This document shows, one piece after another, positions 1 to 64,000 of a stretch of DNA of 64,000 nt; position 1 is the stretch's first letter, and every line of letters begins with the position of its first letter. The DNA lies in NCBI RefSeq assembly GCF_012395815.1, contig NZ_JAAZQQ010000004.1:62001-126000 (forward strand), given 5' to 3'. Under the pieces are notes generated by a model. That model was not told where the DNA came from. It was given only the letters and a program-made list of their open reading frames with translations, and ran no database searches. The position numbers and the translations under genes are program-made. This stretch comes from Roseicyclus persicicus. GTDB lineage: Bacteria; Pseudomonadota; Alphaproteobacteria; Rhodobacterales; Rhodobacteraceae.

Positions 1-614
1 TCGATCTTGAGGGTCAGCTTGTCGTAGTCCAGCACCTGGCCCTCGCGGGTCGGCTGCACCTCGTAGGAGACCTTCTTGACCGGCGAATAGATCGCGTCGA
101 TCGGGATCAGGCCGATGGGCGCGTCCTCGGGCCGGTTCTTGTCGGCCGAGACGTACCCCTTCCCGGTGTTGACGGTCAGCTCCATGTAGAGGTCGGCGCC
201 GTCGTCGAGGTGGCAGATCACGTGATCCCGGTTCAGGATCTCGATGCCGGCCGATTCCGAGATGTCGCCCGCGGTCACGACCTTGGGGCCCTTGGCCGAG
301 ATCGAGACGCGCTTGGGGCCGTCGACGTCCATGCGGATGGCGACGCCCTTGAGGTTCAGCACGATGTCGGTCACGTCCTCGCGGACGCCCGCGACTGAGG
401 AGAACTCGTGCAGGACGCCGTCGATCTGCACCGAGGTGATGGCGCCGCCCTGAAGCGAGCTCATCAGCACGCGGCGCAGCGCGTTGCCGAGCGTCAGACC
501 GAAGCCGCGTTCCAGCGGTTCCGCAACGACCGTGGCCTTGCGGGACGGATCGGTGCCGGGCTGGACAACCAGCTGAGTCGGCTTGATCAGTTCCTGCCAA
601 TTCTTGTGGATCAT
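1..614 (-). CDS. rpoA: RNA polymerase alpha subunit (5' part; C-terminus beyond window edge)
   Basis: Alpha subunit of RNA polymerase; it dimerises to nucleate assembly of the enzyme. The 204 visible residues begin [12 protein letters not shown] and contain the alpha N-terminal domain, including the conserved [18 protein letters not shown] assembly segment at about residues 36-53. The C-terminal DNA-binding domain lies outside the window, so the gene is cut by the edge and is not a pseudogene. A GGAGG Shine-Dalgarno stands 6 nt before the ATG at 614. It is the last visible gene of the rpsM-rpsK-rpoA operon. No rpsD lies between rpsK and rpoA, as is usual in alphaproteobacteria. Confidence 0.97.
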
Positions 615-724
615 GCGTCGCCTCCATTCTTGTGACGCGGGGATCCATCCGCGCCACGCTCGAGGATCAAAATGACGTCAGCGGGCCGCGCGAAACGCGC
701 AGCCCGCCGGAGAGAACCCGTAGA

Positions 725-1114
725 TCAGACGCGGCGGCGCTTGGGCGGACGGCAGCCGTTGTGGGCGATCGGCGTCACGTCGCGGATCGACGTGATCTGG
801 AAGCCGCAGGCGGCCAGCGCACGCAGCGCGGACTCACGGCCCGAACCGGGGCCCTGCACTTCGACTTCCAGCGTCTTGACGCCGTGTTCCTGGGCCTTGC
901 GGCCGGCATCCTCGGCGGCCATCTGGGCGGCGAAGGGGGTCGACTTGCGGCTGCCCTTGAAGCCCATCGTGCCGGCGGACGACCAGGAGATCGCGTTGCC
1001 CTGCACGTCGGAGATCAGGATCTTGGTGTTGTTGAACGAAGAGTTCACATGCGCAACGCCGGCGGCGATGTTCTTGGAAACCTTGCGCTTGGCGGGACGA
1101 CGATCGCGTGCCAT
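725..1114 (-). CDS. rpsK: 30S ribosomal protein S11
   Basis: Small-subunit platform protein S11, in contact with 16S rRNA near the mRNA exit and the E site. The 129-residue product has the family's [20 protein letters not shown] core and ends in the conserved [15 protein letters not shown] tail. Length matches bacterial S11. It lies 15 bp downstream of rpsM and 110 bp upstream of rpoA in one operon. Confidence 0.98.
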
Positions 1115-1129
1115 CTGCTGTGCCCTCCC

Positions 1130-1498
1130 TTACTTCTTCTTGCCGGCGATGGGCTTTGCGGGGCCCTTGCGCGTGCGTGCGTTGGTGTGGGTGCGCTGGC
1201 CGCGGACCGGCAGGTTGCGGCGGTGGCGCAGGCCGCGGTAGCAGCCGAGGTCCATCAGGCGCTTGATGTTCATCTGCACTTCGCGGCGCAGGTCGCCTTC
1301 GACGGTGTAATTCGCGTCGATGTGCTCGCGGATCTGCAGCACCTCGGCGTCCGAGAGCTCGTTCACGCGGCGGGCCTGGTCGATGCCGACGGCGTCGCAG
1401 ATGGCTTTGGCGGAGGTCGGGCCGATGCCCGTGATGTAGGTGAGCGCGATGGGAACGCGCTTGGCGGTGGGGATGTTGACCCCTGCGATACGTGCCAA
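1130..1498 (-). CDS. rpsM: 30S ribosomal protein S13
   Basis: Head protein S13, which forms intersubunit bridges and contacts the P-site tRNA through its basic tail. The 122-residue product starts [14 protein letters not shown], carries [13 protein letters not shown], and ends in the lysine/arginine-rich [14 protein letters not shown] extension. It is the first gene of the alpha operon here; a promoter candidate lies about 155 bp upstream (1653-1681), in the gap after adk. Confidence 0.98.
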
Positions 1499-1652
1499 GG
1501 TAATCTCGTCCTTTACGTTGCGAGCCCGTAGCGCCAGGCCCTTTTTTCACAACAGAGGGCCCCTGGCCGTGCAGGCCGAAGGACCCTGGTCTTCAGGTCG
1601 AAAGGCGGGGACCGGGTCCGCGCGCCATCCATGATTCCACGAGGGAAGCCGC

Positions 1653-1681
1653 CGTTTAGGCGGATTCGACCCGGGCGTCAA
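1653..1681 (-). promoter_or_regulatory. Promoter of the rpsM-rpsK-rpoA operon
   Basis: On the minus strand, TTGACG (1676-1681) and TAAACG (1653-1658) are separated by exactly 17 nt. The -35 matches 5 of 6 sigma70 consensus bases; the -10 is weak but has the TA...G form seen before the other ribosomal operons in this window. Transcription would start about 145 nt before rpsM. Confidence 0.55.
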
Positions 1682-1712
1682 GGCCGGGGCGCCCGCCTGT
1701 CAAGAGAAATCG

Positions 1713-1727
1713 GAAGCCCGGCGCTTC
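1713..1727 (-). terminator. Weak hairpin overlapping the adk stop codon
   Basis: A 5-bp stem (GAAGC/GCTTC, 5-nt loop) overlaps the end of adk and is followed on the minus strand by CGATTTCTC. The stem is short and the T-run poor, so this may be only a partial terminator between the spc and alpha operons. Confidence 0.3.
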
Positions 1728-2304
1728 AGTCCAGCAGCGCCGCGATCTCGGCCGCGACGGCGTCGATCTCGGCCAGCCCGTCGACGGCCTTGAGCAGCCC
1801 CTTGGCGTGGTAGTAGCCGATCAGCGGCGAGGTCTGCTTGTAGTAGGCCATCAGGCGGGTCCGAAGGCTCTCGGCGTTGTCGTCGGCGCGGACCGGCTGG
1901 CCGGCGGCGCGGGCCTGCTCGGCGCGGCCGACGATGCGGTCGACCAGCACCTCGTCGTTGACGCGCAGCTCGATCGCCGCGTCGATCCCCTGCCCCAGCT
2001 CGTCCAGCAGCCGCCCCAGCGCGTCGGCCTGGGCCAGCGTGCGCGGGAAGCCGTCGAAGATGAAGCCCTGCCCGCCCTGCGCCAGCTTTTCGCGGATCAG
2101 GCCGATGACGATCTCGTCGGTGACCAGCTCGCCCTTGGCCATCACCTCGGCCACGCGTTTGCCCATCTCGGTGCCGGACGCCTGCGCCTCGCGGAGCATG
2201 TCGCCGGTGGACAGCTGCACCAGCCCGCGGGTCTCGGTGAGGATGCGGGCCTGGGTGCCCTTGCCCGCGCCGGGCGGGCCGAGGAGGATGATGTTCAGGC
2301 TCAT
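1726..2304 (-). CDS. adk: Adenylate kinase
   Basis: Catalyses ATP + AMP = 2 ADP in the cytoplasm. The 192-residue product has the P-loop [10 protein letters not shown] at residues 8-17, the AMP-binding STGDMLR (about 32-38), and the FDGFPRT motif near 84-90. The LID is short and lacks zinc-binding cysteines, as in the short alphaproteobacterial form. The start overlaps the secY stop by 4 bp (ATGA), indicating translational coupling at the end of the spc operon. Confidence 0.97.
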
Positions 2305-3674
2305 CTGCGCGCCGGCCCTTTCCGCGGCTTGCGGTCGGCCGTCGACTTGCGGCCGCGCAGTTGCGATTTCTCGATCAGGCCCTCGTACTGGTGCGCCAGC
2401 AGGTGCGACTGGATCTGCTGCACGGTGTCCATGCCGACCGACACGATGATCAGGATAGAGGTGCCGCCGAAATAGGCCGTGATGGCCAGGTTCGTGCGCA
2501 CGATCTCGGGCAGGAGCACGACCAGCGCGAGGTAGGCCGAGCCGAGCACGAGGATCCGGTTCACCACGTATTCGAGGTATTCCGACGTCTTCTTGCCGGG
2601 GCGGATGCCGGGGATGAAACCGTTCTGGTTCTTCAGGTTGTCGGCCACGTCATCGGTCTTGAACGACACGTTGAGCGTGTAGAAGTAGGTGAAGAACACC
2701 ACCATGGTGGCGAAGAACGCCAGGTACAGCGGCTGGCCCGGGCCGAAGTTCGCCAGGATCCACGACATCACCGGCCCGCTTGCCTGACCGCCCGAGAAGG
2801 TGGTCAGCGTGGTGGGCAGCAGGAGCAGCGACGAGGCGAAGATCGCCGGGATCACGCCCGCCGGGTTCACCTTGATCGGCAGGTGGCTGGAGCCGCCGTC
2901 GTAGACCTTCATCCCGACCTGGCGGCGCGGGTACTGGATGTGGATCTTGCGCAGGGAGCGCTCCATGAACACCACGAAGAACAGGGTCGCGGTCAGCATC
3001 ACGATGACACCGAGGATCGCCGGGGTGGTCAGGGCGCCGGAGCGGCCGGATTCGAAGAACTGCGCCAGCGCCGCGGGGATTTCCGCGATGATGCCGACGA
3101 AGATGATCAGCGAGATGCCGTTGCCGATGCCGCGCTGGGTGATCTGTTCGCCCAGCCACATCAGGAACATGGTGCCGCCGACCAGGGTGATCACGCAGGC
3201 CGCGCGGAAGAACCAGCCGGGATCGGAGGCGAGGCCGCCCGATTCCATGCTGACGGCAAGGCCATAGGCCTGCGCGGTGGCCAGCAGCACGGTGCCGTAG
3301 CGGGTGTACTGGTTGAGCTTCTTGCGCCCGGCCTCGCCCTCTTTCTTCAGCTGCTCGAGGGCCGGCACCATGGCCGCCATGAGCTGCACGATGATCGAGG
3401 CCGAGATGTAGGGCATGATCCCGAGCGCGAAGACGCCCATACGGGACAGGGCGCCGCCGGTGAACATGTTCAGCACGCCGCCGAGGCCCGCCGCCGCCTG
3501 GTCGAAGAAGGCGCGCAGTTCCACGCCGTCGATGCCGGGCACGGGAATGTAGGTGCCGATGCGGTAGATGATCAGGAGACCGAGGGTGAACCAGATGCGC
3601 TGACGCAGCTCGGTCGCCCGACCGAACGCGCTCCAGCTCATGTTCGCGGCCATTTGCTCCGCTGCTGATGCCAT
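2301..3674 (-). CDS. secY: Protein translocase subunit SecY
   Basis: Channel-forming subunit of the SecYEG translocon in the inner membrane. The 457-residue protein is strongly hydrophobic with about ten membrane segments; the plug-region motif IPVPGID (about 42-48) and [12 protein letters not shown] further on are typical. I take the ATG at 3674 ([14 protein letters not shown]) rather than a longer in-frame start, because it matches family N-termini and is preceded by GAGAGG. The 133-bp gap before it contains a 7-bp G/C hairpin (3782-3799) without a T-run. Confidence 0.97.
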
Positions 3675-3807
3675 GTGGCCTCTCTCATGCGCAGTGCGCC
3701 GCGGGACCGGGTTGGGCGGTCCAGCGGCGCGCAAAATCCTTCAGGGCTATGTAGGCTGTGGCGTCACGGCCCACAAGCGTCGGGGGGCCGCAGCCCCCCG
3801 CACCGGA

Positions 3808-4281
3808 TCACTCCGCCGCAGCTGCCTGCGCGGTGGTCAGCGTGCCGCCGGCCTTTTCCACGGCCTCGACGGCCGATTTGGAGGCGCCGGTCACGGCGAT
3901 GGTCAGCTTGGCCGACACGTCGCCCTTGGCGAGCACGCGGACGCCGTCGAGCTTGCGGCGCACAAGGCCCGAGGCCACCAGCGCGTCCTCGGTGATCGCG
4001 GCCGAGGCGTCGAGCTTGCCGGCGTCGACGAACTTCTGGATCAGGCCCAGGTTCACGACGGCGTATTTCTTCTGGTTGGGCTTGTTGAAGCCGCGCTTGG
4101 GCAGACGCTGGTAGAGCGGCATCTGGCCGCCCTCGTAGGCGTTCAGCGCCACGCCCGAGCGGGATTTCTGACCCTTGATGCCGCGGCCGGCGGTCTTGCC
4201 CTTGCCCGAGCCCGGGCCGCGGGCGACGCGCTTGGCCTTCTTGGCGGCGCCGGGATTGTCGCGGAGTTCGTGAAGTTTCAT
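3808..4281 (-). CDS. rplO: 50S ribosomal protein L15
   Basis: Late-assembling 23S rRNA-binding protein. The 157-residue product starts [12 protein letters not shown], followed by the glycine/lysine-rich segment [20 protein letters not shown] (about 22-41) and the conserved [16 protein letters not shown]. The C-terminal alanine-rich end is slightly longer than in E. coli. Between rpmD and secY in the spc operon. Confidence 0.97.
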
Positions 4282-4405
4282 GTCGCTTCTCCTCTGCCGG
4301 AACTGCCCCCGAAGCGAGATGGGCAGACGCGGCGTGTGTTCGTTGACGGGATCGGGCTGGGGCCATGCGCGGCCCCCGCCCCGTTCTGTCCGAAGGCGGG
4401 CTGGG

Positions 4406-4594
4406 TCAGCCGCGCTCCTCGATGATTTCCACCAGATGCGGGATCTTGGCGATCATGCCGCGGACCGAGGGGGTATCCTCCAGCTCGCGGGTCTTGTGCA
4501 TCTTGTTCAGGCCCAGGCCGATCAGGGTCTGGCGCTGGATCTCGGGGCGGCGGATCGGCGAGCCGATCTGCTTGACGACGATGGTCTTTGCCAT
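4406..4594 (-). CDS. rpmD: 50S ribosomal protein L30
   Basis: Small 62-residue 50S protein with the bacterial L30 pattern: [27 protein letters not shown] and the closing [15 protein letters not shown]. It starts 5 bp after the rpsE stop. A 124-bp gap, longer than most in this operon, separates it from rplO. Confidence 0.96.
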
Positions 4595-4599
4595 GGGTC

Positions 4600-5211
4600 T
4601 CAGGCCTCCTCGGCAACCTGGCTGGACGACGCCGGGGCGTCTTCACGCTTCGGCAGGATGTCGGCCACCTTCTTGCCACGGCGGGCGGCGACCAGGCGCG
4701 GCGAAGTCACGCTGGTCAGGCCATCGAGCGTGGCGCGGATCATGTTGTAGGGATTCTGCGAGCCGGTCGACTTGGCGACCACGTCCTTGATGCCCAGCAT
4801 CTCGAACACGGCGCGCATCGGGCCGCCGGCGATGATGCCGGTGCCTTCGGGCGCGGTCCGCATCACGACATTGCCGGCGCCGTGGTGGCCCTGCACGTCA
4901 TGGTGCAGCGTGCGGCCTTCCTTCAGCGGCACGCGGATGAGCTGGCGCTTGGCCTGCTCGGTCGCCTTGCGGATCGCCTCGGGGACCTCCTTGGCCTTGC
5001 CCTTGCCGAAGCCGACGCGGCCGCGCTGGTCGCCGACGACCACGAGGGCCGCGAAGCCGAAGCGCTTGCCGCCCTTCACGGTCTTGGACACGCGGTTGAT
5101 CGCGACGAGGCGCTCCGCGAATTCCGGGGTTTCCTCGCGCTCTTCCCGGCGACGGCCGCGACGCTGGTCGCCTCCACGCTCGCCGCGGTCTCTCTGTTCA
5201 CGTTCTGCCAT
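4600..5211 (-). CDS. rpsE: 30S ribosomal protein S5
   Basis: S5 lines the mRNA entry tunnel and contributes to decoding fidelity. 203 residues from the ATG at 5211 ([10 protein letters not shown]). An arginine/glutamate-rich extension of about 30 residues precedes the conserved [19 protein letters not shown] and the double-stranded-RNA-binding region; [15 protein letters not shown] follows. A longer in-frame start exists but its extra residues are not S5-like. Confidence 0.97.
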
Positions 5212-5360
5212 GGGATGGCATCCTTCCTGGTCGATGACGCGCGAGCGGCGCGCCTGTGGATCCGATCGCAGTGGCGGGAACATCCCGACCCTCGATCATC
5301 GGCGGGCCGGGGTCCGGCCCACGCAAATGGGGTGGGCGGGCAAGCTGCCCGCCATCCCCG

Positions 5361-5720
5361 TCAGAACTTCAGCCCGCCCTCGCGCGCGGCGTCGGCCAGA
5401 GCCTTCACCCGCCCGTGGAACAGGAAACCGCCGCGGTCGAAGAACACTTCTTCCACGCCAGCCGCCTTGGCGCGCTCGGCGATCGTGGCGCCCACCTTGG
5501 CGGCGGCCTCCACGTTGTTCTTGCCGACCACGCCCAGCGAAGGCTCCAGCGTCGACGCCGAGGCCAGGGTCACGCCCTGCAGGTCGTCGATCAGCTGGAC
5601 GCTGATGTTCTTGTTGGAGCGGTGGACGGACAGGCGCGGACGCCCGTTTGCCATCGCCTTGATCTTGTTCCGGTTGCGCAGGCGGCGCTTCTGGAACAGC
5701 TCTCTCTTGCTCAGTGCCAT
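5361..5720 (-). CDS. rplR: 50S ribosomal protein L18
   Basis: Binds 5S rRNA in the central protuberance. 119 residues from ATG 5720 ([20 protein letters not shown]); conserved [20 protein letters not shown] and the C-terminal [24 protein letters not shown] are present. A 149-bp gap separates it from rpsE; nothing coding was seen there. Confidence 0.97.
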
Positions 5721-5731
5721 TTGCGTCGCCC

Positions 5732-6265
5732 TTACTTCTTCTTGCCTTCCTTGCGGAAGATGTACTCGCCCTTGTAGCGGATGCCCTTGCCCTTGTAGGG
5801 CTCCGGCGCGCGCCACTCGCGGATGTTCGCAGCCACCTGGCCGACCAGCTGCTGGTCGATGCCTTCGACGACGATCTCGGTGTTCTTCGGGGTCGTGACG
5901 GTCACGCCGGCCGGAACATCGAAGTCGACGTCATGGCTGTAGCCGAGTGCCAGCTTGAGCACGGGCCCCTGGGCGTTCGCCCGGTAGCCGACGCCCTGGA
6001 TCTCAAGCTCGCGCTTGAAGCCCTGGGTGACGCCGGTCACCAGGTTCTGCACCATGGAGCGCGACATGCCCCACTGCTGGCGCGCGCGCTTGGACTTGCC
6101 GCGCGGCACGACCGACACGGCATTGTCCGCGACGCTCAGCGTGACGTCGTCGGTGGCGGTGAAGGTGCGGGTGCCCTTGGGCCCCTTCACCTCGATGGTC
6201 TGGCCGGAGACGGAGGCGGTGACCCCCGACGGCAGCTCGACCGGTTTTTTCCCAATACGAGACAT
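5732..6265 (-). CDS. rplF: 50S ribosomal protein L6
   Basis: Large-subunit protein near the factor-binding site. 177 residues, [15 protein letters not shown] at the N-terminus and the signature [24 protein letters not shown] at the C-terminus. The ATG at 6265 is chosen over a longer frame because the upstream residues are not L6-like. Between rpsH and rplR in the spc operon. Confidence 0.97.
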
Positions 6266-6278
6266 GTGCCGTTCCTCC

Positions 6279-6671
6279 TCAGAACACGGTGCAGAGCACT
6301 TCGCCGCCGACATTGTGCGCGCGGGCGGAGGCATCGGTCATCACGCCCTTGGACGTGGAGACGATGGACACGCCCAGGCCCTGGCGGACCTGCGGAATGT
6401 CGCCAACGCCCAGATAGACGCGGCGGCCGGGTTTCGAGACGCGCTTGAGCTCGCGGATGACCGGGGCGCCTTCGTAGTACTTCAGGCTGATCTCGAAGGC
6501 CGGGTGGCCCTTGTCGTCGGTCTTGGGCTCGTAGCCGCGGATGTAGCCCTCGTCGGCCAGCACGTCGAGCACGCGGGCGCGCTGCTTGGAGGCCGGGGTG
6601 AGGACGGTGGACTTGCCACGCATCTGCGCGTTGCGGATGCGGGTCAGCATATCGCCGATAGGATCATTCAT
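6279..6671 (-). CDS. rpsH: 30S ribosomal protein S8
   Basis: Primary 16S rRNA-binding protein; in E. coli it is also the translational repressor of the spc operon. The 130-residue product has [18 protein letters not shown] and the C-terminal signature [15 protein letters not shown] cannot tell from this sequence whether the E. coli-type feedback operates here. Confidence 0.97.
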
Positions 6672-6683
6672 CGGACGTTCTCC

Positions 6684-6989
6684 TTACCAGCTCGACTTGA
6701 CCATGCCGGGGATCTGGCCGTTCGAGGCCAGGTCACGCAGCATGATCCGCGACATCTTCAGCTTGCGGTAGTACGCCTTGGGGCGCCCGGTGAGCTGGCA
6801 GCGGTTGTGAAGCCGGGTGGGCGACGAGTTGCGCGGCAGCTTCGCCAGTTTCAGGCGGGCCTTGAAGCGCTCTTCCATCGGCTTCGATTCATCGGTTGCG
6901 ATCTCTTTCAGCGCGGCGCGCTTGGCGGCGTAGCGGGCCACCAGCTTCTGACGCTTGAGTTCGCGTTCCACCATGGAGACTTTTGCCAT
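6684..6989 (-). CDS. rpsN: 30S ribosomal protein S14
   Basis: Head protein S14 of the long type without the zinc-binding CxxC pairs: 101 residues, [16 protein letters not shown] and the conserved [20 protein letters not shown]. Only 12 bp precede rpsH. Confidence 0.97.
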
Positions 6990-7007
6990 GTGTCTATTCC
7001 CCTCGCG

Positions 7008-7568
7008 TCAGGCCGTGAACGGCATGTTGAAGTGCTTGAGCAGCGCCTTCGCCTCGGCGTCGGTCTTGGCCGTCGTGACCATGACCACGTCGATGCCCCA
7101 GACCTCGTCGACCTTGTCGAAGTTGATCTCGGGGAACACGATGTGTTCCTTGATGCCCATGCCGAAGTTGCCGCGGCCGTCGAAGGCGGGCTTCACGCCG
7201 CGGAAGTCGCGGATTCGGGGCATCGCGACCGTGATCAGGCGGTCGAGGAAGTCGTACATGCGGTCGCCGCGGAGCGTGACCTTGGCGCCCAGCGTCATGC
7301 CTTCCCGCACGCGGAAGCCGGCGATCGACTTCTTGGCGATGGTCGGCACGGCCTTCTGGCCGGCGATGGCGGTCAGGTCCTCGACGGCGGCCTTGGCCTT
7401 CTTCGAGTCGCGCACCGATTCCGCACCGCAGCCGATGTTCAGCACGATCTTGTCGAGCCGCGGGATCTGCATGTCGTTCTTGTAGCCGAATTCCTCCTTC
7501 AGCGCGGCCTTGACGGTCTCGCGGAAGTGGGCCTTCAGGCGCGGGGTATAAGTCGCGGTATCAAGCAT
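7008..7568 (-). CDS. rplE: 50S ribosomal protein L5
   Basis: Binds 5S rRNA and contacts P-site tRNA. 186 residues with [36 protein letters not shown] and the terminal [13 protein letters not shown]. Its start overlaps the end of rplX by 8 bp, which suggests coupled translation. Confidence 0.97.
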
Positions 7569-7872
7569 CGATCACGTCCCCCGTGGTCTTGGCGACGCGC
7601 ACCTTCTTGCCGTCTTCGATCTTGAAGCCGACGCGGGTGGGCTTGCCGTTCTTGTCCAGCAGCGCGAGGTTCGACAGGTCGATCGGCATCGCCTGCGGAA
7701 GGCGGCCGCCCTGGGAATTGGCGCTCTGCTTGGTGTGGCGGATGGCGATGTTGACGCCGTCGACGATGGCCTTGCCGTCCTTGGGCATGACGGCGGTGAT
7801 CTCGCCTTCCTTGCCCTTGTCCTTGCCGGCCAGCACGACGACCTTGTCGCCCTTCTTCAGCTTCGCAGCCAT
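7561..7872 (-). CDS. rplX: 50S ribosomal protein L24
   Basis: Early 50S assembly initiator. 103 residues with the KOW-type segment [20 protein letters not shown] near the N-terminus. Two adjacent starts are possible, GTG 7875 and ATG 7872. The ATG sits 7 nt from a GGAGG and overlaps the rplN stop by one base (TGATG), so it is preferred. Confidence 0.96.
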
Positions 7873-8240
7873 CACAGCACCTCCGGCGCGAGCGAGATGA
7901 TCTTCATGAAGTTCTTCGCGCGCAGCTCGCGAACCACGGGCCCGAAGATACGGGTGCCGACCGGCTCGTTGTTGTTGTTCAGGATGACGGCGGCGTTGCG
8001 GTCGAAGCGGATGGCGGTGCCATCTTCACGGCGCACTTCCTTGGCGGTGCGCACGACGACGGCCTTGCGGACGTCGCCCTTCTTCACGCGGCCGCGCGGA
8101 ATGGCTTCCTTGACGGAGACGACGATGATGTCGCCGACCGACGCATACCGGCGGTGCGAACCGCCGAGGACCTTGATGCACTGAACCTTCCGGGCCCCGG
8201 AATTGTCAGCCACATCCAGATTTGTCTGCATCTGGATCAT
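7872..8240 (-). CDS. rplN: 50S ribosomal protein L14
   Basis: 122 residues, [20 protein letters not shown] and the signature [20 protein letters not shown] with the final SLAPEVL. Universal 50S protein at the intersubunit face. Its stop overlaps the rplX start. Confidence 0.98.
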
Positions 8241-8322
8241 TTGGTTTCTCCCGACGTCCGGGGCCGCCTTGTCAGGACATTGACCCCGGGGTTTCGATCA
8301 AACCGGATGGTGTCCGGGCGCG

Positions 8323-8556
8323 TCAGACGCGCTCGATCACCTCCCAGCGCTTGGTTTTCGACTTGGGCGCACATTCCTGGATACGAACGGTATCGCCCAC
8401 GTTGAACTGGTTGTTCTCGTCATGCGCCCGGTACTTCTTGGATTTCCGGATCGTCTTGGCGAGGACGGGGTGCTTGAAGCGGCGCTCGACCGACACGGTG
8501 ACGGTCTGGGCGTTCGCGTTCGAGGTGACGGTGCCTTGCAGGATACGCTTGGGCAT
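8323..8556 (-). CDS. rpsQ: 30S ribosomal protein S17
   Basis: 77-residue primary rRNA-binding protein: [13 protein letters not shown], the RNA-binding [20 protein letters not shown], and [18 protein letters not shown]. Follows rpmC by 4 bp; an 82-bp gap then precedes rplN. Confidence 0.97.
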
Positions 8557-8560
8557 GGAC

Positions 8561-8767
8561 TCAGGCCTCCCCTGCGGCGGCGGCCGCCTTTTCGTTCAGG
8601 ATCGTCTTGACGCGCGCGGCGTCACGGCGGACGGCCCGCATGCGCGCGGTGTTCTCGAGCTGGCCGGTGGCCTGCTGGAAGCGGAGGTTGAAGGCCTCCT
8701 TCTTGAGCTGGACGAGCTGGTCACGCAGCTGGTCCGGCGTCTTCTCGCGAAGTTCGCTGGCGTTCAT
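8561..8767 (-). CDS. rpmC: 50S ribosomal protein L29
   Basis: 68-residue coiled protein at the peptide exit, docking site for trigger factor and [23 protein letters not shown] and [19 protein letters not shown] identify it; the ATG at 8767 fits family length. In most bacteria rpmC directly follows rplP. Here 1.5 kb of accessory genes and a terminator separate the two, so rpmC becomes the first gene of an independent spc-type operon. Confidence 0.96.
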
Positions 8768-8852
8768 CGCCTTGGTCCTTTCAACATCACGGGGACGCCC
8801 CATGCCACGCAGGGTCACGCCGATTCCCGTGGAGGTCGGTGAATAGAGGGCG

Positions 8853-8881
8853 CGGATAGGCGCTTTTGCCCGGGAAGGCAA
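8853..8881 (-). promoter_or_regulatory. Promoter of the rpmC-led (spc) operon
   Basis: Minus-strand TTGCCT (8876-8881), 17-nt spacer, TATCCG (8853-8858). It lies between the brnA stop and rpmC, where a new promoter is needed because a terminator follows rplP. The start point would be about 80 nt before rpmC. Confidence 0.5.
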
Positions 8882-8896
8882 GCACAAACCGCCGGG

Positions 8897-9151
8897 TCAG
8901 AGCCCCGCCGCCTTGCGCAGCGCCGCGTTGATGCGGCTCTGCCAGCCGGGGCCGTCCTTGCGGAAGGCCTCGATCACGTCGGCATCGAGCCGGATGGTTG
9001 TCTGCACCTTGGGTTGCAGGGCCTTCGGGCGGCCGCGCTGGACCTCGACCTTGGAGAAACGTTCGACCCAGTAAGGGGTGCTCATGTCCGGGATGTCATC
9101 GTCCGGCTCATCCCCCAAGTATCGGATCGTAGACTTTTCGTTCCCTTGCAT
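8897..9151 (-). CDS. brnA: BrnA-type antitoxin
   Basis: Antitoxin partner of the neighbouring BrnT. About 84 residues: an acidic N-terminal part followed by the C-terminal ribbon-helix-helix segment KVQTTIRLDADVIEAFRKDG and a short helix ending INAALRKAAGL, the DNA-binding layout of BrnA (COG3514). Family members bind toxin and repress their own operon. The gene overlaps the end of brnT by 44 bp. Two ATGs compete: 9157 lies 1 nt from GAGG, 9151 lies 7 nt from it, so 9151 is preferred. Confidence 0.85.
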   Translation of the reverse strand: MQGNEKSTIRYLGDEPDDDIPDMSTPYWVERFSKVEVQRGRPKALQPKVQTTIRLDADVIEAFRKDGPGWQSRINAALRKAAGL

Positions 9152-9383
9152 TGGCATGCCTCATGCTGATGATCCGCGCCGCCCCGTCCCTTTCGGTCCA
9201 GATCACGAAGACCATGCGTCCGTCCAGATAGCCCACGGTCGAGTACCTAGTCTCTCCGTAGTCGCGACGGTCGTCGACAACGGTCATGTTACGGCCAGTC
9301 AGGACGATGGCGGCATCTGCCATGTCGAGACGGCGTTCGATGAGCGTCCGCGCCCGCTTCTCAGGGTCGAAGACGACCCTCAT
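9108..9383 (-). CDS. brnT: BrnT-type ribonuclease toxin
   Basis: Type II toxin of the RelE-like fold; characterised BrnT proteins are RNases that stop translation. 91 residues starting MRVVFDPEKRARTLIERRLD, with the family pattern D-R-x-Y-G-E-T-R (about 38-46), G-x-x-V-x-W-T-x-R, and the basic IISMRHANARERKVYD near the end that carries the presumed catalytic residues. All expected elements are present, so it looks intact. The order toxin-then-antitoxin is the usual one for brnTA. No strong Shine-Dalgarno precedes the ATG. An AT-rich patch (9384-9410) just upstream may hold the promoter. Confidence 0.87.
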   Translation of the reverse strand: MRVVFDPEKRARTLIERRLDMADAAIVLTGRNMTVVDDRRDYGETRYSTVGYLDGRMVFVIWTERDGAARIISMRHANARERKVYDPILGG

Positions 9384-9484
9384 TTTCTGTTACTACAATA
9401 AATAAGCATCCCCGTCCATGCCGGCAAGGGCCATGCGGGGAGTTCTGCGCGGGTTTGGCTAAGGCGGGGTTAACGGCGCCGCCG

Positions 9485-10105
9485 TCACTCCCACTTGTAG
9501 TTGAAGCTGACGCTGACCCGGTCGTCCTCGTCCATGTTCATCGGCACCTCGTGGCGCAGCCAGCTTTCCCAAAGCAGCACGTCGCCCGCCTGCGGCCCGG
9601 GGTAGACGAAGGCGCGCAGCTCCTCGCGGGCATCCTTCCGCCGGTTCGGCGCGGCCATCATCATCGCGTGGCGCGGATCCTCCAGCTTGATCGACCGTGC
9701 GCCCGGGGGAACCTGCACGTAGGTCGTGCCCGAGATCACCGAATGGGGGTGGATGTGGCTGGTGTGGATGCCGCCCTCGGGCAGGATGTTGATCCAGATG
9801 TCCTCGAGCACCAGCTTGCGGCCCTCGAGGTCGAACTCGAGGTCCTCGGCGAAGGCCGCGACATGGGCGTCGAGTGCCGCGACCAGCGTGCCGAAGACCG
9901 GGAAGCGCCAGGGCAGGTCGGTGAGCGAGGCGTAGGAGGTGTAGCCGGGGTAGCCGTTCGCCTCGCACCAGTCCTGCCCGGCCTCGTCGTCCTCGGCGAT
10001 GGAGAAGCACGAGGCGTGCAGCTCGTCCGCGTCCACGGGCGGCCCGAGCTCGGCCAGTTTCGCGTGGTAGAGGCGGGTGACGAAGAGCGACTTGATGGTG
10101 GGCAT
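9485..10105 (-). CDS. TIGR02466-type putative 2OG-Fe(II) oxygenase
   Basis: 206-residue cytoplasmic protein of the TIGR02466/PF13759 family (2OG-FeII_Oxy_5), whose substrates are unknown. Visible features: INILPEGGIHTSHIHPHSVI (about 105-124) supplying candidate iron ligands H117/H119, then SGTTYVQVPPGARSIKLEDP, and WLRHEVPMN...R with H185 and R196 as the likely distal ligand and 2-oxoglutarate anchor. AGGA lies 8 nt before the ATG. It sits between the rplP terminators and brnTA; a weak TTGACG-N17-TGAAGG promoter candidate (10139-10167) overlaps the terminator tail. Activity is inferred from the fold family only. Confidence 0.8.
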   Translation of the reverse strand: MPTIKSLFVTRLYHAKLAELGPPVDADELHASCFSIAEDDEAGQDWCEANGYPGYTSYASLTDLPWRFPVFGTLVAALDAHVAAFAEDLEFDLEGRKLVLEDIWINILPEGGIHTSHIHPHSVISGTTYVQVPPGARSIKLEDPRHAMMMAAPNRRKDAREELRAFVYPGPQAGDVLLWESWLRHEVPMNMDEDDRVSVSFNYKWE

Positions 10106-10172
10106 GGGCGTGGTCCTGCGGGGTTCGGTTAGGGTGTGCCTTCAGGCGCACCCCGGCGCAACGTCAAAAGGA

Positions 10173-10200
10173 AAAGGCCCCGGGCAGTGCCGGGGCCTTT
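10173..10200 (-). terminator. Rho-independent terminator downstream of rplP
   Basis: Perfect 11-bp G/C-rich stem (10173-10183 with 10190-10200) and a 6-nt loop. On the minus strand it is followed by CCTTTTGACG-type T-rich sequence. It separates the S10 operon from the accessory genes and from rpmC. Confidence 0.8.
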
Positions 10201-10262
10201 CTGTTCTGAACCGGGGTGCGGCCCGGACGGTTTCTGCGAAACCGCCTACACCGCACCAGTCA

Positions 10263-10283
10263 GAAAACGCCTTTGGCGTTTTC
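10263..10283 (-). terminator. Proximal hairpin directly after rplP
   Basis: Perfect 9-bp inverted repeat GAAAACGCC/GGCGTTTTC with a 3-nt loop, 5 bp after the rplP stop. The 3' arm itself ends in TTTT. Together with 10173-10200 it forms a tandem terminator for the S10 operon. Confidence 0.6.
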
Positions 10284-10288
10284 GACCA

Positions 10289-10702
10289 TTACCAGTCTTC
10301 GCGGACCACGGTGCGGGTCTTGATCGGCAGCTTCATCGCGGCGAGGCGCAGGGCCTCGCGGGCGATCTCTTCCGACACGCCGTCGATCTCGAACATGATC
10401 CGGCCGGGCTTGACCTTGCAGGCCCAGTAATCGACCGAACCTTTACCTTTACCCATCCGGACTTCGACCGGCTTGGAGGTCACGGGGGTGTCCGGGAAAA
10501 CCCGGATCCAGACGCGGCCCTGGCGCTTCATGTGACGGGTCAGGGCGCGGCGGGCGGCCTCGATCTGACGCGCGGTCACGCGCTCGGGCTGGAGCGCCTT
10601 CAGTCCAAAGGTGCCGAAGTTCAGGTCAGACCCGCCCTTGGCTTCGCCGCTGATGCGGCCCTTGAACATCTTGCGGAACTTGGTGCGCTTGGGTTGCAGC
10701 AT
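10289..10702 (-). CDS. rplP: 50S ribosomal protein L16
   Basis: 137-residue core protein near the peptidyl transferase centre and A-site t[42 protein letters not shown] and [19 protein letters not shown]. It is the last gene of the S10 operon here, followed by two terminator hairpins, unlike the usual rplP-rpmC continuity. Confidence 0.98.
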
Positions 10703-10714
10703 GATGGATGCTCC

Positions 10715-11419
10715 TTACCGGTCGCGGCGCGGGCGCGGGGCCCCGCCGTCCTGGATCTCCTGCATGCGGCGATCACGAGCCGACGGGTCGTGCTCCATGA
10801 TCTCGCCTTTGAAGATCCAGACCTTGATGCCGATGATGCCGTAGGGCGTCGACGCCTCGCCGAGCGCGTAGTCGATATCGGCGCGGAGCGTGTGCAGCGG
10901 CACCCGGCCCTCGCGATACCACTCGGTCCGGGCGATCTCGGCGCCGCCGAGGCGGCCCGCGACGTTGACCCGGATGCCGAGCGCACCCATGCGCATGGCG
11001 TTCTGCACCGCCCGCTTCATCGCGCGGCGGAACGAGACCCGGCGCTCGAGCTGCTGGGCGATCGATTCGGCCACCAGCTGGGCGTCGAGCTCGGGCTTGC
11101 GGACCTCGACGATGTTGAGGTGCAGTTCCGAGGCGGTCATCGCGGCGAGCTTCTTGCGCAGCGTCTCGATGTCGGCGCCCTTCTTGCCGATGATCACGCC
11201 GGGACGCGCCGTGTGGATCGTCACCCGGCACTTCTTGTGCGGGCGCTCGATGATCACGCGGCTGACGCCGGCCTGCTTGCACTCTTCCTCGATGAACTCA
11301 CGCAGCTTGAGGTCCTCGAGCAGGAGGTTGCCGTACTCCTTGGTGTCGGCGTACCAGCGGCTGTCCCAGGTCCGGTTGACCTGCAGGCGCATGCCGATCG
11401 GGTTGACCTTGTGTCCCAT
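10715..11419 (-). CDS. rpsC: 30S ribosomal protein S3
   Basis: S3 forms the mRNA entry helicase with S4 and S5. 234 residues from ATG 11419: [20 protein letters not shown], the KH-type segment [20 protein letters not shown], and the C-terminal [19 protein letters not shown]. The ATG overlaps the rplV stop (TAATG). A much longer in-frame start was rejected as non-homologous. Confidence 0.98.
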
Positions 11420-11799
11420 TACGCAGTCTCCTCGACCTGGCGGACCTTGATGGTCAGCTCGCTGAAGGGCTTCTGGATCTTGCCGAACCGGCCACGCGCC
11501 CGCGGACGGCCACGCTTCATCACCAGGTTCTTGCCCACGTAGGCCTCGGCGACGACCAGCTCGTCGACGTCCAGGCCGTGGTTGTTCTCGGCGTTCGCGA
11601 TCGCGGACTGGAGGCACTTCTTCACGTCCACGGCGATCCGCTTCTTGGAGAAGGTCAGGTCGCTGAGCGCCTTGTCGACCTTCTTGCCGCGGATCATCGC
11701 CGCCACGAGGTTCAGCTTCTGCGGGCTGGTCTTCAGCATCCGCAGCTTGGCCATCGCCTCGTTGTCCGCCACGCGGCGGGGATTGTTATCCTTGCCCAT
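11419..11799 (-). CDS. rplV: 50S ribosomal protein L22
   Basis: 126 residues. The conserved hairpin loop that lines the exit tunnel is in [22 protein letters not shown], and [19 protein letters not shown] is at the N-terminal side. No deletion is seen in the tunnel loop. Starts 3 bp after rpsS. Confidence 0.97.
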
Positions 11800-11802
11800 G
11801 GC

Positions 11803-12081
11803 TTACTTCCTCTTGGCTTTCTTGTCGGCGGCGTGGCCGTAATAGGTCCGCGTCGGCGAGTATTCCCCGAACTTCTGGCCGATCATGTCCTCGGTGACGT
11901 TCACCGGAACATGCTTCTGGCCGTTGTAGACCCCGAAGGTGAGGCCCACGAACTGGGGCAGGATGGTGGAGCGGCGCGACCAGATCTTGATGACCTCGTT
12001 GCGGCCCGATTCACGGGCTTTCTCGGCCTTCTTGAGGACGTAAGCGTCGACAAAAGGCCCCTTCCAGACGGAACGCGACAT
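11803..12081 (-). CDS. rpsS: 30S ribosomal protein S19
   Basis: 92-residue head protein: [12 protein letters not shown], then [20 protein letters not shown] and the signature [20 protein letters not shown]. Three bp separate it from rplB. Confidence 0.98.
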
Positions 12082-12084
12082 CGA

Positions 12085-12927
12085 TCAGCGCCCTTTCTTC
12101 TTGGCGTGACGCGAGCGGATGATCAGCTTCTGCGACGCCTTGTTCCGGTTGCGGGTCTTGCGGCCCTTGGTGTCCTTGCCCCAGGGCGTGACCGGCGTCC
12201 GGCCGCCCGAGGTGCGGCCTTCGCCGCCGCCGTGCGGGTGGTCGATCGGGTTCATCGCGACACCGCGGACCGACGGACGCTTGCCCATGTGACGGACGCG
12301 GCCGGCCTTGCCGAGGTTCTGGTTCGAGTTGTCGGGGTTCGACACGGCACCGACGGTCGCCATGCATTCCTGGCGGACCATCCGCAGTTCGCCCGAGGAC
12401 AGGCGGATCTGCGCGTAGCCGCCGTCACGGCCGACGAACTGGGCGTAGGTGCCCGCGGCGCGCGCCAACTGGCCGCCCTTGCCGGGCTTCAGCTCGATGT
12501 TGTGGACGATCGTGCCGATCGGCATGCCCGAGAAGGGCATCGCGTTGCCGGGCTTGATGTCGACCTTGGTGCCCGCGACCACCTGGTCGCCGACGCCGAG
12601 GCGCTGCGGGGCCAGGATGTAGGCCTGCTCGCCATCCTCGTAGCGGACCAGCGCGATGAACGCGGTGCGGTTGGGATCGTATTCGATCCGCTCGACCGTC
12701 GCGACCACGTCGAACTTGGTGCGCTTAAAATCGACGATGCGATAGAGACGCTTCGCGCCACCGCCGCGGCGGCGAGCGGTGATCCGTCCGGTGTTGTTCC
12801 GGCCGCCATTGCCCGTCAGACCCTCGGTGAGGGACTTGACCGGACGGCCTTTCCAAAGCTCCGAACGGTCGATCAGCACCAGCCCGCGCTGGCCCGGCGT
12901 CGTCGGCTTGTACGACTTGAGTGCCAT
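12085..12927 (-). CDS. rplB: 50S ribosomal protein L2
   Basis: 280-residue protein needed for subunit joining and peptidyl transfer. Diagnostic is the C-terminal [19 protein letters not shown] containing the conserved histidine. The N-terminus [15 protein letters not shown] is canonical. A 145-bp gap to rplW contains a 6-bp palindromic hairpin but no good promoter. Confidence 0.98.
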
Positions 12928-13072
12928 GCTTTCTGTCTTCCGTTGCTTTGCGGGGCGCTTGGCCCCTGTCTTGGTATAGGGCCCCGCAGGTCCCCGGCTC
13001 TTGCCCCGGGCCAGGCCCGGGAAAAATCACGGCCCCGGGGCGAACCCAGAGCCGGAAGGATGCCGCGATCTA

Positions 13073-13369
13073 TTAGAGACCGGTCGACACGTCAATGGTG
13101 TTCCCCTCCTCGAGGGTCACGTAGGCCTTCTTGATGTCCTTGCGGGTGCCGGGGCGCCCGCGGAACCGCTTGACCTTGCCCTTGGTGACGACGGTGTTCA
13201 CCGCCTTCACCTTGACGCCGAAGACTTCCTCGACGGCGGCCTTGATCTGGGGCTTGTTCGCGTCGATCGCCACCTCGAACACGACCGCGCCGTTCTCGGA
13301 CGCCATCGTGGTCTTCTCGGTGATGATCGGCTTGCGGATCACGTCGTAGTGGTCTGCCTTGGCGGTCAT
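13073..13369 (-). CDS. rplW: 50S ribosomal protein L23
   Basis: 98-residue exit-tunnel protein and docking site for trigger factor. [33 protein letters not shown] and [20 protein letters not shown] are typical. Start overlaps the rplD stop by 4 bp (ATGA). Confidence 0.97.
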
Positions 13370-13986
13370 TGCAGGCGAGCCTCCAGTGCTTCGAGACCCG
13401 CCTTGGTGATGACGAGCGTGTCCCGCTTGAGGATGTCGTAGACGTTGGCGCCCATCGACGGGAGCACGTCGAGCCCCTCGATGTTGCGCGCGGCCATCGC
13501 GAAGTTCTCGTTCACGGTGGCGCCGTCGATGATGAGCGCCCGCTTCCAGCCGAGGTCGCGGATCTGCTTGGCCAGCAGGCTGGTCTTGGGCGCGTCCATG
13601 ACGGCGGCGTCCAGCACGACGAGGTTGCCCTCGGCGGCCTTGGCCGACAGCGCGTGCTTCAGACCCAGCGCCCGGAACTTCTTGGGCAGGTCATGGGCGT
13701 GGCTGCGCGGCACGGGGCCCTTGTAGATGCCGCCCTTGCGGAAGATCGGGGCCTTGCGGCTGCCGTGGCGGGCGCCACCGGTGCCCTTCTGGCGGTAGAT
13801 CTTCTTGGTCGAGTAGCTGACCTCGGACCGGCCCAGCGTGGCGTGGGTGCCCTGTTGCGCCTTGTTGCGCTGCCAGCGGACGACGCGGTGCAGGATGTCG
13901 GCGCGCGGTTCCAGGCCGAAGATGTCCTCGCCCAGGTCGACCGAGCCGGCGGTGCCGCCGTCCAGTTTGATGACGTCGATTTTCAT
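13366..13986 (-). CDS. rplD: 50S ribosomal protein L4
   Basis: 206-residue tunnel-constriction protein; in E. coli also the autogenous regulator of the S10 operon. The extended loop [19 protein letters not shown] is intact. Overlaps rplC by 4 bp and rplW by 4 bp, so three genes are translationally chained. Confidence 0.98.
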
Positions 13987-14813
13987 GCCTCACCGTCCTT
14001 CTTCTCGGCCTCGGCCTGAGCCTCGGCGGCTTGCATCGCGGCCTGCTCGGCTTCGGCGGCGGCCTTCGCGGCGGCCTCGGCTTCGGCGGCGGCCGCAGCA
14101 GCGGCTTCCTCGGCGGCCTTGGCGGCGGCCTCGGAGGCGGACTTCAGGGCCGCGGGCAGGATCGCGTTGTCGGGGAACGGCTTCTTCACCGCGTCCTTGA
14201 CGGTGACCCAGCCGCCCTTGTTGCCGGGGACGGCGCCCTTGACCATGATCAGGCCCCGGCCGGCGTCCGTGCGGACGACCTGCAGGTTCTGCGTGGTCAC
14301 GCGGGCGGCGCCCATGTGGCCGGCCATCTTCTTGCCCTTGAACACCTTGCCGGGGTCCTGGCACTGGCCGGTCGAGCCGTGCGAGCGGTGGCTGATCGAC
14401 ACGCCGTGCGAGGCGCGCAGACCGCCGAAGTTGTGCCGCTTCATCGCACCGGCGAAGCCCTTGCCGATCGAGGTGCCCGTCACGTCGACGAACTGGCCCT
14501 CGAAGTAGTGGTCCGCGATGATCTCCTCGCCCACGGGCAGGAGGTTCTCGGGGTCGACGCGGAACTCGACGAGCTTCCGCTTGGGCTCGACGCTGGCCTT
14601 GGCGAAGTGGCCGCGCATCTGCGCGGAGACCCGCTTCACCTTGGCGGTGCCGGCACCCAGCTGGACGGCGGTGTAGCCGTCCTTCTCGGGGGTGCGCTGA
14701 GCCACCACCTGGAGCTTGTCGAGCTGGAGGACGGTCACCGGAACCTGCCGGCCGTCTTCCATGAACAGCCGGGTCATGCCCAGCTTCTTGGCGATCACAC
14801 CAGAGCGCAACAT
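13983..14813 (-). CDS. rplC: 50S ribosomal protein L3 with long Ala/Glu-rich C-terminal tail
   Basis: Early assembly protein close to the peptidyl transferase centre. Residues 1-220 are standard L3: [17 protein letters not shown], then [20 protein letters not shown] around 120-139 and [20 protein letters not shown] near 145-164. After about residue 220 the protein continues for 56 residues of almost pure Ala/Glu/Lys/Gln, predicted to form one charged helix. This makes 276 residues against about 209 in E. coli. The frame stays open to a stop that overlaps rplD, so the tail is genuine. Confidence 0.97.
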
Positions 14814-14827
14814 GGCTTGACCCTCCC

Positions 14828-15142
14828 TCAGACCTTGATCTCGACGTCCACGCCGGCGGCGAGGTCGAGCTTCATCAGCGCGTCCACCGTCTGCGGGGTC
14901 GGATCGACGATGTCGAGCAGGCGCTTGTGGGTGCGGATTTCCCACTGGTCGCGCGACTTCTTGTCGATGTGGGGGCCACGGAGAACCGTGAACTTCTCGA
15001 TCTTGTTGGGGAGCGGGATCGGCCCGCGGACCTGCGCGCCCGTGCGCTTCGCGGTGTTCACGATCTCCTGGGTGGAGGCATCGAGAACCCGGTAGTCGAA
15101 CGCCTTGAGGCGGATCCGGATGTTCTGGCTGGCAATCGCCAT
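14828..15142 (-). CDS. rpsJ: 30S ribosomal protein S10
   Basis: 104-residue head protein, also NusE in antitermination complexes. [17 protein letters not shown] and [20 protein letters not shown] are signature segments. First gene of the S10 operon; the leader upstream (15143 to about 15228) contains a 6-bp CGAA-loop hairpin at 15208-15223. Confidence 0.98.
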
Positions 15143-15227
15143 GTCATGTTCCTTTCAGTTGAGAGGAGGGACGGGTCGCCGCCCCTCGTCGAACCGGTTT
15201 CGTTGTTCCGGCCTTCGGGCCGGTGAA

Positions 15228-15262
15228 GGCCGCGCTCTACAGCGCGGCCCCCGGGTTTTCAA
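15228..15262 (-). promoter_or_regulatory. S10 operon promoter with embedded inverted repeat
   Basis: Minus-strand TTGAAA (15257-15262), 17-nt spacer, TAGAGC (15234-15239). The -10 lies inside a perfect 9-bp inverted repeat (15228-15236 with 15241-15249). Such a repeat could form a hairpin in a transcript arriving from tuf or serve as a protein-binding site. Confidence 0.5.
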
Positions 15263-15293
15263 GTCGTCACCGATGCCGCTTGCGTGGTTTTTT

Positions 15294-15334
15294 CAAAACC
15301 GCCTTGCGGCCGGCCAGACGTCCGGCGAACCGGA
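15294..15334 (-). terminator. Possible terminator after tuf
   Basis: Eight nt after the tuf stop there is a 5-bp hairpin with a TTCG loop (15321-15334), then a 4-bp stem followed by TTTTG (15294-15308). Individually weak; together they may end the rpsL-rpsG-fusA-tuf transcript. Confidence 0.4.
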
Positions 15335-15342
15335 TGCCGGCG

Positions 15343-16518
<1,176 letters not shown>

Positions 16519-16540
16519 GATGGCCTCCTTGATGGGGGTG

Positions 16541-16592
16541 CCGGGCTGAATCCCGGCCTACGGGTTGTGGGTAGGCCGGGCCTGTCGCCCGG
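16541..16592. repeat. Intergenic palindromic (REP-like) element, copy A
   Basis: Two G/C hairpins, CCGGG-6-CCCGG (16541-16556) and CCGGGC-5-GCCCGG (16576-16592), enclosed around CCTAC...GTAGG (16557-16575), so the whole unit is an imperfect dyad. A closely similar unit lies between rpoB and rpoC (26895-26947). It may stabilise or attenuate the mRNA between fusA and tuf. Confidence 0.7.
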
Positions 16593-16599
16593 CGCCCCG

Positions 16600-18723
<2,124 letters not shown>

Positions 18724-18787
18724 GGGGGAGGTCCTCAGGCTTGGATGAACGGTCGGAGGCGGCCCCCGGACGGGACCGCCCGGTCGG

Positions 18788-19258
18788 TTACCAGCGGTAG
18801 TGGCTGAACGCGCGGTTGGCGTCGGCCATCTTGTGGGTGTCTTCCCGCTTCTTCACGGCGGCGCCGCGCGCGTTCACCGCGTCGATGAGTTCGCCGGCGA
18901 GGCGCTCTTCCATCGTGTTCTCGTTGCGGGCGCGGCTGGCGTTGATCAGCCAGCGGATGGCCAGCGCCTCGCGGCGCTCGGGGCGGACCTCGACGGGAAC
19001 CTGGTAGGTGGCACCCCCGACGCGGCGAGAGCGGACCTCGACGGCGGGCTTCACATTGTCCAGGGCTTCGTGGAACACCTCGACGGGGGCGCGCTTGAGG
19101 CGGCCCTCGACGCGCTCGAGCGCGGAGTAGACGATGCGCTCGGCGACCGACTTCTTGCCGTCGATCATCAGGTTGTTCATGAACTTGGTCAGCACGCGAT
19201 CGCCGTACTTGGCGTCGGGCAGGATCTCGCGCTTCTCGGCGCGGTGACGACGGGACAT
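18788..19258 (-). CDS. rpsG: 30S ribosomal protein S7
   Basis: 156-residue head-nucleating protein; [20 protein letters not shown] and [19 protein letters not shown] are signatures. In E. coli S7 represses this operon. Twelve bp after rpsL. Confidence 0.98.
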
Positions 19259-19270
19259 CGGTGTATCCTC

Positions 19271-19642
19271 TTACTTGGGGCGCTTGGCGCCGTATTTCGA
19301 ACGACGCTGGCGACGGTCCTTGACGCCCTGCGTGTCGAGCACGCCGCGCAGGATGTGGTAGCGCACGCCGGGAAGGTCCTTGACCCGGCCGCCCCGGATC
19401 AGGACCACCGAGTGCTCCTGAAGGTTGTGGCTTTCACCGGGGATGTAGCTGATGACCTCGAAACCGTTGGTCAGGCGCACCTTGGCGACCTTCCGCATGG
19501 CCGAGTTCGGCTTCTTCGGCGTGGTGGTGTAGACGCGCGTGCACACGCCGCGTTTCTGCGGGCAGGACTCCAGGTGCTGGGACTTGGAGCGTTTCACTTT
19601 GGGCTGCCGCGGCTTGCGGATCAGCTGCTGGATCGTCGGCAT
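19271..19642 (-). CDS. rpsL: 30S ribosomal protein S12
   Basis: 123-residue decoding-centre protein. [15 protein letters not shown] start; [13 protein letters not shown] around 39-51 and the K88 segment [14 protein letters not shown]43 and K88 are both the ordinary streptomycin-sensitive residues. First gene of the str operon, with a leader of about 200 nt. Confidence 0.98.
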
Positions 19643-19848
19643 TCGGTTCCCCGTCTTGCTCTCTCATGTCGGCGGCGCCCCCGCGACATGCGCGAAAACA
19701 CCAAAACCGCATGCATCCCTTCCCTACCTGGAGGACGCTGCGGTGGAAGTTTCAGAGGATCGGGGCGCTCACATGGCCCGGATCATGACCACTACAATTC
19801 TGTATCGGGCCGGCGCACGTCTCTCGGGCACCCCGGCAGGTGTCGCGG

Positions 19849-19877
19849 CGTATAGGGGGAGTCGCCCCGACTGTCAA
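19849..19877 (-). promoter_or_regulatory. Promoter of the rpsL-rpsG-fusA-tuf operon
   Basis: Minus-strand TTGACA (19872-19877; perfect -35), 17-nt spacer, TATACG (19849-19854). It lies immediately after the stop of the accessory glycosyltransferase gene (19896). Best promoter match in the window. Confidence 0.75.
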
Positions 19878-19895
19878 CCGCGCCGCGCCGCGGCG

Positions 19896-20729
19896 TCAGG
19901 CGCCCTGCCCCAGCGCCGCCCAGGCCGCGCGGAACCCGTCGAGGTCGATCCCGAAGCGGCGCATCAGGATGTCGGGGAATTCCGTCTCCGGCACCGGCAG
20001 GCGGGCCGCGGCGGCAAAGGGGGTGCGGGCGTCGTTGGTGGCGTGGTCGCCGCGGATGAACATCATCGAGTCGGACAGGTTCACGTAGGGCATCCGCTGC
20101 CAGACCTTGTGGTGCGGGAAATCCATGACCGTTCCCGCATCGTCGGGCTTGAGGAACACCGCCAGCCCGGCCGACCAGCAATAGGTCAGGAGCGGGTGCA
20201 CGACGATCCCCCCGTCGGGCTGGGCCTGCAGCACCATGCCCCGACCGTGGTCGAGCGCCACGCGCCCGTTCGGCCCGGCGAGCCGCGCCACCTTCGGCCA
20301 GGCCCGGCGCAGCTGCGTGACGTAGTCGATGGCGATGGCGTCGTCGTCGTCGAGGCGGAACTCGGCCACCGCCGCGCTGGCCGGGTTGCGCGCGGGCAGG
20401 AGCACGTCGCGGCAGATCGCGCGGTGATCGTCGGGCGCGCGCCAGTGAACCCGGATCTGCGGCACCTCGGCAAAGACGCCCTCCATGCGCGAGCGCCAGG
20501 GCTCGGGGAAATCCTCGCCCAGCACGACGTGGAGGGTGAAGTCGGGGTCGGTCTGCAGCGACAGGCCGGGCAGGCCGACCTCCTCGAACCACAGGCAGCG
20601 GCTGTCGAGGCGGGCCGGGGCATAGAGCGCCGCGCGGCGTTCGGCGAGGCTGCCGAGGTACTTCTTGAAGCCGCCGGTGCAGGGCAGCGAGAAGCGGCAG
20701 AGGCCCTGGATCTGCAACCCGTTACCCAT
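19896..20729 (-). CDS. PF11316-type putative glycosyltransferase (distal paralogue)
   Basis: 277-residue cytoplasmic protein of the putative rhamnosyl transferase family (PF11316). Visible: CRFSLPCTGGF near the N-terminus, LPGLSLQTDPDFTLHVVLG, and FRLDDDDAIAIDYVTQLRRA, whose acidic cluster is the likely metal/nucleotide-sugar site. Its start overlaps the upstream transporter gene by 8 bp. It shares these motifs with the gene at 21648-22496, so the two are paralogues flanking a transporter. The acceptor is unknown. Confidence 0.75.
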   Translation of the reverse strand: MGNGLQIQGLCRFSLPCTGGFKKYLGSLAERRAALYAPARLDSRCLWFEEVGLPGLSLQTDPDFTLHVVLGEDFPEPWRSRMEGVFAEVPQIRVHWRAPDDHRAICRDVLLPARNPASAAVAEFRLDDDDAIAIDYVTQLRRAWPKVARLAGPNGRVALDHGRGMVLQAQPDGGIVVHPLLTYCWSAGLAVFLKPDDAGTVMDFPHHKVWQRMPYVNLSDSMMFIRGDHATNDARTPFAAAARLPVPETEFPDILMRRFGIDLDGFRAAWAALGQGA

Positions 20730-21651
20730 GGGGCGCCCCCGGCGTGGCGGCCGAGCGCGCCGCGGCGCGGGCGGCGGCGCGGGCCACGATCCGTTCGCGC
20801 AGCAGCGTGAACAGGCCCGTGGCCACCACGATCACGCCGCCCAGCAGCGCCAGCGCGTTCGGGAACTCGTCGAAGATGGTGAGGCCCAGCACCAGCGCGA
20901 AGACCAGCGAGGTGTAGCGGAACGGCGAGACGAAGCTGACCTCGCCCACCCGCATCGCCATGATGCCGAAGACGTAGCCGCCGATGATGAAGACCGAGGC
21001 CGCAAAGACCAGCACGGCTTCACGCGGGTCCAGCGCCTGCCAAGGCTCGAACAGCGACATCACGCCCCCGAAGACGCCCACCGCGCCGGCGGTCAGCACG
21101 GCCACCGTCATCGACGGCACCGCGGGGCTGAAGGCGCGGGTCAGCAGGTCGCGGCCGGTGATGATGACCACCGACAGCAGCACCAGCAGGGACCAGGCGT
21201 TGAACCCGTCCGTCCCCGGCTGGACGATCAGCAGCACGCCCAGAAAGCCGATGCCGATGGCCGTCATCCGCCGCCAGCCGACCGGGTCGCCGAACACCAG
21301 CGCCGCCCCCAGCGTCACCGCCAGCGGGAGCGCGGCGAGGATGGCGGTGGCGTTGGCGATGGACATGTTGGTCAGGGCGAGGAGGAAGCACACCATCGCC
21401 CCCACCTCGGCCAGCGTGCGGCCCGCCACCAGCGGCCGGTCGCGGCGCGGGATGGAGAACCGCAGGCCGGTCGTCATCTGCACGAAGACCGCCAGCATGA
21501 TGGTGGTCGCCAGCCCGCGCAGCGCCACGATCTGGAACAGCGGCACGGTCTCGGCCACCAGCTTCACGCAGGCGTCGTTCAGCGTGAAGGCCGCCATCGA
21601 CAGCGTCATGTAGAGCGCCCCGCTGAGGTTGGGGCTGCGGGGTCCGGTCAC
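20722..21651 (-). CDS. EamA/DMT-family inner-membrane transporter
   Basis: 309 residues with about ten hydrophobic helices in two EamA-type halves; examples are GALYMTLSMAAFTLNDACVK and, in the second half, FGGVMSLFEP and IIGGYVFGIMAMRVGEVSFV. DMT members export metabolites or flip small lipid-linked or sugar substrates. The C-terminal Ala/Arg-rich tail is cytoplasmic. Overlaps the upstream glycosyltransferase by 4 bp and the downstream one by 8 bp, so all three are translated as a unit. Substrate cannot be assigned. Confidence 0.8.
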   Translation of the reverse strand: MTGPRSPNLSGALYMTLSMAAFTLNDACVKLVAETVPLFQIVALRGLATTIMLAVFVQMTTGLRFSIPRRDRPLVAGRTLAEVGAMVCFLLALTNMSIANATAILAALPLAVTLGAALVFGDPVGWRRMTAIGIGFLGVLLIVQPGTDGFNAWSLLVLLSVVIITGRDLLTRAFSPAVPSMTVAVLTAGAVGVFGGVMSLFEPWQALDPREAVLVFAASVFIIGGYVFGIMAMRVGEVSFVSPFRYTSLVFALVLGLTIFDEFPNALALLGGVIVVATGLFTLLRERIVARAAARAAARSAATPGAPHG

Positions 21652-22496
21652 GATGTCTCTTCCATCAGCTGCTGCATCATCGGCAGGAGCCTGCGCGGGG
21701 CCAGGCCAAAGCGGTCGCGGAACAGTTTCTTGGCCTGCAGCGCCGGCATCGGCTCGGCGTCGGGCGGGATCGAGCGGTCGCTGTCGTTGTGGCCGTGCAG
21801 GGTGCGCACGAACATGTGGTCCGTTGGATCGATCCAGCAGCGCACCTGGCTGGCCAGCTTGCGGTGGTTCCAGCGGTAGATGTTAGCCATGCCGTCGGGC
21901 GTGGTGATCATGGCCGAGGCCAAGCCCAGCGGCTCCTTCTCGGCGAAGTCCCAGAACTGGTCGGCCTCGGGGCGGCCCATGTCCCAGTAGATGCCGCGGT
22001 GAAAGCAGATCGCCGCGGGCGTCTGCTCGTCGGCCCAGCCCAGCGTCAGGAGCTGGTCGGAAATAGCCCGGGTCCGTTCGATGTAGTCGATCGCCACGGC
22101 GTCGTCATCGTCGATGCGGAAGCCGGTGATGTAGGTCGAGGTGCCGTTCCACCCGCGCCGGAACGCGCGGCGGGTGGAGTTGAGCGGCCCCGCGGCCTCG
22201 AGCGTGCACATCTCGAGAAAGGGATACTGCTCCATCAGCCCCTTCAGCCGCTTGCGCCAGCGGAACGGCATGGTGTCGCCGATCAGCGCGATCAGGCGGA
22301 AATCGGGGTCGGTCTGGGCGGCGAGCGAGGGCAGGCAGATGTTCTCGAAATAGGCGAAGCGGCGCAGCATCCGGGGGATGGCGTAGAGGATCTCGGCCGC
22401 CGTGTCGAAATCCTGCTTCTGCGTCTGGAACCCGCCTTCGCCCAGATAGGAGAAGCGGCAGACGCCGACGATCTGGTTGTCCTCGCGCTTGGCCAT
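21648..22496 (-). CDS. PF11316-type putative glycosyltransferase (proximal paralogue)
   Basis: 282 residues. VCRFSYLGEGGF, LPSLAAQTDPDFRLIALIG and GFRIDDDDAVAIDYIERTRA parallel the motifs of the paralogue at 19896-20729 in the same order. The family is annotated as putative rhamnosyl transferase; biochemical evidence is thin. First gene of the trio, 147 bp after the rpoC stop, with a separate promoter candidate at 22526-22554. Confidence 0.75.
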   Translation of the reverse strand: MAKREDNQIVGVCRFSYLGEGGFQTQKQDFDTAAEILYAIPRMLRRFAYFENICLPSLAAQTDPDFRLIALIGDTMPFRWRKRLKGLMEQYPFLEMCTLEAAGPLNSTRRAFRRGWNGTSTYITGFRIDDDDAVAIDYIERTRAISDQLLTLGWADEQTPAAICFHRGIYWDMGRPEADQFWDFAEKEPLGLASAMITTPDGMANIYRWNHRKLASQVRCWIDPTDHMFVRTLHGHNDSDRSIPPDAEPMPALQAKKLFRDRFGLAPRRLLPMMQQLMEETS

Positions 22497-22525
22497 GCCT
22501 GCTGTCTGCTGCCCGATTTGCGCGC

Positions 22526-22554
22526 AGTCTAGGCGAAACCGCGGACAAGGGGAA
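22526..22554 (-). promoter_or_regulatory. Promoter candidate of the glycosyltransferase-EamA trio
   Basis: Minus-strand TTCCCC (22549-22554), 17-nt spacer, TAGACT (22526-22531). The -35 is poor. It overlaps a short tandem repeat of GGGAACGGC (22550-22575, nearly three copies). Confidence 0.35.
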
Positions 22555-22575
22555 CGGCGGGAACGGCGGGAACGC
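22550..22575. repeat. Short tandem repeat, 9-bp unit
   Basis: Nearly three copies of GGGAACGGC between the rpoC terminator and the following gene. Too short for a CRISPR or a typed satellite; possibly slippage-prone. Confidence 0.6.
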
Positions 22576-22589
22576 CCCCCCGAACGCGG

Positions 22590-22617
22590 AACGCCCCGCC
22601 GGGTGGGGCGGGGCGTT
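22590..22617 (-). terminator. Hairpin terminator of the rpoBC operon
   Basis: Perfect 10-bp stem AACGCCCCGC/GCGGGGCGTT with an 8-nt loop, 26 bp after the rpoC stop. The 3' arm ends in TT but no long T-run follows, so efficiency is uncertain. Confidence 0.6.
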
Positions 22618-22643
22618 CGATGGGGTCGGTCGGGGCGCCGGGA

Positions 22644-26858
<4,215 letters not shown>

Positions 26859-26894
26859 CTTGATACCTCGAATATCGCGGGAAGGATGGGGCGT

Positions 26895-26947
26895 GCCGGG
26901 CTGAAGCCCGGCCTGCCCGTTTGCCGTAGGCCGGGCGTCAGCCCGGC
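26895..26947. repeat. Intergenic palindromic (REP-like) element, copy B
   Basis: GCCGGGCTGAAGCCCGGCCTGC (26895-26916) and CGTAGGCCGGGCGTCAGCCCGGC (26925-26947) form two G/C hairpins and an imperfect overall dyad, closely resembling the fusA/tuf element at 16541-16592. It fills most of the rpoB-rpoC gap. Confidence 0.7.
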
Positions 26948-26954
26948 AGCCGGC

Positions 26955-31091
<4,137 letters not shown>

Positions 31092-31274
31092 GCTCGTCGG
31101 CACCTTTCAATGTGTTTCGCTGCGCCGCTCACGCCGCCGGGACCTCGGCGGAGCCGCACCATGAAACAAGACGTGACGGATCAATCTGTCTGCCGTCCCA
31201 CCGGCAAATCCCGATCCCGTTGCCACCGCCTTGGAAAACGCCCCCCGTTCCGGGGCCCTTGCCAAGACGCGGAC

Positions 31275-31305
31275 GGCTGGACCCGGAATCGCTCCGGGCC
31301 CAGCC
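31275..31305 (-). promoter_or_regulatory. Hairpin in the rplL-rpoB intergenic leader (possible attenuator)
   Basis: A 13-bp stem (31275-31287 with 31293-31305; one G-U pair in minus-strand RNA), 5-nt loop, lies 185 nt before rpoB in a 265-bp gap. In E. coli the equivalent gap holds a partial terminator and an RNase III site that lower rpoBC expression relative to rplJL. No T-run follows here, so processing or attenuation is an inference. Confidence 0.5.
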
Positions 31306-31356
31306 TTGGTTCGTGTCGGCACGCCCCCGCGGGGAAGGCGCGCCGTGAAGAGGTCC

Positions 31357-31731
31357 TCAGGCGAGGTCGACTTCGGCGCCGGCCGCGGCCAGCTTGCCCT
31401 TGATGTCCTCGGCTTCCGCCTTGGACACGCCTTCCTTGACCTTGCCGCCGGCTTCCACCAGGTCCTTGGCCTCTTTCAGGCCCAGGCCGGTGATCGCGCG
31501 GACTTCCTTGATCACGTTGATCTTGTTCGGGCCGGCGTTCTTCAGGACGACGTCGAACTCGGTCTTCTCTTCCTCGGCCGGGGCGGCCGCAGCCGGGCCA
31601 GCGGCCATCATGACGGCGCCGCCGGCGGCGGGCTCGATGCCGTACTTGTCCTTGAGGATGGTCTTCAGTTCCTGCGCCTCGAGGAGGGTCAGACCGACGA
31701 TCTCTTCTGCGAGTTTGTTCAGATCAGCCAT
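31357..31731 (-). CDS. rplL: 50S ribosomal protein L7/L12
   Basis: 124-residue stalk protein that recruits translation GTPases. N-terminal dimerisation helix [20 protein letters not shown], Ala/Gly/Pro-rich hinge around 36-52, and the C-terminal factor-binding domain with [20 protein letters not shown] and [12 protein letters not shown]. Sixty-three bp after rplJ. Confidence 0.98.
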
Positions 31732-31794
31732 TTTTCAGCTTCCGTATGTAAGGGTGTATTCCAACGCCGCAAGGGGCGGGTCTCGATCGGGTGC

Positions 31795-32307
31795 TTACGC
31801 CGCCTTTTCCTCGATCGTGGTGAGGATGGAGGCGATGTTCGAAGCAGGGGCGCCAATGGCACCGGCGATGTTCGAGGCAGGCGCGCCGATGCACGACACG
31901 ATCTGAGCGATGAGCTCTTCGCGCGAGGGCATCTTCGCGACGGCCTTCACACCGTCGGCATCCAGGACCGTTCCGCCCATCGCGCCGCCAAGGATCACGA
32001 ACTTGTCGTTCGCCTTGGCGTAATCGTCCGCGGCCTTGGCGGCAGCGACCGGATCTTCGGAATAGGTGAGAACGGTCATGCCCGTCAGAAGGTCCGCGAT
32101 GCCGGCGACATCGGTGCCTTCAAGGGCGATCTTGGCGAGCCTGTTCTTGGCGACACGCACGGCCCCGCCCACGTCGCGAACGCGAGCGCGCAGGTCCTGC
32201 ATCTCGGCAACCGTGAGGCCCTGGTAGTGTGCCACCACCACGACGCCAGAGCTTTCGAAGATCTGGCCGAGTTCCTCGACCACTTTCTCTTTCTGGGCTC
32301 TATCCAC
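31795..32307 (-). CDS. rplJ: 50S ribosomal protein L10
   Basis: 170-residue stalk base that binds L7/L12 dimers through its C-terminal helix. Begins at a GTG (32307) with GGAG 8 nt upstream: [20 protein letters not shown]. The C-terminal segment has two alternating copies of IGAPASNIA before the final [10 protein letters not shown], resembling repeated L12-binding units. Confidence 0.96.
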
Positions 32308-32620
32308 AGGTTTACTCCAGTTTGGCGGGTTGCCCCGCCGGCTCTATTGACCGGATCGCTCCGGCGGTTTTGGTCCGTCACGTACGGAACCAAGACCACC
32401 AGGCGCTCGACGGTCGAGCCCTTGGCTGTTCGGTCTGATCCCGTCTCAGGCAGGAATTACTGGGCCCTTGCGGGACCGACCCACCGTCTCGGACGAAACG
32501 CAAAGGAGCGCGTGACGAATCGCGCGCTCCGATGCAGGTCTGCTGACTAGTCCGTCGGCGGCGATTTGCCAAGGCCCCGTCAAGGGTTTTTTCCGCCCGC
32601 CGCGCCGCGCGGCCCGGCGA
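32308..32620 (-). promoter_or_regulatory. rplJ leader and promoter region (313-bp non-coding stretch)
   Basis: Holds no gene. Promoter candidate on the minus strand: TTGGCA (32567-32572), 17-nt spacer, TAGTCA (32544-32549), giving a leader of about 230 nt before rplJ. The leader contains several inverted repeats, for example CCGGAGCGATCCGG close to the gene. In other bacteria L10-L12 binds such a leader to repress rplJL; whether this one has the kink-turn fold cannot be settled by eye. Confidence 0.5.
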
Positions 32621-33709
32621 TCACTGGATCAGCGGCTTGCCGTTGCGGCCGTGGCGTTCGACCAGGTGACGCTGAGCGCGGCCCCGCGGGATCGGGCGGG
32701 CCGGCAGCACGCCCATGGCCTCGAGGTCGGGAAAAAGGCTGCGCAGTTCGGCCTCGGCCTCGGGGCCGAGCGCCCCGATGGCCTGCGGGCCGGGCAGGAG
32801 CGACTCGGTCGGCGCGCCTTCGGCGAAAAGGATCTCGTGCTGGTCGAACAGCAGGTGCAGGTAGGTGACCGTCTCGAGGTCGGTGGCCAGGGCGATCCCC
32901 GGCAGGCCCAGCAGCTTCTTGGCGGGCACCAGCACCTCGCGCTGGCCGATCAGGCGCTCGGCGATGCGGGACCGCAGCAGCATCCGGTGCTGCGGCGACA
33001 CCATCAGGTCGCGGTCGGGCAGGCCATGGCCCAGCGCGCCGCGGGAGATGCGGACCGGCACCAGCGCCCCCTCGGCCCGGCAGGTGGTGCGGCCGATCCA
33101 GCGGATCGGTTGAAAGCCGTGGTCCTGCGTCATCACCCGGTCGCCGACGGCCATCGCTTCGATCAGGCGCCAGCCCGACGGCGTGGCCAGCCGCGTGCCG
33201 GCGGTGAAGCACGGCACGAAATCGAGGTTCTCCCGGTTGCCGGTCATCCCGACGTAGGTGTCGCCCACCAGGCTGTTGAAGGTGATCGACAGCAGCGGCT
33301 TGGCCTCGAGCGCGGCCTGGTCGGCGTTGTTCTCGAACTCGGGCGCGAGGTAGGTCCGCCCGGCCGTGTCCTGGAACACGACCGCGGTGATCGTCGCCGT
33401 CGTCCCGTCGAGGTAGGTGATCGTGGCGTTGTACACGACCGACGCATCGAAGCCCTGCGTCGGGCCCCCGTTGATGCGGAAGGTCTCGGGCGTCGGGTCG
33501 TTCTGGTCGTAGTAGGTGTTGCCGTCGCTGTCGAAGTCGGTGGCCGGCGGCCCGGGGCTGAGGACCTGGACCCGGTTGATCAGCGAATCGCCGTAGCCGC
33601 CCACCGTGGTCCCCACCAGCGCGGCGGCGTTCTCGGCCGTGTTGTTGCCCTCGACCGTGTCGAGATCCGGGAACACGCCCAGAAAGATCACGTTGAACGT
33701 CGTCGGCAT
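32621..33709 (-). CDS. Hint-domain (Hedgehog/intein-like) protein
   Basis: 362 residues. Residues 1-160 form a low-complexity, Asp/Asn/Thr-rich beta-type region without a Sec signal. Residues about 165-310 match the Hint_2 family (PF13403): VPCFTAGTRL with C167 as candidate nucleophile, VGDRVMTQDHGFQPIRWIGR, LMVSPQHRML with H241, and HEILFAEGAPTESLLPG. There is no terminal His-Asn plus Cys/Ser junction, so it resembles a self-processing Hedgehog-type domain, not a splicing intein. Such proteins are numerous in Rhodobacteraceae, often secreted by type I systems. It sits between the rplA terminator and the rplJ promoter. Function unproven. Confidence 0.8.
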   Translation of the reverse strand: MPTTFNVIFLGVFPDLDTVEGNNTAENAAALVGTTVGGYGDSLINRVQVLSPGPPATDFDSDGNTYYDQNDPTPETFRINGGPTQGFDASVVYNATITYLDGTTATITAVVFQDTAGRTYLAPEFENNADQAALEAKPLLSITFNSLVGDTYVGMTGNRENLDFVPCFTAGTRLATPSGWRLIEAMAVGDRVMTQDHGFQPIRWIGRTTCRAEGALVPVRISRGALGHGLPDRDLMVSPQHRMLLRSRIAERLIGQREVLVPAKKLLGLPGIALATDLETVTYLHLLFDQHEILFAEGAPTESLLPGPQAIGALGPEAEAELRSLFPDLEAMGVLPARPIPRGRAQRHLVERHGRNGKPLIQ

Positions 33710-33904
33710 CTGCTCGGTACCTCACGCGCATGCCCGCGACCGCGGCCCTGTGCCGCCACGGCGCGCCAGCCCCCGGTTGCTCCGAGGATTCGCTGTCCGA
33801 ATGAACAAATGCTGGAGGACTGCGCCCCGCACCCGGCGGAATCGTGACAAATCGGAGGGAATTGCGGCGGCGGTGTGCCGGGCGCCCCGGGGCGGGCGGA
33901 TGCG

Positions 33905-33935
33905 AAAGGGGCGCGCCCTTGCGGACGCGCCCCCT
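33905..33935 (-). terminator. Terminator after rplA
   Basis: Stem GGGGCGCG/CGCGCCCC (33908-33915 with 33926-33933), 10-nt loop, followed on the minus strand by TTTCGC. Twenty-six bp after the rplA stop. Confidence 0.65.
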
Positions 33936-33960
33936 CAGGAGTGCCGTGGCCGGTGGCCGA

Positions 33961-34662
33961 TCAGGCGTTGCCGGTCGCGCTGTCGAGGCTGACCGAGACG
34001 CCGGGGCCCATGGTCGAGCTCAGCGACACGCGCTTGAGGTAGGTGCCCTTGGCGCCCGTCGGCTTGGCCTTGCTGACCGCGTCCACGAAGGCACGGATGT
34101 TCTCGGCGAGCTTGGCGTCGTCGAAGCTGGCCTTGCCGACGCCGGCGTGGATGATCCCGGCCTTCTCGACCTTGAACTGGACCTGGCCGCCCTTGGCCGC
34201 CTTGACGGCCTCGGCGACGTCCATGGTCACCGTGCCGACCTTCGGGTTCGGCATCAGGTTGCGGGGGCCCAGAACCTTGCCCAGACGGCCGACGATCGGC
34301 ATCATGTCGGGCGTGGCGATGCAGCGGTCGAAATCGATCGTGCCGCCCTGGATGGTCTCCATCAGGTCCTCGGCGCCGACGATGTCGGCCCCGGCCGCCT
34401 TGGCCTCGTCGGCCTTGGCGCCGCGGGCGAAGACCGCCACGCGCACCGTCTTGCCGGTGCCGTTGGGCAGGTTGACCGTGCCGCGGACCATCTGGTCGGC
34501 GTGGCGCGGATCGACGCCGAGGTTCATCGCGACCTCGATCGTCTCGTCGAACTTGGCCGAGGCGTTCGCCTTGATGAGCGTGATGGCTTCCTCGACGCTG
34601 ATCTCGCTCTTGCCGTCAAAGGCGGCGCGGGCGGCCGTAAGGCGCTTTCCGATCTTACCCAT
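33961..34662 (-). CDS. rplA: 50S ribosomal protein L1
   Basis: 233-residue L1-stalk protein involved in E-site tRNA release; translational repressor of rplKA in E. coli. [17 protein letters not shown], then [30 protein letters not shown] and the C-terminal [18 protein letters not shown]-type end (here [13 protein letters not shown]). Three bp after rplK. Confidence 0.98.
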
Positions 34663-34665
34663 GAC

Positions 34666-35118
34666 TTACCCTTTCACCTCGATGCCCATCGACTTCGCCG
34701 AGCCGAGGATGATCTGCATGGCCGCTTCCACGTCGTTCGCGCTGAGGTCCTTCATCTTGGCCTCGGCGATCTCGCGCAGCTGGGCGGGGGTGATGGACGC
34801 GATGGTCTCGCGGCCCGGCTTGACGGCGCCCTTGGGGCGGTTCCGCTTGCCGACCGGCTTCAGGCCGGCCGCCCGCTTGAGGTACCAGGACGCCGGCGGC
34901 GTCTTGAGCTCCATCGAGAAGGACTTGTCGGAATAGTAGGTGATGAGCGTCGGCACGGGGGCGCCGGGCTCCATGTCCTGCGTCTTGGCGTTGAACGCCT
35001 TGCAGAACTCCATGATGTTGATGCCGCGCTGACCCAGGGCGGGGCCGACCGGCGGCGACGGGGTCGCCTGGCCTGCCTTGACCTGGAGCTTCATCCGTCC
35101 AGCAACTTTCTTGGCCAT
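34666..35118 (-). CDS. rplK: 50S ribosomal protein L11
   Basis: 150-residue GTPase-centre protein: [20 protein letters not shown], then [17 protein letters not shown] and the C-terminal rRNA-binding [19 protein letters not shown] 35118 chosen for homology; a longer frame is open. Stop is 3 bp before rplA. Confidence 0.97.
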
Positions 35119-35244
35119 CTGGCCATCTCCTTTCTGCCAACAGCCACGGGGCGCGCCCCTTGGCCTTGCGTTGAGGTGGTCCGGTCCGGGACTCGCGAGC
35201 CCCTCGCCTCCCACCGGGCGATGTCGTCCGGGGACGATTGCGGC

Positions 35245-35273
35245 GCTCTAGAGGTCCGCGCCGGAATTTGCAA
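35245..35273 (-). promoter_or_regulatory. Promoter of the rplK-rplA operon
   Basis: Minus-strand TTGCAA (35268-35273), 17-nt spacer, TAGAGC (35245-35250). The -10 is identical to that of the S10 promoter at 15234-15239. Confidence 0.45.
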
Positions 35274-35297
35274 GGGGCAAGGCGCGGCCGGGGCGGC

Positions 35298-36500
35298 CTA
35301 GCGCCCGCCCGGGCGGTAGGGTGGCGTGGCCATCCGGTGCCCCAGCGCCACCGGCAGCAGCGCCAGCAGCGCAAGGCCGGCGAAGGCGACGGGCAGGCTG
35401 GTGGCCTGGGCGATGAAGCCCACCACCGCGGGGCCCACCAGCATCCCGCCGTAGCCCAGCGTCGCCACGCTGGCCAGCGCGGGGCCCGGCCGCATCACCG
35501 GGTCGTTGGCGGCGCGCGAGAACACCAGCGGCATCAGGACGGCATAGCCCACCCCCACCAGCGCGAAGCCCGCCAGCGCCGCGCCGAGGCCCGGCGCCGT
35601 CAGCGCCAGCGTCATCCCGGCCGCCGCCGTCGCGCCGCTGGCCCGCGTCACCGCGACCGGGCCGAAGCGCGTCACCAGCGCCCCGCCGGCCAGCCGGGTC
35701 AGGACCATGGTGGCGCTGAACGCGGCGTAGCCCAGCGCCGCCTGCGCCTCGGTCGCGCCGATCGCGGTGGCGAGGTAGACCGCGCTCCAGTCCGCCATCG
35801 CGCCCTCGCCCACCGACGAGGCGAAGGCGACCAGCCCCACCAGCACCAGCGCCCCGGACGGCCAGGCCAGCAGCGGCGCCGCCCCGGCGGCGGGCGCGGG
35901 CGCGGCCACGCCCTTCATGCCGCGCAGGATCACGGCGAGGCACAGCGCGGCGCCACCCGCCGCCACGGCCGCGAAATGCACGGCGGGCGGCAGGCCGGCC
36001 AGCCCCGCGCCGTAGCCGCTGGCCGCGCCGAGGCCGGCGCCCAGGCTGTACATGGCGTGGAAGATCGACATCGTGCTGCGCCCCAGCCCGCGCTCGACCC
36101 GGGCGGCCCAGCCGTTCATGGCCACGTCCATCGCGCCGTGGAAGGCCCCGAACACCGCCAGCGCCACCCCCAGCCACAGCGGCGAGGGCGCCAGCGCCAC
36201 CAGCATCAGCGCCGGGCCGTAGGCCAGCGCACAGCGCAGCGCCAGCCGCTCGGCACCCCATTTCTCGGACAGGATGCCGGCGACCGGGAAACTCGCTATC
36301 GCACCGCCCGCCAGCGCCAGCAGCAGCAGCCCCAGCGCGGCCGGATCGAGGTCGAAGCGCGCCTTGAAGGCGGGCACCCGCGAGGCCCAGACCCCGAACA
36401 GGAGCCCGTTGAACAGGAACGCCGCGGCGACCGCCCGCCAGCCGGCGTCGGCCCAGAGCGCCGGCCGCGCCGCTTTCGCCCCGTCCTGCCCGCCCGCCAT
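35298..36500 (-). CDS. MFS transporter (YbjJ-like)
   Basis: 400 residues, about twelve membrane helices. FGVWASRVPAFKARFDLDPA and the following LGLLLLALAGGAIASFPVAG resemble the YbjJ branch of the major facilitator superfamily; GAFHGAMDVAMNGWAARVER is the equivalent of the central helix motif of that group. Substrate unknown. It starts only 39 bp after the nusG terminator and ends 25 bp before the rplK promoter, so its own promoter is not obvious and may lie within the nusG end. Confidence 0.8.
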   Translation of the reverse strand: MAGGQDGAKAARPALWADAGWRAVAAAFLFNGLLFGVWASRVPAFKARFDLDPAALGLLLLALAGGAIASFPVAGILSEKWGAERLALRCALAYGPALMLVALAPSPLWLGVALAVFGAFHGAMDVAMNGWAARVERGLGRSTMSIFHAMYSLGAGLGAASGYGAGLAGLPPAVHFAAVAAGGAALCLAVILRGMKGVAAPAPAAGAAPLLAWPSGALVLVGLVAFASSVGEGAMADWSAVYLATAIGATEAQAALGYAAFSATMVLTRLAGGALVTRFGPVAVTRASGATAAAGMTLALTAPGLGAALAGFALVGVGYAVLMPLVFSRAANDPVMRPGPALASVATLGYGGMLVGPAVVGFIAQATSLPVAFAGLALLALLPVALGHRMATPPYRPGGR

Positions 36501-36539
36501 GCGCCGCCCTGCCCTGCCGATCTGCCCTGTTCCACGAAA

Positions 36540-36563
36540 AACGGCACCCGCCGGGGTGCCGTT
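36540..36563 (-). terminator. Rho-independent terminator of secE-nusG
   Basis: Perfect 10-bp stem AACGGCACCC/GGGTGCCGTT with a 4-nt loop, followed by TTTCGTGG on the minus strand (five T in a row counting the stem end). Thirty-four bp after the nusG stop. Confidence 0.85.
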
Positions 36564-36597
36564 CGATACCGCCGCGCGGCGGGGCGCCGGCCCCGCG

Positions 36598-37131
36598 TCA
36601 GCCTTGCTTGGACACCTGCGTGAACTCCAGCTCCACCGGGGTCGCGCGGCCGAAGATCGAGACCGAGACCTTGAGGCGCTGGTGGTCCTCGTCGACCTCC
36701 TCGACCATGCCGTCGAAATCCTCGAACGGGCCGTCGTTGACCTTGACCTTCTCGCCGATCTCGAACGTGATCGTGGAGCGGGGCTGCGCCTCGCCCTCCT
36801 CGACGCGGTTCAGGATCGCGTTGACCTCCTCGTCGCGCATCGGCATCGGCCGGCCCTGCGGACCGAGGAAGCCGGTGACGCGCGGGATCGAGTTGATGGC
36901 GTGGTAGGCCTGGTCGGTCATCTCCATCCGCACCAGCACGTAGCCCGGCATGAAGCGGCGCGGCACGGTGACCTTCTTGCCGCGACGGATCTCGATCACG
37001 TCCTCCTCGGGGACCAGGACCTCCTCGATGACCTCTTCGAGACCCTTCTCGGCCACGGCCGTCCGGATCTGCTCGGCGATCCGCTTCTCGAAGTTAGAAA
37101 GGACGCTGACCGAATACCACCGCTTCGCCAT
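36598..37131 (-). CDS. nusG: Transcription termination/antitermination factor NusG
   Basis: 177-residue RNA polymerase-binding elongation factor that links to Rho or S10. NGN domain from MAKRWYSVSVLSNFEKRIAE through RRFMPGYVLVRMEM; C-terminal KOW domain FEIGEKVKVNDGPFEDFDGM. ATG 37131 fits the family. A strong hairpin with a T-run lies in the gap upstream (37208-37246). Confidence 0.98.
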   Translation of the reverse strand: MAKRWYSVSVLSNFEKRIAEQIRTAVAEKGLEEVIEEVLVPEEDVIEIRRGKKVTVPRRFMPGYVLVRMEMTDQAYHAINSIPRVTGFLGPQGRPMPMRDEEVNAILNRVEEGEAQPRSTITFEIGEKVKVNDGPFEDFDGMVEEVDEDHQRLKVSVSIFGRATPVELEFTQVSKQG

Positions 37132-37207
37132 CGTGATCCCGTTCCTTGCCCGGCCACCCTGCGGTGGACGATATTTCCGTTTCAGTTCAGTGCCCTGAGC
37201 GGGCCCC

Positions 37208-37246
37208 CCGAAAAACAAACAGCGTGCATCTCGACTCGATGCACGC
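37208..37246 (-). terminator. Terminator or attenuator between secE and nusG
   Basis: Nine-bp perfect stem GCGTGCATC/GATGCACGC (37222-37230 with 37238-37246), 7-nt loop, then TGTTTGTTTTTCGG on the minus strand. It lies 77 nt before nusG and downstream of a promoter candidate, so it could act as a transcription attenuator of nusG. Confidence 0.75.
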
Positions 37247-37270
37247 CATCATTTCGGGGAATTGTTCCGG

Positions 37271-37299
37271 GCCTTACCGTCCTGCCCCCGGAAAATCAA
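37271..37299 (-). promoter_or_regulatory. Promoter candidate upstream of the nusG leader hairpin
   Basis: Minus-strand TTGATT (37294-37299), 17-nt spacer, TAAGGC (37271-37276). It would give a nusG leader of about 130 nt containing the terminator-like hairpin. Confidence 0.4.
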
Positions 37300-37312
37300 G
37301 GGGCGGCGGCCG

Positions 37313-37504
37313 TCAGCCGAAGACCGTGAGGATCAGTTCCAGCCCGGTCCGGATCAGCCAGTCGATGAAGAAGAAGAAGATCGCGAAGACGATGGCCATC
37401 AGGAACACCATCGCCGTCGTCACCAGCACCTCGCGGCGGGTGGGCCACACCACCTTGGCGATCTCGGCGCGGGTCTGCTGGAGGAACTGGAACGGGTTGG
37501 CCAT
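37313..37504 (-). CDS. secE: Protein translocase subunit SecE
   Basis: 63-residue single-span protein that clamps SecY. FLQQTRAEIAKVVWPTRREV is the conserved amphipathic segment; a hydrophobic helix follows (about 28-50). Short, one-helix form typical of most bacteria. Promoter candidate 28 nt upstream. Confidence 0.96.
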   Translation of the reverse strand: MANPFQFLQQTRAEIAKVVWPTRREVLVTTAMVFLMAIVFAIFFFFIDWLIRTGLELILTVFG

Positions 37505-37531
37505 CGGTCATCTCATCTGTCGGTCGGGGCG

Positions 37532-37560
37532 CATATACGCATGTCGGGCCCGGCGCGCAA
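37532..37560 (-). promoter_or_regulatory. Promoter of secE
   Basis: Minus-strand TTGCGC (37555-37560), 17-nt spacer, TATATG (37532-37537). Confidence 0.5.
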
Positions 37561-37600
37561 GGCGGCGGGACGCCCCGGCGCCGGTCGGCGGGACGGGCCG

Positions 37601-37614
37601 TTGACCCCCGTCAA
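37601..37614. promoter_or_regulatory. FNR/DNR-type palindrome upstream of the HhH gene
   Basis: TTGACCCCCGTCAA, a perfect 5+5 dyad around a 4-nt spacer, with the TTG-N8-CAA core of FNR-family sites. Its centre is 71 bp before the HhH-gene ATG at 37679. It is the cleanest of six such sites between 37.6 and 43.9 kb. Confidence 0.55.
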
Positions 37615-37678
37615 TGCGGCGCCGCGCGGGGCGGAGGAGCCTCGCCGCAGGCGCCCCCGCGCCGGAAGAGGGGTCGGG

Positions 37679-38575
37679 ATGCCCGCGTCGGACCAGCCAC
37701 CACCCCAGCGGATCGAGGACAACGCCCGCATCGGCGCGCGGCTTGCGCGCTATGCCGACCTGCTGGAGCAGCAGGGCGCCGACGGGTTCCGCGTCCGCGC
37801 CTACCGCGCCGCCGCCGCCGAGATCGCCGCGCTGGACCGCCCGCTGGCCGAGATCTGGGGCACGGGCGGGACCGAGGCGCTGATCCGGCTGCGCGGCATC
37901 GGGCGCGGCATCGCCGCCGCCATCGCCGAGATGCTGACCACCGGGCGCTGGCGCCAGCTCGACCGGCTGGAGGGCGAGCTGACCCCCGAGCGCCTGTTCG
38001 CCACCGTGCCGGGGATCGGGCCGGTGCTGGCGCATCGGCTGGCCGACGCGCTGGACGGCGACACGCTGGAGGAGCTGGAGGCCGCGCTCCGGCTGGGCGA
38101 CGCCGAGGTGCCCGGGCTGGGGCCGCGGCGGCGGGCGGCGATCCTCGCCGCGCTGGCCCAGCGGCTGGCCCGTCTGCCCCGCGCGCGGCCGCGCCCCGGG
38201 CACCGGCCCGAGCCGCCGGTGGACCTGCTGCTGGAGGCCGACGCGCTCTACCGCCGCAAGGCCGAGGCCGGGGAGCTGCGCCGCATCGCGCCGCGCCGGT
38301 TCAACCCCACGGGCGAGGCGTGGCTGCCGATCCTGCACGCGCGCCGCGGGCCGTGGCACCTGACGCTGCTGCACTCCAACACCGCCCGCGCGCACGAGCT
38401 GGGCCGGACGCGGGACTGGGTCGTGATCTTCTACCACGAGGAGGACGAGCCCGAGCGGCAATGCACCGTGGTCACCGAAACGCAGGGGCCGCTGGCCGGG
38501 CTGCGCGTCGTCCGGGGCCGCGAGGCCGACTGCGCCGCCGTGCACGGGCGCCCGGCGGCGGAGGGCGACGGATAG
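37679..38575 (+). CDS. Helix-hairpin-helix protein related to the DNA polymerase X N-terminal domain
   Basis: 298 residues from ATG 37679 (GAGGGG just upstream). N-terminal part resembles the 8-kDa and HhH region of family X polymerases (PF14716-like): NARIGARLARYADLLEQQGA, LRGIGRGIAAAIAEML (71-86), VPGIGPVLAHRLADAL (110-125), and VPGLGPRRRAAILAAL (144-159). The polymerase palm with its catalytic aspartates is absent. Residues 200-298 form a separate conserved-looking region (LHARRGPWHLTLLHSNTARA) of unknown role. Likely a structure-recognising DNA-binding protein. It is divergent from secE. Confidence 0.72.
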   Translation: MPASDQPPPQRIEDNARIGARLARYADLLEQQGADGFRVRAYRAAAAEIAALDRPLAEIWGTGGTEALIRLRGIGRGIAAAIAEMLTTGRWRQLDRLEGELTPERLFATVPGIGPVLAHRLADALDGDTLEELEAALRLGDAEVPGLGPRRRAAILAALAQRLARLPRARPRPGHRPEPPVDLLLEADALYRRKAEAGELRRIAPRRFNPTGEAWLPILHARRGPWHLTLLHSNTARAHELGRTRDWVVIFYHEEDEPERQCTVVTETQGPLAGLRVVRGREADCAAVHGRPAAEGDG

Positions 38576-38607
38576 GGCACGGGGCGGCGACGGGCAAACG
38601 CCCCTCA

Positions 38608-39255
38608 TCAGGCGATGGTCAGGCGGTCGATCACCTCGGTCACGCCGGGCACGGCCCAGGCGGCGCGCTCGGCGCTCTGGCGCTCGCCGAGGTAGCGGAC
38701 CCGCCCCTCCAGGATCACGCGGCTGCCCTCCACCCGCACGCGGATGCGGCTTGCGTCCAGCTCCGCGTCGCGCTGCAACGCCCGCAGGATCCGGGCCGAG
38801 ACGTCATCCGGCGCGACCGCGGGGGTGAGGCGCAGGGCGTTGTCGAGGCCGGTCACGCCCGCCAGCTGCCGCACCGCGCGCTCGGCCGCGTCGGACTGGT
38901 GCCGCCAGCCGAGCGTGCCCTCGAGCGTCACCCGGCCCTGCACCACGGCGACGCGGACGGCCTCGGGCGGCAGGCCGGCGATCCAGCCCAGCAGCAGCCG
39001 CACCCGGCGGGCCAGCTCCGCATCGCCCACGGCCTCGGGGGGCTGCGGCCGGACCGCGACCCGGTCGTCGATGGCGCGGACATCGCGCAGCGACTCGACG
39101 ATCCCGATCAGGCTGTCGTGGACGGCGAGCGACGGCACGCGGCCCGTCAGGGTGACGACCCCGTCCTCCACCTCGATGGCGACGGCGGTGGCGTCGACGC
39201 CGGGCTCGAGGTCCAGTTCGTCGCGGATGTCGCGCTCCAGCTCGCGGTCCCCCAT
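38608..39255 (-). CDS. Triple BON-domain protein
   Basis: 215 residues from ATG 39255 (MGDRELERDIRDELDLEPGV). Three repeats of about 70 residues each contain the BON pattern: IEVEDGVVTLTGRVPSLAVH, VVQGRVTLEGTLGWRHQSDA and VRVEGSRVILEGRVRYLGER. BON domains bind phospholipid or act in stress tolerance (OsmY, Kbp). No signal peptide or lipobox is visible, so it is probably cytoplasmic. An FNR-like palindrome lies 66-79 bp upstream. Confidence 0.85.
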   Translation of the reverse strand: MGDRELERDIRDELDLEPGVDATAVAIEVEDGVVTLTGRVPSLAVHDSLIGIVESLRDVRAIDDRVAVRPQPPEAVGDAELARRVRLLLGWIAGLPPEAVRVAVVQGRVTLEGTLGWRHQSDAAERAVRQLAGVTGLDNALRLTPAVAPDDVSARILRALQRDAELDASRIRVRVEGSRVILEGRVRYLGERQSAERAAWAVPGVTEVIDRLTIA

Positions 39256-39320
39256 CTCGGTCCTCCCTGCGCTGCGACTGGCGCACACCGACAAGGCTAC
39301 GGCGCATCCCGCCGGGGACA

Positions 39321-39334
39321 TTGACGCCGCGCAA
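39321..39334. promoter_or_regulatory. FNR/DNR-type site upstream of the BON gene
   Basis: TTGACGCCGCGCAA (TTG-N8-CAA). On the minus strand a weak -10 (TAGCCT, 39294-39299) lies 31 nt downstream of the site centre, the spacing expected for a class II FNR-activated promoter at -41.5. Confidence 0.5.
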
Positions 39335-39364
39335 CCGGAAGGCCCGCCGCGGGCCCGGCGCCGG

Positions 39365-40171
39365 TCAGCCGTGGCAGAGCCGCAGCGCCGGCCGGTCCCC
39401 CGGCCCCGGCGCCGGGGCATCGTGCCCGGGGGCCACGCGGTCGTGCTCGGGGTCGAGCCCGGCCAGCCGGCACAGCACGTCGAGGTCGCGCACATGGTAG
39501 CGGCCGGGCCCCTCGGGCCGGACCATGTCCTTGTCGGCGAGATAGCCCAGCGTCCGGCAGATGGTCTCGACGGTGGTGTTGGTCAGGTCGGCCCAGTCCC
39601 GGCGCGAGATCGGGATGGTGAGGACGAGGCTGCCGTCGCCCTGCGGCGCGACCGGCATGATCTCGGCCGCCATGACGAGGAAGGCGATGATCCGTTCGCG
39701 GCTGGTCAGCGCGCCGCGGCGCCAGACCATCTCGAGCTGGCGGGCGGTCTGCGCGGCGGTGGCGTGCAGGATCTCGATGCGGAGCGCCGCGTCCTCGTCG
39801 GCGACGCGCCGCGCGAGGCGCGGGTCGATGGCGCAGATCTCGACATCCGTCGCCGCGGCGAGCGAGCAGGATCCCGCCGCCCCCGCCCAGTCGCCCACGA
39901 GATCGCCGGGCACCAGCAGCCCGAGGATGCTGCGCCGGCCATCCGGCATCATCCGCTCGGCCCGCAGGTAGCCCCGGCGCAGCACCCCGGTGAGGTTGGG
40001 CGCGCCGCCCTCTTCCTGCAGGGTGCGATCCTGCGGCAGCCGGCGCAGGCGCGGCCCGCCCGCCCCGTTCCCGAAGGAGGTGGCCCGGATCACCCGGCAC
40101 AGGCGACGGCTGCGCAGCGGGCAGCCGGCACACAGGTCGATGCGGGTCGTGGTCTCGAATGGCAGTGTCAC
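39365..40171 (-). CDS. Crp/Fnr-family regulator with FNR-like cluster cysteines
   Basis: 268 residues. N-terminal C14, C17 and C25 (DLCAGCPLRSRRLC) and C113 in TDVEICAIDP align with the four [4Fe-4S] ligands of E. coli FNR, with the wider x7 spacing seen in rhizobial FnrN. The cNMP-fold core is followed by the C-terminal helix-turn-helix ISRRDWADLTNTTVETICRT; E202 and R206 sit at the FNR E..(S)R positions, with the serine changed to cysteine (C205). Likely an oxygen-responsive regulator binding TTGAT-type sites. Could be named fnrN/fnrL-like, but orthology is not proven. Extra residues (about 240-268) form a Pro/Arg-rich tail. Confidence 0.82.
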   Translation of the reverse strand: MTLPFETTTRIDLCAGCPLRSRRLCRVIRATSFGNGAGGPRLRRLPQDRTLQEEGGAPNLTGVLRRGYLRAERMMPDGRRSILGLLVPGDLVGDWAGAAGSCSLAAATDVEICAIDPRLARRVADEDAALRIEILHATAAQTARQLEMVWRRGALTSRERIIAFLVMAAEIMPVAPQGDGSLVLTIPISRRDWADLTNTTVETICRTLGYLADKDMVRPEGPGRYHVRDLDVLCRLAGLDPEHDRVAPGHDAPAPGPGDRPALRLCHG

Positions 40172-40391
40172 GGTCGCGTCCTCCCCTTGCGCGCGCGGGT
40201 GTCAGCCGCCGGTTTCGGTCTCCCTCCGCCGAACGGCCCCCGCCGGCCGGGCGTGCAGCGTGCGCCCGGGCCGGGGATCCCGCCTGACCTGCCCCCCGAT
40301 GCACCCGCGGCCCACCCCACGGCAGGCCGGCGCACAGGCGCCGCCCGACGAGGGATTCGGGACTTGCGGGTTTTTCATTGCATTTCCCACA

Positions 40392-40405
40392 TTGGGCATG
40401 GTCAA
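40392..40405. promoter_or_regulatory. FNR/DNR-type site 1 in the divergent region
   Basis: TTGGGCATGGTCAA (TTG-N8-CAA); its left half overlaps the -35 of the plus-strand promoter candidate. Confidence 0.4.
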
Positions 40406-40440
40406 TAATCGGAGTTTTAATCTTTTGGCGTGCAACGGCA

Positions 40441-40454
40441 TTGATCTCGCTCAA
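40441..40454. promoter_or_regulatory. FNR/DNR-type site 2 in the divergent region
   Basis: TTGATCTCGCTCAA, nine of ten bases identical to the FNR consensus TTGAT-N4-ATCAA. Positioned for class II activation of the minus-strand regulator gene and downstream of the plus-strand promoter candidate. Confidence 0.6.
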
Positions 40455-40589
40455 GGTGGCGACGAAAGGCTGGACGGACCGGCGGGGGCTCCTGCATCCT
40501 GCATCCCGCGGCCGGACCGTCGCCCCGACCCATCGCGGGCGTGCCGCGGGGGTCGCGCGGCGCCGGACCGACAGGCAGGGAGAACCGCG

Positions 40590-41366
40590 ATGCGGAACGA
40601 CAGCGGACACGGCGCGGCGGATGCGCTGGCCACGATTCCCGAGATCGCGGACCTGCCCGACGAGATCCGGGCCGAGCTGAAGACCATCTGCCGGATCAGG
40701 CGGTTCGCCCAGGGGCAGCTGGTGACCGAGGTGGGCGACACCAACGAGATGGTCGGCTACGTGATCGACGGCATCCTGCGGATGCAGAAAACCCTGCCCG
40801 ACGGGCGCCAGCATGTCGTGGGCCTGCTGGTGGCCGGCGACATGTTCGGCCGGGTCTACGACGGGCCGTCGCCCTTCGCCATCGAGGCCGCCGCCGACAG
40901 CGAGGTCTGCGTGTTCCAGCGCGCCCGCTTCGAGGCGCTGCTGGCGCGGTTCCCGGAACTGGACCGGCTGGTCCTGCTGCATTTCCTGACCGAGCTGGAC
41001 CGCGCCCGCGACTGGATGGTCGTGCTGGCCACGCCCAAGGTGCGGGGGCGGCTGGCGGGGTTCCTGCTGATGCTGTGCACGCGCTACCGGAACGTCGGGC
41101 ACCTGTTCGGCGATGCCGACGGGCGGCTGACCATCCGCATCCCGATCGGGCGGCCCGACCTCGCGCACCTGCTGGGCGCCCGGCCCGAATCGGTCAGCCG
41201 TGCCTTCCATGCGCTGGCCGACGACGGCATCCTCGAGATCCTGCGCCCCGACCTGGTCGCGATCCGCAGCATCGAGGACCTGGCCGAGGAGGCCGGGGAG
41301 CCCGAGCTCGGCGACGGGCTGACCGTCGAGACGCTGGCGCAGGCGGCGGGCGGCGCCGGGCGCTGA
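40590..41366 (+). CDS. Crp/Fnr-family regulator without N-terminal cysteines (DNR/FixK-like)
   Basis: 258 residues from ATG 40590 (AGGGAG 8 nt upstream). Effector-domain core GYVIDGILRMQKTLPDGRQH, dimer helix, and helix-turn-helix PIGRPDLAHLLGARPESVSR with E200, S203 and R204, an exact match to the FNR-class E..SR DNA-reading residues. The N-terminal cysteine cluster is missing; single cysteines are at 34, 107 and 163. It therefore cannot be a classical Fe-S FNR. It may sense NO/haem (DNR-like) or act downstream (FixK-like). Divergent from the first regulator. Confidence 0.82.
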   Translation: MRNDSGHGAADALATIPEIADLPDEIRAELKTICRIRRFAQGQLVTEVGDTNEMVGYVIDGILRMQKTLPDGRQHVVGLLVAGDMFGRVYDGPSPFAIEAAADSEVCVFQRARFEALLARFPELDRLVLLHFLTELDRARDWMVVLATPKVRGRLAGFLLMLCTRYRNVGHLFGDADGRLTIRIPIGRPDLAHLLGARPESVSRAFHALADDGILEILRPDLVAIRSIEDLAEEAGEPELGDGLTVETLAQAAGGAGR

Positions 41367-41395
41367 GGCGCGCGAAGGCGGCCCGGCGCGGCGGC

Positions 41396-42037
41396 TCAGA
41401 CCGACAGCGCGGCGGCGACCTCGGCGTCCGTGACCTGCCGGAAATCCGCGTAATGGGCGCCCACGGCGTGGAACGGCTCGGGCGTCGCAAGGCAGACCAC
41501 CGCATCCACCCGCGGCGCGAGATCGGCCAGCGTGTCGGCCGCCGCGACCGGCACGGCGAGGATCAGCCGCGCCGCCCCCTCGGCCCGGAGCCGGTCGAGC
41601 GCCGCGCGCATCGTGGCCCCGGTGGCGATGCCGTCGTCCACCACCACCACGGTCTTGCCCCGCAGCGGCACCGGCGGCCGCGCGCCGTGCCAGAGCCGGC
41701 GCCGCCGGTCGATCTCGGCCAGTTCGGGCTCGGCGAGCGCGCGGATGTCGGCCTCGGACAGCCCGGCCCGGCGCGCGATCCCGGTGTTGATGGCCAGCGC
41801 CGGCGCGGCCCCGTCGGTGACGGCGGCGACGGCCAGCTCGCGGTGGCCGGGCAGGCCGACCTTGCGCACCTGGACCACGTCGAGCGGCACGCCCAGAGCC
41901 GCCGCGATGGGTTGGGCCACCGGCACGCCACCGCGGGGCAGCGCGATCACCACGGTCGCGCCGGGGTCCAGCGACGGCAGCCGCGCCAGCAGGCGGCGGC
42001 CGGCCTCGGCGCGGTCGGCAAAGCGGTCATCGGTCAC
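41396..42037 (-). CDS. Phosphoribosyltransferase-family protein
   Basis: 213 residues. PRPP-binding motif VVDDGIATGAT at about 131-142 and the N-terminal ALPRGGVPVAQPIAAALGVP typical of the stress-associated PRTase group (PF00156) often found beside universal stress proteins. The base or acceptor is unknown. Nine bp after the USP gene, so co-transcribed. Confidence 0.82.
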   Translation of the reverse strand: MTDDRFADRAEAGRRLLARLPSLDPGATVVIALPRGGVPVAQPIAAALGVPLDVVQVRKVGLPGHRELAVAAVTDGAAPALAINTGIARRAGLSEADIRALAEPELAEIDRRRRLWHGARPPVPLRGKTVVVVDDGIATGATMRAALDRLRAEGAARLILAVPVAAADTLADLAPRVDAVVCLATPEPFHAVGAHYADFRQVTDAEVAAALSV

Positions 42038-42046
42038 GGCGGGCCC

Positions 42047-42574
42047 TCAGCTCACCACCACGACCGTGGCGTCGGTCGCGTGGAGCACCTTCTGCGTGAC
42101 GCTGCCCAGCACCAGCTCGCGCAGCCGCCCCAGCCCGCGCCGGCCCAGCACGATCATGCCCGCGCCCTCGGCCTCGGCCATGTCGAGGATCTCGTCGGCG
42201 GTGTCGCCGGCGCAGGCCTCGGTGCGGATGTCGATCGCCCCGGCGTCCTCGGCGTCGCTGCGCGCCCGGGCAAGGATCTGCTCCCCGATCACCGCGACCA
42301 CGGTGGTGCGCGCGATCTCGTCCGCCTCGTCGTCCTCGACCGGGTCGGGCCCCGGCCCCGCCGGGCGGGGGCGAAACCGCTCCCGCGCGGCCATCTGGTC
42401 GAGCAGGTGCTCGACATCGGCCAGCCGGGCCAGCTCGGCCAGGGGGCGGCCATGCAGCTGCACATGCACGATGCTCAGCCCGCGGCCGAGCCGGCCGGAC
42501 AGGTCGGCCGCGCAGGCCACCGCCCGCGCCGCCGCCTCCGACCCGTCGGTCGCCACCAGGATCCGGTCCGTCAT
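42047..42574 (-). CDS. Universal stress protein (UspA family)
   Basis: 175 residues from ATG 42574. MTDRILVATDGSEAAARAVA supplies the first strand and conserved Asp; the ATP-binding loop GRRGLGRLRELVLGSVTQKV (G-x2-G-x9-G-S/T) is intact, followed by VLHATDATVVVV. A charged insert (about 75-100) is longer than usual. Predicted ATP-binding type, raised in growth arrest or low oxygen in related bacteria. First gene of a two-gene unit with the PRTase. Confidence 0.88.
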   Translation of the reverse strand: MTDRILVATDGSEAAARAVACAADLSGRLGRGLSIVHVQLHGRPLAELARLADVEHLLDQMAARERFRPRPAGPGPDPVEDDEADEIARTTVVAVIGEQILARARSDAEDAGAIDIRTEACAGDTADEILDMAEAEGAGMIVLGRRGLGRLRELVLGSVTQKVLHATDATVVVVS

Positions 42575-42641
42575 CGCCCTTGCGCCTCCCGTGCTACCGG
42601 CCGTGTTGGCGGGATCCTCGGCCGGGGCCGGGGCGGGCGCA

Positions 42642-42655
42642 TTGTCGGGCGTCAA
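42642..42655. promoter_or_regulatory. FNR/DNR-type site upstream of the USP-PRTase unit
   Basis: TTGTCGGGCGTCAA (TTG-N8-CAA), centre 74 bp before the USP ATG. A weak -10 (GAGGAT, 42614-42619) follows at about 32 nt on the minus strand, again the class II distance. Confidence 0.5.
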
Positions 42656-42661
42656 TCGCCG

Positions 42662-43819
42662 TCAGTCGGCGGGCGCGGCGGGGTCGTAGAACTCGGACGT
42701 CCTGTCGCGCAGGGCGAGCCACCAGCCCGACTGCTGCGGCCAGTCGGCATAGCCGGTGTCGTGCCCCAGCACGCGGGCGGCGTGCAGCGCCCACATCGGG
42801 TCGGCCAGCGCCTCGCGCGCGATGGCGATCAGGTCGGCGCGGCCCCCGGCCAGGATCGCCTCGGCCTGCACCGGGTGGGTGATCAGGCCCACCGCCATGG
42901 TCGGCAGCCCCACCTCGCGGCGCACCCGCTCGGCATAGGGCACCTGGAAGCCCGGCTTGCGCTTCTGCCCGGCGCTGGCGGTCGCGGCCCCGGCGATCCC
43001 GCCCGACGAGCAGTCGACCACGTCGACGCCCCGCGCCTTCAGCTCGCGGGCCAGAACCACGGTGTCGTCGAGCGACCAGCCCTCGGGCGGCCCGTCGACC
43101 GCCGAGGTGCGGAAGAACAGCGGCAGGTCCTCGGGCCAGGCCGCGCGCACCGCCTCGGCGATCTCGAGCGCCAGCCGCATCCGGCCCCTGAGGTCGCCGC
43201 CATAGGCGTCGCCGCGGGTGTTGGACAAGGGCGACAGGAAGCTGTGCACCAGGTAGCCGTGGGCGCCGTGGATCTCGACGATGCGGTAGCCGGCCTCCCG
43301 CGCGCGGCGGGCGGCGGCGGCGTAGTCGTCGACCAGCGTGACGATCTCGGCCGGGGTCAGGGCATGGGGCACCGGCCAGCCCTCGGCGACCGGCAGGGCC
43401 GAGGGGCCGACCGGCGTCCAGGGCATGTCCCCGCGCGCGAGGTCGTCGGGCCCGAGGGGGCCGTTTCCGAACCAGGGCCGCTGCATCCCCGCCTTGCGCC
43501 CGGCGTGTCCCAGCTGCAGCGCCGGGATCGCGCCGTGGCGCAGCGCGAACTGCGCGACGCGGGCGTGGCCGGGGATCTGGCTGTCGGTCCAGAGGCCGGG
43601 GCAGCCATGGGTGATGCGGCCGCCCTTCTGCACCGCCGTCGCCTCGGTGAACACGATCCCGGCGCCGCCGATGGCGAAGCGGCCGAGGTGCACCAGGTGC
43701 CAGTCCTCGAGGTGCCCCTCATGGGCGGAATACTGGCACATCGGCGAGATCACGACGCGGTTGCGGGTCTCGATCCCTCGCAGGGCAAGCGGTCGGAACA
43801 GGTGCGGCAAGTCGGTCAT
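42662..43819 (-). CDS. Old Yellow Enzyme family NADPH dehydrogenase/ene-reductase
   Basis: 385-residue FMN-dependent TIM-barrel oxidoreductase of the YqjM/NamA class. RNRVVISPMCQYSAHEGHLE near the N-terminus carries the conserved cysteine and tyrosine. Further on come HAGRKAG, VEIHGAHGYLVHSFLSPLSN with the active-site histidines, and GGRADLIAIAREALADP for FMN phosphate. Reduces activated alkenes or quinones with NADPH; the physiological substrate is unknown. Separate from USP by 87 bp containing an FNR-like site. Confidence 0.9.
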   Translation of the reverse strand: MTDLPHLFRPLALRGIETRNRVVISPMCQYSAHEGHLEDWHLVHLGRFAIGGAGIVFTEATAVQKGGRITHGCPGLWTDSQIPGHARVAQFALRHGAIPALQLGHAGRKAGMQRPWFGNGPLGPDDLARGDMPWTPVGPSALPVAEGWPVPHALTPAEIVTLVDDYAAAARRAREAGYRIVEIHGAHGYLVHSFLSPLSNTRGDAYGGDLRGRMRLALEIAEAVRAAWPEDLPLFFRTSAVDGPPEGWSLDDTVVLARELKARGVDVVDCSSGGIAGAATASAGQKRKPGFQVPYAERVRREVGLPTMAVGLITHPVQAEAILAGGRADLIAIAREALADPMWALHAARVLGHDTGYADWPQQSGWWLALRDRTSEFYDPAAPAD

Positions 43820-43917
43820 GGGGTCCTCCGGTATCGACGGACCCGTGCTAGGGCCCCCGGCGCGCGGGCGCAATCGCCGGCCCGGGCCAGGGCGAAGCGC
43901 GATGCTGGCCGGCCGGC

Positions 43918-43931
43918 TTGGGGCTGCCCAA
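43918..43931. promoter_or_regulatory. FNR/DNR-type site upstream of the Old Yellow Enzyme gene
   Basis: TTGGGGCTGCCCAA, perfect dyad with the TTG-N8-CAA core. Centre 105 bp before the ATG at 43819. The flanking bases are G/C and differ from the FNR consensus. Confidence 0.35.
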
Positions 43932-44018
43932 AACATGGGCAGTCCAGCGCGTTTCCCGTTTGCCGACAGGCAGCGCGCCGATCGCCGCCGGGCGACCGCA
44001 GCCGGGCGGCGCCGGGGC

Positions 44019-44047
44019 TTGACACAGGGGCCTCGGTCCGGTCCAAC
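44019..44047 (+). promoter_or_regulatory. Promoter candidate of the large glycosyltransferase gene
   Basis: TTGACA (44019-44024, perfect -35), 17-nt spacer, TCCAAC (44042-44047, weak -10), 33 nt before the ATG at 44080. Confidence 0.4.
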
Positions 44048-44079
44048 GACGCGGCATTCAGAACCGAAAAGACGATTTC

Positions 44080-47000
44080 ATGACCCTCACCGACCTCGTA
44101 GAAAGCGCAATTCTCTCGCAGGGCGACCTGTTCATCCATGCCGCGCCGACGGCCCTCGCCGACGGGCTCGGCGTGGTGTGCGGGGGGCGGCCCGTGCCGC
44201 TCGAGGTGATGGACGACGACGTGGCCTGGCCCGCCGACCTGCCGTTCCGCAAGGCCTTCGTCTACCCCGAGGACGGCGCGCCGCTGGACGAACAGCTGTT
44301 CGACGGAACGCCGGTGGCCTTCGGCTCGGAAGCCTATGTGAACGCCCTGCCCGACTGGGCGGTGGACAACGGCCGCACGCTGCAGATGCGCGTCGACGGC
44401 GTGGACGAGCCGCACCTGATCGGGATCGACGTGCCGATCGTGATCCCCGCCGGCGTCGGCCCCGGCCGGTTCGAGGCGCTGGTCGCCGCGCACCGCTGCG
44501 ACGTGGCGCTGGTCGTGCGCTTCGACCCCGGCCCGGGCGGCAAGGCCGAGACCGTGGAGGTCCGCTTCGACCCGGCCTTCGGCGGCGGCCAGTCGCCGGC
44601 GGGCTACCAGCAGGTGTCGCTGGCCTCGCCGTTCCGCGACACCGAGGTCACCGTGACGATGGCGGTCCGGCACCTCGGCTACCGGTCCGACGGCAGCCAG
44701 GACGATCCCTATGTCTTCATCGCCAACGCCGAGGTCATCGCCGGCAACATCGGCCGGGGGCGGATGCGGCCGCGGCACCGGTCCGTCGGTGACGGTGCCG
44801 GCGGCGCCTGGTTCCGGGCCCCGGTTACGCCGTTCCTGTCCCCGAACGACGCGCCTCTGGCGCTCAGCCTCGGCGACGAGCAGCTGGACATCTTCGGGCC
44901 GGAGCAGAACGAGCTGACCCTCGTCGACGACTACGGCCATTCCCTCGTTCTGAAGGCCCGCGCGCCGATGACGGCGCTGCTGCATGTCGACGGCGCCCCG
45001 GTCGACCGGATCGAGATCCGCACCGACGACACCTTCGTGCGGCTGCCCACGGCGCTGATGCGCGGCGAGATCGTGACCGTCTCGGTCCGCGACCTGTCGG
45101 GCAGCCAGGTGTTCCTGACCCTGCCGGTCCTCGCGCCCCGTATGTTGACGCCCGCCGAGGTGCTGTCGCGCGAATCCCGCGCCCCCTTCCCGACCGACCT
45201 GACGGTGCGCGCCAACCACCGCTACCGGGGCCTGCGCGCGCACCTCGACCACCCGGTCCCGGGGCTCGACCCGGCGTCGCTCTCGACCGCCATCCAGACC
45301 CTCGACCGGACCTTCGACACCCTCAAGCTGAAACCCATCGCCTTCCCCGAGGTCGAGGACCCCAAGGTCAGCGTGGTGATCCCCGCCCACAACAAGGTGG
45401 AGGTCACCTACTACGGGCTCTGCGCGCTGCTGGTCGCGCACAACCGGGCCAGCTTCGAGGTGATCGTCGTCGACGACGCCTCGACCGACGAGACCGCCGA
45501 GCTGGAGACCATTGTCTCGGGCATCCGCGTGGTGCGCAACACCGAGGCGCAGCGCTTCATCCGCGCCTGCAATGCCGGCGTGGCCGCGTCGCGGGGCGAA
45601 TACGTGGTGCTCCTGAACAACGACACCGAGCCGACCGTGGGCTGGCTCGACGCCCTGATCGACGCCTTCGAGCGGTTCGAGAACGTGGGCCTCGTGGGCT
45701 CCAAGCTGCTCTACCCCGACGGCTCCCTGCAGGACGCGGGCGGCATCGTCTGGGGCAGCGGCAACCCGTGGAACTACGGCCACCGCGCCAACCCCTGGGA
45801 TCCGCGCTTCTGCTATGCCCGGCAGGCCGACTACCTGTCGGGCGCCGCCCTGATGACCACCCGCGCGATCTGGGACCATGTCGGCGGCCTGTCGGACTAC
45901 CTCGAACCGATGTATTTCGAGGACACCGACCTTGCCTTCAAGGTCCGCGAGGCGGGCTTCACGACCTGGTTCGTGCCGTCCTCGGTGGTCTACCACTTCG
46001 AGGGGATGACCAGCGGCACCGACACCTCCAGCGGCTTCAAGCGCTACCAGGAGGTGAACCGGCCCAAGTTCAAGCGCCGCTGGGCGCGGGCCTATGCGGG
46101 CTTCGGCAAGGAAGGCCAGCAGCCCGACCTGGAAAAGGACCGCGGCATCGTCGGGCGGGTGCTGTTCATCGACTACGGCATCCCGCGCGAGGACCGCGAC
46201 GCCGGCTCCTACGCCGCGCGCCGCGAGATCGAGCTGGTGCAGTCGCTGGGCTACAAGGTGACCTTCCTGCCGCAGAACCTGGCGCACCTCGGCAGCTACA
46301 CCGAGGAGCTCGAACGCTCCGGCGTCGAGGTGATCCGCGCGCCCTTCTACCTGTCGGTCGCCGAGTTCCTCGAAAAGCGCGCGGCCGAGTTCGACGCGGT
46401 CTACATCACCCGCTACTACGTCGCGCAGGAGACGATCCCGCACATCCGCCGCTGGGCGCCCGAGGCGAAGATCATCCTCAACAACGCCGACCTGCATTTC
46501 CTGCGCGAGCTGCGCAGCGCGCTCGGCAGTAAGGACCCGGCCAGGATCGCCGCCGTGCGGCAGGTGCGTGAGAAAGAACTGGAGATGATGCGCGCCGCCG
46601 ACCTCGTGCTCAGCTACAACGAGGTCGAGCATTCGGTGATCCTGTCGCACACCGACGGGCAGGCGCGGGTGATGACCTGCCCCTGGGTGGTCGAGATCCC
46701 CGAGAAGGTGCCCGCGCTCAAGGGGCGCAAGGGGATGTCCTTCCTCGGCAACTACGGCCACCCGCCGAACGCCGAGGGGGTCATCTGGTTCTGCACCGAG
46801 GTGATGCCGATGCTGGAGGGCACCGACGCCCACCTGTCCATCTACGGCTCGGGCATGGGCGCCGACATTAAGGCGCTGGCCTCGGACATGGTCGACCCCG
46901 CCGGCTTCATCGAGGAGGTGTCGGACGCCTACGACCGCCACCGCATCTTCATCGCGCCGCTGCTGTCGGGGGCCGGCATCAAGGGCAAGGTGCTGAGCGC

Positions 47001-47259
47001 GCTGGCGCACGGGATCCCCACCATCCTGACCCCGGTCGCGGCGGAGGGGATCGGCCTGCGCAGCGGCCATGACAGCATCATCGTGGAAACCCCGCAGGAC
47101 TGGGCGGATGCGATCCTCCGCCTATCTGAGGATGACAAGCTCTGGACGGCGATGTCGAAGGCCGCCCGGGCCTACGCGGCGGACCGCTTCTCCTTCGAGG
47201 CCGGACGCCTCAAGATAAAGGCCGCCTTCGAGGCCGTGGACCTGTTCGGAGCGATGTAA
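44080..47259 (+). CDS. Large glycosyltransferase: unknown N-terminal domain + GT2 + GT4-like domain
   Basis: 1059 residues, no signal peptide. Residues 1-410 are unassigned, mainly beta-rich and acidic. Residues about 429-650 form a GT2 (GT-A) domain: SVVIPAHNKVEVTYYGLCAL, VVDDAS (463-468), LLNNDTEP (511-518) as the metal site and FEDTDL (613-618) as catalytic base. From about 665 a GT-B-type domain follows (VLFIDYGIPREDRDAGSYAA), ending with GT4-like FIAPLLSGAGIKGKVLSALA and PVAAEGIGLRSG. Two catalytic domains in one chain suggest processive or alternating sugar addition to a surface polymer. First gene of a plus-strand unit with two sulfotransferase-like genes. Confidence 0.88.
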   Translation: MTLTDLVESAILSQGDLFIHAAPTALADGLGVVCGGRPVPLEVMDDDVAWPADLPFRKAFVYPEDGAPLDEQLFDGTPVAFGSEAYVNALPDWAVDNGRTLQMRVDGVDEPHLIGIDVPIVIPAGVGPGRFEALVAAHRCDVALVVRFDPGPGGKAETVEVRFDPAFGGGQSPAGYQQVSLASPFRDTEVTVTMAVRHLGYRSDGSQDDPYVFIANAEVIAGNIGRGRMRPRHRSVGDGAGGAWFRAPVTPFLSPNDAPLALSLGDEQLDIFGPEQNELTLVDDYGHSLVLKARAPMTALLHVDGAPVDRIEIRTDDTFVRLPTALMRGEIVTVSVRDLSGSQVFLTLPVLAPRMLTPAEVLSRESRAPFPTDLTVRANHRYRGLRAHLDHPVPGLDPASLSTAIQTLDRTFDTLKLKPIAFPEVEDPKVSVVIPAHNKVEVTYYGLCALLVAHNRASFEVIVVDDASTDETAELETIVSGIRVVRNTEAQRFIRACNAGVAASRGEYVVLLNNDTEPTVGWLDALIDAFERFENVGLVGSKLLYPDGSLQDAGGIVWGSGNPWNYGHRANPWDPRFCYARQADYLSGAALMTTRAIWDHVGGLSDYLEPMYFEDTDLAFKVREAGFTTWFVPSSVVYHFEGMTSGTDTSSGFKRYQEVNRPKFKRRWARAYAGFGKEGQQPDLEKDRGIVGRVLFIDYGIPREDRDAGSYAARREIELVQSLGYKVTFLPQNLAHLGSYTEELERSGVEVIRAPFYLSVAEFLEKRAAEFDAVYITRYYVAQETIPHIRRWAPEAKIILNNADLHFLRELRSALGSKDPARIAAVRQVREKELEMMRAADLVLSYNEVEHSVILSHTDGQARVMTCPWVVEIPEKVPALKGRKGMSFLGNYGHPPNAEGVIWFCTEVMPMLEGTDAHLSIYGSGMGADIKALASDMVDPAGFIEEVSDAYDRHRIFIAPLLSGAGIKGKVLSALAHGIPTILTPVAAEGIGLRSGHDSIIVETPQDWADAILRLSEDDKLWTAMSKAARAYAADRFSFEAGRLKIKAAFEAVDLFGAM

Positions 47260-47272
47260 GGGCCGGAGAAGC

Positions 47273-47986
47273 TTGGCGGACGAACGCACCATCATCCTGC
47301 ACTACCACCTGTTCAAGAACGCGGGCACGTCGGTCGATGCGATCCTGAAGCGGAACTTCGGCGACCGCTGGGTCACGCGCGAGTTTCCCGTGCGGGGCGG
47401 CAACAACACCGCGCTGGTGGAGGACTGGATCCGCGAGACCCCTGAGGCCGTTGCCTATTCCTCGCACACGATGGTCGGGCCGCTGCCCCGGGTGGAGGGG
47501 GTGCGGGTGATCTCCTTCCTGCTGCTGCGCGACCCGATTGAGCGCATCCGGTCGGCCTACCGCTTCGAGCGCACCCAGGCCGCGGACACCTGGGGCGCCC
47601 GTCTCGCCAAGGAGCTGGACTTCGAGGGCTACGTGCGCGCGCGGCTGGACAGGCCGGGGGACCGGCAATGCCGCAACTTCCAGACCCACCGGCTGGCCAG
47701 CATGGTGCCGGGCGCGGGGACGGAACTGGAACGGGCTCAGGCGGCGATCCGCCAGCTTAGCGTCGTGGGGCTGGTGAGCGATCTCGGGGCAGCGATGGCC
47801 GACCTGGCAAGGTTGTATTCCGGGGAGTCGCGCGGCTTCGGCGCAACTGACGTCCGGGCGAACCAGTCGCGCGGCCTCGGGTCCGAGATCATCAGTCCCG
47901 AGTTCGCGGAACTGTTGCGGGACGCCAATTGTCTTGACATGTCCCTCGTGCGGAGCCGTACGAAGGCGAGGTTGGCAAATCATTAA
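47273..47986 (+). CDS. Sulfotransferase-family protein 1
   Basis: 237 residues from a TTG start (GGAGA 6 nt upstream; no ATG gives the conserved N-terminus). HYHLFKNAGTS (10-20) corresponds to the PAPS 5'-phosphosulfate loop, and FLLLRDPIERIRSAYRFER (82-100) to the 3'-phosphate site with R86 and S94. Predicted to transfer sulfate from PAPS to a polysaccharide or lipid. Follows the glycosyltransferase by 13 bp. Confidence 0.78.
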   Translation: MADERTIILHYHLFKNAGTSVDAILKRNFGDRWVTREFPVRGGNNTALVEDWIRETPEAVAYSSHTMVGPLPRVEGVRVISFLLLRDPIERIRSAYRFERTQAADTWGARLAKELDFEGYVRARLDRPGDRQCRNFQTHRLASMVPGAGTELERAQAAIRQLSVVGLVSDLGAAMADLARLYSGESRGFGATDVRANQSRGLGSEIISPEFAELLRDANCLDMSLVRSRTKARLANH

Positions 47987-47988
47987 TT

Positions 47989-48828
47989 ATGAAGGACATA
48001 TTCCTTCACATAGGCGCCCACAAGACAGCGACGACCGCCATTCAGATCATCCTTTTGCGCGAGACCGGCATCCGGTCCCGTCTTGCCGAGGATCCGGTTC
48101 TGCTGTCGATCCACAACCCCGTGCATGACTACGGCACCTTCCGGACGACCTACACACATCTGCGCAACCGGATGCTGGTGGCGCTCGATCGAGGAAACCC
48201 GGTCGATCCCGCGCTGGTCTCGGAGATGGCCCGGCTCGTTCAAGGGTTCGTGGAAGGGCTGCCTGGACGGCATGTCGTCTGGTCCGACGAGAACCTCCTC
48301 GGCAACACGCCGGGTCATCCCACCGGGCAGCTTGTCCAGATCCAGGGGGGGCTTTATCCCGCCAGCGATGCGATTTCGGCCGCTTTCGCCGACGCGCTGG
48401 CCCAGCACTCGGTCAGGGTCAGGCTGTACACGAGGGACGTTGAAAGCCTGATTCGGTCTGCCTACGGCGACTGGATCTCGAAGCTGCGTGAGCCGACGCC
48501 GTTCGGCGAATTCGACGTGGCCGTCCGGCAAGGCAATCTCGACTGGGACGGCGTCGCGGCACCCTGGCAACAGAGGTTTGGTACCAGGTTCGATCGCGTC
48601 CGTTTCGAGACCATCCGTGAGGGGCAAATGCAGTACCTCATGAACTTCGCAGAGTGGGCGAAGCTCGCGGTGGACGACACCTCGCGCCTGACAGCGGCCC
48701 GGGCCGCGAATTCCGGCCTCAACCAACGCCAGATCGACATGGCCAAGCTGATCATGCCCGACATGCACCCTGAGGAACGCCCGGCCTTGCGGCGCTTCCT
48801 GCTGCAGCTGAAACCCGATGCGCCGTGA
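47989..48828 (+). CDS. Sulfotransferase-family protein 2
   Basis: 279 residues. FLHIGAHKTATTAIQIILLR (5-24) is a PAPS-binding loop of the HIGxxKTGTT type with the middle Gly replaced by Ala; VRLYTRDVESLIRSAYGDW (about 142-160) is the 3'-phosphate site. Starts 2 bp after the previous gene. Sequence similarity between the two is limited to these motifs, so they probably act on different positions or acceptors. Confidence 0.75.
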   Translation: MKDIFLHIGAHKTATTAIQIILLRETGIRSRLAEDPVLLSIHNPVHDYGTFRTTYTHLRNRMLVALDRGNPVDPALVSEMARLVQGFVEGLPGRHVVWSDENLLGNTPGHPTGQLVQIQGGLYPASDAISAAFADALAQHSVRVRLYTRDVESLIRSAYGDWISKLREPTPFGEFDVAVRQGNLDWDGVAAPWQQRFGTRFDRVRFETIREGQMQYLMNFAEWAKLAVDDTSRLTAARAANSGLNQRQIDMAKLIMPDMHPEERPALRRFLLQLKPDAP

Positions 48829-48855
48829 CGGCCCCGCCCGTTGCGACGGCGCGCG

Positions 48856-49482
48856 TCAGTTGCGATAGATCGACTGGCTCCGCTGGACGTCGGACCAGTG
48901 ACGGCCGTCCTTCTTGTGGAACAGGTCCTGGTTGAACACGACAGTCTTGCCGGCGATGGCGGCATGTTCGACCACCCTGATCCCCTCGGTCAGGCGGCCG
49001 GTATCGGTGACCTCGTTCCAGACCTTAGGCCCAGTGACATGCCAGACGTCATTCGCGATCCGGGCCTCGATGTTCCGCAGCACTCGCGCCAGGATCTCGG
49101 CCAAGACGGCGTTGCCGGCTTCGGCAGAGAACAGGTTGTTGACGATGCGCCCATGCCATCGACGGTAAAGCACGAGGTCGGCGCCGGGACTCAGGAACTC
49201 GTCGGGTCGCCGCAATAGCCCGATGCTCATGTCCGCATAAAAGCCGCCGAGCGCGACGATCTCCAGCAGGCGGAACAGGTCGGATTGCATGGCTGGCACA
49301 TTGCAGGCCGCAAAGGCATCGACTTCACGTTGGCCGTAGACCTTGCTGATGAAGTCAATGGCCTCGGCCCTGTCATAGACCGTGATGTCCTCAGGACCGT
49401 GAACGTGCCAAGTCTCATTCACTTCCCGGATGTCGTCAGGCCACGGACGGGTATCCCAGTATCCGATCATCCGGGTGAGCAC
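48856..49482 (-). CDS. Glycosyltransferase with sugar-binding region (PF04488-like)
   Basis: 208 residues from a GTG at 49482 with GGAGG 6 nt upstream; the longer open frame overlaps the neighbour and was rejected. YWDTRPWPDDIREVNETWHV and QSDLFRLLEIVALGGFYADM match the capsular/OCH1-like family, in which the second segment normally ends in a DxD metal site. Here it reads ADMS, so the site is altered. C-terminus FNQDLFHKKDGRHWSDVQ is typical. Convergent with sulfotransferase 2 (27-bp gap) and 19 bp after the WcbI-like gene. Confidence 0.72.
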   Translation of the reverse strand: MLTRMIGYWDTRPWPDDIREVNETWHVHGPEDITVYDRAEAIDFISKVYGQREVDAFAACNVPAMQSDLFRLLEIVALGGFYADMSIGLLRRPDEFLSPGADLVLYRRWHGRIVNNLFSAEAGNAVLAEILARVLRNIEARIANDVWHVTGPKVWNEVTDTGRLTEGIRVVEHAAIAGKTVVFNQDLFHKKDGRHWSDVQRSQSIYRN

Positions 49483-49501
49483 GGAAAACCTCCGGTCCGT
49501 T

Positions 49502-50395
49502 CTAACGGGACATCGGGCCGTCGAGGTCGAACCCGGGGTAACTTGGGGTGACCCGGATATCCGACGGATCCAGCACGGCCGCCTGATGGTCATAGCAGCG
49601 AAAGAATTCGGCGCGCAACTCATCGGCGTCGAACTCCCTGAACGCGCCGAGGTCGACACCGCCGCCAGGTTTCAAGACGACCGCCCGGCCGCGGTATCGG
49701 TCGCCGAGGTCATCCGTCATCCAGGTCGACGGCACGCGATAAGCGGCCAGCGGCTCGCCATCTCCCTCAGTGACTACGGCTCCCTCGATCGACAGACGGG
49801 CCAGGAGCCTCTCGGCCGCCTTCGCGAGCAGGAACCTCGAGGGATGATTGAAGGTGAAGAAAAGCGGCACCGAGGGGTTGGCTTCGATCAAATCGGAGAC
49901 AATGACCCCGCAACCTTCTTCCCGACGTCTCAGGCTGTCCAGAGACAACCGGCGGACAGCTGCGATATAGTCCCCGGAATCTCTGGGGATTAGGCCGGCC
50001 ATTCCCTTCCGGGCCGACAGCCAGTCACCGAAAATCCGCAGATCGTGCGAGGCATCGAAAGGACCAAGAAGCCGGCCCTGAACCCGATGGGTGAAATAGC
50101 GGAGGAAAGGCTGCTGACCGGAGAAGAAGATATTCGGCCAGATGACGGTCTTGCCACTATAGAGTTCATTGATATTCTCGGAGGACAAGACTTTGACCCG
50201 GAATTTCGGGTCGGTCTTTTGGGCAACAATCAGGTCTGCCTCTTGAAGACTTTCTTCGTATTTTTTTGAATGGCCCGGATCGGCCAAGTGCAGGATGATC
50301 GGATCAAGCGGCTCGAACAACCCCGTCCCACACATCAAGTTCATCAGGGGTCGGGCCTGGCAGTTTCCCGTCACCAAGAGTTTCATTGCTGGCAT
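49502..50395 (-). CDS. WcbI-like polysaccharide biosynthesis putative acyltransferase
   Basis: 297 residues. MKLLVTGNCQARPLMNLM holds the GNCQ motif of the WcbI family (PF18588), a CoA-binding SGNH-like fold implicated in capsule acylation. KTVIWPNIFFSGQQPFLRYF and FTFNHPSRFLLAKAAERLLA are consistent. Two starts are possible (50395, 50386), neither with a good Shine-Dalgarno. G+C is low: only 27 of 60 bases in 50161-50220 are G or C, well below the window norm. Confidence 0.72.
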   Translation of the reverse strand: MPAMKLLVTGNCQARPLMNLMCGTGLFEPLDPIILHLADPGHSKKYEESLQEADLIVAQKTDPKFRVKVLSSENINELYSGKTVIWPNIFFSGQQPFLRYFTHRVQGRLLGPFDASHDLRIFGDWLSARKGMAGLIPRDSGDYIAAVRRLSLDSLRRREEGCGVIVSDLIEANPSVPLFFTFNHPSRFLLAKAAERLLARLSIEGAVVTEGDGEPLAAYRVPSTWMTDDLGDRYRGRAVVLKPGGGVDLGAFREFDADELRAEFFRCYDHQAAVLDPSDIRVTPSYPGFDLDGPMSR

Positions 50396-50495
50396 GATGC
50401 ATGTCTCAATTCGAGGTTCTTTTTTTGCTGCAACGCCTTTCGCTTTTTTCTCGAGAGATCGTCGGTCTGTCTTGGCAGCAACAATGAAGACCCGA

Positions 50496-51275
50496 TCAGC
50501 GAGGATTCCCGGCCACTAGGTCAACCCATCGCTGCAAATTTGGCTGCACCGTCAGCGTCTCGTATCCGAACCGCCGCACCCGCTTCATTCGCGTATCGGG
50601 GTGGGCGGCCTTCAAATAAACCTCGACCGCCTTCAGGTATCTCGCGTGGTAGGAATAGGATGCAAGCAGCAGCTTGTTGCAGGTGACAACCAGCGGCACG
50701 AAGGCGAAATCGCGCATCAGGTACATGCGCGCGATCGCCTCCTGCACACCTGGCCAATTGGGATTGGTGTAGTCGTCGACTGCGATGATCCCATGGTTGG
50801 CCGTGACCGACATAGCGAACTCGATATCGTTCACGGTGTGCACGACCTCGTGGCAACCATCGACGCTGAAGAAGTTGAACGCGCCCAAGTCCTGGACGAG
50901 GGCGTCCGCATCCCGCTGTGTCAAGGCGAGCGAATCCGCCTGCACGAACTCCACGGCGCCCTCGGCGATGCCGTGGCTGGCAAGGTTGCGCCTGACCACG
51001 TCCATCTTGCCCACCCCCGCGCCATCAAGGTTGAACTGCTGCATGTCGAAAACGTCGATCGCAGCCGCTCGGTTGGCAGGCGAGGTACCGAAGGTCTTGC
51101 AAAGGCCGATGAAGAACTTGCCCTCGAACACGCCGATTTCCGCGACCGGGCCATCCCCGATCTCAAGGTAGAGCGGCCAGAGCGTTTGCCAGAGTTGTGG
51201 AATGCACCAGCCGTTCACGCTGGCGATACCCGTCGAGAGATATGCGTTTACAGAGTCCAGTCGCGCGTCGATCAT
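50496..51275 (-). CDS. Class I SAM-dependent methyltransferase
   Basis: 259 residues from ATG 51275 (AGAGGG close upstream; in-frame ATGs at 51296 and 51302 are alternatives). SAM-binding motif VAEIGVFEGKFFIGLCKTFG, then AAIDVFDMQQFNLDGAGVGK and the acidic FNFFSVDGCHEVVHTVNDIE, like the Methyltransf_24/cephalosporin-hydroxylase-type group. Substrate unknown; the neighbourhood suggests a sugar. A 100-bp A/T-rich gap separates it from the WcbI-like gene. Confidence 0.75.
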   Translation of the reverse strand: MIDARLDSVNAYLSTGIASVNGWCIPQLWQTLWPLYLEIGDGPVAEIGVFEGKFFIGLCKTFGTSPANRAAAIDVFDMQQFNLDGAGVGKMDVVRRNLASHGIAEGAVEFVQADSLALTQRDADALVQDLGAFNFFSVDGCHEVVHTVNDIEFAMSVTANHGIIAVDDYTNPNWPGVQEAIARMYLMRDFAFVPLVVTCNKLLLASYSYHARYLKAVEVYLKAAHPDTRMKRVRRFGYETLTVQPNLQRWVDLVAGNPR

Positions 51276-51282
51276 GACCCTC

Positions 51283-52707
51283 TCACCCCCGCCCATACCC
51301 ATCCTCGTACCGGACGATATCGTCCTCGCCCAGATACGTCCCCGTCTGCACCTCGATCAGCACCATCGGGACCTTGCCGGGGTTCTCCATCCGGTGCACG
51401 GCGCCCAGCGGGATGTAGACCGACTGGTTCTCCGAGACCAGACGCACCTCGCCGTCCACCGTCACCTTCGCCGTCCCCTGCACCACGATCCAGTGCTCCG
51501 CCCGGTGGTGGTGGCTCTGCAGGCTCAGCGCCGCGCCGGGGTTCACGTGGATCCGCTTCACCTGGAACCGCGACCCCAGCGCCAGGCTCTCGAACCAGCC
51601 CCAGGGCCGGTGGTCCTTGGGGAACTCGGTCGCCTGCTTCGCCCCCTCGGCCTTCAGCGCCGACACCGCCAGCCGCAGGTCCTGCGCGCGGTCCATCGGC
51701 GCCACCAGCACCGCGTCGGGCATCGCCACCGCGATCATGTTCTCGAGCCCCAGTCCGATCAGCACCTGCCCCTCGGCCTCGGACCTGAGCAGCGTGTCGC
51801 GGCACTCCAGCGCCTGCACCGGGCCGGAGGCCGCCACCCCCGCCCCGTCCCGCGGCATCTCGCGCCAGACCGTCTCCCAGCCGCCGAGGTCGGACCAGCC
51901 GCCGTCGAAAGGCACGACGCTGAGCGACGGCGCGCGCTCCATCACCGCGTAGTCGATCGAGATGTCCTCGGCCTCGGCCCAGGCGCCTTCGTCGAGCCGC
52001 AGGAAGCCGAGATCGGCGCGCGCGCCCGCCACCGACCGCCGCACCGGGTCGACGAGGCCGGGCGCATGGGCCTCGAAGGCCGCGATCAGCGTGTCGGCGC
52101 GGGCGAGGAAGAGGCCCGCGTTCCACAGGTAGCGCCCGTCGGCCAGCATCGCCTCGGCCGTGGCGCGGTCGGGCTTTTCCACGAAGCGGCGGAGCGGGAT
52201 CGCGCCGTCACCGTCGGCGTCGAGCTCGAGGTAGCCGTAGCCCGTCTCGGGCCGGTCGGGGCGGATGCCGAAGGTGACGATGCGCCCCTCGGCGGCGGCC
52301 GCGGCGGCCGTGGCGATGGCGGCGTGGAAGGCGGGCACGTCGCGCACGACGTGATCCGACGGCGCGATCAGGACGGTCGCGCCGGGGTCCGTCGCGGCGA
52401 TGTGCAGGACGGCGGCCAGCACCGCCGGCGCGGTGTTGCGGGGGGCGGGTTCCAGCAGCACGGCGGCCGGGTCGGCGCCGATCTCGGCCATCTGCTGGGT
52501 GACGATGAAGCGGAAATCCGCGCCCGTGACCACAACGGGCCGCGCGAAGCCCTTGCCGGTCAGCCGCCGGACCGAGGCCTGGAACAGGCTCTCGTCCCCG
52601 ATCAGCGCCGAGAATTGCTTGGGATAGCTCCGCCGCGACAACGGCCACAGCCGCGTGCCCGACCCGCCGCACAGGAGGATGGGGGTGATCCTGGTACTCT
52701 TGGCCAT
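51283..52707 (-). CDS. manC: Mannose-1-phosphate guanylyltransferase / mannose-6-phosphate isomerase
   Basis: 474-residue bifunctional enzyme giving GDP-mannose. Pyrophosphorylase signature LLCGGSGTRLWPLSRRSYPK at 11-30, FVEKPD near 176, and FDGGWSDLGGWETVW. The C-terminal type II isomerase cupin (about 365-474) has HVNPGAALSLQSHHHRAEHW with the metal-binding histidines. ATG 52707 is chosen by homology; the frame remains open far upstream, but those residues are the opposite reading of the neighbour. Supplies the activated sugar for this polysaccharide locus. Confidence 0.95.
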   Translation of the reverse strand: MAKSTRITPILLCGGSGTRLWPLSRRSYPKQFSALIGDESLFQASVRRLTGKGFARPVVVTGADFRFIVTQQMAEIGADPAAVLLEPAPRNTAPAVLAAVLHIAATDPGATVLIAPSDHVVRDVPAFHAAIATAAAAAAEGRIVTFGIRPDRPETGYGYLELDADGDGAIPLRRFVEKPDRATAEAMLADGRYLWNAGLFLARADTLIAAFEAHAPGLVDPVRRSVAGARADLGFLRLDEGAWAEAEDISIDYAVMERAPSLSVVPFDGGWSDLGGWETVWREMPRDGAGVAASGPVQALECRDTLLRSEAEGQVLIGLGLENMIAVAMPDAVLVAPMDRAQDLRLAVSALKAEGAKQATEFPKDHRPWGWFESLALGSRFQVKRIHVNPGAALSLQSHHHRAEHWIVVQGTAKVTVDGEVRLVSENQSVYIPLGAVHRMENPGKVPMVLIEVQTGTYLGEDDIVRYEDGYGRG

Positions 52708-52847
52708 CGTCCGCGGGCCCGTCCCTGACACAGTTTGCACCCGGACAAGACCCGAGCGGGCGCGCCATGTAAACCCTTCGCCGCGGGCGGATGCGGGCCG
52801 GATCCACCGTTGCCCGGAAAGCCGGCGCTCGGCAGGCCGACAGCCGC

Positions 52848-55190
52848 TCAGGGCGCCTCGGCAAAGAGCCGGCCGAGGGCCGAGACATAGGCGCTGCCGG
52901 ACCGGTCGCGCGCTGGCAGGGCGGCCCGTCCGGTCGAGATGCGGCAGGGGTGGATCACCCGCCGGACCTCGTCCAGCGTGCCGACCTGCAGGTCCGGGCC
53001 CGCGTCGAGGCTGGCGGCGAGCGCCCGCGTGAGGAGGCCGGGGCCGGTCTTGAACCAGCGGTGGTCGTTCTCCCGCGCGAGGCAGGAGGCGACCGCCATG
53101 TCCAGGGCCAGGCGGATCACCGGGTGCGCCGGCGGGGCGAGGATCAGCTCGGTCGAGATGGCGCCGCCGCCATCGCGGTAGAGCCGCGCGCCCGGCCCCG
53201 CGTCCAGCAGCGGGTCGACCGGGCCGGCCGGCCAGAGGTCGCCCGACACCGCCGCCCCGCCTTCGGCCAGCAGCAACGCCAGCCGCAGGATGTCGGCCTT
53301 CTGCTCGGCGTCGGGGGCCAGGGCGTGGGCGCGCGCGACCTCGGGGGGCTGGCTGTCCCTCAGCCAGGCCGCGGCCTGTCCGGGGTCGTGGGCGCGCAGC
53401 TCGCGGCGGGATGCGCCGCGCCAGGCCGCCACCAGGCGCGCGGCCTCGTCGGGGCGGGGCGCCGCGCCCGGCCAGACCAGGTGGATGATCTCGGGCACCG
53501 GGTCTGATGCGGCGGCCGGCAGCGCCCCCCCTGCGCCGTGCCGGTCCAGAAGGGCGCGGGCCGGCAGGAAGAACTCCCGCGCCAGCCGCCGCAGGTCGGC
53601 GGGGTCGGCCCGGGTCCAGTCGGGTCCGCCGGCGTCGACGATGCGGGCCTCGTTCAGGAGCGTCCCGACCCGGGTCGCCCGCGGACGACAGATCAGCGCC
53701 TCGACCAGCGGCCCGTCCTCGGGCGACAGCCGGGCAAAGCTGGCCTCGGCGGCCGCGCGGTCCCCGGCGAGCAGCTGGACCTCGATCATCTCGACCGCCG
53801 GCAGCGCGCCCATGGCCTCGGCCTCGGCCCGGTCGCAGAGCGCGCGTGCTTCCGCGATGTCGCCGGCCGCAAGCGCCGCCGACACCGCGCCGGCAAGACG
53901 GTGCTCGGCCGGCACCGCAGCAGCCGCACCGGCGACGAGCGCCGGCACCTCGGCCGCCCGGCCGCTGACGATCAGGGCCTCGGTGGCCAGCCGGAACAGC
54001 GCCGCGTCGCCCGGCCAGCGCCGGCAGCAGGCGCGCAGGTAACGCGCCGCCAGCGCCCCGGTGCCCGCGCCCAGCAACACCCGGCCCAGCCGCTCCGCCG
54101 CCTCCGTGTCCCGACGCGGGGCGGGGTTGGCCCGAACCCAGTCGAGCGCCGCCAGCGGCCCCTGCCGCAGCAGGGCGTCCTCGATGGCGAAGGCCTGCCG
54201 GTCGGCGGCACCCCAGGCGGCCCCGTCGAAGGCCGCGCTCAGGCGGTCGGCCAGCGCGGCCGCGCCCTGCGCCCAGGCCCGCTCGACCAGGCGAAAGGCG
54301 AGATACCAGGGCAGGTCGGGCCAGGCGAGCACGCGCCGGAGGAGCGCTTCGGCCCGGTCCGGGCCCTCCTCGGCAAGGGCCGCGTCGAGATCGGGCAGGA
54401 GCGTGCCCGGATCGGGCGGGGCCTCGGCGGGCGCCGCATCGGGGCCGTCCCCGGCGCGCAGGGCCTGAAGCTCGGCCTCGAAGGGCGTGTCGGGCGGCGC
54501 GCGGCGGGCGATCTGTGCCGCCCCCGCCCGGTCGCCGGCCTGCCGGTGGGCCTGCGCCGCGCGCAGCAGGATCTCGGGATGGTCGGGTTGATGCGGCAGG
54601 GCGGCCTCGGCCGCGGCCCGCGCGGCGGCGGCGTCGCCCCGCTCCAGCGCGGCCTCGATGCGGGCGAGATGGGCCAGCGGGTCGGCGGGGCGCTCCGCCA
54701 GCAGCCGGTCGCACAGCGCGCTGGCCGCGGTCACGCTGCGCGCCGCCCGGTGCAGGCCGATGGCGTAGGGCACGTCGTCGGGGGCCAGCGCGTCCTCGCC
54801 CGCCGCCGTCAGCACGGCCACCGCCGGCCCCGGCCCCTCGGCCGCCTCGACCGCCTCGGCCGTCTTGCGCCGCAGGAGCGCGACCACGGGCAACCGTTCC
54901 AGCCCGTCCCGCCCGGCGGCGGCGGCGGCGGGCGCGTCGCCCCGCGCCATGGCGAGGTCGATCAGTGCGACCCAGGCCCAGAGATGCGAGGGGTTGTCCT
55001 GCAACAGCCGGCGATAGGCCCCCTCGGCCAGCGCGCCCTCGCCCGCCTGCGCCAGGCCTCCCGCCACGCCGAAGCGCAGCGCCGCCAGCCAGCCCGCGTC
55101 GCCGTCCGCCCCCTCGAGCCACGCGGCAAGGTCGCGCAACGCGCCCGCCACCTGCCCCGGATCCGGCTCGTCCCCGCTGTCCTTCGCCAT
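52848..55190 (-). CDS. TPR-repeat protein with C-terminal glycosyltransferase-like domain
   Basis: 780 residues. Residues about 1-540 are Ala/Arg-rich helical repeats of TPR type (YRRLLQDNPSHLWAWVALID; RAAAEAALPHQPDHPEILLR). From about 590 a sugar-binding-region glycosyltransferase domain follows: PEIIHLVWPGAAPRPDEAAR and AEQKADILRLALLLAEGGAA. The expected DxD after this segment is replaced by VSGD. TPR-GT combinations act in protein or polysaccharide glycosylation; catalytic competence here is doubtful. First gene of the minus-strand unit towards manC. Confidence 0.75.
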   Translation of the reverse strand: MAKDSGDEPDPGQVAGALRDLAAWLEGADGDAGWLAALRFGVAGGLAQAGEGALAEGAYRRLLQDNPSHLWAWVALIDLAMARGDAPAAAAAGRDGLERLPVVALLRRKTAEAVEAAEGPGPAVAVLTAAGEDALAPDDVPYAIGLHRAARSVTAASALCDRLLAERPADPLAHLARIEAALERGDAAAARAAAEAALPHQPDHPEILLRAAQAHRQAGDRAGAAQIARRAPPDTPFEAELQALRAGDGPDAAPAEAPPDPGTLLPDLDAALAEEGPDRAEALLRRVLAWPDLPWYLAFRLVERAWAQGAAALADRLSAAFDGAAWGAADRQAFAIEDALLRQGPLAALDWVRANPAPRRDTEAAERLGRVLLGAGTGALAARYLRACCRRWPGDAALFRLATEALIVSGRAAEVPALVAGAAAAVPAEHRLAGAVSAALAAGDIAEARALCDRAEAEAMGALPAVEMIEVQLLAGDRAAAEASFARLSPEDGPLVEALICRPRATRVGTLLNEARIVDAGGPDWTRADPADLRRLAREFFLPARALLDRHGAGGALPAAASDPVPEIIHLVWPGAAPRPDEAARLVAAWRGASRRELRAHDPGQAAAWLRDSQPPEVARAHALAPDAEQKADILRLALLLAEGGAAVSGDLWPAGPVDPLLDAGPGARLYRDGGGAISTELILAPPAHPVIRLALDMAVASCLARENDHRWFKTGPGLLTRALAASLDAGPDLQVGTLDEVRRVIHPCRISTGRAALPARDRSGSAYVSALGRLFAEAP

Positions 55191-55253
55191 GCCGCCTCGT
55201 CCCGTTCCGGGCAGACTGTCCCGGATCGGGCGGGCTTGGCAATCCTTTGCGGC

Positions 55254-56101
55254 TCAGGGCCGGCCCGACCGCTCCACCGTCAGACCCTCGGGCGCCGGAA
55301 TGCCCCAGGCCGGAACCTGCGCCCGCGCGCGCCCGACGGCGCCGAGGTCGAGGTCGAGCACCCGCAGCTGCGGCGCGTCCTCGCCAAGGTCGGCCAGCAC
55401 CTCGCCCCAGGGCCCCACCGCCAGCGCGTGGCCATAGGTCACCCGCCCGTCGGCATGATGCCCCGCCTGCGCCGCGGCCAGCACGAAGGCCCCCGTCTCG
55501 ATGGCACGGGCGCGCAGCAGCACCTCCCAGTGGGCGCGGCCTGTGGGCACGGTGAAGGCCGACGGCATCACCATCAGCACCGCGCCCGCCTGCGCATAGG
55601 CGCGGTAGAGGTAGGCAAAGCGCATGTCATAGCAGATGCTCAGGCCGATGGGCCCCCAGGGGGTGTCGGCCACCACGGCGCGGGTGCCGGGGGCGAAACG
55701 TTTCGATTCCCCGATGGGCGCCTGCCCCTCCAGCGTCACGTCGAAGAGGTGGATCTTGTCATACTCGGCTACGATCCCGCCCGTCGCGTCGATCAGGGTG
55801 GAGTGGTTCAGGAACCGCCCGTCCGGCCCCAGCACCGGGGTGGATCCCGTGTGCACCCACAGCCCATGCCGCGCCGCGATCTCGCGGCAGGCGGCGATGA
55901 AGGGGTCGGCCTCGGCGCTGACCACCTGCTGTCGCGCGGTCTCGGGGTCGCGGTTCATCAGCCCCGCCACCTCGGGCAAAAACAGCATCTCCGCCCCCTG
56001 CCCCGCGGCCTGTTCGGCGAGCGAGGCGACGGTGGCGATGTTGGCCGCGTGGGTGTCGGCCGAGCACATCTGCGCCAGCGCGGCGCGAAGGGTGGGCCGG
56101 G

Positions 56102-56105
<4 letters not shown>
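55254..56105 (-). CDS. Carbon-nitrogen hydrolase (nitrilase superfamily, Nit1/Nit2-like)
   Basis: 283 residues. Catalytic triad visible: E45 in FLPEVAG, K117 in [10 protein letters not shown]158 in [17 protein letters not shown]. This pattern matches the Nit/omega-amidase and deaminated-glutathione amidase branch. Overlaps the glpK stop by 4 bp (ATGA), so it is translationally coupled to glycerol kinase, an unusual partner. Confidence 0.88.
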
Positions 56106-57589
<1,484 letters not shown>

Positions 57590-57643
57590 CGGCCCCTCCC
57601 TTTCTTGTCGCGCCAGCCTAGCCGCCCGCGCGCGCCCCGCAAG

Positions 57644-59212
57644 TCACTCCGCCGCCAGCGCCGGCGCCTCCCGCGCCATCCAGTCGTCGATCGCGGCGAT
57701 CTGGTCGGGGCTCAGGCGCAGCCCCAGCTTGGACCGCCGCCAGACCACGTCCTCGGCCGTCCGCGCGTATTCCCGCGTCATCAGCCAGCGCAGCTCCGCC
57801 TCGGTCAGCGTCGCGCCGAAGTCGCGGCCTAGGTCGGCCGCCTCGACCGCGCCGTTCAGCACCAGCCGCGCCTCGGTGCCATAGGCCCGCACCAGCCTGA
57901 GCGCCCAGCGGTCGGTCAGGAACGGGTGGTGCGCGCGCAGGTCGTTCGCCAGGCGGCAGACGCCATCGACCGGGAAATCCCCGCCGGGCAGAGGCACGCC
58001 CGCCGTCCAGTGCCCGCCCGCCTGCGGGAACGTTGCGGCGAGCTTGTCCCAGGCATCCTCGGCCAGCTTGCGGTAGGTGGTGATCTTGCCGCCGAACACG
58101 TTGAGCAGCGGCGCGCCCGCCGCGTCCAGCGACAGAACGTAATCGCGCGTCGCCGCGGTGGCCGATTTCGCGCCGTCGTCGTAGAGCGGCCGGACGCCGG
58201 AATAGGTCCAGACCACGTCGTCGGGCGTCAGGGCCTTGCGGAAATACTGGTTGGCAAACGCGATCAGGTAGTCCCGCTCCGCCGGCGTGCAGGTGGCCGC
58301 GCGGGGGTCATCGTGGTGTTCCTGGTCGGTGGTGCCGATCAGGGTGAAGTCGGTCTCGTAGGGGATGGCGAAGATGATCCGCCCGTCCGAGCCCTGGAAG
58401 AAATAGCATTTGTCGTGCTCGGCCACCCGCGGCACCACGATGTGCGAGCCGCGCACCAGCCGCACCTTTTCCCGGCTGTTCTGCCGGATCACGCCCTGCA
58501 CGATGTCGGCCACCCAGGGCCCGCCCGCGTTCACCAGCGCGCGCGCCTCGACCGTTTCGGTGGTGCCGTCCCGGTCCAGCGTCACGCGCCAGTGGTCGCC
58601 GTCGCGCACCGCGCCCGTGACCTTCGTCCGCGTCAGGATGCGCGCGCCTCGGGCCTCGGCATCGCGGGCGTTGAGCACCACGAGGCGGGCGTCCTCGACC
58701 CAGCAATCCGAGTATTCATAGGCCTTGACGAACTTGTCCTTGAGCGGCGCGCCCTCGGGCGTTCCGGGCAGGCGCAGCGTTTTCGTGCCCGGCAGGATCT
58801 CGCGGCCGCCGAGGTTGTCATACAGGAACAGCCCCAGCCGGATCAGCCAGTCGGGCCGCCGGCCGCGCGTCCACGGCATGACGGTGGTCAGCAGCCGCGA
58901 GGTGGGCGTCTTGGCGTCGAAGCGCATGTCCCGCGACAGCGGCAGGACGAAGCGCATCGGCCAGCTGATGTGCGGCATGGCGCGCAGCAGCGTCTCGCGT
59001 TCCTGCAGCGCGTGGCGCACCAGCTTGAACTCGAAGAACTCCAGGTAGCGCAGCCCGCCATGGAACAGCTTGGTCGACGCCGACGAGGTCGCGCCGGCAA
59101 GATCGCCCATCTCGGCCAGGCACACCGACAGGCCCCGCCCCGCCGCGTCGCGGGCGATGCCGCAGCCGTTGATGCCGCCGCCGATCACGAACAGGTCGTA
59201 GCGCGCGCCCAT
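57644..59212 (-). CDS. glpD: Aerobic glycerol-3-phosphate dehydrogenase
   Basis: 522-residue FAD enzyme at the inner membrane that oxidises glycerol-3-phosphate to DHAP and feeds quinone. FAD-binding VIGGGINGCGIARDAAGRGL (about 9-28), GATSSASTKLFHGGLRYLE, and the C-terminal cap with ADLGRDFGATLTEAELRWLM. ATG 59212 has AAGGA 7 nt upstream. The 110-bp divergent gap to the repressor carries GlpR-like half-sites. Confidence 0.96.
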   Translation of the reverse strand: MGARYDLFVIGGGINGCGIARDAAGRGLSVCLAEMGDLAGATSSASTKLFHGGLRYLEFFEFKLVRHALQERETLLRAMPHISWPMRFVLPLSRDMRFDAKTPTSRLLTTVMPWTRGRRPDWLIRLGLFLYDNLGGREILPGTKTLRLPGTPEGAPLKDKFVKAYEYSDCWVEDARLVVLNARDAEARGARILTRTKVTGAVRDGDHWRVTLDRDGTTETVEARALVNAGGPWVADIVQGVIRQNSREKVRLVRGSHIVVPRVAEHDKCYFFQGSDGRIIFAIPYETDFTLIGTTDQEHHDDPRAATCTPAERDYLIAFANQYFRKALTPDDVVWTYSGVRPLYDDGAKSATAATRDYVLSLDAAGAPLLNVFGGKITTYRKLAEDAWDKLAATFPQAGGHWTAGVPLPGGDFPVDGVCRLANDLRAHHPFLTDRWALRLVRAYGTEARLVLNGAVEAADLGRDFGATLTEAELRWLMTREYARTAEDVVWRRSKLGLRLSPDQIAAIDDWMAREAPALAAE

Positions 59213-59264
59213 GGCGAATCCTTCCCTCTCCGGGGTTTCGTTGCGCGGGTCCTCTGTCTCACCC

Positions 59265-59297
59265 CATGTTCGTTTTGTCAATTTTCATGTTCGTTTT
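59265..59297. promoter_or_regulatory. GlpR-type operator half-sites between glpD and glpR
   Basis: Two direct copies of CATGTTCGTTTT (59265-59276 and 59286-59297), 21 bp apart (two helical turns). Their core ATGTTCG equals the E. coli GlpR half-site. A perfect minus-strand -35 TTGACA (59276-59281) lies between them, so binding would block glpD transcription. A further TTTCGTT is at 59236-59242. Confidence 0.7.
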
Positions 59298-59322
59298 TTT
59301 TCGCTATGCAGAGGCCATGACC

Positions 59323-60087
59323 ATGACGCCCCGCCAGTCCGACATCCTCGACCTTGCCCGCCTTGCCGGGCGGGTGAACGTCGACGACCTTGCCGCCGAA
59401 TTCGGCGTCACCGTCCAGACCATCCGCCGCGACCTGACCGAGCTGTGCGAGGCGGGGCTGCTCGCCCGCACCCACGGCGGCGCGATGCTGCCCTCGGGCG
59501 TGACCAACATCGCCTACGAGGAACGCCGCCGCCTGTCTGCCGAGGCCAAGGATGCCATCGGGCGGGCCGCCGCCGCCCTGATCCCGCCCGGCGCGTCGCT
59601 GTTCCTGAACATCGGCACCACGACCGAGGCGGTGGCGCGGGCGCTCATCGACACGCCAAACCTGATGGTGGTGACGAACAACCTGAACGTCGCCCAGATC
59701 CTCGGGCCGCACCCGACTGCCGAGGTGATCCTGACCGGCGGCCGCCTGCGCCGGGCCGATGGAGGGCTGACCGGCGACATGGCGGTGGAGACGATCCGCC
59801 AGTTCAAGGTCGACATGGCGGTGATCGGCGCCTCGGCGCTGGATGCCGATGGCGACCTGCTCGACTTCGACCCCGACGAGGTGCGGGTTTCGCGCGCGAT
59901 CCTGTCCCAGGCGCGCGCGGCGATGCTGGTGGCCGATCAGGGGAAACTCGCCCGCGCCGCGCCGGTGCGGATCGCCTCGCTCCGCGACCTCGACCGCTGG
60001 GTGACCGATGCCGCACCGCCGCCCGCCTTGCGCAAGCTCTGCGCCGAGGCGCGCACCGCGATCACGATTGCGGGACCGCCGCGATAA
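59323..60087 (+). CDS. glpR: DeoR/GlpR-family transcriptional repressor
   Basis: 254 residues from ATG 59323; GAGG lies 8 nt before it but only 2 nt before the alternative ATG at 59317. N-terminal winged helix MTPRQSDILDLARLAGRVNV and FGVTVQTIRRDLTELCEAGL; C-terminal sugar-phosphate-sensing domain with NIGTTTEAVARAL and VTNNLNVAQIL, then LTGGRLRRADGGLTGDMAVE. Expected to repress glpDK and be relieved by glycerol-3-phosphate. Divergent from glpD. Confidence 0.9.
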   Translation: MTPRQSDILDLARLAGRVNVDDLAAEFGVTVQTIRRDLTELCEAGLLARTHGGAMLPSGVTNIAYEERRRLSAEAKDAIGRAAAALIPPGASLFLNIGTTTEAVARALIDTPNLMVVTNNLNVAQILGPHPTAEVILTGGRLRRADGGLTGDMAVETIRQFKVDMAVIGASALDADGDLLDFDPDEVRVSRAILSQARAAMLVADQGKLARAAPVRIASLRDLDRWVTDAAPPPALRKLCAEARTAITIAGPPR

Positions 60088-60754
60088 GGCTCTCCACCGC
60101 CGGCCCCAGCGCCTCGACGATCAGCGCCACGCCCGCGGGGTTGGGGTGCAGGCCGTCGGGCTGCATGTAGGCGGTGAAGGCGGCGGCCGGGTCGGCCGCG
60201 GCCGCCTGCGCGATGGGGGCCAGCAGGCTTTCGACATGGATCGCGCCGTATTGCGCGGCCAGCTCGGGATACATCGCGTCGAAGGCTTCCTTGAACTCCG
60301 GCCCGTAGTTCCCCGGCGCCTGCATCCCCACCAAGAGCACCGCGACCCCCGCCGCCTGCGCCGCCTGCAGGATGCCCTCGAGGTTCGCGCGGCTCGCCTC
60401 GGGCGGGATCGCGCGCAGCAGGTCGTTGCCCCCCAGCGCCACGATCATCGCGTCCACCTCGGGCGTCAGCGTCCAGCCCACCCGCGCCAGCCCCCCCGCC
60501 GTGGTGTCGCCGGACACGCCCGCGTTCAGCACCGTCACCGCGTGGCCGCGCGCCTCAAGCCACGCCTGCAACTGCGGCACCAGCCCGTCCTCGGGCATCA
60601 GGCCGTAGCCCTGAGTCAGGCTGTCCCCCAGCGCCGCGATGGTGACATCGGCCGAGGCCGGCGCCGCGGCGATCAGCGCGACCGCCAGCGCCTTGCCCGC
60701 CCGGGCCCAGGCCCCATATGCGAAAGACCGAAGTAAACCGAAGCGTTCAGCCAT
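60062..60754 (-). CDS. TesA-like periplasmic lysophospholipase/arylesterase (SGNH hydrolase)
   Basis: 230 residues. Signal peptide about 1-35 (basic N-region, hydrophobic ALAVALIAA, cleavage after APASA). Block I IAALGDSLTQGYG with nucleophile S45, GGND (108-111) and the D200/H203 pair in DGLHPNPAG complete the catalytic set. Hydrolyses short acyl or aryl esters or lysophospholipids. Its ATG overlaps the ATG of the divergent ABC gene in the shared bases CATG. Its 3' end overlaps the convergent glpR end by 26 bp. Confidence 0.9.
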   Translation of the reverse strand: MAERFGLLRSFAYGAWARAGKALAVALIAAAPASADVTIAALGDSLTQGYGLMPEDGLVPQLQAWLEARGHAVTVLNAGVSGDTTAGGLARVGWTLTPEVDAMIVALGGNDLLRAIPPEASRANLEGILQAAQAAGVAVLLVGMQAPGNYGPEFKEAFDAMYPELAAQYGAIHVESLLAPIAQAAAADPAAAFTAYMQPDGLHPNPAGVALIVEALGPAVESLIAAVPQS

Positions 60755-61448
60755 GTCCGATCCCGTCCTGACCCTTACCGACGCCCGCCTGTCGCTCGAC
60801 GGCAACGCCGGGCGCGTGGACATCCTCCACGGCATCACGCTGCAGGTCCATGCGGGCGAGACCGTGGGGCTGACGGGGCCGTCGGGGTCGGGCAAGTCGT
60901 CTCTCCTCATGCTGATGGGCGGGCTGGAACGGGCCACCGGGGGCGAAGTCCGGGCGCTGGGGCAGGACCTGACCGCGATGAACGAGGACCAGCTCGCGCG
61001 CTTTCGCAGGGACAATATGGGGGTGGTGTTCCAGTCCTTCCACCTGATCCCGACGATGACGGCGCTGGAAAACGTCGCCACGCCGCTGGAACTGGCCGGC
61101 CACCGCGACGCCTTCGACCGGGCCGAGGCGGAGCTGGCGGCGGTGGGCCTTGCCGCCCGCGCGCATCACTACCCCAGCCAGATGTCGGGCGGCGAGCAGC
61201 AGCGCGTGGCGCTGGCCCGCGCGGCGGCACCGCGCCCGCGGATCCTGCTGGCGGATGAGCCCACCGGCAACCTCGACGGGGCCAACGGGCAGGCGATCAT
61301 GGAGATGCTCTTCGGCCTGCGCGACCGGCACGGCGCGACGCTGGTGCTGGTCACGCACGCGCCGGAACTGGCCGCGCGCTGCGACCGGGAAATCCGGCTG
61401 CGCGACGGGCGGCTTGAGGCCGACGCGCTGAGGGACGCCGCGGAATGA
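60753..61448 (+). CDS. ABC transporter ATP-binding protein (YbbA/LolD-like)
   Basis: 231 residues. Walker A GPSGSGKSS (42-50), Q-loop VFQSFHLIPT, signature MSGGEQQRVALARA (143-156), Walker B ILLADEPTGNLD (163-174). MacB/LolD-type ATPase. Pairs with the permease that overlaps its stop by 4 bp. The neighbouring tesA gene is the usual partner of ybbAP in proteobacteria. Confidence 0.93.
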   Translation: MSDPVLTLTDARLSLDGNAGRVDILHGITLQVHAGETVGLTGPSGSGKSSLLMLMGGLERATGGEVRALGQDLTAMNEDQLARFRRDNMGVVFQSFHLIPTMTALENVATPLELAGHRDAFDRAEAELAAVGLAARAHHYPSQMSGGEQQRVALARAAAPRPRILLADEPTGNLDGANGQAIMEMLFGLRDRHGATLVLVTHAPELAARCDREIRLRDGRLEADALRDAAE

Positions 61449-63970
61449 ACCTCGCGCTGCGCATCGCACGGCGGGAGCTGCGCGGGGGCCTCAGGGGCTT
61501 CCGCATCTTCCTTGCCTGCCTCGCGCTGGGGGTGGCGGCCATCGCCGCCGTGGGTTCCGTGCGCGAGGCGATCCAGTCGGGGCTGACGCGCGAGGGCGCC
61601 ACGATCCTCGGCGGCGATGCCGAGATGTCGTTCACCTACCGCTTCGCCACCGAGGACGAGCGCGCCTTCATGGCGGGCGTCGCGGCGCAGGTGTCCGAGA
61701 CGGTCGATTTCCGATCCATGGTCGTGGTCGACCGCGCCGGCGGGCCGGAACGCGGGCTGACGCAGGTGCGCGGGGTGGACGGGGCTTATCCTCTGTATGG
61801 CACGGTCGGCCTCGACCCCGCGATCCCGCTGGAGGACGCGCTGGCCACCACCGACCGCCCCGGCGCGGTGATGGACCGGCTGCTGGTCGACCGGCTGGCG
61901 CTGGAGGTGGGCGACGTGTTCCGCCTCGGCACGCAGGAATTCCAGCTCCGCGCCGTCCTGACGGAGGAACCCGACGGCGCCTCGGGCGGCTTCGGCCTCG
62001 GGCCGCGGACCATCGTGACGCTGGAGGGGCTGGAAGGCTCGGGCCTCCTGTCGCCCGGCACGCTGTTCGACAGCCAGTATCGCCTTGCCCTGCCGCCCGG
62101 TTCGGACCTTGGCGCGCTGGAGGCGGAGGCCCGCGCGCGCTTCGAGGACACCGGGCTGCGCTGGCGCGACAGCCGCAATGGCGCGCCGGGGGTGCAGGAG
62201 TTCGTCGACCGCATCGGCGCCTTCCTGGTGCTGGTCGGCCTCGCCGGGCTGGCCGTGGGCGGCGTCGGCGTGTCGGCGGCGGTGCGCGCCTATCTCGACG
62301 GCAAGGTCGAGACCATCGCCATCCTCAAGACGCTGGGCGCCGAGGGGCGCACGATCTTTGCCGCCTATTTCGCGCAGGTGGGCCTGCTGACGCTGGTGGG
62401 CCTCGCCCTCGGCCTTACGCTCGGCGCGGCGATCCCCTTCGCCATCGCGCCGCTCCTGTCGGCGCAGCTGCCGGTGCCGCTGGCGATCTCGGTCTACCCC
62501 GGGCCGCTGGCCGAGGCCGCGCTCTACGGCGCGCTGACGGCGCTGATCTTCACCCTCTGGCCACTGGCCCGCACCGAACAGGTTCGCGCCGCGGCGCTGT
62601 TCCGCGACGCCTCGGGGCCGACCCGCGCCTGGCCGCGGCCGGTCTGGCTTGCGCTGACCGTCGCGTTGGCCGTCACGCTCGTGGGCCTTGCCACCTGGCT
62701 CTCGGGGATCGAGCGCCTCGCGCTCGGCACGGCCGGCGGCATCCTCGGATCCCTCCTCCTCCTGGCACTCGCCGCCCGCGGCATCCGCGCGCTGACCCGG
62801 CGCCTCGCCCGGTCCAGGGCGCTGCGCGGGCGCACCGCGCTCCGCACCGCGCTGGGGGCCGTCGGCGGGCCGGGGTCCGAGGCGACCAGCGTCGTCCTGT
62901 CCCTCGGCCTCGGCCTCGCCGTGCTGGCCGCGGTGGGCCAGATCGACAGCAACCTGCGCGCCGCGATCCAGCGCGACCTGCCGACCGTGGCGCCGACCTA
63001 TTTCTTCGTCGACATCCAGCCCGACCAGCTGCAGCCCTTCCTTGATCGGGTGACGACCGACCCCGCCGTCAGCCGCGTCGACACCGCGCCGATGCTGCGG
63101 GGCGTCATCACCCGCATCAACGGCCAGCGTGCCGAGGACGTGGCGGGGGACCACTGGGTCATCCGCGGCGACCGCGGGCTGACCTACACCACCACCGCGC
63201 CGCCCGCCGAGGAGATCGTGGCGGGCAGCTGGTGGCCCGACGACTACGCCGGCCCGCCGCTGATCGCCTTCGCCGCCGAGGAGGCGGGCGAGATCGGCCT
63301 GACGCTGGGCGACCGGATCACGGTGAACGTCCTTGGCCGCGACATCGAGGCCGAGATCGCGGCACTGCGGGAGGTGAGCTTCGAGAATGCCGGGATCGGC
63401 TTCGTCGTGACCATGTCGCAGAACGCGCTGGCGGGGGCGCCGCACACCTACATCGCCACCGTCTATGCCGAGGAAGAGGCCGAGGCCGCGATCCTGCGCG
63501 ACGTGGCGGGCGCCGCGCCGAACATCACCGCGATCCGGGTGCGCGACGCGCTGGACCAGGTGGCCGATGCGCTGCGCAGCCTGGCCGCGGCGACCTCCTA
63601 CGGGGCGGCGGCGACGCTGGTGACGGGGTTCATCGTGCTGATCGGCGCGGCGGCCGCGGGGGAACGGGGGCGCGTGTTCGAGGCGGCGGTGATGAAGACG
63701 CTGGGCGCGGCGCGCGGGCGGATCCTGCTCAGCTTCGCGCTGCGGTCGGCGATCCTGGGCGCGGCGGCCGGGGCGGTGGCGATCCTCGCGGGCGCGCTGG
63801 GGGGCTGGGCGGTGATGACCTTCGTGATGGACACCAGCTATACCTTCGAGCCGGTCTCGGCCGTCGCCATCATCCTCGGCGGCGCGCTGGCCACGCTGCT
63901 GGCCGGCCTCGCCTTCGCGCTCCGCCCGCTGGCGGCGCGGCCCGCCCTCGTGTTGCGCGCGCGCGACTGA
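61445..63970 (+). CDS. ABC transporter permease (YbbP-like, FtsX domains)
   Basis: 841 residues with one N-terminal membrane helix (about 20-40), a large periplasmic part, and two FtsX-type membrane blocks: about 257-375 (VQEFVDRIGAFLVLVGLAGL, then ILKTLGAEGRTIFAAYFAQV) and about 715-830 (AATSYGAAATLVTGFIVLIG, then VMKTLGAARGRILLSFALRS). A further hydrophobic stretch around 400-440 lies between. Complete, stop at 63970. With the ATPase it probably extrudes or mobilises lipid-like substrates; no substrate is proven for this family. Confidence 0.93.
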   Translation: MNLALRIARRELRGGLRGFRIFLACLALGVAAIAAVGSVREAIQSGLTREGATILGGDAEMSFTYRFATEDERAFMAGVAAQVSETVDFRSMVVVDRAGGPERGLTQVRGVDGAYPLYGTVGLDPAIPLEDALATTDRPGAVMDRLLVDRLALEVGDVFRLGTQEFQLRAVLTEEPDGASGGFGLGPRTIVTLEGLEGSGLLSPGTLFDSQYRLALPPGSDLGALEAEARARFEDTGLRWRDSRNGAPGVQEFVDRIGAFLVLVGLAGLAVGGVGVSAAVRAYLDGKVETIAILKTLGAEGRTIFAAYFAQVGLLTLVGLALGLTLGAAIPFAIAPLLSAQLPVPLAISVYPGPLAEAALYGALTALIFTLWPLARTEQVRAAALFRDASGPTRAWPRPVWLALTVALAVTLVGLATWLSGIERLALGTAGGILGSLLLLALAARGIRALTRRLARSRALRGRTALRTALGAVGGPGSEATSVVLSLGLGLAVLAAVGQIDSNLRAAIQRDLPTVAPTYFFVDIQPDQLQPFLDRVTTDPAVSRVDTAPMLRGVITRINGQRAEDVAGDHWVIRGDRGLTYTTTAPPAEEIVAGSWWPDDYAGPPLIAFAAEEAGEIGLTLGDRITVNVLGRDIEAEIAALREVSFENAGIGFVVTMSQNALAGAPHTYIATVYAEEEAEAAILRDVAGAAPNITAIRVRDALDQVADALRSLAAATSYGAAATLVTGFIVLIGAAAAGERGRVFEAAVMKTLGAARGRILLSFALRSAILGAAAGAVAILAGALGGWAVMTFVMDTSYTFEPVSAVAIILGGALATLLAGLAFALRPLAARPALVLRARD

Positions 63971-64000
63971 GCCGCACCCGTCCGCCGGCCGGCCCTTGCC

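Follow-up and report, generated by a model that had tools for sequence, protein, structure and literature searches.

The greA leader of E. coli, from which GraL derives, has 19 nt before its terminator, and about two thirds of the transcripts are stopped there (PMC6829880). According to the available excerpt of that paper, GreA raises termination in the greA leader, directly or indirectly, and one of its section headings says that this regulation is independent of all the Nus factors. In B. subtilis, NusA stimulates termination in its own nusA leader, as described in the available portion of PMC12288461. A further system concerns the sequence GANTC, which is methylated by CcrM; GcrA binds the site once methylated and recruits RNA polymerase to it (PMC9836097, in excerpt). 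With a conserved terminator in the leader of nusG, many species would become available for testing feedback on a termination factor, and a GANTC at the tip of the hairpin raises the question of whether an RNA terminator can incorporate a site of DNA methylation. To our knowledge, little is known about the control of NusG level outside a few model bacteria, and we found no description of a nusG leader or its regulation in the open-access literature. The comparison of loci reported here indicates that nusG of the Rhodobacteraceae probably carries a promoter-proximal transcription attenuator.

The window is the whole 64,000-nt stretch analysed from Roseicyclus persicicus. In it, nusG (36598–37131, assigned from its ORF and NusG matches) and secE (37313–37504, from its ORF and locus comparison) lie on the minus strand, separated by a 181-nt gap that holds a promoter, a hairpin and a U-tract. 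The promoter, TTGATT-N17-TAAGGC, spans 37299–37271 on the minus strand, upstream of the hairpin, with its −35 element at 37294–37299 and its −10 element at 37271–37276. A stock sigma-70 scan of 35000–41000 returned no promoter at all, missing this one because TAAGGC is far from TATAAT. From the position of the −10 element, transcription is predicted to start about 7–8 nt past it, at 37263 on the minus strand. The hairpin consists of a 5′ arm, GCGTGCATC (37246–37238), an apical loop, GAGTCGA (37237–37231), and a 3′ arm, GATGCACGC (37230–37222), as read from the minus strand. The resulting terminator stem-loop (37222–37246), supported by terminator scan, fold and covariation, is followed directly by the U-tract TGTTTGTTTTT (37211–37221), found by reading and by the same scan. 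At the apex sits GAGTC (37233–37237, minus strand), an instance of the CcrM recognition sequence GANTC. The preliminary description was right to place a perfect 9-bp stem and its tail (37246–37211, minus strand) between secE and nusG, and right about its location near the gene, though the distance it gave, 77 nt, needs correcting: from the end of the U-tract to the nusG ATG (37131) there are 79 nt.

With its G+C-rich stem, short loop and U-tract directly after, the element has the sequence features of an intrinsic terminator. A stock terminator scan of 35000–41000 returned three terminator-like sites against a mean of 0.9 in shuffles, and the hairpin in the nusG leader had the most pairs. For the predicted leader of 53 nt the folding energy is −20.4 kcal/mol (z = −3.95 against dinucleotide shuffles). 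When 11 more bases are added, an outer stem, P1, appears between CCCCGAAA (37252–37259) and TTTCGGGG (37206–37213) on the minus strand, 37252–37259 pairing with 37213–37206, and the energy falls to −33.3 (z = −4.84). Because P1 requires bases past the U-tract, the full outer stem would form only in readthrough RNA. The flanks that make up P1 pair better within a genus than when swapped between genera (14.93 vs 12.44, s.d. 0.26, maximum 13.29 of 2000 swaps; 99 genera), while the next stretch downstream showed no difference between own and swapped pairing (11.11 vs 11.04). One guess is that P1 protects the 5′ end of nusG mRNA.

The order of these parts is conserved. Calling promoters by the consensus TTG-N3-N17-TA alone, we found one upstream of the hairpin in 99 of the 99 GANTC leaders tested, against 2.5% in mononucleotide shuffles, which preserve single-base content only; the hundredth GANTC leader, L122, was unassigned in this test and stands outside it. 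The same holds for 11 of 11 hairpin leaders that lack GANTC. A second promoter, downstream of the hairpin, was considered and rejected: the consensus occurs downstream of the U-tract in one of 110 leaders, which is at the chance level of 2.3%, and nowhere between hairpin and nusG in the window. The layout is thus that of a GraL- or nusA-type attenuator, with a promoter, by consensus, upstream of the terminator in 110/110 leaders and downstream in 1/110, and nusG transcripts from the conserved promoter must therefore pass the hairpin. A promoter candidate upstream of the hairpin, no convincing one between it and nusG, and obligatory readthrough had all been proposed from the window alone; the first two are upheld in the window and across the leaders, and the third is supported for transcripts from the promoter just upstream of the hairpin.

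Covariation supports the stem itself. In an alignment, A1, of 68 leaders picked for GANTC (85 candidates, reduced to 74 by removing near-identical sequences and to 68 by dropping six by hand as misplaced or odd: L023, L052, L063, L076, L079 and L087), 95.2% of the cells of the 9-bp stem are paired and eight of the nine pairs show two-sided changes. None of 500 shuffles reached any of five measures, and sliding the partners against each other destroyed the signal. Relatives thus carry the hairpin with compensatory changes, as the preliminary description had suggested checking. A covariance model built from A1 found a match (E ≤ 0.001) in 100 of 120 family genomes, a set that includes sources of A1 rows. 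The strong matches, those above 37 bits, number 79, each in a different genome. Compared by eye, 69 of them stand immediately before nusG, sharing its contig and strand; one is on a contig other than that of nusG, and for nine there is no nusG position to compare. These figures concern strong matches, and weaker ones occur several per genome in some genomes. At the level of sequence, then, the promoter, the covarying hairpin, its position and its restriction to nusG are established for the family. An element spread across the class was rejected as a candidate: 39 of 144 class genomes match at E ≤ 0.01, and the three hits of at least 47 bits are all family members. The three best other matches fetched (L245, L246 and L247) lie away from nusG. 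A multi-copy element was likewise rejected, the window's own genome having one exact match to the hairpin pattern; with up to three mismatches allowed, one strand has 20 matches and the other 41, where a reversed-pattern control has 23 and 18. No Rfam covariance model matched the nusG leader in the window or 20 related loci.

A hairpin with U-tract precedes nusG in 111 of the 125 Rhodobacteraceae genera examined, at one genome each (100 among the matches listed from 219 family genomes, plus 25 further loci), a sample that leans to NusG sequences closer to the window's and whose genera are not independent, the counts taking no account of relatedness. These divide into 100 genera with hairpin, U-tract and GANTC, 11 with hairpin and U-tract but without GANTC, and 14 without terminator, four of the hairpin leaders (L122, L173, L218 and L237) and the 14 terminator-less ones having been classed by eye. 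When hairpins were sought blind to the loop, one with GANTC was found in 85 of 105 distinct nusG upstream regions (L032 being incomplete). A NusG match was obtained in 56 of the first 61 genomes. Twelve congeners were listed, one without a NusG match, and of the 11 comparable ones five have the hairpin (L002, L003, L004, L008 and L012). The other six (L005, L006, L007, L009, L010 and L011) have a different conserved leader with neither U-tract nor terminator, built around TCTCTCCAG[T/C]C.TGTCCG.ACGGA behind the same type of promoter; it is strongly conserved around TCTCTCCAGTCGTGTCCGGACGGAGG in the secE–nusG gap. Further NusG-like matches of 24–36% identity, one or more each, occur in six congeners (G002, G003, G006, G008, G010 and G011). 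Absence of the hairpin from close relatives had been named beforehand as a result that would count against the proposal; it is absent from six of the 11 comparable congeners, but most of the family sample keeps it (111/125 genera). Because 14/125 genera and 6/11 comparable congeners do without one, the leader terminator is dispensable. Outside the family, we saw no such leader by eye in 13 readable loci, where secE ends directly before nusG or a short gap separates the two (20 loci were fetched for this comparison, 14 of them non-family, and one, L133, starts at nusG).

In the window an intrinsic terminator follows nusG at 36540–36563 on the minus strand, identified by reading and by the locus survey, and nusG is probably a single-gene unit. 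Since nusG has its own terminator there, the leader element would control nusG alone. A terminator within 110 nt after nusG was found in only 10 of 80 loci, the window's own counted, and of the 72 loci where rplK was found, 55 have it starting 103–198 nt past nusG. Outside the window, rplKA may share the control of nusG. Between nusG and rplK in the window sits an ORF of 400 aa (35298–36500, minus strand), which we take to be membrane-transporter-like.

Attenuation of nusG is well supported as a prediction from these comparisons, which suggest that cells set the level of NusG by passing only part of the transcripts. RNA polymerase would start about 7 nt past the conserved −10, and the leader, of about 53 nt in the window, would fold into the stem-loop. 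A fraction of complexes would stop at the U-tract; those remaining would read through, could form the longer stem of P1 plus hairpin, and would make nusG mRNA. We infer that the hairpin does stop transcription in vivo and that only some of the polymerases read through. Read most simply, it would be a default terminator, less than fully efficient and tuned by elongation factors. About 17 nt separate the predicted start from the stem in the window, and the fold shows only an extended terminator stem. A riboswitch or antiterminator was therefore rejected, there being no room for it and the outer stem being nested, not competing; no antiterminator or ligand pocket was seen in the leader (the folds of L140 and L172 were left out, the L140 stretch not being leader). 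Because about 17 nt is too short for a classical antiterminator, the strength of the terminator and the elongation factors probably determine how much is read through. Pairing of the loop with a downstream A-rich stretch was also rejected, as inspection by eye revealed no matching changes.

By analogy with the described systems, the purpose that we tentatively put first is negative feedback in which NusG or NusA would stimulate termination, in the sense of a leading possibility that could well be wrong. NusG is a plausible effector in that it would fit the gene; the greA precedent, with its lack of any Nus-factor effect, speaks against it. The motif of NusG-dependent pausing, TTNTTT, occurs in the U-tract of 52/99 leaders against 13% when 18 nt are shuffled, a lenient null; with shuffling confined to the 10-nt T-rich core the figures are 46/99 against 49%, with no enrichment. 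Enrichment of the pause motif was thus rejected, having vanished once T content was held fixed, and Nus-factor feedback is rated lower for this reason. The earlier proposal of attenuation, possibly by NusG, accordingly stands in part: the attenuator layout is borne out by the conserved promoter–hairpin order and the covarying stem, but the hint from TTNTTT in the U-tract fails. Otherwise, the element would be a fixed gain-setting or growth-dependent valve at nusG.

The conserved loop raises the possibility of epigenetic control at the DNA, in which a CcrM site about 27 nt past the start would let the methylation state or GcrA alter nusG transcription. Replication-set methylation or bound GcrA would change initiation or the passage of polymerase at nusG, and the hairpin would be a second, partly separate layer. 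In keeping with this, GANTC lies 51–69 nt from the −35 element in 108 of 124 promoter-bearing leaders and in none of the 124 in a control stretch at 90–108 nt, counted with the promoter giving the best motif match where several fitted; in 87 of 99 measured hairpins the distance is 57–60 nt. Among the 100 GANTC hairpins there are at least four (L023, L188, L199 and L224) in which the motif has moved into the 3′ arm. Most loops read C-GANTC-G, and the N varies (T in 76, A in 8, G in 5 and C in 0 of 89), as would suit a methylation site. Single mismatches to CGANTCG, seen in 17 leaders, mostly spare the core as well, 14 falling in the two flanking bases and three in the four core bases, but in the ten leaders with two mismatches the core is mostly broken. 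The base after GANTC is conserved in 96% of 96 GANTC hairpins, and CcrM does not need it. GANTC is also retained at its usual place in eight of 13 promoter-bearing leaders that have no terminator (L140, L158, L163, L169, L172, L174, L205 and L222; 57–59 nt from the −35 in seven), where it may be a relic.

RAMA, which we take to be the domain of CcrM, was the sole basis on which CcrM was called, Caulobacter among the controls giving a match. The window's genome encodes a single RAMA-domain protein and one clear GcrA, each scoring above its family cut-off, which favors the epigenetic account, and a RAMA match was found in 32 of 34 genomes searched. Against it, 11 genera have hairpin and U-tract but no GANTC, and among 16 genomes whose leader lacks GANTC at the usual place 15 still have the RAMA domain. 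The only two of the 34 genomes without a RAMA match are G237, which has no GANTC, and G026, whose leader has a GATTC away from the usual position. In this sample, losses of GANTC do not seem to go along with losses of CcrM. The genera counted are also not independent. We consider control of nusG through methylation or GcrA unlikely, and the open-access literature held no paper that we could find on nusG with GcrA or CcrM. The GANTC-less hairpin leaders (L025, L123, L126, L151, L167, L187, L189, L196, L212, L217 and L223) mostly have the hairpin nearer the nusG start, at 35–69 nt in eight of the 11, the median with GANTC being 88. It is as if the loop and the downstream stretch had been lost together in them.

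Alternatively, the loop may be read as RNA, either through GANUCG at the apex, where a protein or RNA partner would switch termination, or through the leader of about 53 nt acting in trans as a small RNA. No other part is as conserved as the loop, which caps a covarying stem, and this conservation holds in loop-blind hairpin picking as well as in rows picked for GANTC; moreover the architecture resembles that of GraL, which is also an sRNA. But other loops occur on the same type of stem (GTGAAA in L167, GAAA in L189 and TGT in L196), there is no known partner, and we found no open-access paper on the nusG leader, including under nusG and sRNA with Rhodobacter or Roseobacter; the main text of a study of Paracoccus sRNAs (PMC5107571) contains neither 'nusG' nor 'secE'. 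We regard a role of the RNA loop or of a trans-acting leader as doubtful. More speculative still would be a methylation-coupled attenuator, in which a CcrM site at the terminator dyad links NusG supply to chromosome replication; the link would run through hemimethylation or GcrA, termination-factor feedback would be added at the U-tract, and rplKA would perhaps be linked too where no terminator follows nusG. No open-access paper found by title or abstract describes such an arrangement of GANTC, terminator and CcrM. Last, that the hairpin is a terminator of the secE transcript, placed by chance after the nusG promoter and playing no regulatory role for nusG, is improbable: the hairpin does follow secE, whose transcripts it would also stop, but promoter and hairpin stay beside nusG in six of seven loci where secE is 0.8–2.1 kb away (in the remaining one, L060, the promoter is followed by a leader without a terminator), and the promoter–hairpin order in 110/110 leaders would be needless for a mere secE terminator.

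A promoter-proximal attenuator of nusG compares closely with the greA leader, in which a promoter, about 19 nt and an intrinsic terminator likewise precede an elongation-factor gene and GraL is the terminated leader RNA (PMC6829880, in excerpt); gene and lineage differ, feedback by GreA has been shown there, and no GANTC apex is known there. With nusA of B. subtilis it shares a Nus factor gene whose 5′ leader holds an intrinsic terminator, and feedback by stimulated termination, here proposed (available portion of PMC12288461); the effector there has been shown to be NusA, whereas for the nusG leader it is only proposed. NusG-dependent pausing at TTNTTT in B. subtilis, from the same source, offers a T-rich non-template tract with interruptions as a likeness, but TTNTTT in the nusG-leader U-tract is not above expectation from T content. 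The GcrA/CcrM promoters of Caulobacter have GANTC near a promoter of sigma-70 type, and a RAMA protein and GcrA are encoded here as well (PMC7987155 and PMC9836097, both in excerpt); the GANTC of the nusG leader differs in lying past the start, within the loop of an RNA hairpin. Two Rfam leaders score above gathering in the window, L2-Alphaproteobacteria (RF03142, 12930–12995) and Rhodo-rpoB (RF03074, 31126–31217), both on the minus strand. Like the nusG leader they belong to transcription or translation genes, and unlike them it matches no Rfam model.
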